The notes under the pieces: model-generated
Told to the model about the DNA's origin: nothing
Seen by the model: the letters and a program-made list of their open reading frames with translations, nothing else
Databases searched by the model: none
Shown here: positions 1 through 64,000 of the stretch, one piece after another
Layout of the letters: each line of letters opens with the position of its first letter
Numbering within the stretch: the first letter of the stretch is position 1
From: Azospirillum sp. TSH58
GTDB taxonomy: Bacteria > Pseudomonadota > Alphaproteobacteria > Azospirillales > Azospirillaceae
Direction of reading: 5' to 3'
NCBI RefSeq assembly: GCF_003119115.1
Contig: NZ_CP022364.1
Span: forward strand, 954,501-1,018,500
Length of the DNA: 64,000 bases
Position numbers and translations under genes: made by a program

Positions 1-309
1 GTGAAGGAAACCGGTCAGGTAGTAGGACCCGTAGGGAGACAGGATGCCGCCGCCGACGCCGATGAAGAGTGTGTTGTACTCCTCCTCCACCGCGGCGGCG
101 TCCGTGCCGCGGGCGGCGTCGGCCAGACCGCGCAGCGCCTGCCCGAGGGGGCTGGCGTCGCCGTCCAGCGCCGCCAGGGCGGCCAGGAAGTCCCCGCCGG
201 GCGGGCGGGCAAGCAGATGCGCCAGCAGCGCATAGAGCTGCGCCCGCTGCATCTCCTCCGGCGGCAGGGCCGACGGATCGTGTTCACCGGTCACGGACAC
301 GGCGTTCAT
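1..309 (-). CDS. TorD-family molybdoenzyme chaperone (3' part cut off by window edge)
   Basis: The first 103 residues are in the window; the gene runs off the left edge. The visible protein begins MNAVSVTGEHDPSALPPEEM and contains EEEYNTLFIGVGGG followed by LSPYGSYYLTGF, the pattern of TorD/DmsD-type cytoplasmic chaperones that bind the apoenzyme of molybdenum oxidoreductases and help cofactor insertion. Position next to DUF3306, DUF3305, mobA and fdhD suggests that its client is a formate dehydrogenase encoded further left. It does not follow DUF3306 closely: a 281-base gap with its own promoter-like sequence separates them, so it may head a separate transcript. The family call rests on the N-terminal half only. 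Confidence 0.8.
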   Translation of the reverse strand, partial: MNAVSVTGEHDPSALPPEEMQRAQLYALLAHLLARPPGGDFLAALAALDGDASPLGQALRGLADAARGTDAAAVEEEYNTLFIGVGGGILSPYGSYYLTGFLH

Positions 310-511
310 CCCTCCCGACACGACAAAAGGACCAGATCGGCAAAGCTCCGGCACCCGGCCCCACCCGTCGCGACAACGGCGGCGCATTGGCTCGCCCGTT
401 GCAGGCTCACGGCGTCATGGGCCGGCGCCCGAGACGCCCTGGACCGACAACCTCATATTGCACCTGCGAAAAGCCTCGCCATATCAGGGGCTTAACGTTC
501 AGGATCGGGCT

Positions 512-541
512 ATTAAAGGGCAGATTCGCGGTGTTTGTCAA
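512..541 (-). promoter_or_regulatory. Sigma70-like promoter in front of the torD-like gene
   Basis: On the minus strand TTGACA (541 to 536) is followed after 18 bases by TTTAAT (517 to 512), a near-consensus -35/-10 pair in a locally AT-richer stretch. A perfect 6-4-6 palindrome GTCAAC-AAAG-GTTGAC (538 to 553) overlaps the -35 element and could be an operator. The predicted leader to the torD-like start at 309 is about 195 bases. This is the only strong promoter pattern seen in the 310-590 gap, which otherwise shows no gene. Confidence 0.55.
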
Positions 542-590
542 CAAAGGTTGACTCAGAAGTGTGCTTACCGCGTCTTGGGCTGGACTGGCG

Positions 591-1175
591 CTATGCTCTT
601 TTTGTCATATCGATACCCGGTTCCTGCGAAGCAGAGGGGATCTGCTCGGGCTCCGAACCTTCGGGAAGCGCCGCTTTTTCTTCCGCGTCTTCATCGGTGC
701 CGCGATCCGCGGCGGTCTCGTCCGGCGGCTGGGCCGGGGTTTCGCCCGCCTTCTCAGCCGCTTCCTCGGCGGCGTCGAGGAAGCCCTTGCCGACCCGGTA
801 GAGCGTCTTCACCGGCGAGGAACCGGTGAACAGGCTGGCATAGTCGTCGGCGTAGTCCTTCAACCCGTCGTCGTTGGCGAAGACTGGGTCCGAGGTCCAC
901 AGCTTGCGCAGCGCCTGCCGGTGCAGGTCGTCCGGGACCTCCGCCCGCAGGAAGGGAGTGAAGTCGGAGTCCAGCGTCAGGTCCTCCACGGGGGGAAGGT
1001 CCTTCAGCGGGTCGTCGGCCTCAGGCGCGGGCTCCGGAGCGGTCTCGGCCGCCGCATCCACCGGAAGTTGCGCGGGCGGGTCCTCGGCAGGCGGCGGCTC
1101 CACCGGCTCCGGGGCGGGTGCGACGGGCTGCCGCTTCAGGCGGGACCAGCGGGAAAGGAAGGATTCGTCGGTCAT
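591..1175 (-). CDS. DUF3306 domain protein, formate dehydrogenase-associated
   Basis: A 194-residue protein starting MTDESFLSRWSRLKR, the characteristic opening of DUF3306 proteins. The middle is low-complexity Pro/Ala/Glu sequence, followed by a more ordered segment with DSDFTPFLRAEVPDDLHRQA and KLWTSDPVFANDDGLKDY. No signal peptide or membrane segment is visible. DUF3306 genes are regularly found beside DUF3305, fdhD and formate dehydrogenase genes; the biochemical role is not established. It is the fourth gene of the minus-strand run fdhD, mobA, DUF3305, DUF3306, separated from DUF3305 by a long palindromic repeat (about 1204-1289). Confidence 0.8.
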   Translation of the reverse strand: MTDESFLSRWSRLKRQPVAPAPEPVEPPPAEDPPAQLPVDAAAETAPEPAPEADDPLKDLPPVEDLTLDSDFTPFLRAEVPDDLHRQALRKLWTSDPVFANDDGLKDYADDYASLFTGSSPVKTLYRVGKGFLDAAEEAAEKAGETPAQPPDETAADRGTDEDAEEKAALPEGSEPEQIPSASQEPGIDMTKRA

Positions 1176-1203
1176 ATCGGTGTGTCCGGGGGTCGCCAGG
1201 CCT

Positions 1204-1289
1204 TGCCCCCACCCTAACCCTCCCCCGCTCCGCAGGGGAGGGAATCAGCTCCTCCCCCTGCGAAGCGGGGGGAGGTTGGGAGGGGGGCG
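1204..1289. repeat. Long palindromic intergenic repeat, copy 1
   Basis: A left arm rich in CCCTCCCCCGCTCCGCAGGG is followed by a right arm with CCCCCTGCGAAGCGGGGGGA, the two arms being approximate reverse complements, so the 86-base unit could form a long cruciform or RNA hairpin. The same unit recurs near 7619, 38906 and 43157. This copy lies inside the fdh accessory gene run, between the DUF3305 stop and the DUF3306 start. Confidence 0.85.
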
Positions 1290-1316
1290 CGGCGTCGGAG
1301 CCCCATCAGGAAGTCA

Positions 1317-1811
1317 TCACCCCTGCTTCGGGAAGTGCCGCTTGCGCTCGCGCTTCACGAAGGGGACGTCCACATGGTGCTGCTCGGTGAAGTCGCGGAC
1401 CAGGGCCGTGACCTCCGGCGGCATCGGCACCGTCTCGACCATCTCCACGCCGCTCACCTGATAGGCCTCGCATTCGTGGGCGGAGGCGGTGACGACGAAG
1501 GGCACGACGCCCCCCGGCTCGCCCGTCTCGTCCGGGCGCAGCACGACCCAGAGGCGCGGCGGCTCCTGCGACAGGTTCAGCTTGTAGCCTTCGGTGTCGC
1601 TGCGGAACAGCTCCAGCGGCAGGGTCGCGGCGTGGAAGTGCGCCCAGCCCTCCCCTTCGCGCAGCAGGCGCCAGGGACCGTCGACCGGCGGGGCGCCGGG
1701 GATCACCGAGACCGGACGCCACGACCAGTCCGCCCAGGCGCTGGCGCCCTTGCGGCGTTCCAGAACGATGCCCAGGGCCATCGTCTCGGTCTTGTTCAGG
1801 GTTTCGCTCAT
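1317..1811 (-). CDS. DUF3305 domain protein, formate dehydrogenase-associated
   Basis: A 164-residue protein opening [20 protein letters not shown]. The body contains [11 protein letters not shown] and [20 protein letters not shown], typical of DUF3305 proteins that accompany formate dehydrogenase maturation genes. The ATG (1811-1809) overlaps the mobA stop by four bases (ATGA), indicating translational coupling and fixing the start. The C-terminus is basic ([12 protein letters not shown]). Exact function is unknown; the context implies a role in assembly or activation of a molybdo- or tungsto-formate dehydrogenase. Confidence 0.85.
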
Positions 1812-2434
1812 CGGACCAGTCCCGCCGCCATCAGCCGTTCCGCCTCCGCCAGATCGTCGGGGCGGTTGGTGTTGAAGAAGGGGTCTACCGGATCGCTGGC
1901 GAAGTCGGCAACGGCCAGACGGTAGCGGGCGGTCCACGCGTCCACCTTGCGCATGTCCTCCTCCACCATGGCGCGGCGGAGATCGTCGGCGAGGTCCACC
2001 CGCCACAGCCCGAAGACCGGATGCTCCTGCCCGTCGGAGCGGGCGCAGGCGAGGTCGGCGCCCTCGCGCTCCACCGCCGCGACCAGACGGGCGACCAGAT
2101 CGCCGGGGATGAAGGGCGCGTCGGTGGCGAAGCTGGCCAGCCAGCGGCAGTCCGGCGCGTTGGCCCGCGCCCATTCCATCCCGGTCAGCACCCCGGCGAG
2201 CGGTCCGGCGAAACCCTCCACCACGTCCGCCGCCACCGGCAGGCCGAAGGCGGCGAAGCGCGCCGGGTCGCCGTTGGCGTTGAGCACCAGCGGCCCGACC
2301 TGCGGGCGCACCGTGGCGACGATGCGCTCCAGGATGCTGCGCCCGCCCAGCGTCCGCAGGCTCTTGTCGCCGCCGCCCATGCGCCGCGACAGGCCGCCGG
2401 CCAGCAGGACGCCGGCAATGCCCTCAGTCGTCAT
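1808..2434 (-). CDS. mobA: Molybdenum cofactor guanylyltransferase MobA
   Basis: MobA transfers GMP from GTP to molybdopterin cofactor, giving the bis-MGD cofactor used by enzymes of the DMSO reductase/formate dehydrogenase family. The 208-residue protein carries the N-terminal nucleotidyltransferase signature [17 protein letters not shown] (residues about 10-26), [15 protein letters not shown], and [17 protein letters not shown] with the metal-binding Asp. Length fits the family. It overlaps the end of fdhD by 11 bases and the start of the DUF3305 gene by four, so the three are one translationally coupled unit. Confidence 0.93.
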
Positions 2435-3305
2435 CGCGGCTCCCCTTGCGCTGGTGGCGCCCGCCCTCGTCCCCGACCGCGGCCGGGTCGGCGTCGAAGT
2501 CCAGCCGGTCGGTGCCGGCCAGGGCGAGGAAGCGCTTGCCCTTGGCCCGCCCGACCATGGTCAGGTTGGCCTGCCGCCCCAGCTCCACCCCCCAGGCGGT
2601 GAAGCCGGAGCGGGAAATCAGGATCGGAATGCCCATCTGCACCGTCTTGATGACCATCTCCGAGGTCAGGCGCCCGGTCGTGTAGAAAATCTTGTCGTGC
2701 GCCGGCACGCCGTGCAGGTGCATGTAGCCCGCCACCTTGTCCACCGCGTTGTGGCGCCCGACGTCCTCCATGTAGACGAGCGGATGGTCCTCCTGGCAGA
2801 GTACGCAGCCGTGGATGGCGCCGGCCTCCAGATAGAGGCTGGGGGTCAGGTTGATCTTCTTCGACAGGGCGTAGATCCAGGAGGTCTTCAGCCGCGCGTC
2901 GGGGTTCAGCCGCACCGACTCGAAGGTCTCCATCACGTCGCCGAAGGCGGTGCCCTGGGCGCAACCGGAGGTCAGCGTCTTCTTCTTGAGCTTCTGCTCG
3001 TAATTCGTGGCGCGCTCGGTGCGGACGACGACGGTGTCGATCTCCTCGTCGTAGTCGATGCCGGTGATCCGGTCGTCGCGCTTCAGCATGTTCTGGTTGA
3101 GCAGGTAGCCCACCGCCAGATAGTCGGGGTAGTCGGCGATCGTCATCATGGTGACGATCTCCTGCCCGTTCAGGTACAGCGTCAGCGGCCGTTCCACGGT
3201 GACCGACGCGTCCACCGGGCGCCCGTCCTGATCCAGCCCGGAAACGCGCTCCGTCAGCTTGGGATTCGCCGGGTCCGGCTTTATGGTGAATTCCGAGAGG
3301 TCCAT
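2424..3305 (-). CDS. fdhD: Formate dehydrogenase accessory sulfurtransferase FdhD
   Basis: FdhD passes sulfur from a cysteine desulfurase to the molybdenum (or tungsten) cofactor of formate dehydrogenase. Family landmarks are present: the central SGCAQGT stretch holding the catalytic-loop cysteine, [32 protein letters not shown] and [13 protein letters not shown]. coli FdhD has a CxxC at the catalytic loop; here only the first Cys is present, the second position being Gly. The start is taken at ATG 3305 (MDLSEFTI); a further in-frame ATG at 3365 would add 20 Arg/Pro-rich residues, and neither has a strong ribosome site. It leads the run fdhD-mobA-DUF3305-DUF3306 and is divergent from tupB. 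Confidence 0.93.
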
Positions 3306-3424
3306 GACCGGAAGAGTGGGGAAGATTGCGCGCCGGGGCAAGCGGCGGATGATCGGCTCCCGCAAGACGGAAGCGATGCGGCCCCGATTTGACGCGTGAG
3401 CGCTTGGTATGCACGAGTACCCCT

Positions 3425-4120
3425 ATGCATGAGTTCGGTCTGGCCTTCGTCACCGCCTTCCATCTGATCGCCGACCTCGACCCCGGTCTGGTGGGGATCG
3501 TCGGCCTGTCGCTGCGCGTCAGCCTGACCGCCGTCCTGCTGTCGGCCCTGATCGGCCTGCCGCTGGGCGCCGCCGTGGCCGCCTTCCGCTTTCCGGGGCG
3601 GCGCGCGGTGACCCTGTTCCTGAACACGGCGATGGGACTGCCACCGGTGGTGGTGGGGTTGATCGTCTATCTGATCCTGTCGCGCTCCGGCCCGCTGGGG
3701 GTGCTGGGGCTGCTGTTTACCCCGACCGCGATGATCGTGGCCCAGACGGTGCTGATCGTGCCCATCGTCGCCGCCCTGACCCGCCAGATCGTCGAGGATC
3801 TTCTGGTGGAGTATGGCGACCTGCTGCGGGTGATGGGGACCGGGCCGCTGACCACCCTGTTCACCCTGCTGTCGGAGGCGCGCTGGAGCCTGCTGACCAT
3901 CGTGCTGGCCGGCTTCGGACGGGCCTCGGCGGAGGTTGGGGCGGTGATGATCGTCGGCGGCAACATCGACCGGGTGACCCGCGTCATGACCACCTCCATC
4001 GCGCTGGAGACCAGCAAGGGCGACCTGCCGCTGGCGCTCGGCCTCGGCGTCATCCTGATGACCCTGTCGCTGTCGGTGAACCTCGCCGCCGCGATGGTGC
4101 GGGAGACGCGGCGGGCCTGA
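3425..4120 (+). CDS. tupB: Tungstate ABC transporter permease TupB
   Basis: A 231-residue inner-membrane permease with about five hydrophobic segments and the BPD-transport EAA-type loop (residues near DLLRVMGTGPLTTLFTLLSE). The pattern ASAEVGAVMIVGGNIDRVTR near the C-terminus is typical of TupB/WtpB-type tungstate permeases. ATG 3425 is chosen; a TTG at 3389 would add 12 residues. A near-duplicate of the start site (TATGCACGAG at 3408, TATGCATGAG at 3424) creates a seven-codon upstream ORF overlapping the start. It is followed by tupA (119-base gap) but no tupC ATPase gene is nearby. Divergence from fdhD fits a role in feeding tungsten to formate dehydrogenase. Confidence 0.88.
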   Translation: MHEFGLAFVTAFHLIADLDPGLVGIVGLSLRVSLTAVLLSALIGLPLGAAVAAFRFPGRRAVTLFLNTAMGLPPVVVGLIVYLILSRSGPLGVLGLLFTPTAMIVAQTVLIVPIVAALTRQIVEDLLVEYGDLLRVMGTGPLTTLFTLLSEARWSLLTIVLAGFGRASAEVGAVMIVGGNIDRVTRVMTTSIALETSKGDLPLALGLGVILMTLSLSVNLAAAMVRETRRA

Positions 4121-4239
4121 CCGGCTTCCACGCTGCGGATCGGCGGTTGCGGGATGTTTGCAAAGCCGTTCGAACTTTCCCATAGTCGCCAGCACAGCCC
4201 GCAACCAAGGCGGGCAAGAACCTGGAGAGGGATAGTCCG

Positions 4240-5076
4240 ATGCTGCGCCGTTCTTTCGTGCTGGGATGCGCCGCCGCGGCGGCTCTGCTGCTCGGCTCCG
4301 TTCAGCCGTCCACCGCCGCCGACCGCTTCATCACCGTGGCCTCCACCACCTCGACCGAGGATTCGGGGCTGTTCAAGTCGATCCTGCCGAAGTTCACGGA
4401 GAGGACCGGGATCGAGGTCCGCGTGGTCGCCAAGGGGACCGGCCAGGCCATCGACATCGCCAAGCGCGGCGACGCCGACGTGCTGTTCGTCCATCACAAG
4501 CCGTCGGAGGACAAGTTCGTCGCCGAGGGCTTCAGCACCGAGCGCAAGCCGGTCATGTACAACGACTTCGTGATCGTCGGGCCGAAGGCCGACCCGGCCA
4601 AGGTCGGCGGCAGCAAGGACGTCGCCGCCGCGCTGAAGGGCATCGCCGCCGCCAAGGCCCCCTTCGTGTCGCGCGGCGACGACAGCGGCACCCACAAGTC
4701 GGAACAGGCGCTGTGGAAGACCGCCGGCGTCGATCCCACGGCGGGCGACGGCTGGTACCGCGCCATCGGCCAGGGCATGGGCGCCACGCTGAACACCGCC
4801 GCCGCGGTGAACGGCTACGCCATGACCGACCGCGCCACCTGGCTCAGCTTCAAGAACCGCGGCGACCTCGACATCCTGGTGGAAGGCGACAAGCGCCTGT
4901 TCAACCAGTATGGCGTCATGCTGGTCAACCCGGCCAAGTTCGCCCACGTCAAGGCCGCCGACGGGCAGGCCTTCGTGAGCTGGCTGGTCTCCGCCGAGGG
5001 TCAGCAGGCGATCGCGGATTACACGATCAACGGCAACTCGCTGTTCTTCCCGAACGCCAACGAGCCGGGCGCCTGA
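4240..5076 (+). CDS. tupA: Tungstate ABC transporter substrate-binding protein TupA
   Basis: A 278-residue periplasmic protein with a cleavable signal peptide (basic MLRRS, hydrophobic stretch, AA near residue 27). The mature start contains VASTTSTEDSGLF, the TTTS-like anion-binding motif of TupA proteins, followed by AKGTGQAIDIAKRGDADVLF and the later SRGDDSGTHKSE, which also lines the oxyanion pocket in this family. It should capture tungstate with high affinity. Gene order here is tupB-tupA, the reverse of the usual tupABC. A strong terminator follows directly. Confidence 0.92.
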   Translation: MLRRSFVLGCAAAAALLLGSVQPSTAADRFITVASTTSTEDSGLFKSILPKFTERTGIEVRVVAKGTGQAIDIAKRGDADVLFVHHKPSEDKFVAEGFSTERKPVMYNDFVIVGPKADPAKVGGSKDVAAALKGIAAAKAPFVSRGDDSGTHKSEQALWKTAGVDPTAGDGWYRAIGQGMGATLNTAAAVNGYAMTDRATWLSFKNRGDLDILVEGDKRLFNQYGVMLVNPAKFAHVKAADGQAFVSWLVSAEGQQAIADYTINGNSLFFPNANEPGA

Positions 5077-5096
5077 CCGCTCCTCTCCCGAACACG

Positions 5097-5130
5097 AAAA
5101 AAGGCGCAGCCCCGCGGCTGCGCCTTTTCT
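5097..5130. terminator. Bidirectional terminator between tupA and the carboxypeptidase gene
   Basis: Stem AAAAGGCGCAGCC / GGCTGCGCCTTTT (5099-5111 and 5116-5128) with a four-base loop, an A-run on the left and T-run on the right. It can end transcription of tupA (+) and of the convergent carboxypeptidase gene (-), whose stop is at 5152. Confidence 0.92.
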
Positions 5131-5151
5131 TTTTGGCGGGGAAAGGTCGGC

Positions 5152-6546
5152 TTACAGCTTCTCGTTCGGCGACACCGGGACGCAGCGGTGGCCGCTGCGG
5201 GTCAGCTCCGAGCAGACCTTGCGGGCGGTGCGCTCGTCCAGCCCGACCATGCGGGCGCGGTAGACGGTGGACCCGTTCGCCTTCACCGGCGTCACCGCCG
5301 GCTTGGCGGCGCGCAGCAGGAAGGGCGCCTGCTTGGTCGCCTGGGAAAGCGCCCGGTTGCTGGCCTCCCGCGTGGAGAAGGCGCCGACCTGCACGCCCCA
5401 TTTCGACCCGTCGGCCTTCGACGAATCGGTGTCCTCGTCGCGGGCGCGGGCCGGCGGGCGGACCGCGGCTGGGGTGGAGACGGTGGAGGCGAGTTGGGCG
5501 ATGGTCTCCGGCTTGGCCGGCAGCTTGCCCTTGGCGGTGGCGCGCGGCGTGTCCTCGTCGCCGGCGCGGGCGACGACCGGCGCCTCCGAGCCGCGGCTCG
5601 GCTTGTCGAACGCCTTGTCGAGGATCGCCTCCATGCGGGCGTCGCGCGAGGCCGCGGACTTGCCGCCCAGCACCACGGCGACCAGCCGGCGCCCGTCGCG
5701 CACCGCCGACGCCGCGAGGTTGAAGCCGCTGGCCACGGTGTAGCCGGTCTTGATGCCGTCCATGCCCTCGTAGCGCGACATCAGACGGTTGTGGTTGTTC
5801 AGGCTGCGCCCGCCATAGACGAAGGCGCGGCGGCTGAAATAGGGGTAGTAGCGCGAGTGGTCGGACAGCATCGCCCGCGACAGGATGGAGAAGTCGCGCG
5901 CCGTGGTCAGTTGCTCCATGTTCGGCAGGCCGTTGGAATTGCGGAACACGGTGTTGCGCATGCCCAGCTCGCGCGCCTTGCGGGTCATCATCTCGGCGAA
6001 CTTGGCCTCGCTGCCGCCCAGTGCCTCCGCCAGCACGACCGAGGCGTCGTTGGCCGACTTGGTGACCAGCCCGAGGATCGCCTGCTCCACCCGCAGCGTC
6101 TTGCCGGCGCGCAGCCCCAGCTTGGTCGGGGACTGCGCCTCCGCCCAGGCCGACACCGGCAGCGCCTGGTCCAGCCGCAGCCGCCCTGAATCCAGCGCGT
6201 CGAAGGTCAGGTAGAGCGTCATCATCTTGGTCAGCGACGCCGGATAGGTGAGGGTGTCGGCGTTCTCCTCGTGGAGCACCTCACCCGTGCGGGCGTCCAC
6301 GACGATCGCCGCGTATTTCGCGGCCAGCGCCGGCAGCGGCGCCAGCACGGTCACCGCCAGCACCGCCAAGGCGCCGCACAGCCCCCGGCCGCACAGCCCT
6401 CTAACGAAAGGGGTAATGCCGAAGGCACTTCCCAGAGTCGAACGTCCATTCGCCAAACGTTCTGTGGCCTGTTCCCCCTCCGTTTCGCGTCCGCGCCAAG
6501 CGAACGCCAAAAGCAGGCTTCGAACGGTCTGGCCCGTTACGTTCAT
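5152..6546 (-). CDS. D-alanyl-D-alanine carboxypeptidase (PBP5/DacF type) with C-terminal SPOR domain
   Basis: A penicillin-binding serine peptidase that trims the terminal D-Ala of peptidoglycan stem peptides in the periplasm. The three active-site motifs are present: PASLTKM (SxxK), KSANDAS (SxN) and DGIKTGYT (KTG). A long N-terminal region with a hydrophobic segment (GALAVLAVTVLAPLPALA) acts as signal sequence. The C-terminal 75 residues (SKWGVQVGAFSTREASNRAL onwards) form a SPOR domain that binds denuded glycan at division sites. Start ATG 6546 (MNVTGQTV) has GGCGGGGG upstream; longer in-frame starts up to 6729 look spurious. The protein is 464 residues. Confidence 0.9.
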   Translation of the reverse strand: MNVTGQTVRSLLLAFAWRGRETEGEQATERLANGRSTLGSAFGITPFVRGLCGRGLCGALAVLAVTVLAPLPALAAKYAAIVVDARTGEVLHEENADTLTYPASLTKMMTLYLTFDALDSGRLRLDQALPVSAWAEAQSPTKLGLRAGKTLRVEQAILGLVTKSANDASVVLAEALGGSEAKFAEMMTRKARELGMRNTVFRNSNGLPNMEQLTTARDFSILSRAMLSDHSRYYPYFSRRAFVYGGRSLNNHNRLMSRYEGMDGIKTGYTVASGFNLAASAVRDGRRLVAVVLGGKSAASRDARMEAILDKAFDKPSRGSEAPVVARAGDEDTPRATAKGKLPAKPETIAQLASTVSTPAAVRPPARARDEDTDSSKADGSKWGVQVGAFSTREASNRALSQATKQAPFLLRAAKPAVTPVKANGSTVYRARMVGLDERTARKVCSELTRSGHRCVPVSPNEKL

Positions 6547-6782
6547 GATGCCCCCGCCAAAGGCTAATACTTGCTGTTTGGCGCAATGGTAAATTCCATG
6601 GAAATCAGTGTCTAGCGACAATTCGTTAATTTGCCGCTTCGATTTCTTCGGGGACGCTGTGACGAAATTGGATGATGCGCGGACCCGTCCGGGGCGAGCC
6701 GCGTTGAAGGAGCGCGACCGCCGATCCATCTTCCCGGAAGCGCAGGACCATTCTCCCCTCCCGACTGGACGCGAGGCACCTC

Positions 6783-7586
6783 ATGACCCGCCCGCCCGAG
6801 CGACGCCCGACGTTTCCGCGCGCTGCCCTTCGGGACGGACGAAGAGGACGGATTGCGACGGTGGCGGGGCTGGGGATGGCTGCGGCGGGGCTGCTCGCCG
6901 GCTGCGCCTCGGTCGGGCCGACCGACAACCCGGTGGCGCGCAAGCTCACCTGGGTCAGCTACCTCAACGGCGACGACCTGCGCGCCGCCTGCACCAAGGG
7001 GGAGACCGACCGCTACCGGCTGGTCTTCAACGCCGACTATCAGAAGCATGTGCGGACCTACGACATCGTCGGCGACCGCGGCACCGGCGGCGCGATGGTC
7101 GAGGCCCGCGTGCTGGAGGCGACCGACCTCGCCCGCATCGACCTGGACGACCCGGCGGCGGTCGCCCGCGGCCCGATCGCCAAGGCCCAGCTGTCGCCGC
7201 GCCAGTTCGCCCTGTTCGTCCTGCGCCTCTACGAGAGCGGCGCCTTCGAACCGGCGCCGAGCGGGGTGCGCCTGCCGTCCAACGGCGTCTACTGGCTGAT
7301 CAACGGCTGCCGGCGGGGAAGCTGGTTCTTCAACGCCTACCCCTACCCCTCCGACCGCTTCTCCGACATCCGTTTCGACGGGCCGCTGAAGGAGCTGGAC
7401 GGCAGCGGCCAGGGGACCGGCGTGCCCTACCCCGTCCTGCCGCGCCCGCAGGACGCGCCGCGCACCCTGCCGACCGGCGGTCAGGTGGACAGCGCGGGCG
7501 TGGTGTTCGAGGTCCAGGTGGGCCGCGACGGGCTGGTCGGCCCGACCGCGCCCTTCGGGGCGTGGCTGTTCGCCGGGAAGGAGTAG
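6783..7586 (+). CDS. Predicted lipoprotein of unknown function
   Basis: A 267-residue protein with a basic Arg-rich N-terminus, a hydrophobic segment and the lipobox LLAGC (Cys about residue 41), so it is probably exported and lipidated. The mature part contains LTWVSYLNGDDLRAACTKGE, NADYQKHVRTYDI and VYWLINGCRRGSWFFNAYPY; Cys and aromatic residues suggest a compact disulfide-bearing domain. I do not recognise the family. It stands alone between the carboxypeptidase (divergent) and the Anbu gene (convergent). Confidence 0.75.
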   Translation: MTRPPERRPTFPRAALRDGRRGRIATVAGLGMAAAGLLAGCASVGPTDNPVARKLTWVSYLNGDDLRAACTKGETDRYRLVFNADYQKHVRTYDIVGDRGTGGAMVEARVLEATDLARIDLDDPAAVARGPIAKAQLSPRQFALFVLRLYESGAFEPAPSGVRLPSNGVYWLINGCRRGSWFFNAYPYPSDRFSDIRFDGPLKELDGSGQGTGVPYPVLPRPQDAPRTLPTGGQVDSAGVVFEVQVGRDGLVGPTAPFGAWLFAGKE

Positions 7587-7618
7587 CGGGGCACGGCGTT
7601 TGCCCCCTCCCCCTTTGC

Positions 7619-7701
7619 CCCTCCCCGACCCTCCCCCGCGGCGCGGGAGAGGGAGAACAGTCCCCTCCCCTGCGATAGCGGGGGAGGGTTAGGGTGGGGG
7701 C
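7619..7701. repeat. Long palindromic intergenic repeat, copy 2 (inverted orientation)
   Basis: Contains CCCTCCCCTGCGATAGCGGG and GGGAGGGTTAGGGTGGGGG in the right arm and an eroded left arm (CCCTCCCCCGCGGCGCGGGA). Orientation is opposite to copies 1 and 3. It fills the gap between the convergent lipoprotein and Anbu genes and could also serve as their terminator. Confidence 0.8.
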
Positions 7702-7707
7702 AAGTAA

Positions 7708-8466
7708 CTAGACCACCTCCTCGTCGACCGTCGCCCGCGTGCCCGCGGACAGCAGCGTGTCCACCCAGGGGCCGTCCGGCATGCGCCGGGCCAGCTCGGT
7801 GATGTTCCGGTTCCACCACAGGCGCTGCTCGACCAGATCGTCGTAGTCGAAGTTCGACTGGCGCCACAGCCGTTCCTGGGCGTTGAAGGTCACCATGTCG
7901 ATGGGGAAGCCGACGTCGTTGGACGAGAAGCGCGTGCTGTCGAAGGACAGGTAGGCGATCTTCAGCGCCGTCTGCATGTCGGTGTTGTAGGACAGCGCAC
8001 GGTCGAGGATCGGCTTGCCGTAGGCGGTGGCGCCGATCGACAGGTAGGGCGTGCGCTCGTCCACCTCGATCCAGTTGCCCTCCGGATAGACCAGGAACAT
8101 GTAGGGCTCGCGGTCCTCGGCGAGCTGCCCGCCGATGATGGCGTGCAGGTTGAAGGCCAGCTTGGACGCCTCCAGCGCCTCCTTGTCCTCCGCCGCCACT
8201 TGGCGCAGGCAGGCCGTGAAGGCCGACAGCGCGTCCAGCATGGTCGGGTAGGTCTCGCCGCGGCGCCGGGACATGTCGCGGCGCAGGTAGGCCAGCGTCT
8301 TGTCGCGCACGCTGCGCAGGCCGGAGTTCAGGATGAAGAAGCGGTCGCCGCCGCTGCCCACCATGGTCACCTTGCGCGCGGACGACAGCTGCGAGCCGCT
8401 GGTGATGCGCCCGTCCGACAGGCCGATCAGGCCGTCGCGGGTCTTGATGCCGAGGCAATAGGTCAT
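7708..8466 (-). CDS. Anbu-type proteasome-like peptidase
   Basis: A 252-residue Ntn-hydrolase of the Anbu (ancestral beta subunit) branch of the proteasome/HslV superfamily. It begins MTYCLGIKTRDGLIGLSDGR: removal of Met exposes a catalytic Thr1, with Asp17 in LSDGR and a conserved Lys in SARKVTM as in proteasome beta subunits. Later landmarks are YLSIGATAYGKPILDRAL and DMQTALKIAYLSFDSTRFSS. Anbu proteins assemble into cytoplasmic oligomers, but their physiological substrate is poorly known. In many genomes it lies with an alpha-E protein, an ATP-grasp protein and a transglutaminase; none of these is present here. Confidence 0.88.
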   Translation of the reverse strand: MTYCLGIKTRDGLIGLSDGRITSGSQLSSARKVTMVGSGGDRFFILNSGLRSVRDKTLAYLRRDMSRRRGETYPTMLDALSAFTACLRQVAAEDKEALEASKLAFNLHAIIGGQLAEDREPYMFLVYPEGNWIEVDERTPYLSIGATAYGKPILDRALSYNTDMQTALKIAYLSFDSTRFSSNDVGFPIDMVTFNAQERLWRQSNFDYDDLVEQRLWWNRNITELARRMPDGPWVDTLLSAGTRATVDEEVV

Positions 8467-8693
8467 GAAAGAACGTTCCCGAACTGATAGCTGCGACGTT
8501 CCGCCGCGGTTGGTCTGACCTTTGGCCGAAGCGCGTCCCTTCGGCGGGCAGGGTAGGATTGGGCAGGATCGGCGGTAAAGCTTTCGTAAAGGCTCCGCCC
8601 AGTCGAGCCGAAGTGGACTGGATTTCCCATGTGGCGGAACGGTGGAGCTTGCGCCGTACCGACCAAGCAAAGGGACCGGGCTCAACTGATATA

Positions 8694-8767
8694 TTGTGCG
8701 GCGCACAAGATTCTTTGTTGACTCCACGGACCAATGCCCATAGTTTAGCCATTGCTGCACTGCAGCA
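8694..8767 (+). promoter_or_regulatory. Phasin 1 promoter with two TGC-N3-GCA palindromes (candidate PhaR sites)
   Basis: The element contains, in order: palindrome TTGTGCGGCGCACAA (8694-8708), -35 TTGACT (8718-8723), a 17-base spacer, -10 TAGTTT (8741-8746), and palindrome TGCTGCACTGCAGCA (8753-8767) at the expected start of transcription. Both palindromes contain TGC-N3-GCA; the second contains CTGC-N3-GCAG, which matches the published PhaR consensus from Paracoccus. PhaR represses phasin genes until polyhydroxyalkanoate accumulates. The rest of the 8467-8884 gap shows no gene. Confidence 0.75.
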
Positions 8768-8884
8768 TTTTCGGGCCCGGAACCGTCCGGGCTCCCCAAC
8801 GCAGCCGGTCTGCGCCCCGCAGGCGGACGGTCCGCCGCTCCGGGTTTTGCGCGCCGGGCTTCGACGAAGGAAGGAACGCAAGGC

Positions 8885-9421
8885 ATGACGACCGTGACGA
8901 AGGCCAAGCCGGCCCCCGCCCCCACCCAGGCGTTCGAGAGCGCCGCCGCCCAGGCCAAGGAGCAGGTCGAGGGCTTCGTCAAGGCCGGCCAGGAGCAGGC
9001 CGCGAAGACCTTCGAGCAGACCGCCTCCGCCACCAAGGAGCAGGTCGAGAAGCTGTCCGCCCAGCTCCTGAAGATCTCCGCCGAGCTTCAGGCCCTGAAC
9101 AAGGCCAACGTGGAAGCGCTGATCCAGAGCGGCAGCATCGCCACCCAGGGCGCGGAGGAGCTGACCCGCGAGGTGACCGCCTACGCCCAGGCCTCCTTCG
9201 ACAAGTCGGTCACCACCGGCAAGGCCTTGCTGACCGCCAAGTCGCTGAAGGAGGTCGTCGATCTCCAGAGCGAGTATGTGAAGGCCAGCTTCGACGCCTT
9301 CGTCGCGGAGTCGTCCCGCCTCCAGGGCATCGGCACCCGCGTCGCCACGGCGGCCCTGACCCCGCTGAAGGACCGCGTGTCGGTGACCGTCAGCACCCTG
9401 TCCAAGCCGATCGCCGCCTGA
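8885..9421 (+). CDS. Phasin family protein (first of two)
   Basis: A 178-residue, almost entirely alpha-helical, Ala/Lys/Glu-rich protein with the phasin_2 pattern: QVEGFVKAGQEQAAKTFEQ, ELQALNKANVEALIQSGSIA, AQASFDKSVTTGKALLTAKS and KEVVDLQSEYVKASFDAFV. Phasins coat polyhydroxyalkanoate granules in the cytoplasm and control their number and size. A Pro/Ala-rich N-terminus (KAKPAPAPTQAFE) precedes the helical part. A close paralogue follows at 9690 with its own matching promoter, so the pair looks like a tandem duplication with retained regulation. Confidence 0.92.
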   Translation: MTTVTKAKPAPAPTQAFESAAAQAKEQVEGFVKAGQEQAAKTFEQTASATKEQVEKLSAQLLKISAELQALNKANVEALIQSGSIATQGAEELTREVTAYAQASFDKSVTTGKALLTAKSLKEVVDLQSEYVKASFDAFVAESSRLQGIGTRVATAALTPLKDRVSVTVSTLSKPIAA

Positions 9422-9442
9422 CGCGTCCGCATGGCGTGACCA

Positions 9443-9476
9443 CGAAGCCCGGCCGTTCCCCGACGGCCGGGCTTCG
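9443..9476 (+). terminator. Hairpin after phasin 1
   Basis: Stem CGAAGCCCGGCCGT / ACGGCCGGGCTTCG with a short CCCCG-type loop lies 22 bases after the stop. There is no T-run, so termination may be weak or the hairpin may protect the transcript end. Confidence 0.6.
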
Positions 9477-9511
9477 CGCGTGAAGGGGCCGGCAGGGACG
9501 CGTCAAAGTTT

Positions 9512-9583
9512 TTGTGCACCGCACAAAATCCCGTTGACAGCCGCCGGAACCTGCCCTAAGTTTAGCCATGTTGCATTGCAGCA
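9512..9583 (+). promoter_or_regulatory. Phasin 2 promoter with the same two palindromes
   Basis: The layout repeats that of phasin 1: TTGTGCACCGCACAA (9512-9526), -35 TTGACA (9534-9539), a 17-base spacer, -10 TAAGTT (9557-9562) and TGTTGCATTGCAGCA (9569-9583, one mismatch from a perfect palindrome). The shared parts are the dyads, the promoter hexamers and the stretch AGTTTAGCCAT; the bases between them differ, which argues for selection rather than recent duplication. Confidence 0.75.
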
Positions 9584-9689
9584 TCGACCCGACGCCCGAA
9601 GCCACGGGGTCGCTGGTCGGATCATCCGCGCGGTCGCCAATCGGTGGGTCCGGCGCGGGTCAACCCGATGAAATTCGAGGAGCCGTTCC

Positions 9690-10175
9690 ATGACCGACAA
9701 GTTCGCCGCCGCCACCAAGACCTTCGAAGACGCCGTGTCCGCCGCCAAGCAGAACGTGGACGGCCTGGTCAAGGCCCAGCAGGAGCAGTTCGAGAAGGCC
9801 TCGGCCCAGATCCTGAAGGGCTTCGACGAGCTGACCGCCCTGACCAAGGGCAACGTCGACGCCGTCGTGAAGTCGGGCACCATCGTCGCCAAGGGCGCCG
9901 AGGAAGCCGGCAAGCAGGTCGCCACCTTCACCCAGTCCTCGCTGGAGAAGAGCGCCGCCACCGGCAAGGCCCTGCTGGCCGTCAAGACCGTCCAGGAGCT
10001 GGTCGAGCTGCAGAGCAGCTTCGCCAAGGCGAGCTTCGAGACCTTCGTCAAGGAGAGCGCCAAGCTGCAGGAGCTGTCGCTGAAGACCGCCAAGGACGCC
10101 TTCGCGCCGATCAACGACCGCCTCCAGGTCACGGTCGAGACGCTGTCCAAGCCGGTCGCGGCGAAGGCCGCCTGA
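9690..10175 (+). CDS. Phasin family protein (second of two)
   Basis: A 161-residue phasin: KQNVDGLVKAQQEQFEKASA, KGFDELTALTKGNVDAVVKS, FTQSSLEKSAATGKALLAVK, QELVELQSSFAKASFETFVK and a C-terminal QVTVETLSKPVAAKAA. It parallels the upstream phasin almost block by block (both end in VTVSTLSKP or VTVETLSKP). It should bind the surface of polyhydroxyalkanoate granules. It is followed by a strong terminator, so each phasin is probably its own transcription unit. Confidence 0.92.
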   Translation: MTDKFAAATKTFEDAVSAAKQNVDGLVKAQQEQFEKASAQILKGFDELTALTKGNVDAVVKSGTIVAKGAEEAGKQVATFTQSSLEKSAATGKALLAVKTVQELVELQSSFAKASFETFVKESAKLQELSLKTAKDAFAPINDRLQVTVETLSKPVAAKAA

Positions 10176-10363
10176 TCCAGGCCGGTCCCAGACGCCAGCC
10201 TGAGACAAAATGTCCCGGAGCCAGCAATTCCACAGACCCGGCCGCAGGGCCGGGGCGGCTCCCACCTCCGCCGCCCCCGGGACGCTATCGTCCGGGGGTG
10301 CGGACGGCGCAAGGCGGTACCGCTTTAAATCCTGCCGCCTCACGGCATTGTGAAGTTCCGGGA

Positions 10364-10400
10364 AAGCCCGGCGGTGCAGACCGCCGGGCTTGTTTCTTTT
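10364..10400 (+). terminator. Terminator after phasin 2
   Basis: Stem AAGCCCGGCGGT / ACCGCCGGGCTT (10364-10375, 10380-10391) with loop GCAG, followed by GTTTCTTTT. It lies 190 bases after the phasin stop, so a 3' UTR is implied. Confidence 0.85.
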
Positions 10401-10431
10401 GGGCGCGAGGGACATCTACAGGGTGCGGGCC

Positions 10432-10470
10432 GTGCCATTTTTGGCACGCCGGTGCGGCAGTTCTGCCGCA
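10432..10470. other. Two adjacent perfect short dyads upstream of clpS
   Basis: GTGCCA-TTTT-TGGCAC (10432-10447) is followed by TGCGGCAG-TT-CTGCCGCA (10453-10470). Both are perfect. They lie about 160-200 bases before clpS and after the phasin terminator. They may be operator sites or RNA hairpins in the clpS leader. Nothing else recognisable was seen in 10176-10630. Confidence 0.4.
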
Positions 10471-10630
10471 AATTCAAATGCCTTCCACCAATTCCGGGGT
10501 AGCCGGGCAGGTCTTGTTCCGAATGGGCCTCTCCCAAATGGGGACTCACCGAAAACGGCCCCTTCCCACCGCGCCCGGAGTTCTCATATCATTCATGCGA
10601 CGTACATCGCGATGTTGACCTGTTGAGACC

Positions 10631-10957
10631 ATGGCCGAAAACGACAAGCACGGCGACGAGGGCACCACCACGGGCGTGGTTATCAAAACCAAGCCTAAGA
10701 CTAAAAAGCCCTCGATGTATAAGGTCTTGATGTTGAACGACGACTACACACCTATGGAATTCGTCGTTCATGTCTTGGAGCGCTTCTTTGCCAAGTCGCG
10801 CGAGGAGGCTACGCGGATCATGCTGCATGTGCACCGGCGGGGTGTGGGCTTGTGCGGCGTGTTCACCTACGAGGTGGCGGAGACGAAAGTCACGCAGGTG
10901 ATGGACTTTGCGCGCCAGCACCAGCACCCGCTGCAATGTACGCTAGAAAAGGATTAA
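10631..10957 (+). CDS. clpS: ATP-dependent Clp protease adaptor ClpS
   Basis: ClpS brings N-end-rule substrates to ClpAP. The 108-residue protein has a disordered charged N-terminus ([20 protein letters not shown]) and the core [20 protein letters not shown] with the NDDYTPM residues that form the N-degron pocket, then [19 protein letters not shown]. The length is typical. clpA starts eight bases after its stop, so the two are cotranscribed. Confidence 0.97.
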
Positions 10958-10965
10958 GGCCACAG

Positions 10966-13281
10966 ATGCTGTCGCGTAACTTGGAACAGACGCTGCACCG
11001 AGCCCTGGCCCATGCGAACGAGCGCAGGCACGAATACGCGACGCTCGAACACTTGCTGCTCGCATTGACCGAGGATGCCGATGCAATGGCCGTCTTGCGC
11101 GCTTGTGGGGTCGATCTGGACCGACTGCGCGCCGAACTCTCGGATTACCTCGACAACGAGCTTGCGAACCTGATCACGAACAGGCCCGATGATGCGAAGC
11201 CGACGGCTGGCTTCCAGCGGGTGCTGCAACGCGCGGCCATCCACGTCCAGTCGTCGGGGCGTGAAGAGGTGACGGGAGCAAATGTGCTCGTCGCCCTGTT
11301 CTCTGAACGCGAAAGCCACGCGGTCTATTTCCTGCAGGAGCAGGAGATGACCCGTTTCGACGCGGTGAACTACATCTCTCACGGAATCGCGAAGGCCCCG
11401 GGCCGCTCGGAAGCGAAGCGCGTTACCGGAGCCGACGAGGACGCGGCGGCGGAGAAGGTCGTGAAGAAAGGCAGCGAAGCCCTAGAGGCTTATTGCGTCA
11501 ACCTGAACAAGAAGGCGGCCAGCGGGAAGATCGATCCGCTGATCGGACGGGAGCAGGAGGTCGAACGGACCATCCAGATCCTGTGCCGGCGGTCGAAGAA
11601 CAACCCGCTGTATGTCGGTGACCCCGGTGTCGGCAAGACCGCCATCGCCGAGGGGCTGGCCCGCCGTATCGTCCATGGCGAGGTTCCGGAGGTGCTGAAG
11701 GGCGCCACCATCTTCGCGCTCGACATGGGCTCCCTGCTCGCCGGTACGCGGTACCGCGGCGACTTCGAAGAGCGCCTCAAGGCCGTCGTCTCCGAACTGG
11801 AGGCCACGGAAGGTGCCGTCCTCTTCATCGACGAGATCCACACGGTCATCGGTGCCGGTGCGACCTCGGGCGGTGCGATGGACGCCTCGAACCTGCTGAA
11901 GCCGGCCCTCGCCTCCGGCTCCCTGCGTTGCATCGGTTCGACGACCTACAAGGAATACCGGAACTATTTCGAGAAGGACCGGGCGCTCGTCCGGCGCTTC
12001 CAGAAGATCGACGTCAACGAGCCGACGGTCGAGGATGCGATCAAGATCCTCCAGGGGATCAAGACCTACTACGAGAAGCATCACCGGGTGAGCTACACCA
12101 ACGACGCGATCCGTTCGGCGGTGGAGCTGTCCGCGAAGTACATCGGCGACCGCAAGCTGCCGGACAAGGCCATCGACATCATCGACGAGGTCGGGGCCGC
12201 GCAGATGCTGCTGCCGGAGAACAAGCGGAAGAAGAAGATCTCCGTCAAGGACGTGGAGGCGGTGGTCGCCAAGATCGCCCGCATCCCGCCGAAGTCGGTC
12301 AGCCGCGACGACAAGGAGACGCTCCTCAACCTGGAGCGCGACCTGAAGACCATGGTCTTCGGCCAGAACAAGGCCATCGACGCGCTGGTCTCCGCCATCA
12401 AGCTGGCCCGCGCCGGCCTGCGCGAACCGGAGAAGCCGATCGGCAACTACCTGTTCACCGGCCCGACCGGTGTGGGCAAGACCGAGGTGGCCCGCCAGCT
12501 CTCCCTCACGCTGGGCATCGAGCTGACCCGCTTCGACATGTCGGAGTACATGGAGCGGCACACCGTCTCCCGCCTGATCGGCGCCCCTCCGGGCTATGTC
12601 GGGTTCGACCAGGGCGGCCTGCTGACCGACGCCATCGACCAGCACCCGCATTGCGTGCTGCTGCTCGATGAAATCGAGAAGGCGCATCCGGATCTGTTCA
12701 ACATCCTGTTGCAGATCATGGATCACGGCAAGCTGACCGACCACAACGGCAAGACGGTGGACTTCCGCAACGTCATCCTCATCATGACCTCCAACGCGGG
12801 CGCCGCGGACATGGCCAAGCCGGCCATCGGCTTCGAGCGCGAGCGTCGGGTCGGCGAGGACATGGAAGCGGTGGAGAAGCTGTTCACGCCGGAGTTCCGC
12901 AACCGTCTGGATGCGATCATCCCCTTCGCGCCGCTGACCCAGGAGGTCATCAACCGCGTGGTGGACAAGTTCATCATGCAGATGGAGGCGCAGCTCGAGG
13001 ACCGCGGCGTCACGATCGAACTGGACGATCAGGCCCGCGAGTGGCTGGGCAAGAAGGGCTACGACCCGCTCTACGGCGCGCGTCCGCTGGGCCGCGTGAT
13101 CCAGGAGCACCTGAAGAAGCCGCTGGCGGAGGAGCTGCTGTTCGGCAAGCTCGCCAAGGGCGGTCTGGTCAAGGTCACCGTCAAGGACGACAAGCCCGCC
13201 TTCGAATACACCGAGGGGTCGCGCAAGCGGCGCTCCGGCGACGAGGACGAGGACGAGGTCGTGCACGAACTGGCGGAATGA
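10966..13281 (+). CDS. clpA: ATP-dependent Clp protease ATP-binding subunit ClpA
   Basis: AAA+ unfoldase that threads substrates into ClpP. The 771-residue protein starts MLSRNLEQTLHRALAHANER (Clp N-domain), then D1 Walker A GDPGVGKTAI (about residue 217) with LFIDEIH as Walker B, and D2 Walker A GPTGVGKTEV (about residue 500) with LLLDEIEKAHPD. The segment before D2 lacks the long ClpB middle domain, which separates ClpA from ClpB. Start ATG 10966 is used; a longer frame from 10852 overlaps clpS and is not needed. Together with clpS it forms the standard operon. Confidence 0.97.
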   Translation: MLSRNLEQTLHRALAHANERRHEYATLEHLLLALTEDADAMAVLRACGVDLDRLRAELSDYLDNELANLITNRPDDAKPTAGFQRVLQRAAIHVQSSGREEVTGANVLVALFSERESHAVYFLQEQEMTRFDAVNYISHGIAKAPGRSEAKRVTGADEDAAAEKVVKKGSEALEAYCVNLNKKAASGKIDPLIGREQEVERTIQILCRRSKNNPLYVGDPGVGKTAIAEGLARRIVHGEVPEVLKGATIFALDMGSLLAGTRYRGDFEERLKAVVSELEATEGAVLFIDEIHTVIGAGATSGGAMDASNLLKPALASGSLRCIGSTTYKEYRNYFEKDRALVRRFQKIDVNEPTVEDAIKILQGIKTYYEKHHRVSYTNDAIRSAVELSAKYIGDRKLPDKAIDIIDEVGAAQMLLPENKRKKKISVKDVEAVVAKIARIPPKSVSRDDKETLLNLERDLKTMVFGQNKAIDALVSAIKLARAGLREPEKPIGNYLFTGPTGVGKTEVARQLSLTLGIELTRFDMSEYMERHTVSRLIGAPPGYVGFDQGGLLTDAIDQHPHCVLLLDEIEKAHPDLFNILLQIMDHGKLTDHNGKTVDFRNVILIMTSNAGAADMAKPAIGFERERRVGEDMEAVEKLFTPEFRNRLDAIIPFAPLTQEVINRVVDKFIMQMEAQLEDRGVTIELDDQAREWLGKKGYDPLYGARPLGRVIQEHLKKPLAEELLFGKLAKGGLVKVTVKDDKPAFEYTEGSRKRRSGDEDEDEVVHELAE

Positions 13282-13302
13282 CGCCGCTTCGCACGGAACG
13301 CG

Positions 13303-13333
13303 AAAAAGGGGGCCGCAAGGCCCCCTTTCTTTT
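13303..13333 (+). terminator. Terminator after clpA
   Basis: Stem AAAGGGGGCC / GGCCCCCTTT with loop GCAA (13305-13328), followed by CTTTTT. It ends the clpS-clpA operon. Confidence 0.92.
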
Positions 13334-13381
13334 TGCCCGTACGCCCGGTGACCGGCGGACCGCCGGACGATCGTTCAGCGG

Positions 13382-13573
13382 TCATTCCTCGACCAGGACG
13401 ACCGCGTCGTTGGAACTCTTCATCAGGGCGATGCCGTGCAGGCAGTCGCGCTCGGCCGTGTAGCCCTCGCTGCTGACGGCGATGGTCTCGCCGTTGGCGG
13501 CGTGGAAGGTCCAGCGCCATTCGTTGCGGTGATCCTTGTAGACCTTGTACTTGGGAGCCTTGGCCGTGGACAT
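13382..13573 (-). CDS. YegP-like DUF1508 small protein
   Basis: A 63-residue protein: YKVYKDHRNEWRWTFHAANG, then IAVSSEGYTAERDCLHGIAL and a short acidic tail. This is one copy of the YegP/DUF1508 alpha-beta fold. The function is unknown; family members are widespread in proteobacteria. The start at ATG 13573 is fixed by GGAGGAAAAC directly upstream; a longer frame to 13759 has no such signal. Confidence 0.8.
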   Translation of the reverse strand: MSTAKAPKYKVYKDHRNEWRWTFHAANGETIAVSSEGYTAERDCLHGIALMKSSNDAVVLVEE

Positions 13574-13724
13574 GTTTTCCTCCTCACCATCGGTCTGATA
13601 TCGACGATGGAGGCGGCACGGCTGTGAAGGGCGACGGTTGCATTCCCAACGCCGCATCGCGGACACTCGTCCCGGCGGCGCCACCAGAACGAAGCCCCCA
13701 AAACAAAGAACAAGGAAACGCACC

Positions 13725-14837
13725 ATGCCCCTGCCCTTCCTGAGCGGACTGCGCGTCATCGACCTCGGCCAGTATCTGCCGGGTCCCTACGCCGCCCAGA
13801 TGCTGGCCGATCTCGGCGCCGAGGTGGTGAAGGTGGAGCCGCCGAGCGGCGACCCGCTGCGCCACATGGGCCCCACCGACGCCGACGGCACGACCGCCGC
13901 CTACAAGCTGCTGAACGCCGGCAAGACCGTCGTCCGCCTGAACCTGAAGGACGAGGGCGACCGCGGCGCCTTCGAGACGCTGATCGCCGGGGCCGACGCC
14001 CTGGTGGAAAGCTACCGCCCCGGCGTTCTGGACAAGCTGGGGGTCGGCCACGCCCGGCTGCGTTCGCTGAACCCGCGGCTGGTCCACGCCAGCCTGTCCG
14101 GCTGGGGCAGCGGCGGCCCCTACGCCCGGCGGGCCGGCCATGACCTGAACTACATGGCGGTCGGTGGCGGGCTGGATTCCTCGGGCACGCCGGACCGCCC
14201 CTCGATCAGCCACCCGCCGGTCGCCGACTTCGCCTCGGCCCAGCAGGCGGCGCTGGCGGTGGTCGCCGCCCTGTTCGGGCGCCAGCGCAGCGGCGAGGGC
14301 TGCTTCCTCGACCTGTCGATCATGGAGACGGTGCTGGGCTGGCAGGGCTTCAACCTGACCGCGGACGCCCGCGGCGAGGTCCCGGCCCGCGGCGAGGCGC
14401 TGCTGTCCGGCGGAGCGGCCTGCTACCGCATCTACCGCACCGCCGACGGCCGCTTCGCCACCCTGTCGGCGCTGGAGGCCAAATTCTGGCAAGGCTTCTG
14501 CGAAGCGGTGGGGCGCCCCGACTGGATCACCCGGCAAGGCGACCCGCTGCCCCAGAGCGCCCTGATCGCCGAGCTGGACGCCCTGTTCGCCGGCCGCAGC
14601 CTCGCCGACTGGAAGGCGCTGCTCGACCCCGTGGACTGCTGCTTCGAGGCGCTGCCGACCCTGGCGGAGATGCCGGACCACCCGCACATCGCCGCCCGTG
14701 GCCAGATCCGCGTCACGCCGGGGCCGGAGCCGCTGGTGGAGACCCTGATGGGCCTGCGCGTCGATGGCGGCAATCCGCCCGAGCGAGCCCCCTTGCGCGA
14801 ATCGACCGCCGCCGCGGTGCTCGCCGCCTGGACGTGA
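13725..14837 (+). CDS. CaiB/BaiF family CoA-transferase
   Basis: A 370-residue family III CoA transferase or racemase. It opens LSGLRVIDLGQYLPGPYAAQ followed by MLADLGAEVVKVEPPSGDPL, the CoA-binding Rossmann start of the family, and carries the catalytic-Asp region RRAGHDLNYMAVGG. The overall sequence resembles alpha-methylacyl-CoA racemase more than formyl-CoA transferase (inference). AAGGAAACG precedes the ATG at 13725. It stands alone, convergent with the pentapeptide-repeat gene (3-base gap). The substrate cannot be told from sequence. Confidence 0.88.
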   Translation: MPLPFLSGLRVIDLGQYLPGPYAAQMLADLGAEVVKVEPPSGDPLRHMGPTDADGTTAAYKLLNAGKTVVRLNLKDEGDRGAFETLIAGADALVESYRPGVLDKLGVGHARLRSLNPRLVHASLSGWGSGGPYARRAGHDLNYMAVGGGLDSSGTPDRPSISHPPVADFASAQQAALAVVAALFGRQRSGEGCFLDLSIMETVLGWQGFNLTADARGEVPARGEALLSGGAACYRIYRTADGRFATLSALEAKFWQGFCEAVGRPDWITRQGDPLPQSALIAELDALFAGRSLADWKALLDPVDCCFEALPTLAEMPDHPHIAARGQIRVTPGPEPLVETLMGLRVDGGNPPERAPLRESTAAAVLAAWT

Positions 14838-14840
14838 GGG

Positions 14841-16151
14841 CTAGAGGGCGATGAGGGGGCCGCCGCCGTCGCGCGGCGGCCGCGCCTCCAGCGGGCCGCG
14901 GCGGGCGCCCATCAGGCTGGCCTTCGACAGGTTCGCCGCCGCATCGTCGCAGCCGCGCAGGTCGGCGGAGGCGAGGTTGGCCATCTCGAAGCTGGCGCCG
15001 GCCAGCTTGGCCCCGGTCAGCCGCGCGCCGCGCAGGTCGGCGGCGGTCAGGGTGGCGCCGGACAGGTTGGCGGGCCAGCTCCGCCCGGTCGGCGTGCCGT
15101 CCGGGTTGCGCAGGTCCACCATGCCGAGGTCGCCACCATGGAGGTCCGCTCCGGTCAGGTCGGTCCCGCTCAGGTTCGCCCCGGTCAGCACCGCTTGGTC
15201 CAGCCGCGCCCGGCGCAGGCTCGCCCCGCCGAAATCGGCCAGCGAGAGCGAGGCGTTGGACAGCCGGGCCTCGTCCAGATTGGCGCCGCGGAACACCCCG
15301 CCCGACAGGTCGCAGGCGGTCAGATCCAGCCCGCGCAGGTCCATCCCGGTGAAGTCCGCCCGCAGCCCGGCCCCCCCGCCGCTGTTGATCCACAAAATGT
15401 GGGCGTCCAGCACGCTGCGCACCGGCGTCGGCAGGGCGTCGGCGTTCCTCATGTAAACGGCGCCGCTGAGGTTGGCGCCCTGCGTGTCGGCCACGGTCAG
15501 GTCGACGTTGCGCAGGGTCGCCTCGCGCAGGTCGGCGTTGCGCAGGACGGCGCGGGTCAGGTTGGCGCCGTTCAGCACCGCGCGCTTCATCTTGGCCCCG
15601 CTGAAGTTCGCCTCGGTCAGGTCGGCCCCGGCCAGATTGGCGGCGAACAGATTGGCGTTGCTGAAGTCGCCGCCCGCCGTCGAGGCGTTGGCCAGTTCGG
15701 CATGGCTGAGGTCGGCGCCCTTGAAGCTGACGCCGTCCATCCGCGCGTCCGTCAGATTGGTGGGCCGCCGCTCCTCCTCGTCCTCGCGGCCGGAGCGGTG
15801 GACCATGATCTGGCCGGGGCGCAGGTCGGCCCCCTCGAAGTCGGTGCGGGTCAGGTCGGCCTTCAGGAAGTTCGCCCCGCGCAGGTCCGCCCGCGCGAAG
15901 GACGAGCCCACCAGCTTCGCCCGGCTGAAATTCGCCCCGAACAGGTCGGACATCGCGAAGCTGACCTCCTCGAGCTGGGCGTCGGAGAAATTGCCCTGTG
16001 TGAGGATGGCCGTTTGCAGATTGAAGCCCTTCAACCGGAGCCTCGACAGATCGACGCCCTTCGCCTGAAGGCGCACACCGCCCGGCTTCAGTTTGAGATA
16101 GAATAGATGGTCCCGCACCTGCTTCAGGAATTCCATGGTGCGGTCGGTCAT
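14841..16151 (-). CDS. Pentapeptide-repeat protein
   Basis: A 436-residue protein made largely of A(D/N)Lxx pentapeptides, which stack into a right-handed quadrilateral beta-helix. Runs such as ANFLKADLTRTDFEGADLRP, GANLTRAVLRNADLREATLR and ANLSGTDLTGADLHGGDLGM cover most of the chain, interrupted by a non-repeat insert around VRSVLDAHILWINSGGGA. The N-terminus (MEFLKQVRDHLFYLKLKPGG) is not repeated. No signal peptide is seen, so it is probably cytoplasmic. Some family members mimic DNA and protect gyrase, but nothing here shows that activity. ATG 16151 is preferred over in-frame starts up to 16301. Confidence 0.9.
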   Translation of the reverse strand: MTDRTMEFLKQVRDHLFYLKLKPGGVRLQAKGVDLSRLRLKGFNLQTAILTQGNFSDAQLEEVSFAMSDLFGANFSRAKLVGSSFARADLRGANFLKADLTRTDFEGADLRPGQIMVHRSGREDEEERRPTNLTDARMDGVSFKGADLSHAELANASTAGGDFSNANLFAANLAGADLTEANFSGAKMKRAVLNGANLTRAVLRNADLREATLRNVDLTVADTQGANLSGAVYMRNADALPTPVRSVLDAHILWINSGGGAGLRADFTGMDLRGLDLTACDLSGGVFRGANLDEARLSNASLSLADFGGASLRRARLDQAVLTGANLSGTDLTGADLHGGDLGMVDLRNPDGTPTGRSWPANLSGATLTAADLRGARLTGAKLAGASFEMANLASADLRGCDDAAANLSKASLMGARRGPLEARPPRDGGGPLIAL

Positions 16152-16330
16152 CGGGCGGGTCCGTCGGTCGGCTGGTCCCGCCCACACTACGCTTTGCGCA
16201 GGGGCAGTAAAGGAGAAATCCCCAATCGTCCGCCGTCCCTGCAATGCCGCGGGCGCATGCCGGGCCAGAGCCATGGAACAGTCACTAAACCATTGAACCA
16301 CAATGCGGTTAGGGTTGGGAGAGGGAAAGC

Positions 16331-16807
16331 ATGACGAGCTTCGACACGGATTGCCTGCGCCGCGCCATCGCGCTCAGCCGCACCCACATGCAGGGCAACG
16401 CCGGCGGCCCCTTCGGCGCGGTCATCGCGCGGGACGGCCGGATCATCGGCGAGGGGTGGAACTGCGTGACCTCCACCAACGATCCGACGGCGCACGCCGA
16501 GGTCGTCGCCATCCGCAACGCCTGCCGCGACCTCGGCAGCTTCAGCCTCGCCGGGGCGACGGTCTACACGAGCTGCGAGCCCTGCCCGATGTGCCTGTCG
16601 GCCATCTACTGGGCGCGGATCGGGCGCATCGTCTACGCCAACGGGCGCGACGACGCGGCGGCCATCGGCTTCGACGATGCCTTCCTCTACACCGAGATCG
16701 CCCTGCCTCTGGAGCAGCGGGCGATCCCCATGCAGCGCCTTCTGGCCGGCGAGGCGCGCGCCGTCTTCGACGAATGGGCCGCCCGGCCCGACCGCGTTCC
16801 CTACTGA
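16331..16807 (+). CDS. Nucleoside/guanine deaminase (GuaD-like cytidine deaminase fold)
   Basis: A 158-residue zinc deaminase with the HAE motif (NDPTAHAEVVAIRNAC) and the PCxxC motif (SCEPCPMCLSAIYWARI). The sequence NDPTAHAEV together with DDAAAIGFDDAFLYTEI and a C-terminal region ending in RPDRVPY follows Bacillus GuaD guanine deaminase rather than TadA, so guanine to xanthine conversion is the best guess. It sits between a divergent pentapeptide gene and a convergent GNAT-like gene. No operon partner for purine use is visible. Confidence 0.85.
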   Translation: MTSFDTDCLRRAIALSRTHMQGNAGGPFGAVIARDGRIIGEGWNCVTSTNDPTAHAEVVAIRNACRDLGSFSLAGATVYTSCEPCPMCLSAIYWARIGRIVYANGRDDAAAIGFDDAFLYTEIALPLEQRAIPMQRLLAGEARAVFDEWAARPDRVPY

Positions 16808-16814
16808 TCCGGCC

Positions 16815-18023
16815 CTATCCTTCCGACGCGCTGTCCCGGCGGTAGGGTGACAGCTCCATCAGCGCTTCGCGCTCCGCCGCCACGCCGGGGCGCTCGCGGC
16901 GCAGGTAATCGGCGATGGCGCGGTGGAAGCCGGGGTCGGCCACCCAGTGGGCGCTGTAGGTCGGCACCGGCAGATAGCCGCGCTGGATCTTGTGCTCCCC
17001 CTGGGCGCCGGCCTCGACGCGGCCGAGGCCGCGCTCGATGGCGAAGTCCAGCGCGCGGTAGTAGCACGCCTCGAAATGCAGGAAGCGGTAGCTCCCGTCG
17101 GAGCCCCAGTTGCGGCCATAGAGGGCGTCGGCGCCGATCAGGTTCAGGGCGCCGGCCACCCACTCCCCGTGATCCTCGCACATCACCAGCATGACCCGGT
17201 CGCCCATGGTCTCGCCCAGCAGGCGGAAGAAGGCGCGGTTCAGGTAGCCGCCGCCCCACTTCCGGTCGGCGGTCTCCAGATAGAAGCGGTGGAAGGCGTC
17301 CCAATGCTCCGGCTTCAGGTCGGCGCCGGTCAGGCTGTGCAGCCGCACGCTGCTCTCCGCCACCTCGCGCCGCTCCTTGCGGATGGCCTTGCGCTTGCGG
17401 CTGTTCAGGGTTTCCAGGAAGTCGTCGAAGCTGGCGTAGCCACGGTTCTCCCAATGATACTGCACGCCTTCGCGGAGCAGCCAGCCGGCCTCGCCGAGGC
17501 GGCGCCAGTCGCCCTCCTCCGGAAAGGTGACGTGGACGGAGGACACGCCGTAGCGCCGCGCCACCTCCTCCATGCCCTGGATCAGGGCGCCGGCGACGGC
17601 CTCCATCCCCTGGGCCGATGCGCAGGGCCGGACCAGAAGGCGCGGCCCCGGCACCGGGGTGAAGGGCACGGCGCATTGCAGCTTCGGGTAATACTGCCCG
17701 CCCGCCCGCTCATAGGCGTGCGCCCAGGCGTGGTCGAAGACATACTCGCCGTAGGAATGGTTCTTCAGGTAGAGCGGCACCGCCCCCATGATCCGCCCCG
17801 CCCCGTCGAAGGCGGCGAGGTGGCTGGGCTGCCAGCCGGTGCGGCCTATGGCCGATCCCGATTCCTCCAGCGCCAGCAGGAAGGCGTGGCTGAGAAACGG
17901 GTTGTCCGGCCCGGCGCAGGCGTCCCACTCCTTCGGGTCGGCGAGGCCGATGCCGGTCAGGACCTTGACGGTGATGGCCTCCCCGGCCCCGGGGCCGGCG
18001 CCGCTGTCCTTGCCGTCGGGCAT
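16815..18023 (-). CDS. GNAT-superfamily N-acyltransferase (peptidogalycan-type, DUF482)
   Basis: A 402-residue protein of the COG3146/DUF482 type. Segments include GPDNPFLSHAFLLALEESGS, VPLYLKNHSYGEYVFDHAWA, YYPKLQCAVPFTPVPGPRLL, TLNSRKRKAIRKERR and HFEACYYRALDFAIERGL. The fold is that of GNAT/Fem-type acyltransferases; the acyl donor and acceptor are unknown. Start ATG 18023 is chosen because the longer reading frame upstream runs into the RidA gene. It follows the RidA gene on the same strand with a 101-base gap. Confidence 0.82.
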   Translation of the reverse strand: MPDGKDSGAGPGAGEAITVKVLTGIGLADPKEWDACAGPDNPFLSHAFLLALEESGSAIGRTGWQPSHLAAFDGAGRIMGAVPLYLKNHSYGEYVFDHAWAHAYERAGGQYYPKLQCAVPFTPVPGPRLLVRPCASAQGMEAVAGALIQGMEEVARRYGVSSVHVTFPEEGDWRRLGEAGWLLREGVQYHWENRGYASFDDFLETLNSRKRKAIRKERREVAESSVRLHSLTGADLKPEHWDAFHRFYLETADRKWGGGYLNRAFFRLLGETMGDRVMLVMCEDHGEWVAGALNLIGADALYGRNWGSDGSYRFLHFEACYYRALDFAIERGLGRVEAGAQGEHKIQRGYLPVPTYSAHWVADPGFHRAIADYLRRERPGVAAEREALMELSPYRRDSASEG

Positions 18024-18124
18024 GCTCTCTCCTTCGCGGGCTCCTTCACGGGCACGCCGAGGGAGGTGGGCGCTTTTCCGCGCCGCGGCAAGAGGCCCGC
18101 CCCTCCCCCGGTCCGAAGCCCCGA

Positions 18125-18592
18125 TCAGGCCAGTTCGAGGATGGCGTCCACCTCGACGGCCACGTTGCCGGGCAGCGACGGGGCGCCGACGGCGGCGCGG
18201 GCGTGCTTCCCGGCGTCGCCGAACACCTGCATCATCAGCTCCGACGCGCCGTTGATGACCAGCGGCTGGTCGTGGAAGTCCGGCGTGCCGTTCACGAAGC
18301 CGCCCAGCCGCAGCACGCGCACCACCCGGTCGAGATCGCCGCCGCAGGCCGCCTTCGCCTGGGCGATGATGTTCAGCGCGCACAGCCGCGCCGCCTGCTG
18401 CCCCTGCTCCACCGTGAAGTCCTGGCCCAGCTTGCCGATGAAGCGGCGCTCGCCGTTCCACACGGTGACCTGCCCCGACACGTAGAGCGTGCTGCCCGAC
18501 TGGGTGTAGGGCACATAGGCCGCCACCGGGGCCGCCGCCTGCGGCAGCTCGATCCCCAACTCCTTCAGCCGCGCCTCGATGCGTCCGGCCAT
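18125..18592 (-). CDS. RidA family protein (enamine/imine deaminase-like)
   Basis: A 155-residue YjgF/YER057c/UK114 protein. RidA proteins hydrolyse reactive enamine/imine intermediates made by PLP enzymes. Landmarks: AAYVPYTQSGSTLYVSGQV, QAARLCALNIIAQAKAACGG, VVRVLRLGGFVN, and GKHARAAVGAPSLPGNVAVE with the conserved RxAVG Arg. Two ATGs lie close together (18598, 18592); GGAGGG abuts the first, so only the second, seven bases on, is correctly spaced and is taken as the start. Probably cotranscribed with the GNAT-like gene. Confidence 0.9.
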   Translation of the reverse strand: MAGRIEARLKELGIELPQAAAPVAAYVPYTQSGSTLYVSGQVTVWNGERRFIGKLGQDFTVEQGQQAARLCALNIIAQAKAACGGDLDRVVRVLRLGGFVNGTPDFHDQPLVINGASELMMQVFGDAGKHARAAVGAPSLPGNVAVEVDAILELA

Positions 18593-18872
18593 GCTCATCC
18601 CTCCGTCTTCGTTGCGGGCGCCGAGAATGCCCTGATGGGCGGCGCCCCCCGACGATAGCCCCCTCCTCCGCCGGCACCAAGAGCTTACCGGCACCCCGCC
18701 GGCGCTCCCCAACTGGGTAGTTTTGTCCCGGAGTCCGGGGCGCAACACCCTTTCTGCCCGGCAAAACTTTCCGCCGCCGTGGGAAGGACCGGCCGGCCAG
18801 CCTGGGCCAGCCCACCGCACAAGCTCCAAGGATATCCATAAAGATCAATAATTTACGGGAAGACCCGCGAAC

Positions 18873-18888
18873 TGGCACGGGTCTTGAT
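18873..18888 (+). promoter_or_regulatory. Sigma54-like promoter upstream of flagellin (weak -12)
   Basis: TGGCAC-GGGTC-TTGAT has a perfect -24 block and the right spacing, but the -12 block is TTGA instead of TTGC. It lies 86 bases before the flagellin ATG and overlaps an inverted repeat AGACCCG (18861-18867) / CGGGTCT (18878-18884). Within the 18599-18973 gap this is the only promoter pattern I see; a sigma28 promoter was not recognised. Confidence 0.35.
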
Positions 18889-18973
18889 AGAGGTGGAGCG
18901 CGCAAATGCACGTTGCCTCGCTTCGGTTTCAAGCACCAGCCGCGGGGCGAGCCTCAGAAGGAGACTTGGAACC

Positions 18974-20839
18974 ATGGCCATCAACGACGTCACCCTCACC
19001 GCGTCAATGCGCACGAATCTGCTGCAACTGCAGAGCGTGAACGACAAGATCGGTGTCAAGCAGAACATCCTCTCGACCGGCAACAAGATCAATTCGGCGC
19101 TCGACGGCCCGACTTCGTTCTTCGCAGCGAAGAGCCTGACCCAGCGCGCCGGTGACCTGTCGTCGTTGAAGGACGCCATGGGTCAGTCGATCAGCACCAT
19201 CAAGGCCGCCGACAAGGGCGTGACCGCGATCGAAAGCATGATCGAGCAGGCGCGCGGTCTGACCACCGCCGCCTACTCCGCTCTGGGCACCGACGCCGGC
19301 TCCGTCGCCACCCGCAAGACGCTGGCCGCCCAGTTCAACTCCCTGAAGGAGCAGATCGACAAGCTGGCCGGCGACAGCGGCTATGCCGGCAAGAACCTGC
19401 TGGCCGGCAACGGCCTGCGCCTGGACTCCACCAGCGAGTCGCGCCGCGCCGTCAACACCATCCAGGGCATCGAGAACGCCCGCGTCACCAACGTGGTGTC
19501 GACCGACACCTACACGGTGCGCGTCAAGGGCGACGGCTCCATCGAGGGCGCGGCCGGCGAGATCAACAGCGCCGAGATGGCCCACGGCCTGGTCGGTCTG
19601 AAGCTGTCCGGCACGATGGCCACCTCGCTCGGCAGCTTCTCCGACGTGCAGATCGAGGTCCGCGGCGCGAAGGGCCGTGAGCGCTCCTTCATCATCACGG
19701 ACGGCAACGAGTCGCGCACGATCACCTACTTCGACAACAGCCAGACCATGGCCGCCAACACGACGCAGGCGGCGAAGTCGGGCACGGCGCAGCTCACCCA
19801 GGTGTCGATGGGCGGCACGATCGAGGCCGGCGACAGCTTCACCATCACCGTCGAAGACCAGACCTTCACCTACACCGCCACCGCCGGCGACGTGGCGGTC
19901 GGGCAGACCGCCCGCGTCAACATCGCCAACCAGCTGAAGGCGTCGATCGACAACGCGCTGGGCGCCAACGGTCGCCTGAGCGGCAAGGACGTCCAGACCA
20001 TCACGGTCAGCACCACCGGCACGATCACGCTGGAAGGCGCGACGACGAGCAACTCGGCCCGCGAGATGACCGTCAAGGCCACCGCCGGGAACGCCCTCAC
20101 CAAGCGCATCTCCGAAAGCTTCGCGTCGGGCACCATCGTGTCCTTCACGGTGGACCGCAATCTGCTGGAGCAGGCCGCCAACAGCGGCAACGGCATCTCG
20201 GTCATCGAGAAGAAGGTCGACATCCAGATCCAGGTCAGCAACCTGAACGGCTCCACGGTGACCCGCGACGGCATGGCCAACCGCGGCGAGGGCAAGCTGG
20301 CGGAAGGTGAGAACTCCTTCGCGTTCGACACCGGCACGGTGCGCTTCAACGTCGATCAGAAGAGCATCAAGCAGGCGGCGGAAGCCAACTCGGCGGCCAA
20401 CCTAGTCTCGGTGCAGGTGACCGACGCCAACACCTCGAACGATCTGACGGTGCAGCTCAACGAGCGCAACACCAACTCGATCACGGTGAAGGCCCAGAAC
20501 CTGACCTCCAGCGGCCAGGGCCTGCGTCTGGACTACGCGCAGAACGACTGGACCGACCGCGCCGACATCGACAAGGCGGTCGCCGGCATCGACTACGCGA
20601 AGCAGACGCTGCGGTCGGCCTCGCAGACGCTGTCGACCAACCTGAACATCATCACGACCCGCGAAACCTTCACCAAGGAGTTCAGCGACGTGCTGGTCGA
20701 AGGCGCCAACAAGCTGACGCTGGCCGACCAGAACGAGGAAGGCGCGAGCCTGCTGATGCTGCAGACCCGTCAGCAGCTCGGCACCATCGCCCTCTCGCTG
20801 GCCAACCAGTCGCAGCAGTCGATCCTGCGTCTGTTCTAA
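18974..20839 (+). CDS. Flagellin
   Basis: A 621-residue filament protein. The N-terminal D0/D1 part (LTASMRTNLLQLQSVNDKIG, KQNILSTGNKINSALDGPTS, SISTIKAADKGVTAIESMIE) and C-terminal D1/D0 part (TLRSASQTLSTNLNIITTRE, EFSDVLVEGANKLTLADQNE, LANQSQQSILRLF) are conserved; the long centre (about residues 160-530) is Thr/Ser/Asn-rich and surface-exposed. The size fits the large flagellins of Azospirillum, which has separate polar and lateral filaments; I cannot tell which this is. AAGGAGACTTGG precedes ATG 18974. It is a single-gene unit ended by a strong terminator. No other flagellar genes are in the window. Confidence 0.93.
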   Translation: MAINDVTLTASMRTNLLQLQSVNDKIGVKQNILSTGNKINSALDGPTSFFAAKSLTQRAGDLSSLKDAMGQSISTIKAADKGVTAIESMIEQARGLTTAAYSALGTDAGSVATRKTLAAQFNSLKEQIDKLAGDSGYAGKNLLAGNGLRLDSTSESRRAVNTIQGIENARVTNVVSTDTYTVRVKGDGSIEGAAGEINSAEMAHGLVGLKLSGTMATSLGSFSDVQIEVRGAKGRERSFIITDGNESRTITYFDNSQTMAANTTQAAKSGTAQLTQVSMGGTIEAGDSFTITVEDQTFTYTATAGDVAVGQTARVNIANQLKASIDNALGANGRLSGKDVQTITVSTTGTITLEGATTSNSAREMTVKATAGNALTKRISESFASGTIVSFTVDRNLLEQAANSGNGISVIEKKVDIQIQVSNLNGSTVTRDGMANRGEGKLAEGENSFAFDTGTVRFNVDQKSIKQAAEANSAANLVSVQVTDANTSNDLTVQLNERNTNSITVKAQNLTSSGQGLRLDYAQNDWTDRADIDKAVAGIDYAKQTLRSASQTLSTNLNIITTRETFTKEFSDVLVEGANKLTLADQNEEGASLLMLQTRQQLGTIALSLANQSQQSILRLF

Positions 20840-20888
20840 CCGGCAAGGTCCAGCCGGCGACCACAGGCCAAGGCAAGGCATTGCGCAG

Positions 20889-20920
20889 CAGGCGCCCCGA
20901 CCGGGGCGCCTGTTTTTTTT
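20889..20920 (+). terminator. Terminator after flagellin
   Basis: Stem CAGGCGCCCC / GGGGCGCCTG with loop GACC, followed by eight T residues (20913-20920). A textbook intrinsic terminator. Confidence 0.95.
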
Positions 20921-20951
20921 GGCCCCCGGCCGGCACCGCACCCGGCCCACC

Positions 20952-22544
20952 CTACCGCAAGGCGGCCTCGATCAGGGCGCGCGCGTCGGCGGCCAGCTTC
21001 GCGCGCTCGGGCGCCCGCGTGTACATCATGTGACCGCCCTCATAGACCGTCACGGCGACCCGGTCGGCCTGCCCGTCCGGCAGTTCCAGGCGGGACGCCA
21101 CCCAGCGCGACGCCATGTAGGGGGTGATGAGGTCGGTGCGCCCGTGGGCGATCAGCACCCGCAGCGCCGGCTGCAGGGTCAGGGCGGCCTGGAGGTCGTC
21201 CACCGCGCTGGGCTGGCCGGAGCGCGGCCACTCCCAGCCCCGGTTGACCCGGTCGCTGAGCAGGTCGAACGGCACCTCCGTCCGCACGCCCAGCCACTCG
21301 TGGGCGTAGGCGGCGAAGGCGGTGGTGTAGGTCGGCACCGTGCCCTTCAGGAAGGGATCGAAGGGAAGGCGCGCCGCCGACGGATCGGGGTCCGCGGCGG
21401 TGAAGGTGCCGTCATAGACGCTGGCGACCCGCCCGCGCCCGCGCAGCAGCTCGCGGGCGAAGACGTCGGTGGGGATCTCGCCGCGGAAACGGGTCACCAG
21501 CTCCTCCGGCAGGCCGATGGTCCGCGCCACCTCGGCGAAGAAGCCCTGCGCCGCGCCGGGCCGGCGGTAGTCCAGCCCGGCCAGCCCGGTGAGATAGCCG
21601 TTGAAGGCGTAGCGCTCCGCCGCCTCCGCCGCCTGCTCCGGCGTGCCGGGAACCAGCCCGTTGGCGGCGGCGGAGGCGGCGTAGGCGGGCAGCCGCAGCG
21701 CCGGCACCAGAAGCCCGCCGCCGCCGCGTATGGTGGCGAAATCGACCACCGGCGAGACCATGATCAGCCCGTTGACCGCGATGCCGGTGTCGTCGATCAG
21801 GCGGTTGGCCATCTTGGCGATGCGGAAGCCTCCATAGCTTTCCCCCACCAGGAATTTCGGCGATTCCCACCGGCCGTTGCGGGTCAGCCAGAGCCGGACG
21901 ATCTCCGCCATGGCCCGGCTGTCGGCGTCGACCGACCAGAAGCGCTTGCCGGGATCCTCGTCCCGCCGCGCGCCCTCCTCCTTTCCGCCGTCACGCCGGA
22001 TGCCGCGGCTGTAGCCCGTGCCCACCGGATCGATGAAGACCAGATCGGTGAAGGCCAGCCAGCTGTCCGGGTTGTCCAGCAGCGGAGCCGGCGGGCGGGT
22101 CAGCGAACCGTCGTCGTTGAAGCCGACCACCTTCGGCCCCAGGGCGCCCAGATGCAGATAGGCGGAGGACGCCCCCGGCCCGCCGTTGAACACGAAGGCG
22201 ACGGGCCGCTGGCCGCGCGGCGCCCCGTCCAGCGTGTAGGTGACGGTGAAGACACGGGCCGCCACCTCCTCGCGCGGGCCGTCGCGCAGGGGCAGGAACT
22301 CCGTCACCGCCGTGTAGGCGAGCGGTCCGGCCGGCAACGGAAGCTGGTGCCTGGTCTCGCTGCGCTGGGCGTCGAAGCCGCCGCCGGCCCGCTCCGTCGG
22401 TTTCGGCGCGCTCTGGGCCTGCTCATTCCGGGCCGGCGCCTTCTGCGGCTCCGCGTCCTGGGCGTTCGCGGCGTGGGGCAGCGGCAGCGCCAGCAGGGCG
22501 AGCAGCGGCAAAAGGCGGAGGCGGCGGTTCATGGCGCGTCGCAT
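20952..22544 (-). CDS. Peptidase S10 (serine carboxypeptidase) family, exported
   Basis: A 530-residue secreted alpha/beta-hydrolase. The N-terminus has a signal peptide (MRRAMNRRLRLLPLLALLAL, cleavage near ANA-QDA). Landmarks are VFNGGPGASSAYLHLGALGP (oxyanion-hole NGGPG), VGESYGGFRIAKMANRL with the nucleophilic Ser, and a C-terminal HGRTDLITPYMASRW and YEGGHMMYTR supplying Asp and His. Bacterial S10-like proteins of this length are annotated as carboxypeptidases or septum-formation-like proteins, but activity is seldom tested. The chosen ATG 22544 gives the normal signal peptide; longer frames add Pro/Gly-rich sequence. Confidence 0.87.
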   Translation of the reverse strand: MRRAMNRRLRLLPLLALLALPLPHAANAQDAEPQKAPARNEQAQSAPKPTERAGGGFDAQRSETRHQLPLPAGPLAYTAVTEFLPLRDGPREEVAARVFTVTYTLDGAPRGQRPVAFVFNGGPGASSAYLHLGALGPKVVGFNDDGSLTRPPAPLLDNPDSWLAFTDLVFIDPVGTGYSRGIRRDGGKEEGARRDEDPGKRFWSVDADSRAMAEIVRLWLTRNGRWESPKFLVGESYGGFRIAKMANRLIDDTGIAVNGLIMVSPVVDFATIRGGGGLLVPALRLPAYAASAAANGLVPGTPEQAAEAAERYAFNGYLTGLAGLDYRRPGAAQGFFAEVARTIGLPEELVTRFRGEIPTDVFARELLRGRGRVASVYDGTFTAADPDPSAARLPFDPFLKGTVPTYTTAFAAYAHEWLGVRTEVPFDLLSDRVNRGWEWPRSGQPSAVDDLQAALTLQPALRVLIAHGRTDLITPYMASRWVASRLELPDGQADRVAVTVYEGGHMMYTRAPERAKLAADARALIEAALR

Positions 22545-22743
22545 GGCGCATCCTGTCGGCTGTGTCGTCACAGGCCCGCATATTGACCCGCGCCCGGCGT
22601 CCGGCAAGGACACGCCCCCTCGGCCCGCGTCGCGGCTCGCCGCCGGAACCGCGACAATTTATCTCAATTCAAACCATTGATGCACGTACGACCCTGACTA
22701 TGATGACCAAATTGTTACCACCTTAAGCCGAGTCTTCCCGATC

Positions 22744-23226
22744 ATGGACATGCCCTCCGAGAATTTTCAGGATCTCGTCTGGAGCGACGATCTTGCGTTG
22801 GGCATCGAGGACATCGACGAACAGCACAAACAATGGATCGAGCTGGTCCAGGCGTTCCATGTCGCCGTCGCCGAAGGCCGTTCCCGCGAGGAGGTCTATC
22901 GCACGCTGGCCGACGCGGTGGTCTATACGGAGATTCACTTCGCCAGCGAGCAGAAGGTGATGGAGGAAGCCGGCTATCCCTTCCTGGCCGACCATCTCGT
23001 CCAGCATTCCCTGGCGTGGGAGCAGCTGCACGCCTTCACCACCGGCAACGTGCCGGAGGAGAACATCGCCGAGTATCTGGCGACCTTCCTGCCGCAATGG
23101 CTGATGCTGCACATCAACTCCGCGGACCGCCAGTTCGCCCGCTGGCTGAAGGAGCGTGACGCCATCCCGGCGGAACTGGCCGACGCCCAGCTTTCCGGCC
23201 GCGTCTTCCCCAACATCCCGGTCTGA
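22744..23226 (+). CDS. Bacteriohemerythrin
   Basis: A 160-residue four-helix di-iron oxygen-binding protein. The ligand pattern is seen: GIEDIDEQHKQWIELV (His), VVYTEIHFASEQKVMEEAGY (His and Glu), HLVQHSLAWEQLH (two His) and LMLHINSADRQFARW (His and Asp). Such proteins buffer or deliver oxygen in the cytoplasm. It lies convergent to nrdJ and shares its terminator. A second bacteriohemerythrin is on the far side of nrdJ. Confidence 0.9.
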   Translation: MDMPSENFQDLVWSDDLALGIEDIDEQHKQWIELVQAFHVAVAEGRSREEVYRTLADAVVYTEIHFASEQKVMEEAGYPFLADHLVQHSLAWEQLHAFTTGNVPEENIAEYLATFLPQWLMLHINSADRQFARWLKERDAIPAELADAQLSGRVFPNIPV

Positions 23227-23323
23227 TCCCGCCCCGCTCGTGATGGCCGCCGCCGGTGGGAAACCGCCGGCGGCGAAAGCCGTGCCCGCAGGACGGCGGC
23301 GCCCCTGAATCCGAGCGCGCATG

Positions 23324-23356
23324 AAAAAAGGGGAGGTCCGAGGACCTCCCCTTTTC
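23324..23356. terminator. Bidirectional terminator between bacteriohemerythrin and nrdJ
   Basis: Stem AAAAGGGGAGGTCC / GGACCTCCCCTTTT (23326-23339, 23342-23355) with A-run on the left and T-run on the right; it serves both convergent genes. Confidence 0.92.
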
Positions 23357-23387
23357 CACGCCATGCCGGGGATGGAACCGGCTGGCC

Positions 23388-27107
<3,720 letters not shown>

Positions 27108-27241
27108 GTGACTCGTGCTCCCTCTGGCTGGCGAACAAAGGTGTCGCGCTCCGTGCGGCGCAGCTCGCGCTGGCTGACGAACGCAACACCCTGTATGTTG
27201 GTGCGCATCCTAGCCTCAAGCGTCTGGCCAAGCAAGACCCG

Positions 27242-27290
27242 ACCCAAGATATTGTGTGCTTGACGCGGGCCTACCTCCTAGATATGGCGC
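27242..27290 (-). promoter_or_regulatory. Paired NrdR-like boxes upstream of nrdJ
   Basis: Box 1 (27242-27257) ACCCAAGATATTGTGT agrees with the published NrdR consensus acaCwAtATaTwGtgt at 14 of 16 positions. Box 2 (27275-27290) has the core CTAGATATGG. Their centres are 33 bases apart, about three helical turns, the usual NrdR arrangement. A third, inverted partial match CCCATATCTAG lies at 27344-27354. They sit upstream of nrdJ on the minus strand. The remaining 27108-27636 gap is non-coding leader and spacer with no gene seen. Confidence 0.65.
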
Positions 27291-27636
27291 GTTAGGTCAA
27301 CGGGCCAAGCCGCCGGGGGTTCCCGGAAAAAATCCGCCCACCCCCCATATCTAGTCCCCGCCAGAGAGCCTCCGGCGCCCGGTTTCCGTAAGGAATCCGT
27401 CACTTTCGCGGGGTTGCCGGGCCCCTCCGACCGCAGGAGTCACGGGGGGCGAATCGGCGGTACGCCCTTCTCCCGTCCCCCCGCCCGCGACCCCACCTTT
27501 GCCCGCTGGACCGGTCCCGCCGCGAGGCTCCCGGACGACGCCTCGAGTCGCCCCGCGATGTCACAGGCGGTCCCGCGTGACCTTTCCCGCTCCCCCCGGT
27601 TGGAAGGTTCGGTTTCGTGCAACGAGGAGACCTTCC

Positions 27637-28134
27637 ATGCACAAGACGGTGATCGCGACCCTGTCCGCCCTGGCCCTGACGACCGGCGCCGCGGTGGCCC
27701 AGACCGGCACCGGCGGCTCGGCCCAAACCCCGGGTGCCCAGGCCCCCAACTCGGTCATCATGGACCAGGGCCAGAGCGCCCGCCCGGCCGGCCCCGCAAG
27801 CAACGCCACGGGCGGCGCCAGCGTCGAGCATCTGATGAGCCGCACGGTGATCGGAGCGGACGGCGAGAAGGTCGGCAAGGTGACCGACGTGATCCTCGGT
27901 CCGGACGGCAACGCCCAGCTCCTGGTGATCCAGAGCGGCGGCTTCCTCGGCATCGGCGGCAAGGAGATCGCCGCGGACATCGCGCTGGCCGACGTGCTTC
28001 CGGGCAACGGCCCGATCACGCTGCGCGACGTCACCCAGGCGAGCGTGCGCGACATGCCGGAGTTCCAGTACAGCGACAGCATGACCTCGCTGAACCGCGG
28101 CCCGAAGCACAGCGGCGAGTCGAGCAAGCAGTAA
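27637..28134 (+). CDS. Exported PRC-barrel domain protein
   Basis: A 165-residue protein with signal peptide (MHKTVIATLSALALTTGAAV, cleavage after AVA). After a low-complexity Gly/Pro/Ala linker comes a PRC-barrel: EHLMSRTVIGADGEKVGKVT, DVILGPDGNAQLLVIQSGGF, then KEIAADIALADVLPG. Periplasmic PRC-barrel proteins are common in alphaproteobacteria and often stress related; the ligand is unknown. Start ATG 27637 is supported by ACGAGGAGACC. It is convergent with the second bacteriohemerythrin gene. Confidence 0.85.
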   Translation: MHKTVIATLSALALTTGAAVAQTGTGGSAQTPGAQAPNSVIMDQGQSARPAGPASNATGGASVEHLMSRTVIGADGEKVGKVTDVILGPDGNAQLLVIQSGGFLGIGGKEIAADIALADVLPGNGPITLRDVTQASVRDMPEFQYSDSMTSLNRGPKHSGESSKQ

Positions 28135-28148
28135 CCATCCGAGGACAG

Positions 28149-28176
28149 CCCCTCTCCCGCCCCGGGAGAGGGGTTT
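28149..28176. terminator. Hairpin between the PRC-barrel and bacteriohemerythrin genes
   Basis: Stem CCCCTCTCCC / GGGAGAGGGG followed by TTTCGCCCTTT. It lies in the 48-base gap between two convergent stops. Confidence 0.7.
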
Positions 28177-28182
28177 CGCCCT

Positions 28183-28647
28183 TTACGCCTCCACCCCGCG
28201 CTCGCGCAGGTAGGCGCCCAGCTTGGTGTCCACGCCCAGGATGTGGCCGGACAGCCATTTGGCGAGGAAGCCCAGCACGAAGGCGCCCTTCTCCCCTCCC
28301 GCGTCCAGCGCGCTGTTCACGTCGTGAAGCTGGCGGACGAAGCTGTCGTGCAGCGCCTTGTGGGCGGTGTAGTCGGGATAGCCGTGCTCGCGCATCAGCG
28401 TCTCTTCCCGGTCGAAATGCGTGTCGGTGTAGTCGAGCAGTTCCCTCAGCACATCCTGGATCTCGCTGTCGGTACGGAACTCGTTCACCGCGGTGACGAA
28501 TTCGTTGAACAGCTCGAACAGGCGCTTGTGGTCGGCGTCGATCACCGCGTTCCCGACTCCGAAGCCGTCCTGCCACGCCATCGTCTCCCAACGCGGGTCG
28601 GCAAGGTTCGGCTTCATCGTCTTCGGCTGCATATTGTTTAATTGCAT
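28183..28647 (-). CDS. Bacteriohemerythrin (second)
   Basis: A 154-residue di-iron four-helix protein with MAWQDGFGVGNAVIDADHKR (first His), LLDYTDTHFDREETLMREHG (His, Glu), YTAHKALHDSFVRQL (two His) and KWLSGHILGVDTKLG (His, Asp). It resembles the gene at 22744 in fold but is diverged in sequence. Start ATG 28647 (MQLNNMQ) is preferred since AAGGGGGAAACG lies just upstream; ATG 28671 would add eight residues including that signal. Confidence 0.9.
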   Translation of the reverse strand: MQLNNMQPKTMKPNLADPRWETMAWQDGFGVGNAVIDADHKRLFELFNEFVTAVNEFRTDSEIQDVLRELLDYTDTHFDREETLMREHGYPDYTAHKALHDSFVRQLHDVNSALDAGGEKGAFVLGFLAKWLSGHILGVDTKLGAYLRERGVEA

Positions 28648-28746
28648 GACGTTTCCCCCTTCAGGAAACATCCTTATAAGCCGCCGCCCGCCCGCCGCCG
28701 GGAGCGGCAGATAGTCACACTTTCTTTATGGTTATAGGGCCGTTCT

Positions 28747-29760
28747 TCAGTTCATCTGCGCCAGCGGCAGGTTGACCAGCAGGTTCTGCGGCTTGAGGCG
28801 CAGCTTGCGGTCGGCGGTCATCGCCAGGGCCAGATAGACGGGCCGCCCGGCGATGTCGGCGCGCATCGCCGCGGGATCGGCGAACTCCAGCCGGAACAGC
28901 GACAGGATGCGGGCCAGCCGGTCCTCCCCCACCTCGGCCCCGTTGTAGAGGTCGTTGAGGATCGCCGTGGCCTCCCCGTCCAGCCCGACATGCCAGACCC
29001 AGCGCTCGTCGCTGATCCGCTGCACCGGCTGGATCGACACCGCCACCCCCAGGAAATGCCGCACCCAGCCTTCCAGAACGCGGCACAGCGCGTCCAGCCC
29101 GGCCGCGGCGAAGGTCGCGTCCAGCACGGTGTCGTGCCGCGAATCGCGTTCCCAGTAGCGGGGGTGGTTGGTCTCGTCGAGGATGTCGAGATCGACGGAG
29201 CGCGGGGCGGTCCCGGCCTCCACCACCAGCCGGCCCAGGCTGCCGAAGCCGCCGGTCGCGGCCAGCATCTCCACCGTCTCGCTGTCGGCCAGCCGGACCC
29301 GCCCGTCGTCCACCGACACCGTCTGGGGCCGGAAGAACAGCTCGCCCGCCCGCGCCCGCAGGCCCGACGGCGTGCCGTCCAGGATGTTGCGCAGGATGAC
29401 ATGGGCCATCTGGTCGATGAACAGCCCCGGCACGCCCCGCGCGCCCTCGCGGAACAGGCGGAGGTAACAGCCCTCGACCGTGCCGGCGGCGAGCAGCCGG
29501 TCGCGGAAGCCCAGCCAGACCGCCCAGTTCTCCCGCGCGTCCGCATCGGCCAGCGCCTCCACCATGCCCGGCGGCACGGGGCGGGCGGGATCGTCGAGCA
29601 GGCCGGCGAACAGCGTGTGCTCGGTCTCGCAGGCGTCCTCGGGCGGGCGCATCTCCGGCCGCATCAGGTAGGCGCGCAGGAAGTCCGGCGTGACCGCCAG
29701 CCAGCCGTCGGCGTCGCGCGTCAGCAGATGGAAACCGGACTCTTTCCAGAAATCGGACAT
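28747..29760 (-). CDS. DUF6352 family protein
   Basis: A 337-residue protein starting MSDFWKESGFHLLTRDADGW, a recognisable DUF6352 opening, followed by VTPDFLRAYLMRPEMRPPED, FIDQMAHVILRNILDG, AGELFFRPQTVSVDDGRVRL and a C-terminal HVGLDGEATAILNDLYNGAE. No function is known for the family. No signal peptide or membrane helix is seen. The longer in-frame start at 29781 adds seven residues and cannot be excluded. It lies just downstream of the lipase gene on the same strand. Confidence 0.75.
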   Translation of the reverse strand: MSDFWKESGFHLLTRDADGWLAVTPDFLRAYLMRPEMRPPEDACETEHTLFAGLLDDPARPVPPGMVEALADADARENWAVWLGFRDRLLAAGTVEGCYLRLFREGARGVPGLFIDQMAHVILRNILDGTPSGLRARAGELFFRPQTVSVDDGRVRLADSETVEMLAATGGFGSLGRLVVEAGTAPRSVDLDILDETNHPRYWERDSRHDTVLDATFAAAGLDALCRVLEGWVRHFLGVAVSIQPVQRISDERWVWHVGLDGEATAILNDLYNGAEVGEDRLARILSLFRLEFADPAAMRADIAGRPVYLALAMTADRKLRLKPQNLLVNLPLAQMN

Positions 29761-29881
29761 GGAAGGCAGACCCTTGAACATAGAAGCAGGCGCAAAGCGT
29801 CCCTCATGTGGGCGCGCGGGCGCCCGCGCCAAGGACCTAGCACAGCCCGGCCCGCAGATGCCCGGCTTACAGATGCCCAGC

Positions 29882-30823
29882 CTACAATTGCAAGGCGGCC
29901 AGGAACTCGTCGACGTCCGCCCACACCCGGTCGCGGATGTCGTCGCGCTCCATCAGCAGCTCGTGCTTGGCGTCGGGATGCTCCTTCAGCACGGCGTTGC
30001 CCAGCCGGGCGGCGGCCAGCCGGTGCGACTCCGAGCGGACGACGGCGTCGGCGGGGGCGCTCAGCAGCAGGATGGGCGTCGTCACCCGCTCCAGCGGCGC
30101 CGTGAAGCGGATGTGGTCGGCGGCGCGCAGGGCCGCCCGCACCCAGCCGAAGCTGACCCCGCCCACCCGCAGCTCGGGCCGGTCGCGGAAGGCGTCGTGG
30201 TAGGTGGCGTAGCGGCGGGGGTCGGAGGTGATCGGGTTGACCGGGGTGAACAGCCCCTCCACCGGGTCGTAGTCGTGCTGGCCGAAGGCGTATTCGGCGG
30301 CCCGCCCGCGGGCGCAGAGGCGCTCGGCCAGCCAGACCGCCATGCGGCGCGGCACCGGGCCGGTGAAGATGTCGAACATCGGCGCCGTCAGCACCGCCGC
30401 GTCGCACAGGGCCGGGTTGCGCAGCAGGGCCATGAGGGCGACCAGCCCGCCCATGCTGTGGGCGACCAGCAGCAGCGGCCCCCGCTGCCGCGGCCTCACC
30501 ACCCGCTCCACCACCTCCTGCAGGTCGCCGGCCAGCGTGTCGAAGCTGTCCAGGTGATGGATCTGGGGGTTGGGCAGGGGCCGGTCGGACAGGCCCTGGT
30601 TGCGCCAGTCGAAGGCGAAGACCTCGAAGCCGCGGGCGAGCATCTCCCCCGCCGTCTCGGCGTATTTCTCGATGAACTCCGCCCGGCCGGTCAGCAGCAG
30701 CGCGGCGCCGCGCGGCGGCGCGGCGGCGGCCGTCCAATGGGCGGTGCGCAGCCGCGTCCCGTCTCCCATCGTCACCCAGCCGAATCGTGGCTCCACACCC
30801 AGTTCCGCCACGCTCACGGCCAT
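29882..30823 (-). CDS. Alpha/beta hydrolase, monoacylglycerol lipase/lysophospholipase type
   Basis: A 313-residue serine hydrolase: LLTGRAEFIEKYAETAGEML, FAFDWRNQGLSDRPL, the nucleophile elbow LLVAHSMGGLVALMA (GHSMG-type with Ala before His), LSAPADAVVRSESHRLAAAR with the likely acid Asp and EHPDAKHELLMERDDIRD with the catalytic His. This is the PldB/MGL pattern. No signal peptide is seen, so it acts in the cytoplasm or at the membrane face. ATG 30823 is supported by GAAGGAGCG about ten bases upstream. Confidence 0.87.
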   Translation of the reverse strand: MAVSVAELGVEPRFGWVTMGDGTRLRTAHWTAAAAPPRGAALLLTGRAEFIEKYAETAGEMLARGFEVFAFDWRNQGLSDRPLPNPQIHHLDSFDTLAGDLQEVVERVVRPRQRGPLLLVAHSMGGLVALMALLRNPALCDAAVLTAPMFDIFTGPVPRRMAVWLAERLCARGRAAEYAFGQHDYDPVEGLFTPVNPITSDPRRYATYHDAFRDRPELRVGGVSFGWVRAALRAADHIRFTAPLERVTTPILLLSAPADAVVRSESHRLAAARLGNAVLKEHPDAKHELLMERDDIRDRVWADVDEFLAALQL

Positions 30824-30985
30824 TCCTGCGCGCTCCTTCGTTGACGGGACGATTGAAGCATCATCGGGCCGGGCGGGTCCAGCCCGCGGCACGGAGGCGG
30901 CCATCCGCCAGCCGTCCGCCAGCCGTCCGATGGAACCCCCGTCCTCCCACGGGTGTTGTCGAGGTCCAATGGGAGGTACATTCGA

Positions 30986-31633
30986 ATGCACATGGCGCGT
31001 AAACTGTCCATGGCGCTCTGCGCCCTGTCCCTGACCCTGTCCCCCATGGCCGCCGCCCAGGCCCAGCCCTCATCCAAATCGCAAAGCCCCAAGGACGCGT
31101 CGGTGCCGCCGATCGCCGTGGAACGCACGGACGAGGGCGAGCCGGTCATCGTCCATGAGGGCGAGGCGTCCTTCTACGGCGGCTCGTTCCACGGCAGGAA
31201 GACGGCCAGCGGCGAGCGCTTCGACCAGAACAAGCCGACCGCCGCCTCGCGCGAGCTGCCGCTGGGCAGCAAGGTCACCGTGACCAACCAGGACAACGGC
31301 AAGAGCGTCGACGTCATCGTCAACGACCGCGGCCCCTATGTGGACGGCCGGGTCATCGACCTGTCGAAGAAGGCCGCCAAGCAGCTCGACATGATCGAGG
31401 ACGGCGTGGCCCCGGTCCGCGTCGAGGCCAAGCCGTCCGAACAGCCGACCGAGGCCGTGAAGGAGAAGGTCGAGGCCAAGGCCGAGAAGGCCGACAAGAC
31501 CCAGGTGGCGGAGCAGCCCGCCTCCGAGAAGAAGGGGAACGGCGCCGCCCTGTCCGGATCGTCCGGGTCCGGATCGTCCGGGTCGGGATCGTCCGGCGCC
31601 GACCGGCAGAGCGGGTCGGGGTCCGACCGCTAA
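30986..31633 (+). CDS. rlpA: RlpA-like septal ring lytic transglycosylase family protein
   Basis: A 215-residue exported protein with signal peptide ([20 protein letters not shown], cleavage near AQA). The double-psi beta-barrel follows: [40 protein letters not shown], and [20 protein letters not shown]. RlpA cleaves denuded peptidoglycan glycans at the septum. There is no SPOR domain; instead the tail is Lys/Glu-rich and then Gly-Ser repeats encoded by a 15-base tandem repeat. GGGAGGTAC precedes ATG 30986. Its stop overlaps the convergent SDR stop by three bases. Confidence 0.88.
31552..31596 (+). repeat. 15-base tandem repeat in the rlpA tail
   Basis: Three copies of the unit TCCGGATCGTCCGGG (the last with substitutions) encode SGSSG repeats. 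A length-variable coding repeat of this type can change by slippage without frameshift. Confidence 0.8.
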
Positions 31634-32451
31634 GCCCCCTCGCGCGGCGGACGGGCGGTCCGCCCGGCGCGCCGGCCGCGGTCGAAGGCGGCCAGCAGCG
31701 CGCCCAGCCCGTCCGACGCCGCGTGGCGCGACCACAGGAAGGGGCGCAGCATGTTGCGGGTGCCGAAGCCGTGCACATGCACCGTGCGGCGCCCCAGCGC
31801 CTGCAACCCCTCCCGCGCCACGTCCAGCGGATCGGCCGCCCCCGGCAGGGCGTTCAGGGCGAAGCCGGCCCGCTTGCCGAAGGCGGTGCGTGTGGCGCCG
31901 GGACACAGGACCAGCACATCCACCGGCTTGCGCTTCAGCTCCGTCGCCAGCGCCTCGCCATAGGCCAGGACGAAGCTCTTGCTGGCGCAGTAGGTCCCGA
32001 GGAACGGGATCGGCTGGAAGGCCGCCGTGCTCGACAGCAGGATCAGCCCGGCCCGCCGGCCGTCGCGGGCCGCCCGCTCGATCATGCCGGGCAGCAGCGC
32101 GCGGGTCAGCACCGTGGTCGCCACCACGTTCAGCTCCACCGTCGCCCGCTCCGCCTCCGGCGCGTTGTCGAGCACCGGCCCGAAGGCGCCGGACCCGGCG
32201 TTGTTGACGAGCAGATCGATCTCCAGCGTCTCCGCCTTCTGGATCAGGGCGTTCCGCCCCGCGTCGGTGGTCAGGTCGGTGGCCAGCACCTCCACCCGGC
32301 GACCGGCGGCCTCCAGTTCCATCTTGGCGGTGTTGAGGGCCTCGGCGTTTCGGGCGGCCAGCAGAAGGCCGGTGTCGGCAGGCAGGGCGCGGGCAAAGCC
32401 GGCGCCGATGCCGGAGGTGCCGCCGGTGACCAGCGCGAAGCGGTGGGGCAT
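31630..32451 (-). CDS. Short-chain dehydrogenase/reductase (SDR)
   Basis: A 273-residue classical SDR with the NAD(P)-binding motif [30 protein letters not shown], the catalytic Ser in [15 protein letters not shown], and [15 protein letters not shown] (YxxxK as YCASK). The C-terminus differs from the FabG type and is Arg-rich. The substrate is unknown. Start ATG 32451 ([11 protein letters not shown]) is the natural one; the in-frame extension to 32517 is Arg/Pro-rich. Confidence 0.87.
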
Positions 32452-32725
32452 GGGTCGGATTCCGTCGCGGTTCGGGGGGATGAGAGGTGACGGTTGGCTG
32501 CGGCGGCGGGAAGTCAAGCCGTCCGCCCCCGAGTCGCCCCCGAGTCGCCCCGCATTCCGCGATGCAGCAGGGCGAATTGTCAGTACACATATTAACTGCC
32601 CCCGCTCCGCACTTTTACTGTCACGGTTCTGAAATCGCCGGGTTGCCGGAAAGTGGCGGAGCGCCTCGACTGCCTCCTCTTTCGGAAGAAGTTAGCGGTT
32701 TTTTCACTATTTCAGGCGAGTCGTG

Positions 32726-32765
32726 TTGCCATCGCGTGGGTGCAGTGCATATATCGCAATGCACC
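32726..32765 (+). promoter_or_regulatory. MaoC-gene promoter with a TGC-AGT-GCA dyad in the spacer (candidate PhaR site)
   Basis: TTGCCA (32726-32731), 18-base spacer, TATATC (32750-32755). The spacer ends with TGCAGTGCA (32741-32749), whose reverse complement TGCACTGCA is exactly the core of the phasin 1 operator at 8754-8768 region. A further inverted repeat GGTGCA (32739-32744) / TGCACC (32760-32765) frames the -10. Nothing else is apparent in the 32452-32816 gap apart from this region. Confidence 0.5.
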
Positions 32766-32816
32766 ATACGTGTTGTCGCACCGCTCTGCCGGTGCTTGAT
32801 GAAAAGGAACCGCGGT

Positions 32817-33266
32817 ATGGATGATGTTCGCCAAGTCCTGAAGGACAACGAGGGCCACTGCATCGAGGATTTGTCCGTCGGCATGACGGCGTCCTTCGCG
32901 AAGACGGTTACCGAGGCGGACATCGTGCTGTTCGCCGGCATCTCCGGCGACACCAACCCGGTCCACCTGAACCAGGAATACGCCAGCGGCACCATGTTCC
33001 AGGGCCGCATCGCCCACGGCATGCTGAGCGTCAGCTTCATCTCCGCCGTTCTGGGCACCAAGCTGCCGGGTCCGGGCGCCATCTACATGAGCCAGACCGT
33101 GCGCTTCAAGGCGCCGGTCCGCGCCGGCGACACGGTGACCGCCCGCGCCACCGTCACCGAGGTGATCCCGGAGAAGCGCCGCGTCGTCGTCCGCACGGTC
33201 TGCACCGTCGGCGAGACGGTGGTGATCGAGGGCGAGGCCCTGCTGATGGTCCCGTCGCGCGGCTGA
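32817..33266 (+). CDS. MaoC-family (R)-specific enoyl-CoA hydratase, PhaJ-like
   Basis: A 149-residue hotdog-fold hydratase with the hydratase-2 motif AGISGDTNPVHLNQEYA (Asp and His catalytic residues) and GRIAHGMLSVSFISAVLG. Small MaoC proteins of this type convert trans-2-enoyl-CoA to (R)-3-hydroxyacyl-CoA, the monomer for polyhydroxyalkanoate synthesis. ATG 32817 is supported by AAAAGGAACC; an ATG at 32799 contains that signal. The candidate PhaR site in its promoter links it to the two phasins far upstream. Confidence 0.87.
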   Translation: MDDVRQVLKDNEGHCIEDLSVGMTASFAKTVTEADIVLFAGISGDTNPVHLNQEYASGTMFQGRIAHGMLSVSFISAVLGTKLPGPGAIYMSQTVRFKAPVRAGDTVTARATVTEVIPEKRRVVVRTVCTVGETVVIEGEALLMVPSRG

Positions 33267-33433
33267 CCGTCCCGGACCGAGCCTTCAACAAGCGAAATGA
33301 CTTGCCGGTCGCCGGTGCGTAGACCACGCGCCGGCTCCGGTCTATATAAGACGCCCATGGCATGGCCCGCCCCGGCGGGCCGCCATCGTTTCCGGGGCCC
33401 GTCCGCGGCCCGCAGACCATCAGGGCGTGACGC

Positions 33434-34390
33434 ATGCGATTGTTCCGACACACCGCCGACCTGCCGGAGGACGCCCGTGGGGCCGTCGTCGCCCTGGGCA
33501 ACTTCGACGGGGTGCACCGCGGCCATCAGGCGGTGATCGCCACCGCCCAGCGGATCGCCCGCGATCTCGGCGCGCCCTCGGCGGTGATGACCTTCGAGCC
33601 GCATCCCCGCTCCGTCTTCCGTCCGGACGACGCCCCCTTCCGCCTGTCGCCCTTCCGCGTCAAGGCCCGCCACATCGAGGCGCTGGGGGTCGACCTGCTG
33701 TTCGTCTGCCATTTCGACGAGAGCTTCCTGCACAAGACCGCCGACGCCTTCATGCGGGAGGATCTGGTGGCCGGGCTGGGCGCGCGGCACGTCGTCTGCG
33801 GCTACGACTTCCTGTTCGGCCACGGCCGCAGCGGCGACCCCGCCCTGCTGCGGCAGGCCGGCGCGGCGCACGGCTTCGGCGTGACCGAGGTCGGGCCGGT
33901 GTCCGACGATGCGGAGGGCGTCTACTCCTCCACCCGCGTGCGCGACGCGCTGGTCGCCGGCAACCCGCGCGAGGCGGCCCGGCTGCTCGGCTCCCCCTGG
34001 GAGATCGAGGGGCGCGTGGAGCACGGCGACCACAAGGGCCGCACCATCGGCTTCCCCACCGCCAATGTGGAACTGGCCGACTATCTGCGCCCCGCCTTCG
34101 GCGTCTACGCGGTGCGCACCGGCGTGGACCAGGGGGCGGGCACGGTCTGGCGCGACGGCGTCGCCAACCTGGGCCGCCGCCCGACCGTGGGCGGAACGGT
34201 GGAGCGGCTGGAGACCCACATCCTCGACTTCGACGGCGACCTCTACGGCCAGCATCTGCGCGTGCAGTTGATCGAGTTCCTGCGGCCGGAGCGCAAGTTC
34301 GGCAGCTTCACCGAGTTGAAGGACCAGATCGTCCAGGACGCGGCCGCCGCCCGCGCCGTGCTGGCCAAGGAACCGCGGACGGAGGGTTGA
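33434..34390 (+). CDS. ribF: Bifunctional riboflavin kinase/FAD synthetase RibF
   Basis: RibF phosphorylates riboflavin to FMN and adenylates it to FAD. The 318-residue protein has the N-terminal nucleotidyltransferase motif ALGNFDGVHRGHQ (residues about 20-32), GYDFLFGHGRSGD, VYSSTRVRDALVAGN, and the C-terminal kinase motif GDHKGRTIGFPTANVEL. Length and domain order are normal. It leads a plus-strand series with a small orphan gene and a DUF29 gene. Confidence 0.96.
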   Translation: MRLFRHTADLPEDARGAVVALGNFDGVHRGHQAVIATAQRIARDLGAPSAVMTFEPHPRSVFRPDDAPFRLSPFRVKARHIEALGVDLLFVCHFDESFLHKTADAFMREDLVAGLGARHVVCGYDFLFGHGRSGDPALLRQAGAAHGFGVTEVGPVSDDAEGVYSSTRVRDALVAGNPREAARLLGSPWEIEGRVEHGDHKGRTIGFPTANVELADYLRPAFGVYAVRTGVDQGAGTVWRDGVANLGRRPTVGGTVERLETHILDFDGDLYGQHLRVQLIEFLRPERKFGSFTELKDQIVQDAAAARAVLAKEPRTEG

Positions 34391-34393
34391 GCG

Positions 34394-34570
34394 ATGGACC
34401 GCGTGATCCTTCTTCTCTTCATCCTGAACCAGGGCGGCCCGACCACCATCGAGTTCCAGACGATGGAGCAGTGCAAGGCCGCCGAGCCCGCCATCGTCCA
34501 GGCCTACCGCGAGATGACCGGCAACCCGGTGCTGACCCGCTGCATCGCGCTGGCCCTGCCGGGGAAGTGA
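34394..34570 (+). CDS. Small orphan protein (58 aa)
   Basis: An uninterrupted 58-codon frame MDRVILLLFILNQGG ... TRCIALALPGK begins three bases after the ribF stop, with GGAGG at 34381-34385, eight bases before the ATG. The N-terminus is hydrophobic (VILLLFIL), then a polar body with two cysteines (EQCKAAEP and LTRCIALAL). This looks like a short exported or membrane-associated protein; I do not recognise a family. Codon choice is like that of neighbours. Confidence 0.65.
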   Translation: MDRVILLLFILNQGGPTTIEFQTMEQCKAAEPAIVQAYREMTGNPVLTRCIALALPGK

Positions 34571-34631
34571 GCCCCATGGACCGCCCGCGGCGTTCCGGGT
34601 AGCCTGACAGACGGATTCCACCGGGAGTCGC

Positions 34632-35042
34632 ATGACCGAGACGCGCGCCAACTCCGAGTTGGATCTGGAAAATCTGGCGGAGGAGGTCGAAAGCCTGGGC
34701 CGCAGCCAGGAAAGCGCTCTGGTCAGCGCCCTCACCCACGTCATCGCACATCTGCTGAAGCTGGAGCATTCACCCGCCCCGGCGCCACGCAACAAATGGA
34801 TGCTCCGCGTCGTGGAACAGCGCGGCCGGGCGGTCTACGCGCTGGAGGACAGCGGCACCCTGGCGCGCAAGGCGCCCGATCTTCTCCCGAAGGCGTGGAA
34901 GCGGGGGCACCGGCTGGCGGCCAAGGCTCTGGAGCTGTTCGACGGCGTGGCGCCCGAAGCCCTTCCCACCGATTGCCCCTACAGCCTCGCCCAAATTCTG
35001 GACGACGACTTCATCCCGGCCAACCGGCACGGGCTGGGCTGA
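34632..35042 (+). CDS. DUF29 family protein, N-terminally short
   Basis: A 136-residue protein with the DUF29 core ELDLENLAEEVESLGRSQES, VSALTHVIAHLLKLEHSPAP and a C-terminal LPTDCPYSLAQILDDDFIPA. Typical DUF29 proteins begin with a further segment (YDxDFxxWxxxQAxLLRxG) that is missing here, so this one is shortened at the N-terminus by roughly 20 residues. The function of DUF29 is unknown. It lies alone between the small orphan gene and pyrE. Confidence 0.8.
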   Translation: MTETRANSELDLENLAEEVESLGRSQESALVSALTHVIAHLLKLEHSPAPAPRNKWMLRVVEQRGRAVYALEDSGTLARKAPDLLPKAWKRGHRLAAKALELFDGVAPEALPTDCPYSLAQILDDDFIPANRHGLG

Positions 35043-35124
35043 CCGGCAAGGACCGGCCATTGCGATTCGCACGCCGGGGGGCTACACACGGGGCAGTTTG
35101 AGCCTCCCTGGGAGCCGTTAGGCC

Positions 35125-35820
35125 ATGACCACCGCCGCTGCCCTGCCCGACCGGGCGACGATTGCCGCCACCGCCGCGAAGATCCTGCTGGAAATCAAGG
35201 CGCTGCATTTCAACGCCGAGACGCCCTTCATCTTCACCTCCGGCTGGGCGAGCCCGGTCTACACCGACTGCCGGCGCATCGTGTCCTTCCCGCGCGCCCG
35301 CAAGGCTCTGATGGACTTCGCCGTCCAGACCATCGAGCGCGAGATCGGCTACGAGAGCATCGACGCGGTGGCCGGCGGCGAGACGGCGGGCATCCCCTTC
35401 GCCGCCTGGATCGCCGAGCGGCTGGAACTTCCCATGCAGTATGTCCGCAAGAAGCCGAAGGGCTTCGGGCGCAACGCCCAGATCGAGGGCGTGCTGACCG
35501 AGGGGCAGCGGGTCATCCTGGTCGAGGATCTCGCCACCGACGGCAAGAGCAAGGAGAACTTCGTCACGGCGCTGCGCAACGGCGGCGCCACCGTGACCGA
35601 CAGCTTCGTGATCTTCCATTACGGCATCTTCCCGCAGTCGAAGACCAACATGGACCGCATCGGCGTCCGCCTGCACGAGCTGTGCACCTGGTGGGACGTG
35701 CTGAAGGTCGCCCGCGAGAACCAGTACTTCGACGAGAACACCCTGTCGGAAGTCGAGAAGTTCCTGAACGACCCGGTCACCTGGTCCGCCGCCCACGGTG
35801 GCAAGGCCAGCTTCGACTGA
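35125..35820 (+). CDS. pyrE: Orotate phosphoribosyltransferase
   Basis: PyrE joins orotate and PRPP to give OMP in pyrimidine synthesis. The 231-residue protein has [59 protein letters not shown] and the PRPP-binding stretch [15 protein letters not shown], which is the alphaproteobacterial variant of the usual VVVDDVITTG motif. The C-terminal part ([20 protein letters not shown]) is also typical of that group. Confidence 0.95.
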
Positions 35821-36027
35821 CGCACCCGGAGGCGCCGCGCCTTGACCGCACCGCCCACACCGCTAATATCCCGCGCGATGCTGCATCCGGCGTGGGTCAT
35901 GGCGCGTATGGCGCGAATTACCAACCCGGCCTCTTGAGGGGGGCCGGGACCGCCTCGTTTGTGCGTGCGTCGGGGGCCTGACCGCTGCCGCCCGACGGTT
36001 CTGCTTCAGGTTCAGGATATCCCCGAC

Positions 36028-38883
36028 ATGACCCGCGACTACAAGTCCACCGTCTTCCTGCCCCGCACCGACTTCCCCATGCGCGGCGGCCTGCCCACCA
36101 AGGAGCCGGAGCTGCTGAAGCGCTGGGAGGACATGGGCCTCTTCCAGCGGCTGCGCGAGACGGCGAAGGGCCGCGAGAAGTTCGTCCTGCACGACGGCCC
36201 GCCCTACGCCAACGGCAACATCCACATCGGCCACGCCGTCAACAAGGTGCTGAAGGACGTCATCGTCCGCTCGCGCCAGATGCAGGGCTTCGACGCCAAC
36301 TACGTCCCCGGCTGGGACTGCCACGGCCTGCCCATCGAGTGGAAGATCGAGGAGAAGTACCGGGCCGAGGGCAAGGACAAGGACGAGGTTCCGCTCAACC
36401 AGTTCCGCGCCGAGTGCCGCCAGTTCGCCCAGAAGTGGGTGGACGTGCAGGCCGGCGAGTTCCGCCGCCTGGGCGTGGAGGGCAACTGGGCCGACCCGTA
36501 CCTGACCATGACGCTGCCCGCCGAGGCGCAGATCGTCCGCGAGATCCACAAGTTCGCCATGAACGGCGGCCTCTACAAGGGCGCCAAGCCGGTCATGTGG
36601 TCGGTGGTGGAGAAGACCGCGCTGGCCGAGGCGGAGATCGAGTACCACGACCACACCTCCACCACCGTCTTCGCGCGCTTCGCCATCTGGGGCTCGCCGG
36701 CGCCGGAGGTCGACGACGCCAACATCGTCATCTGGACGACCACCCCCTGGACCCTGCCGGGAAACCGCGCCATCGCCTTCGGCGACGACATCGAATACGC
36801 GACCTACAAGGTGCTGGCGGTCGAGGAGGGCAGCCTCGCCGAGGTCGGCGAACGGCTCGTCATCGCCACCGCGCTGGCCGAGAGCGTCTTCAAGGAAACC
36901 AAGATCGCCGACGCGCGGCTGCTGCACCGCTTCCCCGGCTCGCGTCTGGCCGGCGGCTACTGCCACCACCCGCTGACCCGCAGCGGCTACGACTTCAAGG
37001 TGCCGCTGCTGGCCGGCGACTTCGTGACGACCGACGCCGGCACCGGCTTCGTCCACATCGCTCCCGGCCACGGCGAGGACGACTTCCATCTCGGTCAGGC
37101 CAACGGCATCGAGGTGCCGCAGACGGTCGGCGAGGACGGGCGCTACTACGACCACGTCCCTCTGTTCGCCGGCCTGCGCGTCTACACCGCCGAAGGCAAG
37201 CCGGGCGAGGCCAACGGCGCCGTGCTGAAGGCCTTCCAGGAGGTCGGGGCGCTGCTCGCCAAGGGCCGCGTCAAGCACAGCTACCCGCATTCCTGGCGGT
37301 CGAAGGCCCCGCTGATCTTCCGCACCACGCCGCAGTGGTTCATCTCCATGGAGACGAACGACCTGCGCAAGACGGCGCTGCAGGCGATCGCCGACACGAC
37401 GTGGTTCCCGGCCCAGGGCGAGAACCGCATCCGCGCGATGATCGAGCAGCGCCCGGACTGGTGCATCAGCCGCCAGCGCGCCTGGGGCGTGCCGATCGCC
37501 CTGTTCGTCCGCAAGGACAACGGCGCGATCCTGCGCGACGCCGATGTGTTCAACCGCATCGCCGACATCTTCGAGAAGGAAGGCTCCGACGCGTGGTTCG
37601 CCCGCCCGGCGCAGGACTTCCTCGGCAACGCCCACCGCGCCGACGATTACGAGCAGGTCAGGGACATCGTCGACGTGTGGTTCGAGTCCGGCTCGACCCA
37701 CGCCTTCGTGCTGGAGCAGCGGCCCGAGCTGAAGTGGCCGGCGTCGCTGTACCTTGAAGGCTCCGACCAGCACCGCGGCTGGTTCCACTCCTCCCTGCTG
37801 GAAAGCTGCGGCACGCGCGGCCGGGCGCCCTACGACGCGGTGCTGACGCACGGCTTCACGCTCGACGAGCAGGGCCGCAAGATGTCCAAGTCGCTGGGCA
37901 ACGTGGTGGCCCCGCAGGAGGTCTGCGACAAGTACGGCGCCGACATCCTGCGCCTCTGGGTGGTCAGCACCGACTACACCGAGGACCAGCGCATCGGTCC
38001 GGAGATCATCAAGTACCAGGCCGACCACTACCGCCGCCTGCGCAACACGCTGCGCTACATCCTCGGTGCCCTGGCCGACTACACCCCGGCCGAGCGCATC
38101 GCCGTGGCGGAGATGCCGGAGCTGGAGCGCTGGGTCCTGCACCGCCTGTCGGAACTGGACGCCCTGGTCCGCGCCAAGATCGAGGCCTACGACTTCCACG
38201 ACCTGTCGGTGGCGATCCACAATTTCTGCGCCGTGGAGCTGTCGGCCTTCTACTTCGACGTCCGCAAGGACAGCCTCTACTGCGACGCGACGGGCTCGGT
38301 CCGCCGCCGCGCGGTCCGCACGGTGATGGAGCATCTGCTCTCCACCCTGACCGCGTGGCTGGCCCCGATCCTCTGCTTCACCGCGGAGGAGGCGTGGCTC
38401 GCCCGTCCCGAAGGTCTGACCGGCGTCGAGGGCTGGAGCGAGGAGAGCGTCCATCTGCGCGTCTTCCCGGCCATCCCGGCGGAGTGGCGCGACGACGATC
38501 TCGCCGCCAAGTGGGAGTCCATCCGCACCGTCCGCCGCACCGTCACCGGCGCGCTGGAGCTGGAGCGGGCCAACAAGAAGATCGGCTCGTCCCTCCAGGC
38601 CAACCCGACCGTCTTCGTGGACGCGGCGACCAAGGCGCTGCTGGACGGCGTGGACTTCGCCGAGATCTGCATCACCTCGCAGATCACGGTGGCGGAAGGC
38701 TCGGCGCCCGAGGGGGCGTTCGTCCTGCCCGACGTGGCCGGCATCGCGGTGGTGCCCGGCCTCGCCGAAGGGGGCAAGTGCGAGCGCTGCTGGAAGATCC
38801 TTCCGGAGGTCGGCACGAACGCCGCACACCCGACGCTGTGCCTCCGTTGCGCCGAAGCCGTGGACGCGGAACCGGCGTTCTGA
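36028..38883 (+). CDS. ileS: Isoleucyl-tRNA synthetase
   Basis: A 951-residue class I aminoacyl-tRNA synthetase. Motifs: PPYANGNIHIGHAVNK (HIGH, about residue 60), the CP1 editing domain (ARFAIWGSP through TTPWTLPGNRAIAFG), the WCISRQRAWGVPIALF stretch, KMSKSLGNVV (about residue 618), and a C-terminal zinc site CERCW / CLRCAEAVD. The four-Cys zinc site marks the bacterial mupirocin-sensitive type (inference from family knowledge). lspA follows after a palindromic repeat, the usual ileS-lspA pairing. Confidence 0.98.
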   Translation: MTRDYKSTVFLPRTDFPMRGGLPTKEPELLKRWEDMGLFQRLRETAKGREKFVLHDGPPYANGNIHIGHAVNKVLKDVIVRSRQMQGFDANYVPGWDCHGLPIEWKIEEKYRAEGKDKDEVPLNQFRAECRQFAQKWVDVQAGEFRRLGVEGNWADPYLTMTLPAEAQIVREIHKFAMNGGLYKGAKPVMWSVVEKTALAEAEIEYHDHTSTTVFARFAIWGSPAPEVDDANIVIWTTTPWTLPGNRAIAFGDDIEYATYKVLAVEEGSLAEVGERLVIATALAESVFKETKIADARLLHRFPGSRLAGGYCHHPLTRSGYDFKVPLLAGDFVTTDAGTGFVHIAPGHGEDDFHLGQANGIEVPQTVGEDGRYYDHVPLFAGLRVYTAEGKPGEANGAVLKAFQEVGALLAKGRVKHSYPHSWRSKAPLIFRTTPQWFISMETNDLRKTALQAIADTTWFPAQGENRIRAMIEQRPDWCISRQRAWGVPIALFVRKDNGAILRDADVFNRIADIFEKEGSDAWFARPAQDFLGNAHRADDYEQVRDIVDVWFESGSTHAFVLEQRPELKWPASLYLEGSDQHRGWFHSSLLESCGTRGRAPYDAVLTHGFTLDEQGRKMSKSLGNVVAPQEVCDKYGADILRLWVVSTDYTEDQRIGPEIIKYQADHYRRLRNTLRYILGALADYTPAERIAVAEMPELERWVLHRLSELDALVRAKIEAYDFHDLSVAIHNFCAVELSAFYFDVRKDSLYCDATGSVRRRAVRTVMEHLLSTLTAWLAPILCFTAEEAWLARPEGLTGVEGWSEESVHLRVFPAIPAEWRDDDLAAKWESIRTVRRTVTGALELERANKKIGSSLQANPTVFVDAATKALLDGVDFAEICITSQITVAEGSAPEGAFVLPDVAGIAVVPGLAEGGKCERCWKILPEVGTNAAHPTLCLRCAEAVDAEPAF

Positions 38884-38905
38884 TTGGGCTTGGTGGTTGC
38901 GCCGG

Positions 38906-38989
38906 GCCCCCACCCAACCCTCCCCCGCTTCGCAGGGGAGGGCTTCATCTCCTCCCCCTGCGCAGCGGGGGGAGGTCGGGAGGGGGGCC
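38906..38989. repeat. Long palindromic intergenic repeat, copy 3
   Basis: Same orientation as copy 1: CCCAACCCTCCCCCGCTTCG and CAGGGGAGGG on the left, CCCCCTGCGCAGCGGGGGGA and GGTCGGGAGGGGGG on the right. It separates ileS from lspA, normally cotranscribed genes, so the transcript would carry a very stable hairpin here. Confidence 0.87.
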
Positions 38990-39027
38990 AGCGCGGCCGC
39001 CACCCCACCACCCCCTCGGAGCACTCC

Positions 39028-39531
39028 ATGAGCAGCCTCTCCACGTCCGGCAGCCGCAGCTACACGGTCTTCGGCCTGTCCGTCGCCGCGCTGGTGGTGG
39101 TCCTCGACCAGCTCACCAAATGGTGGATCCTCGACGTGGTCATGCAGCCCTATCCACGGGTCATCGAGGTCACGCCCTTCTTCAACCTCGTGCTGGCCTG
39201 GAACACCGGGGTCAGCTTCGGCACCTTCGGCAGCTCCCACGCCTTCATGCCCTATGTGCTGGCCGCGGTGGCCTTCGCCATCGTGGTGGCGCTGCTGCTC
39301 TGGCTGCGGCAGGCCGACCGGCGCTACCTCGCGCTGGCGCTGGGAATGGTCATCGGCGGGGCCATCGGCAACGTGATCGACCGCTTCCTCTACGGGGCCG
39401 TCGCCGATTTCCTCGATTTTCATATCGGGGGGTGGCATTTCTGGGCCTTCAACGTGGCGGACAGCGGAATCAGCGTCGGCGTGGCGCTTCTCGTGCTGGA
39501 TGGGCTGTTCGCCGGCCGCGAAAAGTCGTAA
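39028..39531 (+). CDS. lspA: Lipoprotein signal peptidase (signal peptidase II)
   Basis: An inner-membrane aspartic protease that removes signal peptides from prolipoproteins. The 167-residue protein has four membrane segments (AALVVVLDQLTKWW, MPYVLAAVAFAIVVALLLWL, LALALGMVIGGAIGNVIDRF and VGVALLVLDGLFAG) and the catalytic Asp pair in NVIDRFLYGAVADF and AFNVADSGIS. NLVLAWNTGVSFG is the conserved third motif. CGGAGCACTCC precedes ATG 39028. Confidence 0.96.
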   Translation: MSSLSTSGSRSYTVFGLSVAALVVVLDQLTKWWILDVVMQPYPRVIEVTPFFNLVLAWNTGVSFGTFGSSHAFMPYVLAAVAFAIVVALLLWLRQADRRYLALALGMVIGGAIGNVIDRFLYGAVADFLDFHIGGWHFWAFNVADSGISVGVALLVLDGLFAGREKS

Positions 39532-39609
39532 TAGTTCACGCGACGGAGCCGCTATAAGGGACGCGGCCCGACGACAAGCGGCCTGACGACTAGACGACGG
39601 GACTCGAAC

Positions 39610-40227
39610 GTGACCATGCTTTCCTTCGCCTCCTCCATCGCACGGCGCTCCACCCGTTCTTTGGGGCGGGGTCCGCTGCTGGGCTTGGCGCTCGTCGCGC
39701 TGGCGCTCACCGGATGCACCGACGTCCGCCGCTCCATCGGTCTCGACCGCACGAGCCCGGACGAGTTCACGGTCGTGTCCCGCGCGCCGCTGACCATGCC
39801 GCCGAGCCTCGCCCGCCTGCCGGAGCCGCGCCCCGGCGCGGCGCGCCCGCAGGACGCCACCTCGTCCGCGGTGGCCGCCGCCTCGGTCTTCGGCGGCTCC
39901 TCGCGCGCCACCGCCGCGGCTGGCCGGACGGCCGGCGGCACCGCCGGCGAGTCGGCCCTGATCGCCCAGGCCGGCGCCAAGAGCGGCATCGAGCCGGGCA
40001 TCCGCAACAAGGTCGACCAGGAGACGACCCAGCTCGTCGTCGCCGACAAGAGCTGGATCGACTCCCTGCTGTTCTGGCAGACGCAGCAGCAGCCCTACGA
40101 GATCGTCGATCCGAAGAAGGAGAACCAGCGTCTGCGCGAGGCCCAGGCCACCGGCAAGGCGCTGAACGACGGCACCGTCCCGACCATCGAACGCAAGCGC
40201 CGGGCGCCGCTGGAAGGGCTGTTCTAA
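39610..40227 (+). CDS. DUF3035 lipoprotein
   Basis: A roughly 205-residue lipoprotein: signal sequence with lipobox ALTGC (Cys about residue 36), then DVRRSIGLDRTSPDEFTVVS and RAPLTMPPSLARLPEPRPG, the DUF3035 signature. The rest is Ala/Gly-rich and ends LEGLF. It depends on lspA just upstream for processing. The start may be GTG 39610 or ATG 39616; no ribosome site decides between them. The function is unknown, but the ileS-lspA-DUF3035-M16 order is frequently kept in alphaproteobacteria (from memory of such genomes). Confidence 0.85.
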   Translation: MTMLSFASSIARRSTRSLGRGPLLGLALVALALTGCTDVRRSIGLDRTSPDEFTVVSRAPLTMPPSLARLPEPRPGAARPQDATSSAVAAASVFGGSSRATAAAGRTAGGTAGESALIAQAGAKSGIEPGIRNKVDQETTQLVVADKSWIDSLLFWQTQQQPYEIVDPKKENQRLREAQATGKALNDGTVPTIERKRRAPLEGLF

Positions 40228-40367
40228 GCCGATTCCAGGACCCCAACTCGGGGCTCCCACTCCGGGCATTGTTCCGGGCGCTTCGCGGCACCAGTATCTA
40301 GGGGGCGTTCCCAGACGGGGACGCCCCCTTTTGCTGTCCCGTCCCCTTCGCTCCCAACGAGAGGCCC

Positions 40368-41774
40368 ATGCTCCCCAACGGCCCCACCGCCCCGCCACCC
40401 TGGAAACGGCCCTGGCGCCGGCTTGCCGCCGCGGGCGTCCTGGCGTTCGCCCTGGCCGGCGCCGTCCCCGCCGCCACCCCCGCCTTCGCCGCCGAGAAGG
40501 GGGTCTTCTTCCCGGAGACCTTCACCCTGTCCAACGGCATGCAGGTCGTTCTGGTGACCAACCAGCGCGTGCCGGTGGTCACCCACATGGTGTGGTACAA
40601 GGTGGGCGCGGCGGACGAGCCGCGCGGCGTGTCGGGCATCGCCCATTTCCTGGAACATCTGATGTTCAAGGGGACGGAGGAGGTTCCGCCCGGCGCCTTC
40701 TCCCGCATCGTCGCCAAGAACGGCGGGCGCGACAACGCCTTCACCTCCTGGGACTACACGGCCTATTTCCAGAACGTGGCGCGCGACCGGCTGGAGCTGG
40801 TGATGAAGATGGAGGCCGACCGCATGTCGAACCTCCGCCTCACCGATCAGGTCGTCTACCCGGAGCGCGACGTCATCATCGAGGAGCGCCGCCAGCGCAT
40901 CGAGAACGAGCCCGCCGACCGCATCGGCGAGCAGGTCAACGCCACCCTCTACGTCCACCACCCCTACGGCACGCCGATCATCGGCTGGCCGCAGGAGATG
41001 GCCACCCTGACGCGGGAGGAGGCGGAGTCCTTCTACAAGAGCTGGTACGCCCCCAACAACGCCGTGCTGGTGGTGTCCGGCGACGTGACGGCGGAGGAGC
41101 TGAAGCCGCTCGCCGAGAAATACTACGGCGGCATTCCCGCCCGCCCGGTGCCGGAGCGCGTCCGCGTTCAGGAGCCGCCGATCAGCGCCGCCCGCCGGGT
41201 CATCCTGCGCGACGACGAGGTGCGCCAGCCCTCCATCCGCCGCAACTGGCTCGCCCCCTCCTACCGCACCGACAAGGAAGGCTACGCCTACCCGCTCCAG
41301 GTGCTGTCGGAGATCATGAGCGGCGGCCCGACCTCCCGCCTCTACCGCAGTCTCGTCGTCGAGCAGCGCATCGCCACCTCGGCCTGGCTGGGCTACAGCC
41401 CGTCGTCCTGGGACATGACCTCGCTGGCGGCGGGCGCCTCGCCGGCCCCCGGCGTCACCATGGAGAAGCTGGAGGCGGCGCTGGAGGCCGACATCCGGAC
41501 GCTCGTCGAGAAGGGCGTGACGGAGGAGGAGGTGGCCACCGCCAAGAAGCGCATGCTCGCCGAGGCCGCCTACGCCCGCGACAGCCTGACCGGCCCGGCC
41601 CAGACGCTGGGCGCGGCCATCGCCACCGGCCAGAGCATCGACGACGTGGAGAACTGGCCGGTGCGCATCGACGCGGTGACCGCCGATCAGGTCAACGCCG
41701 CCGCCCGCGCCGTTCTGGGCCAGACCAACCACGTCACCGGCCTTCTGCTGCCGCTCCAGGACAAGGGAAGCTGA
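40368..41774 (+). CDS. M16 family zinc peptidase, catalytic subunit
   Basis: A 468-residue exported peptidase with signal peptide (GVLAFALAGAVPAATPAFA). The inverted zinc motif HxxEH is present (GIAHFLEHLMFKGTEEVPPG, about residue 95), followed about 75 residues later by the third ligand Glu in VIIEERRQRIENEP. The C-terminal half (NNAVLVVSGDVTAEELKPLA, SEIMSGGPTSRLYRSLV) is the second M16 lobe. It pairs with the non-catalytic gene that starts one base after its stop, as in periplasmic PqqL/mitochondrial-type heterodimers. Confidence 0.93.
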   Translation: MLPNGPTAPPPWKRPWRRLAAAGVLAFALAGAVPAATPAFAAEKGVFFPETFTLSNGMQVVLVTNQRVPVVTHMVWYKVGAADEPRGVSGIAHFLEHLMFKGTEEVPPGAFSRIVAKNGGRDNAFTSWDYTAYFQNVARDRLELVMKMEADRMSNLRLTDQVVYPERDVIIEERRQRIENEPADRIGEQVNATLYVHHPYGTPIIGWPQEMATLTREEAESFYKSWYAPNNAVLVVSGDVTAEELKPLAEKYYGGIPARPVPERVRVQEPPISAARRVILRDDEVRQPSIRRNWLAPSYRTDKEGYAYPLQVLSEIMSGGPTSRLYRSLVVEQRIATSAWLGYSPSSWDMTSLAAGASPAPGVTMEKLEAALEADIRTLVEKGVTEEEVATAKKRMLAEAAYARDSLTGPAQTLGAAIATGQSIDDVENWPVRIDAVTADQVNAAARAVLGQTNHVTGLLLPLQDKGS

Positions 41775-41775
41775 G

Positions 41776-43137
41776 ATGATCGCACGCTTCGTGCCTAACA
41801 GGGCGATACTCTCCGTCCTCACCCTGCTCCTGACCGCCTTCGCCGTCGCCGCCCCCGCCGCCGCCATCGAGATCAAGCGGGTGGTCAGCCCCGGCGGGAT
41901 CGAGGCGTGGCTGGTCGAGGACCACAAGGTCCCCATCATCGCCCTGGAATGGGCCTTCGAAGGGGCCGGCGCGTCCGACCCCAAGGGCAAGGAGGGCCTC
42001 GCCAACCTCGCCGCCCGCACGCTGGACGAGGGCGCCGGTCCCTATGACAGCCAGGCCTTCGCCGCGCGGCTCCAGGACAACGCCATCGCGCTGGGCTACG
42101 ACGCCGGGCGCGACGGCTTCGGCGGCAGCCTGCGCACGCTGAGCGACCGCCGCGACGAGGCGTTCGAGCTGACCCGCCTGTCGCTGGCCGAGCCGCGCTT
42201 CGACGCGGAGGCGGTGGAGCGCATGCGCGCCGCCGTGCTGTCCAGCCTGCGCCGCGATCAGGCCGACCCCAACTACGTCGGACGGCGGCTGTTCTACTCC
42301 ACCGCCTACCCCGGCCACCCCTACGGCGACGAGATCCGCGGCACGCTGGAGTCGCTGCCGACGATCACCCCGGACGACCTGCGCGGCTTCGTGAAGGCCG
42401 GCTTCGGGCGCGACCGGCTGGTCGTCGCCGCGGCGGGCGACATCAGCCCGGAAGATCTGGGCCGCGCGCTCGACCATGTGTTCGGCGGCCTGCCCGCCAC
42501 CTCCGCGAACGCCGCCATCCCCGACGTCGAGCCGAAGGGGCTGGGCGAGACGCTGGTCGCCACCCGGCCGACGGCCCAGACGGTCATGCTGATGGGCCAG
42601 CCGGGGCTCAAGCGCTCCGACCCCGACTGGTACGCGGCGACCGTGATGAACTACGTCCTGGGCGGCGGCGGCTTCGGCTCCCGCCTGATGGAGGAGGTGC
42701 GGGAGAAGCGCGGCCTCAGCTACGGCGTCTACAGCTACCTGATCCCGATGGATCATTCCGCGCTGGTCATGGCCGGCGGCAACACGGTGAACGCCAAGGC
42801 CGGGCAGGCGCTGGACATCATGCGCCAGGAATGGAAGCGCATGGCCGAGCAGGGCGTGACGGAGGAGGAGCTGGCCGACGCCAAGACCTATCTGACCGGC
42901 AGCTTCCCGCTGCAGCTCGGCAGCACGCAGGCCATCGCGCGCATCCTGCTCCAGGTCAAGCGCGACAAGCTGGGCATCGACTATCTCGACCGTCGCGACG
43001 CCTTCATCAACGGCGTCACCCAGGCCGACGTGCAGCGGGTGGCGAAGCGGCTGCTCGACCCCAACCAGCTGCTGACCGTGCTGGTCGGCCGTCCGGAAGG
43101 CGTGACCGCGACGCGGACGATCGACGGGGGAAGCTGA
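41776..43137 (+). CDS. M16 family peptidase-like protein, non-catalytic partner
   Basis: A 453-residue exported M16 protein: signal peptide AILSVLTLLLTAFAVAAPAA, then EAWLVEDHKVPIIALEWAFE. The HxxEH zinc motif is replaced (KEGLANLAARTLDEGAG), so it should lack hydrolytic activity. RxxxY-type residues that position substrate in partner subunits are suggested by REKRGLSYGVYSY near residue 315. It forms an operon with the catalytic gene (one-base gap). A palindromic repeat follows. Confidence 0.92.
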   Translation: MIARFVPNRAILSVLTLLLTAFAVAAPAAAIEIKRVVSPGGIEAWLVEDHKVPIIALEWAFEGAGASDPKGKEGLANLAARTLDEGAGPYDSQAFAARLQDNAIALGYDAGRDGFGGSLRTLSDRRDEAFELTRLSLAEPRFDAEAVERMRAAVLSSLRRDQADPNYVGRRLFYSTAYPGHPYGDEIRGTLESLPTITPDDLRGFVKAGFGRDRLVVAAAGDISPEDLGRALDHVFGGLPATSANAAIPDVEPKGLGETLVATRPTAQTVMLMGQPGLKRSDPDWYAATVMNYVLGGGGFGSRLMEEVREKRGLSYGVYSYLIPMDHSALVMAGGNTVNAKAGQALDIMRQEWKRMAEQGVTEEELADAKTYLTGSFPLQLGSTQAIARILLQVKRDKLGIDYLDRRDAFINGVTQADVQRVAKRLLDPNQLLTVLVGRPEGVTATRTIDGGS

Positions 43138-43156
43138 GGAACGTTGTCGCGGCGAG

Positions 43157-43238
43157 CCCCCTCCCGACCTCCCCCCGCTTCGCAGGGGGAGGAGTTAAGC
43201 CCTCCCCTGCGAGAGCGGGGGAGGGTTGGGTGGGGGCC
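43157..43238. repeat. Long palindromic intergenic repeat, copy 4 (inverted orientation)
   Basis: This copy is close to the reverse complement of copy 3: CCCTCCCGACCTCCCCCCGC and TTCGCAGGGGGAGGAG on the left, CCCTCCCCTGCGAGAGCGGG and GGAGGGTTGGGTGGGGG on the right. It lies between the convergent M16 and small-protein genes. Confidence 0.87.
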
Positions 43239-43254
43239 ACCACGCCCCCCTCCC

Positions 43255-43437
43255 TCACGCCAAATCCGGCTGACTGCCCGGAAAGCGCGGATCGCCGGGA
43301 TCAATGGGGCGGCCCGGCACCTTGCCGGGGATGATCCCCACCTGATCGGGCCGCTCGTCCTCGCGGCGTTCCTCATCCGTTGGAACCGGGTCCGCCGGAA
43401 CCGGCGGGTTCTGTTCGGGCTTGCGCGGATCGCTCAT
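43255..43437 (-). CDS. Small proline-rich charged protein (60 aa)
   Basis: A 60-residue protein, MSDPRKPEQNPPVPADPVPT then DEERREDERPDQVGIIPGKV and PGRPIDPGDPRFPGSQPDLA, with no predicted membrane segment; probably disordered. A perfect ribosome site AGGAGGTGA lies five bases before ATG 43437, showing that this short start, and not the longer frame to 43566, is used. Function unknown. Confidence 0.7.
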   Translation of the reverse strand: MSDPRKPEQNPPVPADPVPTDEERREDERPDQVGIIPGKVPGRPIDPGDPRFPGSQPDLA

Positions 43438-43612
43438 CGTCACCTCCTGTCCCGAAAAGAACACAGGGCGGCGGTTGCCGGTTTCATCGTCCGCCCCGCA
43501 TAGTCCGCTCACCCTAGACCTTTGTGCACGTTGGATGCGCCGCTTTGGCGCGTACCCGCCGCGCACCGAACGGTGCTAGGCTCCGCGCACGCGAGAAGGA
43601 GGCAAAATCCCA

Positions 43613-45256
43613 ATGTCAGCGCTCACCCGTTCGCCCGCCTGGGAAGCCCTGGCCCGTCACCGCCAGGACGTTTCGGCCCTCCACATGCGCGACCTGTTCG
43701 CCGCCGACGCCGACCGCTTCGCCCGCTTCTCCCTGGAAGCCTGCGGCCTGCTGTTCGATTATTCGAAGAATCGCATCACCGAGGAAACCCGGACCCTTCT
43801 GCTCGACCTCGCCCGCCAGCAGGACGTGGAGGGCTGGCGCGACCGCATGTTCGCCGGGGAGCGGATCAACATCACCGAGGACCGCGCCGTCCTGCACACC
43901 GCGCTGCGCAACCGCTCCAACCGCCCGGTCGTGGTGGACGGCCAGGACGTGATGCCGGAGGTGAACGCCGTCCTGCACCGCATGGAGCGCTTCGTCCGGC
44001 AGGTCCGCGACGGCGCCTGGACCGGCTACACCGGCCACCCGATCACCGACATCGTCAACATCGGCATCGGCGGCTCCGACCTCGGCCCGGTGATGGTGAC
44101 GGAGGCGCTGACCCCCTACCTGCACCCGCAGATCGGCGTGCATTTCGTCTCCAACGTGGACGGCACCCACATCAGCGAGACGCTGGAATGGCTGGACCCG
44201 GAGACGACGCTGTTCGTCATCGCGTCCAAGACCTTCACCACCCAGGAGACGCTGACCAACGCCCACACCGCGCGGCGCTGGTTCCTGGAGAGCGCCGGCG
44301 ACCCGGCCCATGTCGCCAAGCATTTCGTCGCCGTCTCCACCAACGAGGCGGAGGTGCGCAAGTTCGGCATCGACCCGGCCAACATGTTCGGCTTCTGGGA
44401 CTGGGTCGGCGGGCGCTATTCCCTGTGGTCGGCGATCGGGCTGTCCATCGCGCTCGGCATCGGCATGGACCGCTTCCATGAGCTGCTGGACGGCGCCCAC
44501 GCCATGGACGAGCATTTCCGCACCGCGCCGCCGGAGCGCAACATGCCGGTGCTGATGGCGATGCTGGGCGTCTGGTACGTCAATTTCTGGGGCGCCAAGT
44601 CCCACGCCGTGCTGCCCTACGACCAGTACATGCACCGCTTCCCCGCCTACCTCCAGCAGTTGGATATGGAGAGCAACGGCAAGACGGTGGACCGGCAGGG
44701 CGCGCGGGTGGACTACGCCACCGGCCCGGTGGTCTTCGGCGAGCCCGGCACCAACGGCCAGCACGCCTTCTACCAGCTGATCCACCAGGGGACGGAGCTG
44801 GTGCCCGCCGACTTCCTGGCCCCGGCGGAGACCCACAACCCCATCGGCGACCATCACCGCATCCTGCTGTCGAACTTCTTCGCCCAGCCGGAAGCCCTGA
44901 TGCGCGGCAAGACCGCCGACGAGGTGCGCGCCGAGATGGCCAAGTCCGGCAAGCCGGCCGAGGCCATCGAGCCGCTGGTCCCCCACCGCGTGTTCGAGGG
45001 CAACAAGCCGTCCAACAGCATCCTGTTCAAGAAGCTGGACCCCCGCACGCTGGGCGCCCTGATCGCGCTGTACGAGCACAAGGTGTTCGTCCAGGGCATC
45101 GTGTGGAGCATCAACAGCTTCGACCAGTGGGGCGTGGAGCTGGGCAAGCAGCTGGCCGGCAAGATCCTGCCCGAACTCCAGAACGGCCCGACCGCCGCGC
45201 TGGGGCACGACAGCTCGACCAACGGGCTGATCGGCTGGTACCGCAAGCACCGCTGA
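43613..45256 (+). CDS. pgi: Glucose-6-phosphate isomerase
   Basis: Pgi interconverts glucose-6-phosphate and fructose-6-phosphate. The 547-residue protein matches the long bacterial/eukaryotic type: [40 protein letters not shown], the signature [37 protein letters not shown] and [29 protein letters not shown] precedes ATG 43613. It is a single-gene unit with a terminator. Confidence 0.97.
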
Positions 45257-45262
45257 GCCAAC

Positions 45263-45298
45263 GCTCCCCCGTCCCGTTGCCGGGGGAGCTTCCTTTCC
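45263..45298 (+). terminator. Terminator after pgi
   Basis: Stem GCTCCCCC / GGGGGAGC (45263-45270, 45282-45289), 11-base loop, followed by TTCCTTTCC. Confidence 0.75.
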
Positions 45299-45469
45299 AG
45301 CCGCTCACCCCAACGGGATGAGGTCAGGTTGGATGGACAATGCGGCGTCCATCCGGGCGTCGCGCCCTCCGCTCCGCCAATTTGGTGCAATCGCTCGTAG
45401 CGCCAGCAACCCTCCACCGCCACGCTTCTCCGGACCGCTTCGGAAGCCCCCGTGCGTGTGGAGACGCTG

Positions 45470-46648
45470 ATGCCCATCCTGAAATTCATCGAGGTCAACG
45501 CCGCCAAGGCCATCCTGGCGGAAGCCAAGCCAAAGAACATCACCTTCGGCAACGGCAAGCTGAACATCGGGATCGGCGTCGAGTTCGATAAGGAGTTCAT
45601 CGAGAAGCTCCAGGACGATCCGCTGTCCTGGCAGAAGCTCCAGGACGCCGCCTCCTCGGCCTACAAGGACTTCATCGCCGAGGCGGTCGCCGAAGTCGTC
45701 AAGACGGACAAGGTCATCGGCCGTCTGGTCGGCGACCCCACCATGCAGAAGGCCGCGGCGGACGTCTGCTACGCCGGCCTCAAGATGAAGGCGTCCAACC
45801 TGACCAAGGAGGTGGACGCCAACGTCAAGACGGCGTGGGCGCAGATCATCAAGACCAACAAGGACTACAGCAAGTACAAGTGGCGGGCCGCCGTCCATGT
45901 CGGCCTCCAGATCGGCGGGGTGGCGATCTCCGCCGCCGGGATCGGCGGGGCGGTGGCAACCGGCGGGGTGTCCGCGGTCATCGGCATCTACGGCATGGTC
46001 AAGAGCTGCCTCGGGCTGTTCAAGGACCTCGTCAAGCTCTGGCTGTCCGCCGAGAAGTTCCGCACGGCGATCAACGGGCAGGTCACCAAGCTGGTCAAAA
46101 CCTACAACGCGAAGAAGTCGGCCGCGCGCAACAGCTCCGACTCCGCGAAGGAGGTCATCAACGCGATCTTCGGCACGGAACTCGGCACGATCGGCAAGTG
46201 CCGCGGCGACATCAAGCAGTATCTGAGCAAGCTCGACGGCGTGGACGTGAAGTCCCACGAAATCTCGCGGGAGCTTGGCAAGGTCATGTCCAAGCTCGAC
46301 CGGGCGATGAAGGACATGAAGACCGTCGCCAGGAACAACAAGACGCTGGCCGCCGCGCTGCCCAAGCTGGAAGAGCAAATCAACGACCTGATCGTCAAGA
46401 TCGTCGCCAAGCAGGAGATGATCAACGAAGGCCGCGACTGGGCGAACCGGATGGACGAGGCGCTGGAGCTGCTGGAGAAGGGCAAGCCGGGCTGGCTGAA
46501 GGTCTTCGACAAGTCGCTCGTCCTGCTCGATCTCGGCCTGTCCTTCACCGACCTGTCCGCCCAGGCCGACAAGATCGTGGAGATCGCCTGGGGTGCCGCC
46601 CAGGCCGCGGAGGAACTCTACGACGACATCAGCGAGGCGGTCGCCTGA
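45470..46648 (+). CDS. Unknown helical protein with a central hydrophobic hairpin (pore-former-like layout)
   Basis: A 392-residue protein that I cannot place in a named family. It is rich in Lys, Asp and Ala and looks fully helical. Residues about 140-190 form a Gly/Ala/Val-rich hydrophobic hairpin (AAVHVGLQIGGVAISAAGIG, GAVATGGVSAVIGIYGMVKS), flanked by long amphipathic helices (SKLDRAMKDMKTVARNNKTL, ALPKLEEQINDLIVKIVAKQ). That layout recalls alpha-helical pore-forming toxins of the ClyA/HBL kind, but this is an inference from architecture only. There is no signal peptide. ATG 45470 has GGAG seven bases upstream; GTG 45452 is an alternative. It is flanked by terminators, a single-gene unit. 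Confidence 0.7.
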   Translation: MPILKFIEVNAAKAILAEAKPKNITFGNGKLNIGIGVEFDKEFIEKLQDDPLSWQKLQDAASSAYKDFIAEAVAEVVKTDKVIGRLVGDPTMQKAAADVCYAGLKMKASNLTKEVDANVKTAWAQIIKTNKDYSKYKWRAAVHVGLQIGGVAISAAGIGGAVATGGVSAVIGIYGMVKSCLGLFKDLVKLWLSAEKFRTAINGQVTKLVKTYNAKKSAARNSSDSAKEVINAIFGTELGTIGKCRGDIKQYLSKLDGVDVKSHEISRELGKVMSKLDRAMKDMKTVARNNKTLAAALPKLEEQINDLIVKIVAKQEMINEGRDWANRMDEALELLEKGKPGWLKVFDKSLVLLDLGLSFTDLSAQADKIVEIAWGAAQAAEELYDDISEAVA

Positions 46649-46829
46649 CGTCGGCGTGACCGAGGCGCCGGACGACGCCCCCGCAGGAAGTCCTTGTGCG
46701 GCGCGACGATCCCGCGTAGGGTGCGGTCTATGAACCCCGTGCGCCTCACCTCTCCCGCCCTCCTGGGGCGATTTTGGTACCGCTGGTACATTCCGGCGGC
46801 ATAGGTATCGCACACCCACGATGCACCCG

Positions 46830-46860
46830 AAGCCGCCCGACCCGAGGCGGCTTTTGTGTT
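46830..46860 (+). terminator. Terminator-like hairpin after the helical protein gene
   Basis: Stem AAGCCGCC / GGCGGCTT with an eight-base loop, followed by TTGTGTTTT. It lies about 180 bases after the stop. The 46649-47141 gap otherwise holds only the possible 39-codon gene at 46932. Confidence 0.7.
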
Positions 46861-46931
46861 TTCAGCACGCGGTGCACGCAAAATCCCCCTGACGGTCACG
46901 GCGGCCTCCCTTACGAACCGGAGGTCCCATC

Positions 46932-47051
46932 ATGTCCGATTTCGATTTCGACGTCGTCACCGGCCCGTCCCGCGCCAGCTGCCCCGCCACCCCCAGCGAA
47001 CCGGAGACACAGGAGGACGGCCACCCCGCCGACAAGACCGGTCCGGCGTGA
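46932..47051 (+). CDS. Possible 39-aa peptide gene
   Basis: A 39-codon frame, MSDFDFDVVTGPSRASCPAT then PSEPETQEDGHPADKTGPA, with GGAGGT six bases before the ATG and a terminator-like hairpin just upstream. The peptide is acidic, with one Cys and many Pro/Ser/Thr. The good ribosome site is the only real support; no homologue is recognised. It could be a small regulatory or modified peptide, or chance. Confidence 0.35.
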   Translation: MSDFDFDVVTGPSRASCPATPSEPETQEDGHPADKTGPA

Positions 47052-47141
47052 CCGCCCCGTGCCTGGAGCCGCCCCGCCCTTCCCGGCTCGCCATGGCGAT
47101 GGGGAACAGCGGGGCGGCCCACAAGCGAGGACGTCAACCGT

Positions 47142-48347
47142 TTACGGCAAGGTGACCGGCGCGGCGGTGGCGAAGCCGAGCTGGCCCAGCTGCGCGTCGA
47201 AGAAATAGTTGTAGGCCAGCAGCAGGTTGATGCCCGTGTTGACGTAGGCGATGTCGCTGTCCGGCAGGACCGGCTCCAGCGACGCCGGGGCCGCAGCGGT
47301 GGACAGCGCGGTGTCGATGGCGAAGATGCCCTTGACCGGGGCCGCGCTGGAGATGGCGAAGCTGTAGGACATCACCGGCTCCGCGTCGGGGCTGGACCCG
47401 TTCGGCACGGCGATGGTGATCTCCGCCCCGCCGAGAGTGGCCGCCCAGTTCTTCACTTGCGGAACGCTCATCATCGCCCCGGTGACCCCGGTGTCGAGCA
47501 ACAGGGTGGCGTCCAGCGGCAGCCCGTCATGGGCCGTGCTGATGGCGATCGTCGCCGGACCGGTCAGCCAATAGGGCTGGGTCGGCGCCGCCGGCCAGGG
47601 CGTGCCCGACGCCGGGGCGCAGTTGCAGCTGTTGGTGACGTTCTTCGTGACCGGCGGCTTGGCCGAGGTCAGCGCGACGGTCTGGCCGTTGAAGGGGCCG
47701 GCCGTGAATTCCGCGGTCGTGACGCCCAGCGCGATGTAGCCGTTCAGGCCGCTCCCCGCCGAGGACAGCAGATAGGACGGGTAGAGAGGCTGCCCGTTCA
47801 CCGACGCCGACAGGAACGGGTTGCTCAGGGTGTAGACGACCTGATCGGGCTGGCCGGCGTTCGCGGTGTAGCTCAGCGCCGGGCGGCCGAAGCCGACGCC
47901 CATCATGCCCATGCCCGCATCGACCGGGTTCTGGACGTCGGGCGTGCTGGTGTTGCCGGCATATTGGGCGCCGAAGACCACCAGCGGCCCGGCCTCGCAG
48001 ACGGAGACGACCTGCTTCGAGTCGTTCAGCGCGGCGCCGATCGCCAGGCTGGGTACGAGGTAGAGGCAACCGGCCAGCGTGTTTCCCGACGGCTGATAGG
48101 TGATCTGCGCCGGCCCGAGCGACACCACGCCCGCGGCCAGCCCCTTCGACGTGTCGCCGTCGACCATCAGCAGCGCGGCGGGGATGACGATGCCGGTCGA
48201 ACCGGTGTCCACCTGCACCTCGTGCAGCAGGCCGCTCGGCGTGCCGATGGTGATGCCGAGGGAATTGGTCTGGCCTTGCCGGTTGAAGGGCTGCCGGACC
48301 ACCGGGATATCGACCGCCGAGGCGTAAGTGATGGAGGTATCGGACAT
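47142..48347 (-). CDS. Pepsin-like (A1-type) aspartic protease
   Basis: A 401-residue protein with two aspartic protease signatures, EVQVDTGSTGIVIPAALL (about residue 42) and ATLLLDTGVTGAMMSVPQ (about residue 270), the spacing expected of a two-lobed pepsin fold. The C-terminus NLLLAYNYFFDAQLGQLGFA resembles the pepsin pattern FxxxYxxxFDxxxxxxGFA. The second lobe has DTGV instead of DTGS/T, which is tolerated in the family. No signal peptide is visible. Bacterial A1 homologues are known but rare (shewasin-type). GGGAGAGC precedes ATG 48347. The upstream 48348-48708 region is strikingly AT-rich for this window and probably holds the promoter. Confidence 0.78.
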   Translation of the reverse strand: MSDTSITYASAVDIPVVRQPFNRQGQTNSLGITIGTPSGLLHEVQVDTGSTGIVIPAALLMVDGDTSKGLAAGVVSLGPAQITYQPSGNTLAGCLYLVPSLAIGAALNDSKQVVSVCEAGPLVVFGAQYAGNTSTPDVQNPVDAGMGMMGVGFGRPALSYTANAGQPDQVVYTLSNPFLSASVNGQPLYPSYLLSSAGSGLNGYIALGVTTAEFTAGPFNGQTVALTSAKPPVTKNVTNSCNCAPASGTPWPAAPTQPYWLTGPATIAISTAHDGLPLDATLLLDTGVTGAMMSVPQVKNWAATLGGAEITIAVPNGSSPDAEPVMSYSFAISSAAPVKGIFAIDTALSTAAAPASLEPVLPDSDIAYVNTGINLLLAYNYFFDAQLGQLGFATAAPVTLP

Positions 48348-48664
48348 AAAGCTCTCCCTTAAGAAATCCAATGGAAAAGCACATTTCCAAAAAATCAGAA
48401 CGCTTTCAAATGTCGTGGCAATACACATACATGCGTAATGCCGCAAATCGTCTGCGACCAAAGGGAGACAGGTGGAAGAATTCCTTTTCCATACAGTTTT
48501 CACATCGTCGCCATTTATTTCGTCTCTCTTCCCCTGCGCCGAGACGGAGGCGCAGAGAGGGAGACGCACCATGCAATAGGGCACTTGCGCCGCATGGACA
48601 ACCGCGACCGCGTGCGGCATCCTTGGTCACCACTTCCGGATGCGGCCGGCCCAGCCGTCGCGCT

Positions 48665-48696
48665 GTGCCATCGAAAAGCCGTGCCATCGAAAAGCG
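48665..48696 (+). repeat. 16-base tandem duplication before the orphan gene at 48709
   Basis: GTGCCATCGAAAAGCC (48665-48680) is followed at once by GTGCCATCGAAAAGCG (48681-48696), ending 12 bases before the ATG. Apart from this, the AT-rich 48348-48708 gap shows no gene or clear promoter. Confidence 0.85.
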
Positions 48697-48708
48697 GGGG
48701 AAACGCGT

Positions 48709-49551
48709 ATGTCCATCACCGACGTCACCGGCGGCACGCCCGCCGCTTTCGGCGCCAGCGCCAAGCCGGTTCCGGCGAGGGGACCCGACGCCTCGACGTC
48801 GGGAACGGCCGCGCCCGCGACCGGCCGCGGCGGCGCGGTGGACACGGTGACCCTGTCCCGCGAAGCGGTTCGCGCCATGAAGGCCGGGACCATCTCCTTC
48901 ACCGTCCCGATGGCCGACGGCGCGGCGGCGAAGGACCCGGTGGCGGCGGGCATGGACGCCGTGCTCGCCCGCCGCGATTACGACCTCAAGCAGGCCGACT
49001 ACATGCGGGAGGCGATGGGCATGCTGCGCCAGACGCTCAACCTGCCCGAGGACCAGCCCATCTTCCTGGGTGGTGCCGCGCATGGCCTGCTGGAGAAGCT
49101 GGCGGCCAAGAACGGCCTCAGCAGACCCGAAATGCCGGACGCGCTCCGCGCCGCCGGGGTGAAGGACCCGTTCGCGGAGGATGCCGGTGCCGAGGCCGGC
49201 GTGATCGGCGTCGGCATGCCCAACAGCGGCAAGGAACTGCAGGTCGTCTTCGACCGGCTCGGCCTCGCTGGCCGGTCCGCCAAGACGGACGATCCGCTGC
49301 GCATGATCGCTTTGAAGGATGGGAACGACCACGGCGGCCCGCTGCTCGGCGCCATCAAGGGGGGAACGCTGGGCCGTCTCACCGACACCCGGCCCGGCCA
49401 GGGCGCCAGCCTGTGGGCGGTGACCGACGAGGGTGAGGGGCCGAACGCCCGCGTCCTCGCCTCGGTCCGCTCGGTCGGCATGGACGGCGTCGCCACCGAT
49501 CTGGCCGCCGGCCTGCTGAAAGGGCTGAAGGGGCTGTTCGCCGGGTCCTGA
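48709..49551 (+). CDS. Orphan protein with flagellar-adaptor-like N-terminus
   Basis: A 280-residue protein of unknown family. The N-terminal 45 residues are low-complexity Ala/Gly/Pro/Thr, followed by AVDTVTLSREAVRAMKAGTI, a pattern (VDTVxLSxEA) that also occurs in FlgM and other alphaproteobacterial surface or regulatory proteins. A globular part follows with QADYMREAMGMLRQTLNLPE, KNGLSRPEMPDALRAAGV and GKELQVVFDRLGLAGRSAKT. There is no signal peptide. CGGGGGAAAC lies before ATG 48709. It is divergent from the pepsin-like gene and followed by mutL after 75 bases. Confidence 0.65.
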   Translation: MSITDVTGGTPAAFGASAKPVPARGPDASTSGTAAPATGRGGAVDTVTLSREAVRAMKAGTISFTVPMADGAAAKDPVAAGMDAVLARRDYDLKQADYMREAMGMLRQTLNLPEDQPIFLGGAAHGLLEKLAAKNGLSRPEMPDALRAAGVKDPFAEDAGAEAGVIGVGMPNSGKELQVVFDRLGLAGRSAKTDDPLRMIALKDGNDHGGPLLGAIKGGTLGRLTDTRPGQGASLWAVTDEGEGPNARVLASVRSVGMDGVATDLAAGLLKGLKGLFAGS

Positions 49552-49626
49552 GACCCACCGCACCCGCTCGCCGCGCACGCCCCGCTCATGGTGGCATTCC
49601 GTGCCTGAGCCTACTATATTTGGCGC

Positions 49627-51522
49627 ATGCCAATCCGTATGCTGCCCGACACGCTCGTCAACCGAATCGCCGCCGGCGAGGTGATCGAGCGGCCCGCCGC
49701 CGCCGTCAAGGAACTGGTGGAGAACGCCATCGACGCCGGGGCCACCCGCATCGACGTGGTGGTGCGCGACGGCGGCAAATCGCTCATCACCATCACCGAC
49801 GACGGCTGCGGCATGGCGCCGGACGAGCTGGCGCTCGCCGTGGAGCGGCACGCCACCTCCAAACTGCCGTCCGACGACCTGCTGGACATCCGCTCGCTGG
49901 GCTTCCGGGGAGAGGCGCTGCCCTCCATCGGGGCGGTCAGCCGGCTGACCCTGACCAGCCGCCCGCGCGGCGCCGACAGCGCCTGGGCGCTGACCGTGGA
50001 CGCCGGGCTGAAGGGCGCGCCGCAGCCCGCCGCGCTGGCCCAGGGCACCCGCGTGGAAGTGCGCGACCTGTTCGCCGCCGTGCCCGCGCGCCTGAAATTC
50101 CTGAAGGCCGCCCGGACCGAGTTCGACCACATCGGCGACTGCATCGAACGGCTGGCCATGGCCCATCCCGGCGTGGCCTTCACGCTGGACGGCGACGGCC
50201 GTTCGGCGCTGCGCCTGTCGGCGGCGCAGGGCGACCTGCTCGACGCCCGGCTGACCCGGCTGGGCGCCCTGATGGGCCGCGACTTCCAGGACAACGCCGT
50301 GCCGGTGCAGGCGGCGCGCGAGGGGGTGACGCTCGCCGGCTGGATCGGCCTGCCCACCCTGCACCGCCCCACGGCCCGCCACCAGCATCTGTTCGTCAAC
50401 GGCCGCCCGGTGCGGGACAAGCTGATGGTGGGTGCGGTGCGGGCGGCCTACGCCGACTTCCTGCCGCGCGACCGCCACCCCATGCTGGCGCTGTTCCTCG
50501 ACCTCGACCCGCAGGAGGTGGACGTGAACGTCCATCCCGCCAAGGCGGAGGTGCGCTTCCGCGACCAGGGCTTGGTGCGCGGGCTGATCGTCGGGGCGCT
50601 CAAGCACGCGCTGGCCGAGGCCGGGCACCGCGCCTCGACCACCGTGGGGCTGGCGACGCTGGGCGCGCTGCGCCCGGAGAGCGGGGTGGACACGGACGGC
50701 ACCATGCCGCCGCCGTCCCCCCTGCCCTACCGCAGCCCGGGGCACCAGCCGGCGCCGTCCTGGGGCGGCGGCTACGGCTCCGTCGTGCCGCGCGGGCTGG
50801 CCGACCGGGCGACCGCCTTCCAGGCGCCCCATCAGGCGCCGCTCCCCCCCTTGCAGGGCCGCCTCGCCGGCTGGCAGGCCGCGCCCGCCGCGCGCCCGCC
50901 GGACTACGCGGCGCAGGCCGCCGCCGCTCCGCCGCTGGACAGCCACCCGCTGGGGGCGGCGCGCGCCCAGGTCCACAACACCTACATCGTCGCCCAGACC
51001 AGCGAGGGCATCGTCATCGTCGACCAGCACGCCGCCCATGAGCGGCTGGTCTATGAACGCATGAAGACCGCCCTTCTGGAGGGCGGCGTGAAGCGGCAGG
51101 CCCTCCTGATCCCGGAGTTGGTGGAACTGGACGAGCCGTCCGCCAACCGCCTGCTGGGCCGCGCGGCGGAACTGGCCGAGTTGGGTCTGGCGGTGGAGGG
51201 CTTCGGTCCCGGCTGCGTCCTGGTGCGCGAGGTCCCGGCGCTGCTGGGCCAGAGCGACGTGAAGAGCCTCGTCCGCGATCTCGCCGAGGAACTGGCGGAA
51301 CTGGGCGACGCGCTGTCGCTGAAGGAGCGGCTGGAGGACGTGTGCGGCACCATGGCCTGCCACGGCTCCGTGCGCGCCGGGCGCTCCCTCGGCATCGAGG
51401 AGATGAACGCCCTCCTGCGCCAGATGGAGGCGACTCCCCACAGCGGCCAGTGCAACCACGGCCGCCCCACCTATGTGGAGTTGAAGCTGTCCGACATCGA
51501 GCGGCTGTTCGGGCGCCGCTAG
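49627..51522 (+). CDS. mutL: DNA mismatch repair protein MutL
   Basis: MutL links mismatch recognition by MutS to strand removal. The 631-residue protein has the GHKL ATPase motifs [28 protein letters not shown] and [20 protein letters not shown], a Pro/Ala-rich linker (about residues 345-440), and a C-terminal domain with the endonuclease motif [12 protein letters not shown] (DQHAx2Ex4E), CHGSVRAGR and CNHGRPT. The endonuclease motif indicates a nicking MutL as in organisms without MutH. Decayed IS DNA begins directly after its stop. Confidence 0.97.
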
Positions 51523-51523
51523 G

Positions 51524-51600
51524 GTGTCGGACCACAGATAGACCGACCCTGAACCACACTCGAATTGACCCTGAAAACAATAGGACTGACCCGGAGACGG
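51524..51600. mobile_element. Remnant of an IS end with about 22-base-spaced repeats (IS21-like)
   Basis: Directly after the mutL stop, TGTCGGACC is followed by GACCCT-type repeats at 51545, 51567 and 51588 (contexts CGACCCTGAA, TTGACCCTGAA, CTGACCCGGAG). Regularly spaced terminal repeats are typical of IS21-family ends. No intact transposase accompanies them. Confidence 0.45.
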
Positions 51601-51720
51601 CCCGCTTCGGCGTCGCGCCGGCATTTGACGGCTTGGCTGCTGCGCTGCCCCTTCCCAATGCCCCTTTCCAGCAACGCGCCACGGAATGAGCACCGTTGCG
51701 GAGCGAGGAAAGCGGCTAAC

Positions 51721-51895
51721 TTACAGTTGCATTTTTCGGCGATGGGCTTGACTGATGGGCTTGACTGGCGAGCGCTTGACGGCATCGCCTCCAAAGCGAC
51801 CAGGCGATGATGGTGGCGGGATCGATTGACCGCTGGGTCGGGCGATCGGCAACACGACGGATCTCCTGCATCGACCAGCGAACCATGAGCGGGGC
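51721..51895 (-). pseudogene. Degenerate transposase C-terminus
   Basis: The minus strand encodes MVRWSMQEIRRVADRPTQRS then IDPATIIAWSLWRRCRQALA and SQAH, resembling the tail of DDE transposases (xxIIAWSxWRRxHQAxAxxxH). A 13-base tandem duplication GATGGGCTTGACT (51741-51753, 51754-51766) shifts the frame; removing one copy would restore an ending AHRRKMQL-stop. The upstream part of the gene is missing or scrambled. Confidence 0.45.
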
Positions 51896-52043
51896 ATTTT
51901 CCGGACAGGTTTTGGGGGCGTGGCGGGAGTATCCGTCTTATGGCGAACCACCCCGGCGCGGCGGAGTGCCATCTCCAGTTCACCGACGCCATAGACGCTG
52001 CCAGCCGCCACCCGGGCGAAAGGCACGTTGGCGTTGATCGCCC

Positions 52044-52073
52044 GGCACACCCCTGGCACACCCCCGGCACACC
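52044..52073. repeat. 11-base tandem repeat in IS remnant
   Basis: GGCACACCCCT, GGCACACCCCC and a partial GGCACACC follow one another. It lies between the transposase remnant and the broken dehydrogenase start. Confidence 0.75.
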
Positions 52074-52083
52074 ATCGCGACGG

Positions 52084-52167
52084 CTATAGCCGGCTTGGTG
52101 GCGAAGCGTACTTCTCCATCCAGGTGTCTCCACGGCGGCGCCACACGGTGGCCTTCATCGTGGCCAT
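52084..52167 (-). pseudogene. Broken start of a zinc-type alcohol dehydrogenase-like gene
   Basis: Next downstream of the acetoin-cluster SDR, a perfect ribosome site (GGAGGAAACGATC) precedes ATG 52167 and a frame MATMKATVWRRRGDTWMEKY then ASPPSRL-stop. MKATVWxxxGD is how medium-chain alcohol/butanediol dehydrogenases commonly begin. The frame ends after 27 codons in repeat and IS debris. I infer that a butanediol dehydrogenase gene at the end of the aco operon was destroyed by insertion and decay. The identity is tentative because so little remains. Confidence 0.4.
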
Positions 52168-52229
52168 GATCGTTTCCTCCAATTATGCCGTTTGATGGTG
52201 CGCGTCGGCTCGAAATCGCCGGTTTGCGG

Positions 52230-53015
52230 TCAGGTGAAGACCATTCCGCCGTCGACCAGCAGGGATTGGCCGGTCATGAAGTCGGAATCGGAAGAGGCGA
52301 GGAAGCGCGCCACTCCCACCAGATCCTCCGCCGTCGAAGGACGGCCCAGCACGGCGCCGGCCGCGAACTGGTTGAACGCCTCGTCCTCGGCCGTCGTCAG
52401 GCCGGTGTCGCGGAAGCCCTTGTCGATGATCTTCCACATCTCCGTCGCGACGACGCCGGGGCAGATCGCGTTGGCGGTGATCTTGTCCTTGCCGAAGGCG
52501 CGCGCGGCCGCCTGGGTCAGGGCGACCACCGCGAACTTGCTGGCCGAGTAATGGGCGAGCGGTTCGTACCCTTGCTTGCCGGCGATGGAGGCGGTGTTGA
52601 TGATCTTTCCACCCCCACCTTGCGCGCGGAAGGTCCTGATCGCCTCCTGCATGCCGATCAGCACGCCCAACGCATTGACGTCGGTGACGAAACGCCAGTC
52701 CTCCTCCGTGATGTCGAGAAAAGGCTTGGTCTGGGCGACCCCCGCGTTGTTGAAGATGACGTCGAGGCGTCCGAAGGAGGCGACGGCCATATCGATCATG
52801 CGGCGGACCGCGGCGCGGTCGCGGACGTCCACCGTGACCGAGACGGCGTCGCCACCGGTCGCGCGGATGGATTCCGCCACCGTCCTCGCGTCCTCTTCCG
52901 TGCGATCGGCGATGGTCAGCCGCGCGCCGTCGGCCGCGAGCGCGCGGGCTATGGTGGCGCCGATCCCGCGGCCGGCACCGGTGACGATGATGCTCTTGTC
53001 CTTGAGGTTGGGCAT
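52230..53015 (-). CDS. SDR family dehydrogenase, probable acetoin/butanediol dehydrogenase
   Basis: A 261-residue classical SDR: VTGAGRGIGATIARALAADG, VIFNNAGVAQTKPFLDITEE, INTASIAGKQGYEPLAHYSA with SxxxxxxxxxxYxxxK (HYSASKF), ICPGVVATEMWKIIDKGF and a C-terminal GQSLLVDGGMVFT. The MWKIID-type segment and the length resemble meso-2,3-butanediol/acetoin dehydrogenases. It is the last intact gene of the aco cluster, 60 bases after acoC, which supports interconversion of acetoin with butanediol or diacetyl. The exact substrate is inferred from context. Confidence 0.85.
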   Translation of the reverse strand: MPNLKDKSIIVTGAGRGIGATIARALAADGARLTIADRTEEDARTVAESIRATGGDAVSVTVDVRDRAAVRRMIDMAVASFGRLDVIFNNAGVAQTKPFLDITEEDWRFVTDVNALGVLIGMQEAIRTFRAQGGGGKIINTASIAGKQGYEPLAHYSASKFAVVALTQAAARAFGKDKITANAICPGVVATEMWKIIDKGFRDTGLTTAEDEAFNQFAAGAVLGRPSTAEDLVGVARFLASSDSDFMTGQSLLVDGGMVFT

Positions 53016-53075
53016 GATGCGTCTCCAAGGGCCGGCCTGGGGGAGAGCCGCAAGCCGGCCGGACGGGTGGAAAGG

Positions 53076-54209
53076 TCAGGCGTTTTTCGTGACGTGGTCC
53101 TTGACGAGGGCGTTGACCTTCCCGGCCGCCTCCATCTGCACCATGTGGCCGGCGTCCGGGACCACCTCGACCCGCGCGGCGGAGCCCAGCGCCGTGGCAT
53201 GGGCGGCCGGGATGATGCGGTCCTCCGCGCCCCACACGACCAGCGTCGGCACCCCCGCGGCCCCGACCGCCTCGCCGAGAATGACCGTCTGCTCCCCGTT
53301 CCCGAACATCGAGGACGCGATGGCCCGAAGCGCACCGTCCACGCCGTCCAGCCGCTTGTACTTCAGCAGGTCGTCGATCAGCTGGCGGTTGACCAGCCCG
53401 GCGTCGGCGAACAGGGTCTCCAGCACCGGCTTCAGGTCGCGGCGCGAGGTCGCGTCGATGAAGCCCGTGATGTAGTTCTGGTTGATCTCCCGCCCCAGAC
53501 CGGCCGAGCAGATCAGCGACAGCGACGCCACCCGCTCCGGCGCGTCGAGCGCCGTGCGCATGGACACAGCGCCGCCCATGGAATGGCCGACCAGATGCGC
53601 GGCCCCGATGCCCACCGCGTCCATGAAGTCCCGCACCGCCTTCGACAGGCCGGTCAGCGTCGGGTCGGGCAGCGTCTTGGCAGACTGGCCGTGCCCCGGC
53701 AGATCCAGCGCGTAGACCGTGGCGCCCTCCGCCAGGGCGTCGATGGTGAACAGCCAGTTGTCGAGGTCGCCGCCGAAGCCATGGACCAGCAGCACGGTCG
53801 TCGCCCCGTCGCCGCGCCTGGCGTAGCGGATGTTGCCCGCCGCCGTCTCGGCGAACTCGTAGCGCGGACCGGCATCCGCCCCGTCCTCCCCGCCGTCGGC
53901 GGCGGGGACGGCGTAGCTGGCGATGAAGGCGTCGATGTCGCTGTCCGGCACGTCGGGTTCGGCCAGCACGGCGATCAGCGCCTTCACCGGGTAGACGGTG
54001 CCGGGCTCGCCCAGCACCCGGCGCAGGACACCCGTCTCGCCGGCCTCGACCACGTTGGTGATCTTGTCGGTCTCGACCTCCAGAAGATCATCGCCCAGAT
54101 TGACGGTGGCCCCCGGCTGCTTCAGCCAGCCGGTGACCTTGCCCTCCGACATGGACAGGCCCCACTTGGGCATGACGATGGGCTTGATGCGCTCGTTGAG
54201 AGTGGTCAT
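53076..54209 (-). CDS. acoC: Acetoin dehydrogenase E2 component (dihydrolipoamide acetyltransferase)
   Basis: A 377-residue fusion characteristic of AcoC: an N-terminal lipoyl domain (PIVMPKWGLSMSEGKVTGWL; lipoyl-Lys in VETDKITNVVEA, about residue 50), a linker, then an alpha/beta-hydrolase domain (VLLVHGFGGDLDNWLFTIDA, LVGHSMGGAVSMRTAL with Ser nucleophile, VPDAGHMVQMEAAGKVN). It accepts the acetyl group from E1 (AcoAB) and passes it to CoA. There is no E1-binding domain of the usual E2 type, as is normal for AcoC. It follows acoB by 18 bases. Confidence 0.94.
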   Translation of the reverse strand: MTTLNERIKPIVMPKWGLSMSEGKVTGWLKQPGATVNLGDDLLEVETDKITNVVEAGETGVLRRVLGEPGTVYPVKALIAVLAEPDVPDSDIDAFIASYAVPAADGGEDGADAGPRYEFAETAAGNIRYARRGDGATTVLLVHGFGGDLDNWLFTIDALAEGATVYALDLPGHGQSAKTLPDPTLTGLSKAVRDFMDAVGIGAAHLVGHSMGGAVSMRTALDAPERVASLSLICSAGLGREINQNYITGFIDATSRRDLKPVLETLFADAGLVNRQLIDDLLKYKRLDGVDGALRAIASSMFGNGEQTVILGEAVGAAGVPTLVVWGAEDRIIPAAHATALGSAARVEVVPDAGHMVQMEAAGKVNALVKDHVTKNA

Positions 54210-54227
54210 GAAAAAGCGGCTCCGGGA

Positions 54228-55259
54228 TCAGGCGGCGAGGGTGCTGCGGGGCGAGGGGGCCAGCGTGCGGCGGACGGCGGTGGCGACGGCCTCGGCGCTG
54301 GGGATGTAGAGGTCTTCCAGCGAGGGCGAGAAGGGCACCGGCGTGTGCGGCGGCGTCACCATCTGGATGCCGGCCTTCAGCGCGCCGAAGGCGTTCTGCG
54401 CCACGAAGGCCGAAATGTCGGTGGCGAGGTTGCAGCGCGGGTGCGCCTCGTCCACCACGACCAGCCGGCCGGTGCGCTCCACGCTGTCGATGATGGTGTC
54501 CCAGTCGATGGGCGACAGGGTGCGCAGGTCGATCACCTCCGCCTCCACCTTCTCCTTGGCGAGCGCGTCCGCGGCCTCCATGGCGCGGTGGACGGTCAGG
54601 CCGTAGCTGACGATGGTGACGTGATCGCCGTCGCGGAGCACGTTCGCCTCGCCGAAGGGGATGGCGTAGGACTCCACCGGCACTTCGGTCTCATGACCGT
54701 AGAGGTTCTTGTGCTCGCAGAAGATGACCGGGTCGTTGTCGCGGATCGACTGGATCAGCAGGCCCTTGGCGTCATAAGCGTTCGACGGGCAGACGACCTT
54801 CAGGCCCGGAATGTGGGTGAACAGCGGGGTGAGCATCTGCGAATGCTGGGCCGCCGCGCGGAAGCCTGCGCCGACCATCCCGCGGATCACCACCGGCGTC
54901 TCCGCCTTGCCCCCGAACATGTAGCGGAACTTGGCCGCCTGGTTGAAGATCTGGTCGAAGCAGACGCCCATGAAGTCCATGAACATCAGCTCCGCGACCG
55001 GGCGCATGCCGCAGGCGGCGGCGCCGATCGCCGCACCGATGTAGGCGGATTCCGACAGGGGCGTGTCCAGCAGGCGGTCGCCGTGCTTGGCGAACAGGCC
55101 CTTGGTGACGCCCAGCACGCCGCCCCAGGCGTCGTCCTCGCCGGGCGCGCCGGTGCCGCCGACGATGTCCTCGCCCATGAGGATGACGGTCGGGTCGCGG
55201 CGCATTTCGAGGTCCAACGCCTCGTTGATCGCCGTCTTCATGCTGATTTTGCGGGACAT
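54228..55259 (-). CDS. acoB: Acetoin dehydrogenase E1 component, beta subunit
   Basis: A 343-residue transketolase-type beta subunit: KTAINEALDLEMRRDPTVIL, GEDIVGGTGAPGEDDAWGGV, DTPLSESAYIGAAIGAAACG, RGMVGAGFRAAAQHSQMLTP, KVVCPSNAYDAKGLL and VVVDEAHPRCNLATDISAFV. With AcoA it forms the TPP-dependent E1 that cleaves acetoin to acetaldehyde and an acetyl group. The DDAWGGVLGVTKGL insert is typical of acetoin rather than pyruvate E1 beta. Confidence 0.94.
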   Translation of the reverse strand: MSRKISMKTAINEALDLEMRRDPTVILMGEDIVGGTGAPGEDDAWGGVLGVTKGLFAKHGDRLLDTPLSESAYIGAAIGAAACGMRPVAELMFMDFMGVCFDQIFNQAAKFRYMFGGKAETPVVIRGMVGAGFRAAAQHSQMLTPLFTHIPGLKVVCPSNAYDAKGLLIQSIRDNDPVIFCEHKNLYGHETEVPVESYAIPFGEANVLRDGDHVTIVSYGLTVHRAMEAADALAKEKVEAEVIDLRTLSPIDWDTIIDSVERTGRLVVVDEAHPRCNLATDISAFVAQNAFGALKAGIQMVTPPHTPVPFSPSLEDLYIPSAEAVATAVRRTLAPSPRSTLAA

Positions 55260-55300
55260 GGTGCTTCCTCCGGTGAAGGCCGTTTTTTGGCGTGGGCCGC

Positions 55301-56284
55301 TCAGTAGGCGACGTAGACGTCTTTCAGCAGGTCGGCGGCGACGGGCAGCGGGGCCGCCTTGGCGCAGCGCACGGCGTCCTCGATCAGCGCGTTCACCTCG
55401 CGGTCGATGGTTTCAAGCTCGGCGGGGGCGACGGTGCCGGTTTCGGTCAGGCGCTGGGCGAGCAGCTTGATGCAGTCGCGGTTGGCGCGCAGGTTCTCCA
55501 CCTCTCCCTTGGCGCGGTAGGTCTGGGCGTCGCCTTCGAAATGGCCGTAGAAGCGGACCATGTTGCATTCCAGCAGCGCCGGGCCGCCGCCTTCGCGGGC
55601 GCGCCTGATGATTTCGCCGGCCGCCTCGTGCACCGCGAAGAAATCGGTGCCGTCCACCGTCACGCCCGGCAGGCCGAAGCCGGTGGCACGGTCGATGTAG
55701 CTGTCGCAGGAGACCGCCCATTCCATGGCGGTGGATTCGGCGTAGCCGTTGTTCTCCACCACGAAGATGACCGGCAGGTTCCACACCGCCGCGAGGTTCA
55801 TGCTCTCCAGGAAGGTGCCCTGGTTCGACGCGCCGTCGCCGACGAAGGTGATGCCGACCCCGCCGTCGCCCCGGAACTTGGCGGCCAGCGCCGCCCCGCA
55901 GATCAGCGGCGCGCCGGCGCCCAGGATGCCGTTGGCGCCCATCATGCCCTTCGACAGGTCGGCGATGTGCATCGACCCGCCCTTGCCCCGGCAGGCGCCG
56001 GTGGAACGGCCGTAGATCTCCGCCATCATCTCGTGGACATCGACCCCCTTGGCGATGCAATGACCGTGGCCGCGATGGGTCGAGGCGATGCGGTCGTTGT
56101 CGTTCAGGTGCATCATGATGCCGGTGGCGCAGGCCTCCTCACCGGCGTAGAGGTGCACGAAGCCCGGAATGTCGCCCTTGGCGAAGTCGACGTGCAGACG
56201 CTCCTCGAACTCGCGGATGGTCCGCATGGTCCGGTAGGCTTGCAGCAGGTCCGCTTTGTCGAGTGGAAAAGGATTGTCGGTCAC
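55301..56284 (-). CDS. acoA: Acetoin dehydrogenase E1 component, alpha subunit
   Basis: A 327-residue TPP-binding alpha subunit: YRTMRTIREFEERLHVDFAK, VHLYAGEEACATGIMMHLND, STHRGHGHCIAKGVDVHEMM, and the TPP motif FVGDGASNQGTFLESMNLAA followed by VVENNGYAEST. Serine phosphorylation-loop residues of mitochondrial E1 are absent, as usual for AcoA. It is followed by acoB after 41 bases and preceded by acoX. Confidence 0.94.
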   Translation of the reverse strand: MTDNPFPLDKADLLQAYRTMRTIREFEERLHVDFAKGDIPGFVHLYAGEEACATGIMMHLNDNDRIASTHRGHGHCIAKGVDVHEMMAEIYGRSTGACRGKGGSMHIADLSKGMMGANGILGAGAPLICGAALAAKFRGDGGVGITFVGDGASNQGTFLESMNLAAVWNLPVIFVVENNGYAESTAMEWAVSCDSYIDRATGFGLPGVTVDGTDFFAVHEAAGEIIRRAREGGGPALLECNMVRFYGHFEGDAQTYRAKGEVENLRANRDCIKLLAQRLTETGTVAPAELETIDREVNALIEDAVRCAKAAPLPVAADLLKDVYVAY

Positions 56285-56354
56285 GGACGTTTCTCCCTTG
56301 TCAGATTTTTAAAGGCGGGTTTCCAAAGGCGGCCGGTTTTTCAAAGACAGGTCT

Positions 56355-57413
56355 TCAAAGCTCGGCCGTGACCGGCGCCGGGGCGCCGGTCAGCAGCCTG
56401 TATTGGGCGGCGTGCTGCATGCAGCCGCCCACGTTCACGGTGCGGAAGGCGTCGTCCCGGAGCGTCAGGGACACGCGGTCTTGCGCCGAGAAGGTGATTT
56501 CCCGCTCGCCGTCGAGCGCGATGGAACCGGCCTTCACCTCCGGCACGAAGGGCACGCCGGCCGGCATGCGGCGCCAATCCGCGACCCCGACCGAGGCCAT
56601 CAGCCCCGGCGCGATGGGCGCGCGCAGCACCGTCATGCCGGTCGCCGCCGTGTTGGGCGCCGGTGTGCCGAGACGCACCATCAGCCCGCCGCTCTCCTCC
56701 CGCGTCACCGGCTCCAGCAGGCCGGCGATGGCCGACATGCCGATGACCTCCGGGTCGGCGAAGGTGACGAACAGCTCGCGGAAGCTGTCCGGCTTCCACA
56801 GGGCGCGGGCCCCGACGTAGCGCTCGGTCACCAGGGCGACGTCGACCAGCGCGATCTCCTCCACCCGGCCGTTGAGCGACACGTCGATGCGCTTGTTCGC
56901 CGCGAAGGCGATGTCCGCGGGCACTTGCCCGGTCACGGCCAAGCCGGTCGCCAGCCCGGTGATGGTCGGTTCGCGGTGTTCGGGAAAGGCGTTGTTGGTG
57001 CCCGTGGAGATGCCGGCCACGGGCACCGCCCCGCAGTTCGCCACCACGGCGCGGTGCGTGCCGTCGCCGCCCAGCACGACGATGGCGGCGACCCCCGCCC
57101 GGCGCATCTCGTCCGCCGCCCGATGGGTGTCGGCGACGGTGCCGGTGACCGGCATGGGCAGCGGGTGAATGGTGGGATAGGGCGCCTCGCCGTGCGCCGC
57201 CGCCCGTGACAGCCCGCGCGCCACATGGCGCCCGATGCCGCCATGTTCCGGCATCATCAGGACGTCGGTGACCCCGCAGGCGCGCAGCGCGGCCAGCACC
57301 CGCAGGACGATGTTGGCGCGATCCGTGATCTGGAGGTTCGCCGCGTTCGCGACGACCCGGCGGATGTCGCGTGCGGATACTGGATTGGCAATGATGCCGA
57401 CGGCCGGTGCCAC
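56355..57413 (-). CDS. acoX: Acetoin catabolism protein AcoX (ATP-NAD kinase-like)
   Basis: A 352-residue protein of the AcoX/NAD-kinase-like fold: VGIIANPVSARDIRRVVANA, DVLMMPEHGGIGRHVARGLS, VAAIVVLGGDGTHRAVVANC (GGDGT motif), ISTGTNNAFPEHREPTITG. Its biochemical role is unsettled; it is a regular first gene of aco operons. Start GTG 57413 is chosen since GGGGAGGGC lies five bases upstream and because the operon's sigma54 promoter (57453-57468) lies upstream of it but downstream of the ATG at 57479, ruling out the longer frame. Confidence 0.92.
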   Translation of the reverse strand: MAPAVGIIANPVSARDIRRVVANAANLQITDRANIVLRVLAALRACGVTDVLMMPEHGGIGRHVARGLSRAAAHGEAPYPTIHPLPMPVTGTVADTHRAADEMRRAGVAAIVVLGGDGTHRAVVANCGAVPVAGISTGTNNAFPEHREPTITGLATGLAVTGQVPADIAFAANKRIDVSLNGRVEEIALVDVALVTERYVGARALWKPDSFRELFVTFADPEVIGMSAIAGLLEPVTREESGGLMVRLGTPAPNTAATGMTVLRAPIAPGLMASVGVADWRRMPAGVPFVPEVKAGSIALDGEREITFSAQDRVSLTLRDDAFRTVNVGGCMQHAAQYRLLTGAPAPVTAEL

Positions 57414-57452
57414 GCGCCCTCCCCTTCGCTTCGATGTTTTGAAGGGGTCTGT

Positions 57453-57468
57453 GGCAAAGGCCGTGCCA
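57453..57468 (-). promoter_or_regulatory. Sigma54 promoter of the aco operon
   Basis: On the minus strand TGGCAC-GGCCT-TTGC (57468 to 57454) matches the -24/-12 consensus TGGCAC-N5-TTGC exactly. Start of transcription is expected near 57443, giving a leader of about 30 bases before acoX GTG 57413. AcoR, encoded just upstream, is a sigma54-dependent activator. Confidence 0.9.
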
Positions 57469-57525
57469 AATGTGCGCACAGCTGATTATTGTGGACTCGC
57501 AACAGTTTGCGCGTCGCGTGGCGGC

Positions 57526-57583
57526 GTTGCAATCACCTCACCTGTTGCATGACCTGTTGCAGGGCGTTGCAACAGGTGTTGCA
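57526..57583 (-). promoter_or_regulatory. AcoR upstream activator site cluster (TGTTGCA repeats)
   Basis: A perfect inverted repeat ACCTGTTGCA (57552-57561) / TGCAACAGGT (57568-57577) with a six-base centre, plus further GTTGCA half-sites at 57526, 57543 and 57578. The cluster lies about 85-130 bases upstream of the sigma54 promoter, the standard place for an enhancer bound by AcoR. Confidence 0.75.
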
Positions 57584-57587
57584 TGCC

Positions 57588-59522
57588 TCAATCCAGCCGG
57601 TGCGGCGGGACGATGCCGAAACGGCGCATCTGGCGGTGGACGGTCGAGCGGTCCACGCCCATGTCCCGCGCCGCCGCCGACACGTTCCAGTGCAGGCGGC
57701 GCAACACCTCGCGCAGGCGGATGGCGGGATCGTCGCTGTCCGGGGCGGGCGTCGGAGGGCCCGACGGCCACGCCTCGAACACGCCGCTGCGCTGCACGGG
57801 GTCGGGAATGTCCATCAGTTCGATCAGCCCGTCGGTGCAGACCGCGCAGGCGTAGTCGAGCGCGTTCACCAGTTCGCGCACGTTGCCGGGCCAGCCGTGG
57901 GCGCGCAAGGCGGCCAGCGCCGGAGCGGCGATGGTGTAGCCGATGCCGTCCCGCTCCGTCCGCTCGGCCAGCAGCCGGTCGATCAGCCAGTCGAGGTCGC
58001 CGCGCTGGCGCAGCGGCGGCACGGTGAACACCGCGCCGTTGAGACGGAAATACAAGTCGTCGCGGAACGTCCCCGCCTTGATCAGTTTGACCAGATCGCG
58101 GTGGGTCGCGGCAATGACGCGCACGTCCACCGACACCGCCTTGGTGCGGCCGATGGGTGTGACCTCCCGCTCCGCCAGGACGCGCAGCAGGCGTGTCTGC
58201 GAGGACAGCGGCATGTCGCCGATCTCGTCCAGGAACAGCGTGCCGCCGTCCGCCTCCAGGATCAGCCCCTTCTTGCCCCGCGACGTGGCCCCGGTGAAGG
58301 AGCCGGGCTCATGGCCGAACAACTCGCTCTCGATCAGCGCCTCCGGCAGCGCGGCGCAGTTCACGGCGACGAAAGGCTTGGACGCGCGCACGCTCGACTG
58401 GTGCAAGGCCTTGGCGAGGTGTTCCTTGCCGGTGCCGGTCTCGCCGTGGATCAGCAGGCTCATCCGCGTGTTCACCAGCTTCGCCGCGCGCGTCAACACC
58501 GCTTTCAGCGCCGGATCACCGCCGCACATCGCCTGGAGCGGCTTGGGCAGGCTTCCCTCGTCTCCTTTGGATGGGCGTGGAACGGCGATGGCCGGCGGCG
58601 GCATCGCCTGCGCGAACAGGGGTGTCCCGCTGCGCCGCAGGCGGAGGGTGCGCTGGTCGGTGGGCAGAGAGCGCACGAACCGCACCAGGTCGTCCACCTG
58701 ACAGTCGAAGAGGTCGGAGAAGGACCGTCCGATGAGATGCTCCCGGTCCTCCCCCTCGCCGGCCAGCAGTCGACACGCGCGGTGATTGAAGCCGATGATC
58801 CGCCCGGCGCCGTCCAGCGCGATCACGAAGTCCGGATCGACTTCCGCAAACTCCTGGGAGGCGGAGAGCTTGACCACCCACTCCCGGCGGAAATTGTTGT
58901 AGAGGTTGGCGTTTTCGATCTTGTGCGTGAAGGCCTTGACCAGTTGGAGGGCCAGATACTGGCTGATCTTGGGCTCCGGCGAACGGAGCGCGGAGATGTC
59001 CAGCACCGCCGCAAGCCCGCCGCCGCTGTGGAACACCGGAGCCGCCGTGCAGGTGAGGGGAATGTGGGTCGCGTCGAAATGGTCCGTCTGGTGGACGGTC
59101 AACGCCTCGCCCGTGGCGATGCAGGTGCCGACCGCGCAGGTGCCGGCCCGTCCCTCGTTCCAGTCCGCGCCGAGATAGAGGCCGGTCCGGCGCAGGTCGT
59201 CGTCCGACGCCCGGTCGCCGATGAAGTCGACGGTGACGCCGTTGCTGTCGGTCAGCAGCAGGGCGTAGCCCATGCCGGCCACCTGATGATACAGGGCCTC
59301 CAGCCCGAAGCGGGCCATGCGCAGGAATTCGTCCATCGCGTCGCGGTGCAGGCACAGACGCTCGTGCGGCAGGATGTAGGCCTCCCGCCGGACGGTCGGA
59401 TCCAGCTTGTAATCGGCCACGCACCGGCGCCAGGATGCGGTGATGATGGCGTCGCGCTTCGACGCGATCCCTTCCGAGACGCGGACCAATTCGTTGATGT
59501 GCGCCGCTTTGGCGTTCTCCAT
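57588..59522 (-). CDS. acoR: Sigma54-dependent acetoin operon activator AcoR
   Basis: A 644-residue enhancer-binding protein: N-terminal GAF-like sensor (YLGADWNEGRAGTCAVGTCI, TVHQTDHFDATHIPLTCTAA), PAS-like segment (FVIALDGAGRIIGFNHRACR), AAA+ domain with Walker A GETGTGKEHLAKAL and Walker B GGTLFLDEIGDMP, and C-terminal Fis-type helix-turn-helix (NVSAAARDMGVDRSTVHRQM). The sigma54-contact loop reads GSFTGA instead of GAFTGA. ATG 59522 is preferred because GGGAGG lies just upstream; the ATG at 59546 would include that signal in the coding region. It activates the aco operon directly downstream. Confidence 0.93.
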   Translation of the reverse strand: MENAKAAHINELVRVSEGIASKRDAIITASWRRCVADYKLDPTVRREAYILPHERLCLHRDAMDEFLRMARFGLEALYHQVAGMGYALLLTDSNGVTVDFIGDRASDDDLRRTGLYLGADWNEGRAGTCAVGTCIATGEALTVHQTDHFDATHIPLTCTAAPVFHSGGGLAAVLDISALRSPEPKISQYLALQLVKAFTHKIENANLYNNFRREWVVKLSASQEFAEVDPDFVIALDGAGRIIGFNHRACRLLAGEGEDREHLIGRSFSDLFDCQVDDLVRFVRSLPTDQRTLRLRRSGTPLFAQAMPPPAIAVPRPSKGDEGSLPKPLQAMCGGDPALKAVLTRAAKLVNTRMSLLIHGETGTGKEHLAKALHQSSVRASKPFVAVNCAALPEALIESELFGHEPGSFTGATSRGKKGLILEADGGTLFLDEIGDMPLSSQTRLLRVLAEREVTPIGRTKAVSVDVRVIAATHRDLVKLIKAGTFRDDLYFRLNGAVFTVPPLRQRGDLDWLIDRLLAERTERDGIGYTIAAPALAALRAHGWPGNVRELVNALDYACAVCTDGLIELMDIPDPVQRSGVFEAWPSGPPTPAPDSDDPAIRLREVLRRLHWNVSAAARDMGVDRSTVHRQMRRFGIVPPHRLD

Positions 59523-59696
59523 CAGCGTATCCTCCCTGGAGCGCAACCGCTCTGATCTGGTCAGCCAAATCGGAGCAATATATCAAGCGCCCTGCCGCAC
59601 AGGCAATTTGTGCAATAGTATTGCCGGCACCTGCACCGTGGCCCGGAAATGAGCCCCTCGGCGGGGCCTGTTCAGGCGGCCAAGGACAGCTTGGCC

Positions 59697-59734
59697 ACGG
59701 ACATCTGTCCGGTTGGCGACGGACATCTGTCCGG
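59697..59734. repeat. Two 22-base-spaced palindromes CGGACATCTGTCCG
   Basis: ACGGACATCTGTCCGG occurs at 59697-59712 and again at 59719-59734. The 22-base period resembles multiple terminal repeats of IS21-type elements, matching the repeat spacing found after mutL. It lies in the 59523-60172 gap, which holds no intact gene. Confidence 0.7.
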
Positions 59735-59802
59735 GCACCGTCGAGTTGGCGTTGGAGAGCGGCGCGGGGACGAGTGGGACCTCTATGAGGTCGGCTAATT
59801 CC

Positions 59803-59878
59803 TGTCGGCAAGAAACAGTATCTGTGGCGCGCCGCCGACCAGGATGGCTTCGTGCTCGACGTGCTCGTCCAGAGCCGG
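59803..59878 (+). pseudogene. IS6-family transposase fragment
   Basis: A short frame VGKKQYLWRAADQDGFVLDV then LVQSR matches the catalytic-core neighbourhood of IS6-family transposases (GKxxYLWRAVDQDGFVLDVLVQSRRD). Both flanks are out of frame or stopped. A 16-base tandem duplication GATGGTGATCGGCAGG (59935-59950, 59951-59966) lies just after it. The rest of 59523-60172 is unrecognisable decay. Confidence 0.75.
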
Positions 59879-60172
59879 AGCACAGGACGCCGGTGTCGGT
59901 TCCAGAGCATCCTCCAGCGGCGGCTCGCCGGTCGCGATGGTGATCGGCAGGGATGGTGATCGGCAGGAAGGCCGGCAGTCGGGGTTGCGAACCGAAGAGA
60001 TGCCGACGCCAGCGCTGCAGCAAGCTGACGCCCACACCTTGGTGCCGAGCAACCCCCGTCGCTCGACGGCCCGGCTGGAACGCCCATCCGTGCATGACGC
60101 TGGCTTGGAGATATGGTGGCCGCCCGAAGCGAGTGGGTGGCCACCACCAGATGGCGGTGTTTCCTCAACCGC

Positions 60173-61168
60173 TCAGCTGCGAACGTCGATGACAACGCGA
60201 CCGCGAATCCCGCCGGCCAGGATCCGGCTTGCCAACCCCGGCAACGCTTCAAAAGGCTGCACCTCGTACATCGTCTTCAGCGCGTCCTTGTCCAGATCGC
60301 GGGCCAGCCGTGTCCAGGCGGCGTTCCGCCGATCCTGCGGAGCCATGACGGAATCGACGCCGAGCAGCGCCACGTTGCGCAGGATGTGCGGCAAGACCGT
60401 CCCCGGCAGATCGGATGAGCCGGCCAAACCGCAAGCGGCGATGGCACCTCCCCAGACAGTCTGCGACAGCGCGTTGACCAGCGTGTGACCGCCCACCGAG
60501 TCGACGCCGCCGGCCCAGCGCTCCTTCTGCAAGGGCGCCCCCTTCTCCTGGAGAGCGGCGCGGTCGATGAATCCGCTGGCGCCGAGACTGCGCAGGTAAT
60601 CATGCGTGTCCGGCCGGCCGGTGGAGGCGACCACCGGGTAACCGCGCTTGGCGAGCAGCGCCACCGCGACCGAACCGACACCGCCGGCGGCCCCGGTGAC
60701 CAGAACCTCCTTGCTGCCCGGCTGGACCGCGCCCCATGTCTCCAGGGCTTCGACGCAGAGCGCCGCCGTGTAACCGGCGGTGCCGATGCCCATCGCCTCT
60801 TCCAGCGAGAAGGCATCCGGCAACCGGGTCAGCCATTCGGGCTTCAGGCGCTGGAACCGGGTGTAGCCGCCCCACTGCGTTTCCGACATGCCCCAGCCGT
60901 TGGCGACCACCTTGTCGCCGGGCTTCCAGGCGGGGGAACGGGATTCGACCACGGTCCCCGCCAAATCGATGCCGGCGACCATCGGCAGCTTGCGGGCGAT
61001 GCGCCCCTTGCCGCTGACCGCGAGCCCGTCCTTGTAGTTGACGGTGGAATAGGCGACCTCGACCAGCACGTCGTTGTCCGGCAGGTCGGCGAGGGTGAGT
61101 TGCTTGAAGCCGCCCTTGGGCTTGCCGTCGACGTCTTCGATCACGAAGGCCTTGAAAGTGTCGGCCAT
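60173..61168 (-). CDS. AcuI/YhdH-type NADPH oxidoreductase (acryloyl-CoA reductase family)
   Basis: A 331-residue medium-chain reductase without zinc ligands: FKAFVIEDVDGKPKGGFKQL, YSTVNYKDGLAVSGKGRIAR, GIDLAGTVVESRSPAWKPGD, the NADPH motif VTGAAGGVGSVAVALLAKRG, and GASGFIDRAALQEKG. YhdH/AcuI proteins reduce acryloyl-CoA to propionyl-CoA. It follows the AMP-dependent ligase on the same strand (64-base gap), so a role in acyl-CoA turnover is plausible. Confidence 0.88.
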   Translation of the reverse strand: MADTFKAFVIEDVDGKPKGGFKQLTLADLPDNDVLVEVAYSTVNYKDGLAVSGKGRIARKLPMVAGIDLAGTVVESRSPAWKPGDKVVANGWGMSETQWGGYTRFQRLKPEWLTRLPDAFSLEEAMGIGTAGYTAALCVEALETWGAVQPGSKEVLVTGAAGGVGSVAVALLAKRGYPVVASTGRPDTHDYLRSLGASGFIDRAALQEKGAPLQKERWAGGVDSVGGHTLVNALSQTVWGGAIAACGLAGSSDLPGTVLPHILRNVALLGVDSVMAPQDRRNAAWTRLARDLDKDALKTMYEVQPFEALPGLASRILAGGIRGRVVIDVRS

Positions 61169-61232
61169 GATTGGATCCTTGCTTTGGGACGAAGAGAATT
61201 GTTGGATCTCGGGGGGCGATGCGGGCCGCGCT

Positions 61233-62852
61233 TCAGCCGCCTGCGGAGAACGTCAGCTGCGCCCGCTCCTTCAGTTTGCCGCGCTGGATTTTCTCTCCGT
61301 TGGGGCTCATCGCCGTCGGAAACTGGTCCACCACGACGAAACGCGCCGGAATCTTGAAATCGGCCAGTGTGGCTCCGACACGCTCGCGCAGGGCGGTCTC
61401 GTCGAGAACGGCGCCCTCGCGCAGGCGCAGGAAGGCCACGGGCTTGTTGCCGCGCTCCGTCGCCACCTCGACGACCACGGCGGTCTCCACGCTGCCGTCG
61501 CGTTGCAGCACCGCCTCGATCTCCGCAGGATCAACCAGAAAGCCGCCGAGACGGAGGACGTCGCCGCTGCGGCCCTTGAAGATGAAGCCGCCATCCACCC
61601 GCATCGTCGCCAGATCGCCGGTGATGAAGAAGCCGTCCTCGGTGAAGGCGGCGCGGGTCGCTTCGGGATTGCCGAAATACGCGCAGAACAGCGTGTCCGA
61701 CGCGATCTCAAGGCTGCCGATCCCGCCCGGCGGGAGGACGCACCCGGTGGCGGTGTCACGCACCCGCACCCGCGCCTTGGGATTGACCGGATGGCCGCCC
61801 GACAGCTTGCGCAGACCGATCGGGGCGTTCGGGGCCTGTCGTGAGAAGAACGAAAAGATCTCGCTCATCCCGAAGCCGTTGGTCATCGGCACGCCGCGCC
61901 GCTCCGCCTCTTCGGGTAACAGGGCCAGGGTGGGGTTGAACGAGGCGATCAGGCAGTCGCGCAGGGACGGAAACGGCTTGTCCTCCGGGCAGACGTCGAG
62001 CAGGCGCTTGAAAAGGTCGTCCGGTCCGTTCAGGTGGGTGATCGACCGCGACCGGATCAGGTCGCGGGCCTCCACCGGCTCGAACAGGCTCATCAGCGTG
62101 ACGGACGCGGCGCCGGCCACGGTGGCGGCGAACTGCGAGAAGCCGAACACGCCGCAGAACGGGATGGCTTGCAGCAGATGGGCGTCGGGGGCGTCATAGC
62201 CGAAGGCGGCGGCCACCTGCGTGGCGTGCTGGGCGACGGCGCCTTGGCGGTGCAGGGCGAACTTGGGAAGACCGGTGGTGCCCGAGGTTGGAAAGATGAT
62301 GCAGGGCAGGTCCGGTGCCGCGGCGCTTTCCCCGGGCGCTTCGGCCAGCAGATCGCGGTGATGGACCACCCGTACGCCGGGCAGCGGGAAGTCGGGCAGC
62401 GGGAGGTCAGAGCGTCCGTCGTCCTCGCACAGGACCGCCAGACGAAGCGACGCCATCGCGGCCGGGTCGAGTTCGCCCAGCATGGTCAGGAACGGGATGT
62501 TCTTGAAGCCGGGCCAGACGATGATCGTCGACGCGCCGGTGCGGCTGATGATGGATTCGACCTCGGCCCGGCGGAAGCGCGTGTTCACCGACACGGTGAT
62601 CGCGCCGATGTGCAGGCAGGCGAAGAACAGGTCGAGATACGGGATGCCGTTCGGCAGCCAGAAGGCGACCCGGTCGCCCGGACCGACGCCAAGCCCCCGG
62701 AGCGCCGACGCGCAGCGCAAGCTGCGGTCCAGCAGATCCCCGTAGGACAGGGAGTGCTCGTTCCATCGAATGAGCGCGCCGGGCGCCGTCGCGGCGGCGT
62801 GGCGCAGATGGTCGATGGGGGTGGCGGTGAAGGGAGAGGCCATGTGCGTCAT
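61233..62852 (-). CDS. AMP-dependent acyl-CoA synthetase/ligase
   Basis: A 539-residue ANL-family adenylating enzyme: FPTSGTTGLPKFALHRQG (P-loop A3), MTNGFGMSEIFSFFSR (A5), GDLATMRVDGGFIFKGRSGD (A7), VLRLGGFLVDPAEIEAVL (A8) and the C-terminal GEKIQRGKLKE with the catalytic Lys. It should activate a carboxylic acid to acyl-AMP and then acyl-CoA; the acid is not identifiable. ATG 62852 with AGGA upstream is used; ATG 62843 is an alternative. The gene sits between a solute-binding protein and an AcuI-like reductase on the same strand. Confidence 0.87.
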   Translation of the reverse strand: MTHMASPFTATPIDHLRHAAATAPGALIRWNEHSLSYGDLLDRSLRCASALRGLGVGPGDRVAFWLPNGIPYLDLFFACLHIGAITVSVNTRFRRAEVESIISRTGASTIIVWPGFKNIPFLTMLGELDPAAMASLRLAVLCEDDGRSDLPLPDFPLPGVRVVHHRDLLAEAPGESAAAPDLPCIIFPTSGTTGLPKFALHRQGAVAQHATQVAAAFGYDAPDAHLLQAIPFCGVFGFSQFAATVAGAASVTLMSLFEPVEARDLIRSRSITHLNGPDDLFKRLLDVCPEDKPFPSLRDCLIASFNPTLALLPEEAERRGVPMTNGFGMSEIFSFFSRQAPNAPIGLRKLSGGHPVNPKARVRVRDTATGCVLPPGGIGSLEIASDTLFCAYFGNPEATRAAFTEDGFFITGDLATMRVDGGFIFKGRSGDVLRLGGFLVDPAEIEAVLQRDGSVETAVVVEVATERGNKPVAFLRLREGAVLDETALRERVGATLADFKIPARFVVVDQFPTAMSPNGEKIQRGKLKERAQLTFSAGG

Positions 62853-62911
62853 CACGGTCCTGTCGGCATCCGATGAGCCGTTGAAAAGAAGGGCGTCGGG
62901 GAAAGAGAACG

Positions 62912-62939
62912 CCCCCTCCCCCACGGATGGCAGAGGGGG
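62912..62939 (-). terminator. GC hairpin between the binding-protein and ligase genes
   Basis: On the minus strand CCCCCTC and GAGGGGG can pair around a 14-base loop. There is no clear T-run, so it may be an attenuating hairpin rather than a full terminator. Confidence 0.4.
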
Positions 62940-62969
62940 ACGCCCCGTCGGGCCGGGGGCCCGGCGCGG

Positions 62970-64000
62970 TCAGCGATCGCTCCACTTGGGCAGCGGAACC
63001 TTGCGCATCTCGCCGTTGGCGGCGCTCTGCGGCCAGACGACCTGCAGCTTGCCGTCCTGCCACTGCATGACCGAGATCAGCGCCCGGGTGTTCTGCCCCG
63101 CTTCCTTCTCGCCGATCTGATTCAGCTTCACTCCGGCGCCGGTCAGCAAACTGCCGTCCGGCAGGTCGGTGGCGTAGGCGGCCTTGCGCAGCGCCGCCAG
63201 ATCGGTCGAGCCGGCGCGCGGGATCACGTCCGTGAACAGCGTCCAGAAGCCTCCGAACGCGATCAGGCCCAGCGGCCCCGGATCGCGCTTCTCCTTGGCG
63301 CGGAAGCCTTCGATGAACTCCGCGTACAGCTTCTGCGTCGGCTCCGGCAGGTTGGAGACGTTCGGCGAGGCCGGGGCGTCCACGTCGAAGATGCCGTCGG
63401 CGCTGGCGCCCGTCGCGGCGAGGAAGTCCGGCAGGGCGTAGCCGGTGCCGATGCCGATCATGGCCGGAATGTGGAGGTCCAGTTCGCGGACCTGCCGCCA
63501 GAACAGGGCGGCGTCGTTCAGGTAGGAGGTCGCGATGACCGCGTCGGGCTTGGCCGCCTTCAGGCTGAGCACCAGGGACGACAGATCGTTCACGGTGCGG
63601 CTGTAGCGCTCGTTGGCGACCAGCTGCATGCCGAGGGTCTTCGTCTGGTTCGCCGCCGCGTCGCCGACCGACTGGCCGAACTCCGAATCCTCGGAGATCA
63701 CGGCGATGCGCAGATCCTTCGGGTCCTTGCCCAGCTTGCCGGCGATGTCCTTGGCGAAGTCCGCCGCCGTCTGGCCCATCATCGACGCGTTGAAGGTCAG
63801 GCGGATGGTGTTCTTGTACTTGCGCTGGGTGATCTTGTCGGCAACGGCGATGGTCTCCCAGTACAGGGCGCCTTCGCGCTCCGCCACCTCGCTGGCGGCA
63901 AGGGCCAGCGAACTGGCGTAGCTGCCGGCGATCACCGGAACCTTCTCGCGCACGATCAGCCGGGTCGCCTCGGCGTTGGCGGCGGTCGGGGCCGGCGCGT
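62970..64000 (-). CDS. ABC transporter substrate-binding protein, branched-chain amino acid type (5' part outside window)
   Basis: The frame is open to the right edge (visible part begins APAPTAANAEATRLIVREKV), so the signal peptide is missing from the window. The visible 343 residues are a type I periplasmic binding protein: VPVIAGSYASSLALAASEVA, RLTFNASMMGQTAADFAKDI, IAVISEDSEFGQSVGDAAAN, KPDAVIATSYLNDAALFWRQ and MIGIGTGYALPDFLAATGAS. This LivK-like family binds amino acids, amides or short organic acids for import. The ligase and reductase downstream suggest that the ligand is an organic acid, but that is inference. It ends KVPLPKWSDR-stop. Confidence 0.87.
   Translation of the reverse strand, partial: APAPTAANAEATRLIVREKVPVIAGSYASSLALAASEVAEREGALYWETIAVADKITQRKYKNTIRLTFNASMMGQTAADFAKDIAGKLGKDPKDLRIAVISEDSEFGQSVGDAAANQTKTLGMQLVANERYSRTVNDLSSLVLSLKAAKPDAVIATSYLNDAALFWRQVRELDLHIPAMIGIGTGYALPDFLAATGASADGIFDVDAPASPNVSNLPEPTQKLYAEFIEGFRAKEKRDPGPLGLIAFGGFWTLFTDVIPRAGSTDLAALRKAAYATDLPDGSLLTGAGVKLNQIGEKEAGQNTRALISVMQWQDGKLQVVWPQSAANGEMRKVPLPKWSDR

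Follow-up and report, generated by a model that had tools for sequence, protein, structure and literature searches.

Each of two tandem genes in Azospirillum sp. TSH58 for phasins, which form a coat on bioplastic granules, is preceded by a promoter with two palindromic sequences, or dyads, one upstream of the −35 element and one over the predicted start of transcription. This raises the questions of which protein recognises the two dyads, whether both belong to the same one, and how two sites would act on a single promoter. The window analysed is a stretch of 64,000 nucleotides, and the positions below refer to it unless a contig or locus is given.

Two phasin promoters with a common layout

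Both promoters consist of TTGTGC-N3-GCACAA, TTGAC as the −35, an element resembling a −10 and, close to the predicted start, TGY-TGC-N3-GCA-GCA; the −10 boxes and start sites are predictions made from the sequence. The features are:

8694..8708, no strand: upstream dyad of promoter 1, TTGTGCGGCGCACAA (TTGTGC-GGC-GCACAA, exact match); predicted distal PhaR operator
8718..8723, + strand: −35 element TTGACT of promoter 1, read from the sequence
8741..8746, + strand: predicted −10 element TAGTTT of promoter 1, 17-base spacer from the −35, overlapping the block AGTTTAGCCAT at 8742-8752
8753..8767, no strand: downstream dyad of promoter 1, TGCTGCACTGCAGCA (TGCTGC-ACT-GCAGCA), over the predicted start; predicted proximal PhaR operator
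8885..9421, + strand: phasin gene 1, 178 aa (Pfam Phasin_2, 1.5e-23; TIGR01841 above cut-off, TIGR01985 below cut-off)
9512..9526, no strand: upstream dyad of promoter 2, TTGTGCACCGCACAA (TTGTGC-ACC-GCACAA, exact match); predicted distal PhaR operator
9534..9539, + strand: −35 element TTGACA of promoter 2, read from the sequence
9557..9562, + strand: predicted −10 element TAAGTT of promoter 2, 17-base spacer from the −35, with the block AGTTTAGCCAT at 9559-9569
9569..9583, no strand: downstream dyad of promoter 2, TGTTGCATTGCAGCA (TGTTGC-ATT-GCAGCA); predicted proximal PhaR operator
9690..10175, + strand: phasin gene 2, 161 aa (Pfam Phasin_2, 6.3e-26; TIGR01841 above cut-off)

The paired dyads at the twin promoters are real, and the near-identical layout described in the initial annotation holds in each part, from the exact upstream dyads, the two −35 elements and the 17-base spacers to the downstream dyads at the predicted starts. 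The Phasin_2 and TIGR01841 matches of both downstream genes likewise bear out their description as phasin promoters; the two proteins are paralogues with 51% identity in the alignment. The centres of the dyads are separated by 59 bp in promoter 1 and 57 bp in promoter 2, and the two upstream dyads lie 818 bp apart. It had also been claimed that the bases between the elements differ, which is so for the −35/−10 spacer and for the gap upstream of the −35 (9 bases against 7), but not for AGTTTAGCCAT, which is identical in both promoters.

The exact sequence TTGTGCN3GCACAA occurs at three places in the whole genome (7,244,074 bases; reversed control 0), two of which are the phasin promoters, and when up to two mismatches were allowed the window gave 3 matches against 1.93 expected, only the two promoter copies being perfect. 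A looser form, TTGTGCNNNGCANNA, gave 10 matches per strand in the genome compared with 1 per strand for the control. The matches to it fall at 17 distinct places, and in 15 the centre is RNY (purine-any-pyrimidine) though the pattern left N3 free; TGNTGCRNYGCANCA was found at 25 places, against 4 for its control. TGCRNYGCA occurs 11 times in the window, and the only pairs 55-62 bp apart are those of the two phasin promoters. The form CTGCN3GCAG alone was rejected as evidence, its 4 matches in the window against 2.71 expected being not above chance.

Relation to known PhaR sites

The genome has a single phaR gene (C4:425064; PF07879, 9.5e-31), which scores 154 bits against the TIGR01848 equivalog cut-off of 109.45 and is transcribed divergently from a gene that matches PhaC_N weakly. 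The four dyads in the window, and both dyads of a further phasin promoter at C5:133 kb, show no mismatch to TKNTGCRNYGCANMA, the core of the palindrome YTKNTGCRNYGCANMAR deduced for Ralstonia eutropha (PMC12849132). The window dyads also fit the Bradyrhizobium diazoefficiens consensus TGCRNYGCASMA with 0 mismatches (PMC6201568); this comparison was run with N at the S position, which the last letters, CAA and GCA, satisfy. With a phaR gene in the genome and dyads that fit a published consensus, the earlier proposal that PhaR is the likely regulator is well supported by sequence. The view that the upstream site falls outside the described PhaR model is not, since TTGTGCACTGCACAA, with the same arms, is a listed PhaR site in the phaP1 promoter of Sinorhizobium meliloti (PMC12542648).

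Two PhaR sites per phasin promoter have been published for S. meliloti (PMC12542648), B. diazoefficiens (PMC6201568) and R. eutropha (PMC12849132). In S. meliloti, where PhaR is also called AniA, phaP1 and phaP2 each have two palindromes; the phaP1 promoter is bound efficiently, either of its two copies sufficing in gel shifts, and a site listed for dhe, whose binding column reads NE, contains TTGTGCGGCGCACAA, identical to the dyad at 8694 (PMC12542648). The placing differs, as the S. meliloti pair flanks the −35 (its listed positions at phaP1 are 65 and 47 relative to the start; PMC12542648), whereas in Azospirillum the second dyad lies over the predicted start with the centres 57-59 bp apart. 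A closer match in position is R. eutropha phaP1, where PhaR protects a region directly upstream of the −35 and another around the start, known as BS1 and BS2 (PMC12849132, citing earlier footprints). A third R. eutropha site is predicted inside the coding region (PMC12849132), while neither Azospirillum phasin gene contains TGCRNYGCA; phasin gene 2 has CTGCAGAGCAG at 10008-10018, in the older CTGCN3GCAG form of the R. sphaeroides site cited in PMC3206438. PhaR sites are also described for B. diazoefficiens phaP1 and phaP4, and phaP1 there has two footprinted sites (PMC6201568). The sites of Herbaspirillum seropedicae PhbF share the TGC-N3-GCA core, and phaP1 and phbF fusions are repressed there, but the footprint described is of one site, in the phbF promoter (PMC3206438). 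Paired PhaR operators at phasin promoters are already a known kind of arrangement, of which the Azospirillum pairs are very probably a well-preserved example. A search of the open-access literature by title and abstract opening found no description of PhaR sites in Azospirillum, two papers on A. brasilense mentioning PhaR in general terms in the text available (PMC6761214, PMC10934627); among the literature matches listed for PhaR looping and for PhaR comparative genomics, nothing was on point.

Conservation in the family and class

The named relatives comprised 10 loci, nine of them in records with Azospirillum in the title and the tenth in a record titled Roseomonas genomospecies 6. The two phasin frames and two exact upstream dyads are present in 10/10, so that conservation of the upstream dyad in related Azospirillum, on which the initial annotation had staked its case, is upheld at both promoters. 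When the 11 sequences of promoter 1 are aligned, neither TTGAC nor the arms of the two dyads show any change, while the −35/−10 spacer varies. At promoter 2, L030 and L031 have TGTTGC..GCAACA as their downstream dyad against GCAGCA in the others, which is still a dyad.

Across the family, TTGTGCN3GCACAA followed after 4 to 14 bases by TTGAC was found in 61/82 genomes and 9/13 genera, and the whole layout, with TGCN3GCA 22-48 bases further on, in 54/82 genomes and 8/13 genera; in the sampled genomes of the class the whole layout was present in 31/385. The reversed control gave 0 in each case, and the genome studied here is included in all three genome counts. All 30 loci kept from the 87 rows of family matches to the upstream part have a phasin frame. 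The 31 class genomes all fall among the 231/385 that carry PF07879 (genome lists compared by eye), a co-occurrence with a probability of 5.6e-8 if genomes were independent, which is overstated given kinship and genome size.

The seven genomes with the upstream part and without the whole layout all belong to genus g10. The frame after each of their seven sites is weakly similar to phasin (phmmer against phasin 1, 1.1e-6 to 2.1e-5), and the downstream half of the layout, CGCACCGCA, is one letter off, with CGC..GCA for TGC..GCA. In this genus (L079-L084 and L087; seven genomes) each phasin promoter has, besides the pair, an additional RNY dyad some 130 bp further upstream. A phasin was found in all 28 family genomes without the whole exact layout, and in 26 of these the 600 bp upstream of the best phasin match contain two TGCRNYGCA dyads 55-62 bp apart, compared with 1/5600 dinucleotide shuffles and 0/28 when the far ends of these loci were read. 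Of the 26 relaxed pairs, 24 enclose a TTGAC; those of L098 and L099 do not. The two misses, L077 and L095, have only the downstream dyad, as do the first phasin of G017 (L101) and that of G042 (L102).

The family and class together gave 103 distinct promoter strings. The dyad centres are 57-59 bp apart in 84 of them, within a full range of 48-69, and the distance from the start of the −35 to the centre of the downstream dyad is 42-43 bases in 86; the gap between the upstream dyad and the −35 varies from 5 to 9, with each value represented. The predicted operators adjoin the −35 and cover the predicted start, placed to block RNA polymerase, and these positions are conserved in family and class. 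The two-operator PhaR promoter is in this way extended to Azospirillum and its family, and the 103 natural strings, with their narrowly limited variation in site sequence and spacing, form a resource for distinguishing steric block from looping. The set may also be useful for tuning phasin or bioplastic output in Azospirillum.

Steric block or repression loop

Repression of phasin genes by PhaR, or PhbF, is known from S. meliloti, R. eutropha and H. seropedicae, with a published model of release on binding PHB (PMC12542648, PMC12849132, PMC3206438). From these relatives we infer PhaR binding, repression and release by PHB in Azospirillum, and consider it highly probable that the PHB-sensing repressor has two operators at each phasin promoter and acts through a steric block that PHB lifts. 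Without PHB, PhaR, probably as dimers, would occupy the start and the DNA immediately upstream of the −35, so excluding RNA polymerase. As granules form PhaR would move onto the PHB surface and leave both operators empty, and phasin would then be made in step with the granule surface.

The main alternative is that a PhaR tetramer bridges both dyads into a LacI-like form of the repression loop raised in the initial annotation. The two operators do have a LacI-like arrangement, a function that the R. eutropha authors call conceivable (PMC12849132), the concentrations of H. seropedicae PhbF were calculated assuming a tetramer (PMC3206438), and the spacing of the dyads in the 103 strings is narrow. 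At 10.5 bp per turn, however, 57-59 bp is about 5.5 turns, so that two dimers would lie on opposite faces of the helix, which is expected to be unfavourable for a short loop. The variable gap to the −35 also argues against looping, as does the S. meliloti finding that a single copy is enough for PhaR binding (PMC12542648). Fixed centre-to-centre spacing was considered as a proof of looping and set aside, because the correlation between the upstream gap and the downstream distance (−0.44 in the family set, 0.02 in the class set) is confounded by kinship. A structure search with the PhaR sequence, made for its oligomer state, returned two weak matches, neither of them a PhaR. The opposite-face placing is not decisive, though it suits a steric block better than a short loop; the loop is unproven and seems to us unlikely, and steric block is the most likely mode of action of the two sites.

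A probable single recognition class at both positions

A further suggestion was that the downstream dyad binds PhaR and the upstream TTGTGC dyad another regulator. It draws on the preference of the arms for position, as in the 26 relaxed pairs the right arm GCACAA is found at 21 upstream sites and at no downstream site. Against this, N3 is RNY at both the upstream and the downstream dyad in 103/103 strings, where the search pattern imposed no RNY, so that both dyads look like one recognition class. Nor are the arms kept apart: the left arm of the upstream site is other than TTGTGC in 20 of the 26 relaxed pairs (TGTTGC in 10, TTTTGC in 7, TGCTGC in 2 and TATTGC in 1), and with 21 right arms GCACAA both arm types therefore meet within single sites, such as the hybrid TGTTGC-N3-GCACAA, while 5/103 downstream sites have TTGTGC as their left arm. 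Taken with the use of TTGTGC-N3-GCACAA by PhaR itself at S. meliloti phaP1 (PMC12542648) and the fit of both dyad types to one published consensus without a mismatch, this makes a second regulator very improbable. The other possibility given in the initial annotation, that the upstream dyad is a second PhaR-type site, is in good agreement with the shared RNY core and the fit to TKNTGCRNYGCANMA and TGCRNYGCASMA. It is harder still to credit that the likeness of the promoters is left from tandem duplication and the upstream dyad functionless, as, although the phasins are paralogous and the promoters share AGTTTAGCCAT, the dyads are kept while the spacers change, the upstream part is present in 9/13 family genera and the whole layout in distant class members, and the pair recurs at the third phasin gene at C5:133 kb.

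Within the two-operator PhaR reading, the position of the arms might mean that the operators are unequal. Under a positional rule for the Azospirillaceae the upstream site would tend to end in GCACAA facing the −35 and the downstream site to have TGY/RCA arms, about 5.5 turns away. Two PhaR dimers might then clamp the promoter from opposite faces; with sites of unequal affinity, PhaR would leave one before the other as PHB accumulates, and the phasin response would be graded rather than on/off. We put this forward tentatively and think it doubtful as a whole; the five downstream sites with TTGTGC, all in the class set, speak against a general positional rule.

Other candidate sites in the genome

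Eight genes in the genome match Phasin_2. Three have the dyad pair, namely the two tandem phasins and the gene at C5:133 kb, where the centres are 62 bp apart, and three have one dyad near the 5′ end: that of L009 is 15 bp ahead of the first nearby candidate start and further ahead of others, that of L010 is 57 bp ahead of a candidate start and that of L012 about 180 bp ahead of the first. No dyad was seen in the stretch examined at L008 and L011. In R. eutropha PhaR has an activating role as well, at phaP3, where its sites are further upstream (PMC12849132), so control at the single-site Azospirillum genes could be of either sign.

The co-occurrence that had been expected upstream of phaC and phaR was not borne out. 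In the stretches examined there is no TGCRNYGCA at the phaC loci L103 and L104, nor in L105, read in the same search for operators at phaC and phaR, and the one in L004 sits past the 3′ end of phaR. The search for an autoregulatory operator between phaR and the divergent phaC-like gene found no TGCRNYGCA, only CTGCGACCGCAG, in which CTGC and GCAG are separated by N4. N4 spacing is allowed at R. sphaeroides PhaR sites. The published PhaR sites in the papers cited here, as far as these are available, have N3 spacing. The phaZ locus (L126, C2:1463 kb) has one weaker dyad, CTTTGCAGTGCAGCG, on the reverse strand at 675-689. It is at the 5′ end of the frame for PHB depolymerase and precedes most of the candidate starts; in other species phaZ has been published as a target of PhaR. 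This distribution agrees with that in S. meliloti, where phaZ has a PhaR site, phbC was found to have none and the phaR region is bound weakly (PMC12542648).

Several other sites lie near genes of different function. The third exact copy of TTGTGCN3GCACAA (L001 1501-1515, C1:490972), which has no evident TTGAC −35, is flanked by a gene for a family 2 glycosyltransferase and one for a right-handed beta-helix protein; the published PhaR targets of S. meliloti include some in exopolysaccharide genes (PMC12542648). At L119/L120 (C2:2330254 and 2330320) a promoter-like pair of RNY dyads 66 bp apart, TGCTGCGCTGCAACA and TGTTGCGCCGCAACA, stands upstream of a GNAT acetyltransferase gene and, judged by its sequence, is a possible non-phasin target of PhaR. 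A single dyad in L114 (1501-1515, C2:1708894), TGTTGCGGTGCAACA, precedes a lactate/malate dehydrogenase gene by about 145 bp, with a divergent succinyl-CoA ligase-like gene about 90 bp away, a possible link to central carbon metabolism. Finally, the dyad TGTTGCGGCGCAGCA (L123 1501-1515, C5:461474) is located between a divergent dicarboxylate symporter gene and a gene for a Cache-domain histidine kinase.
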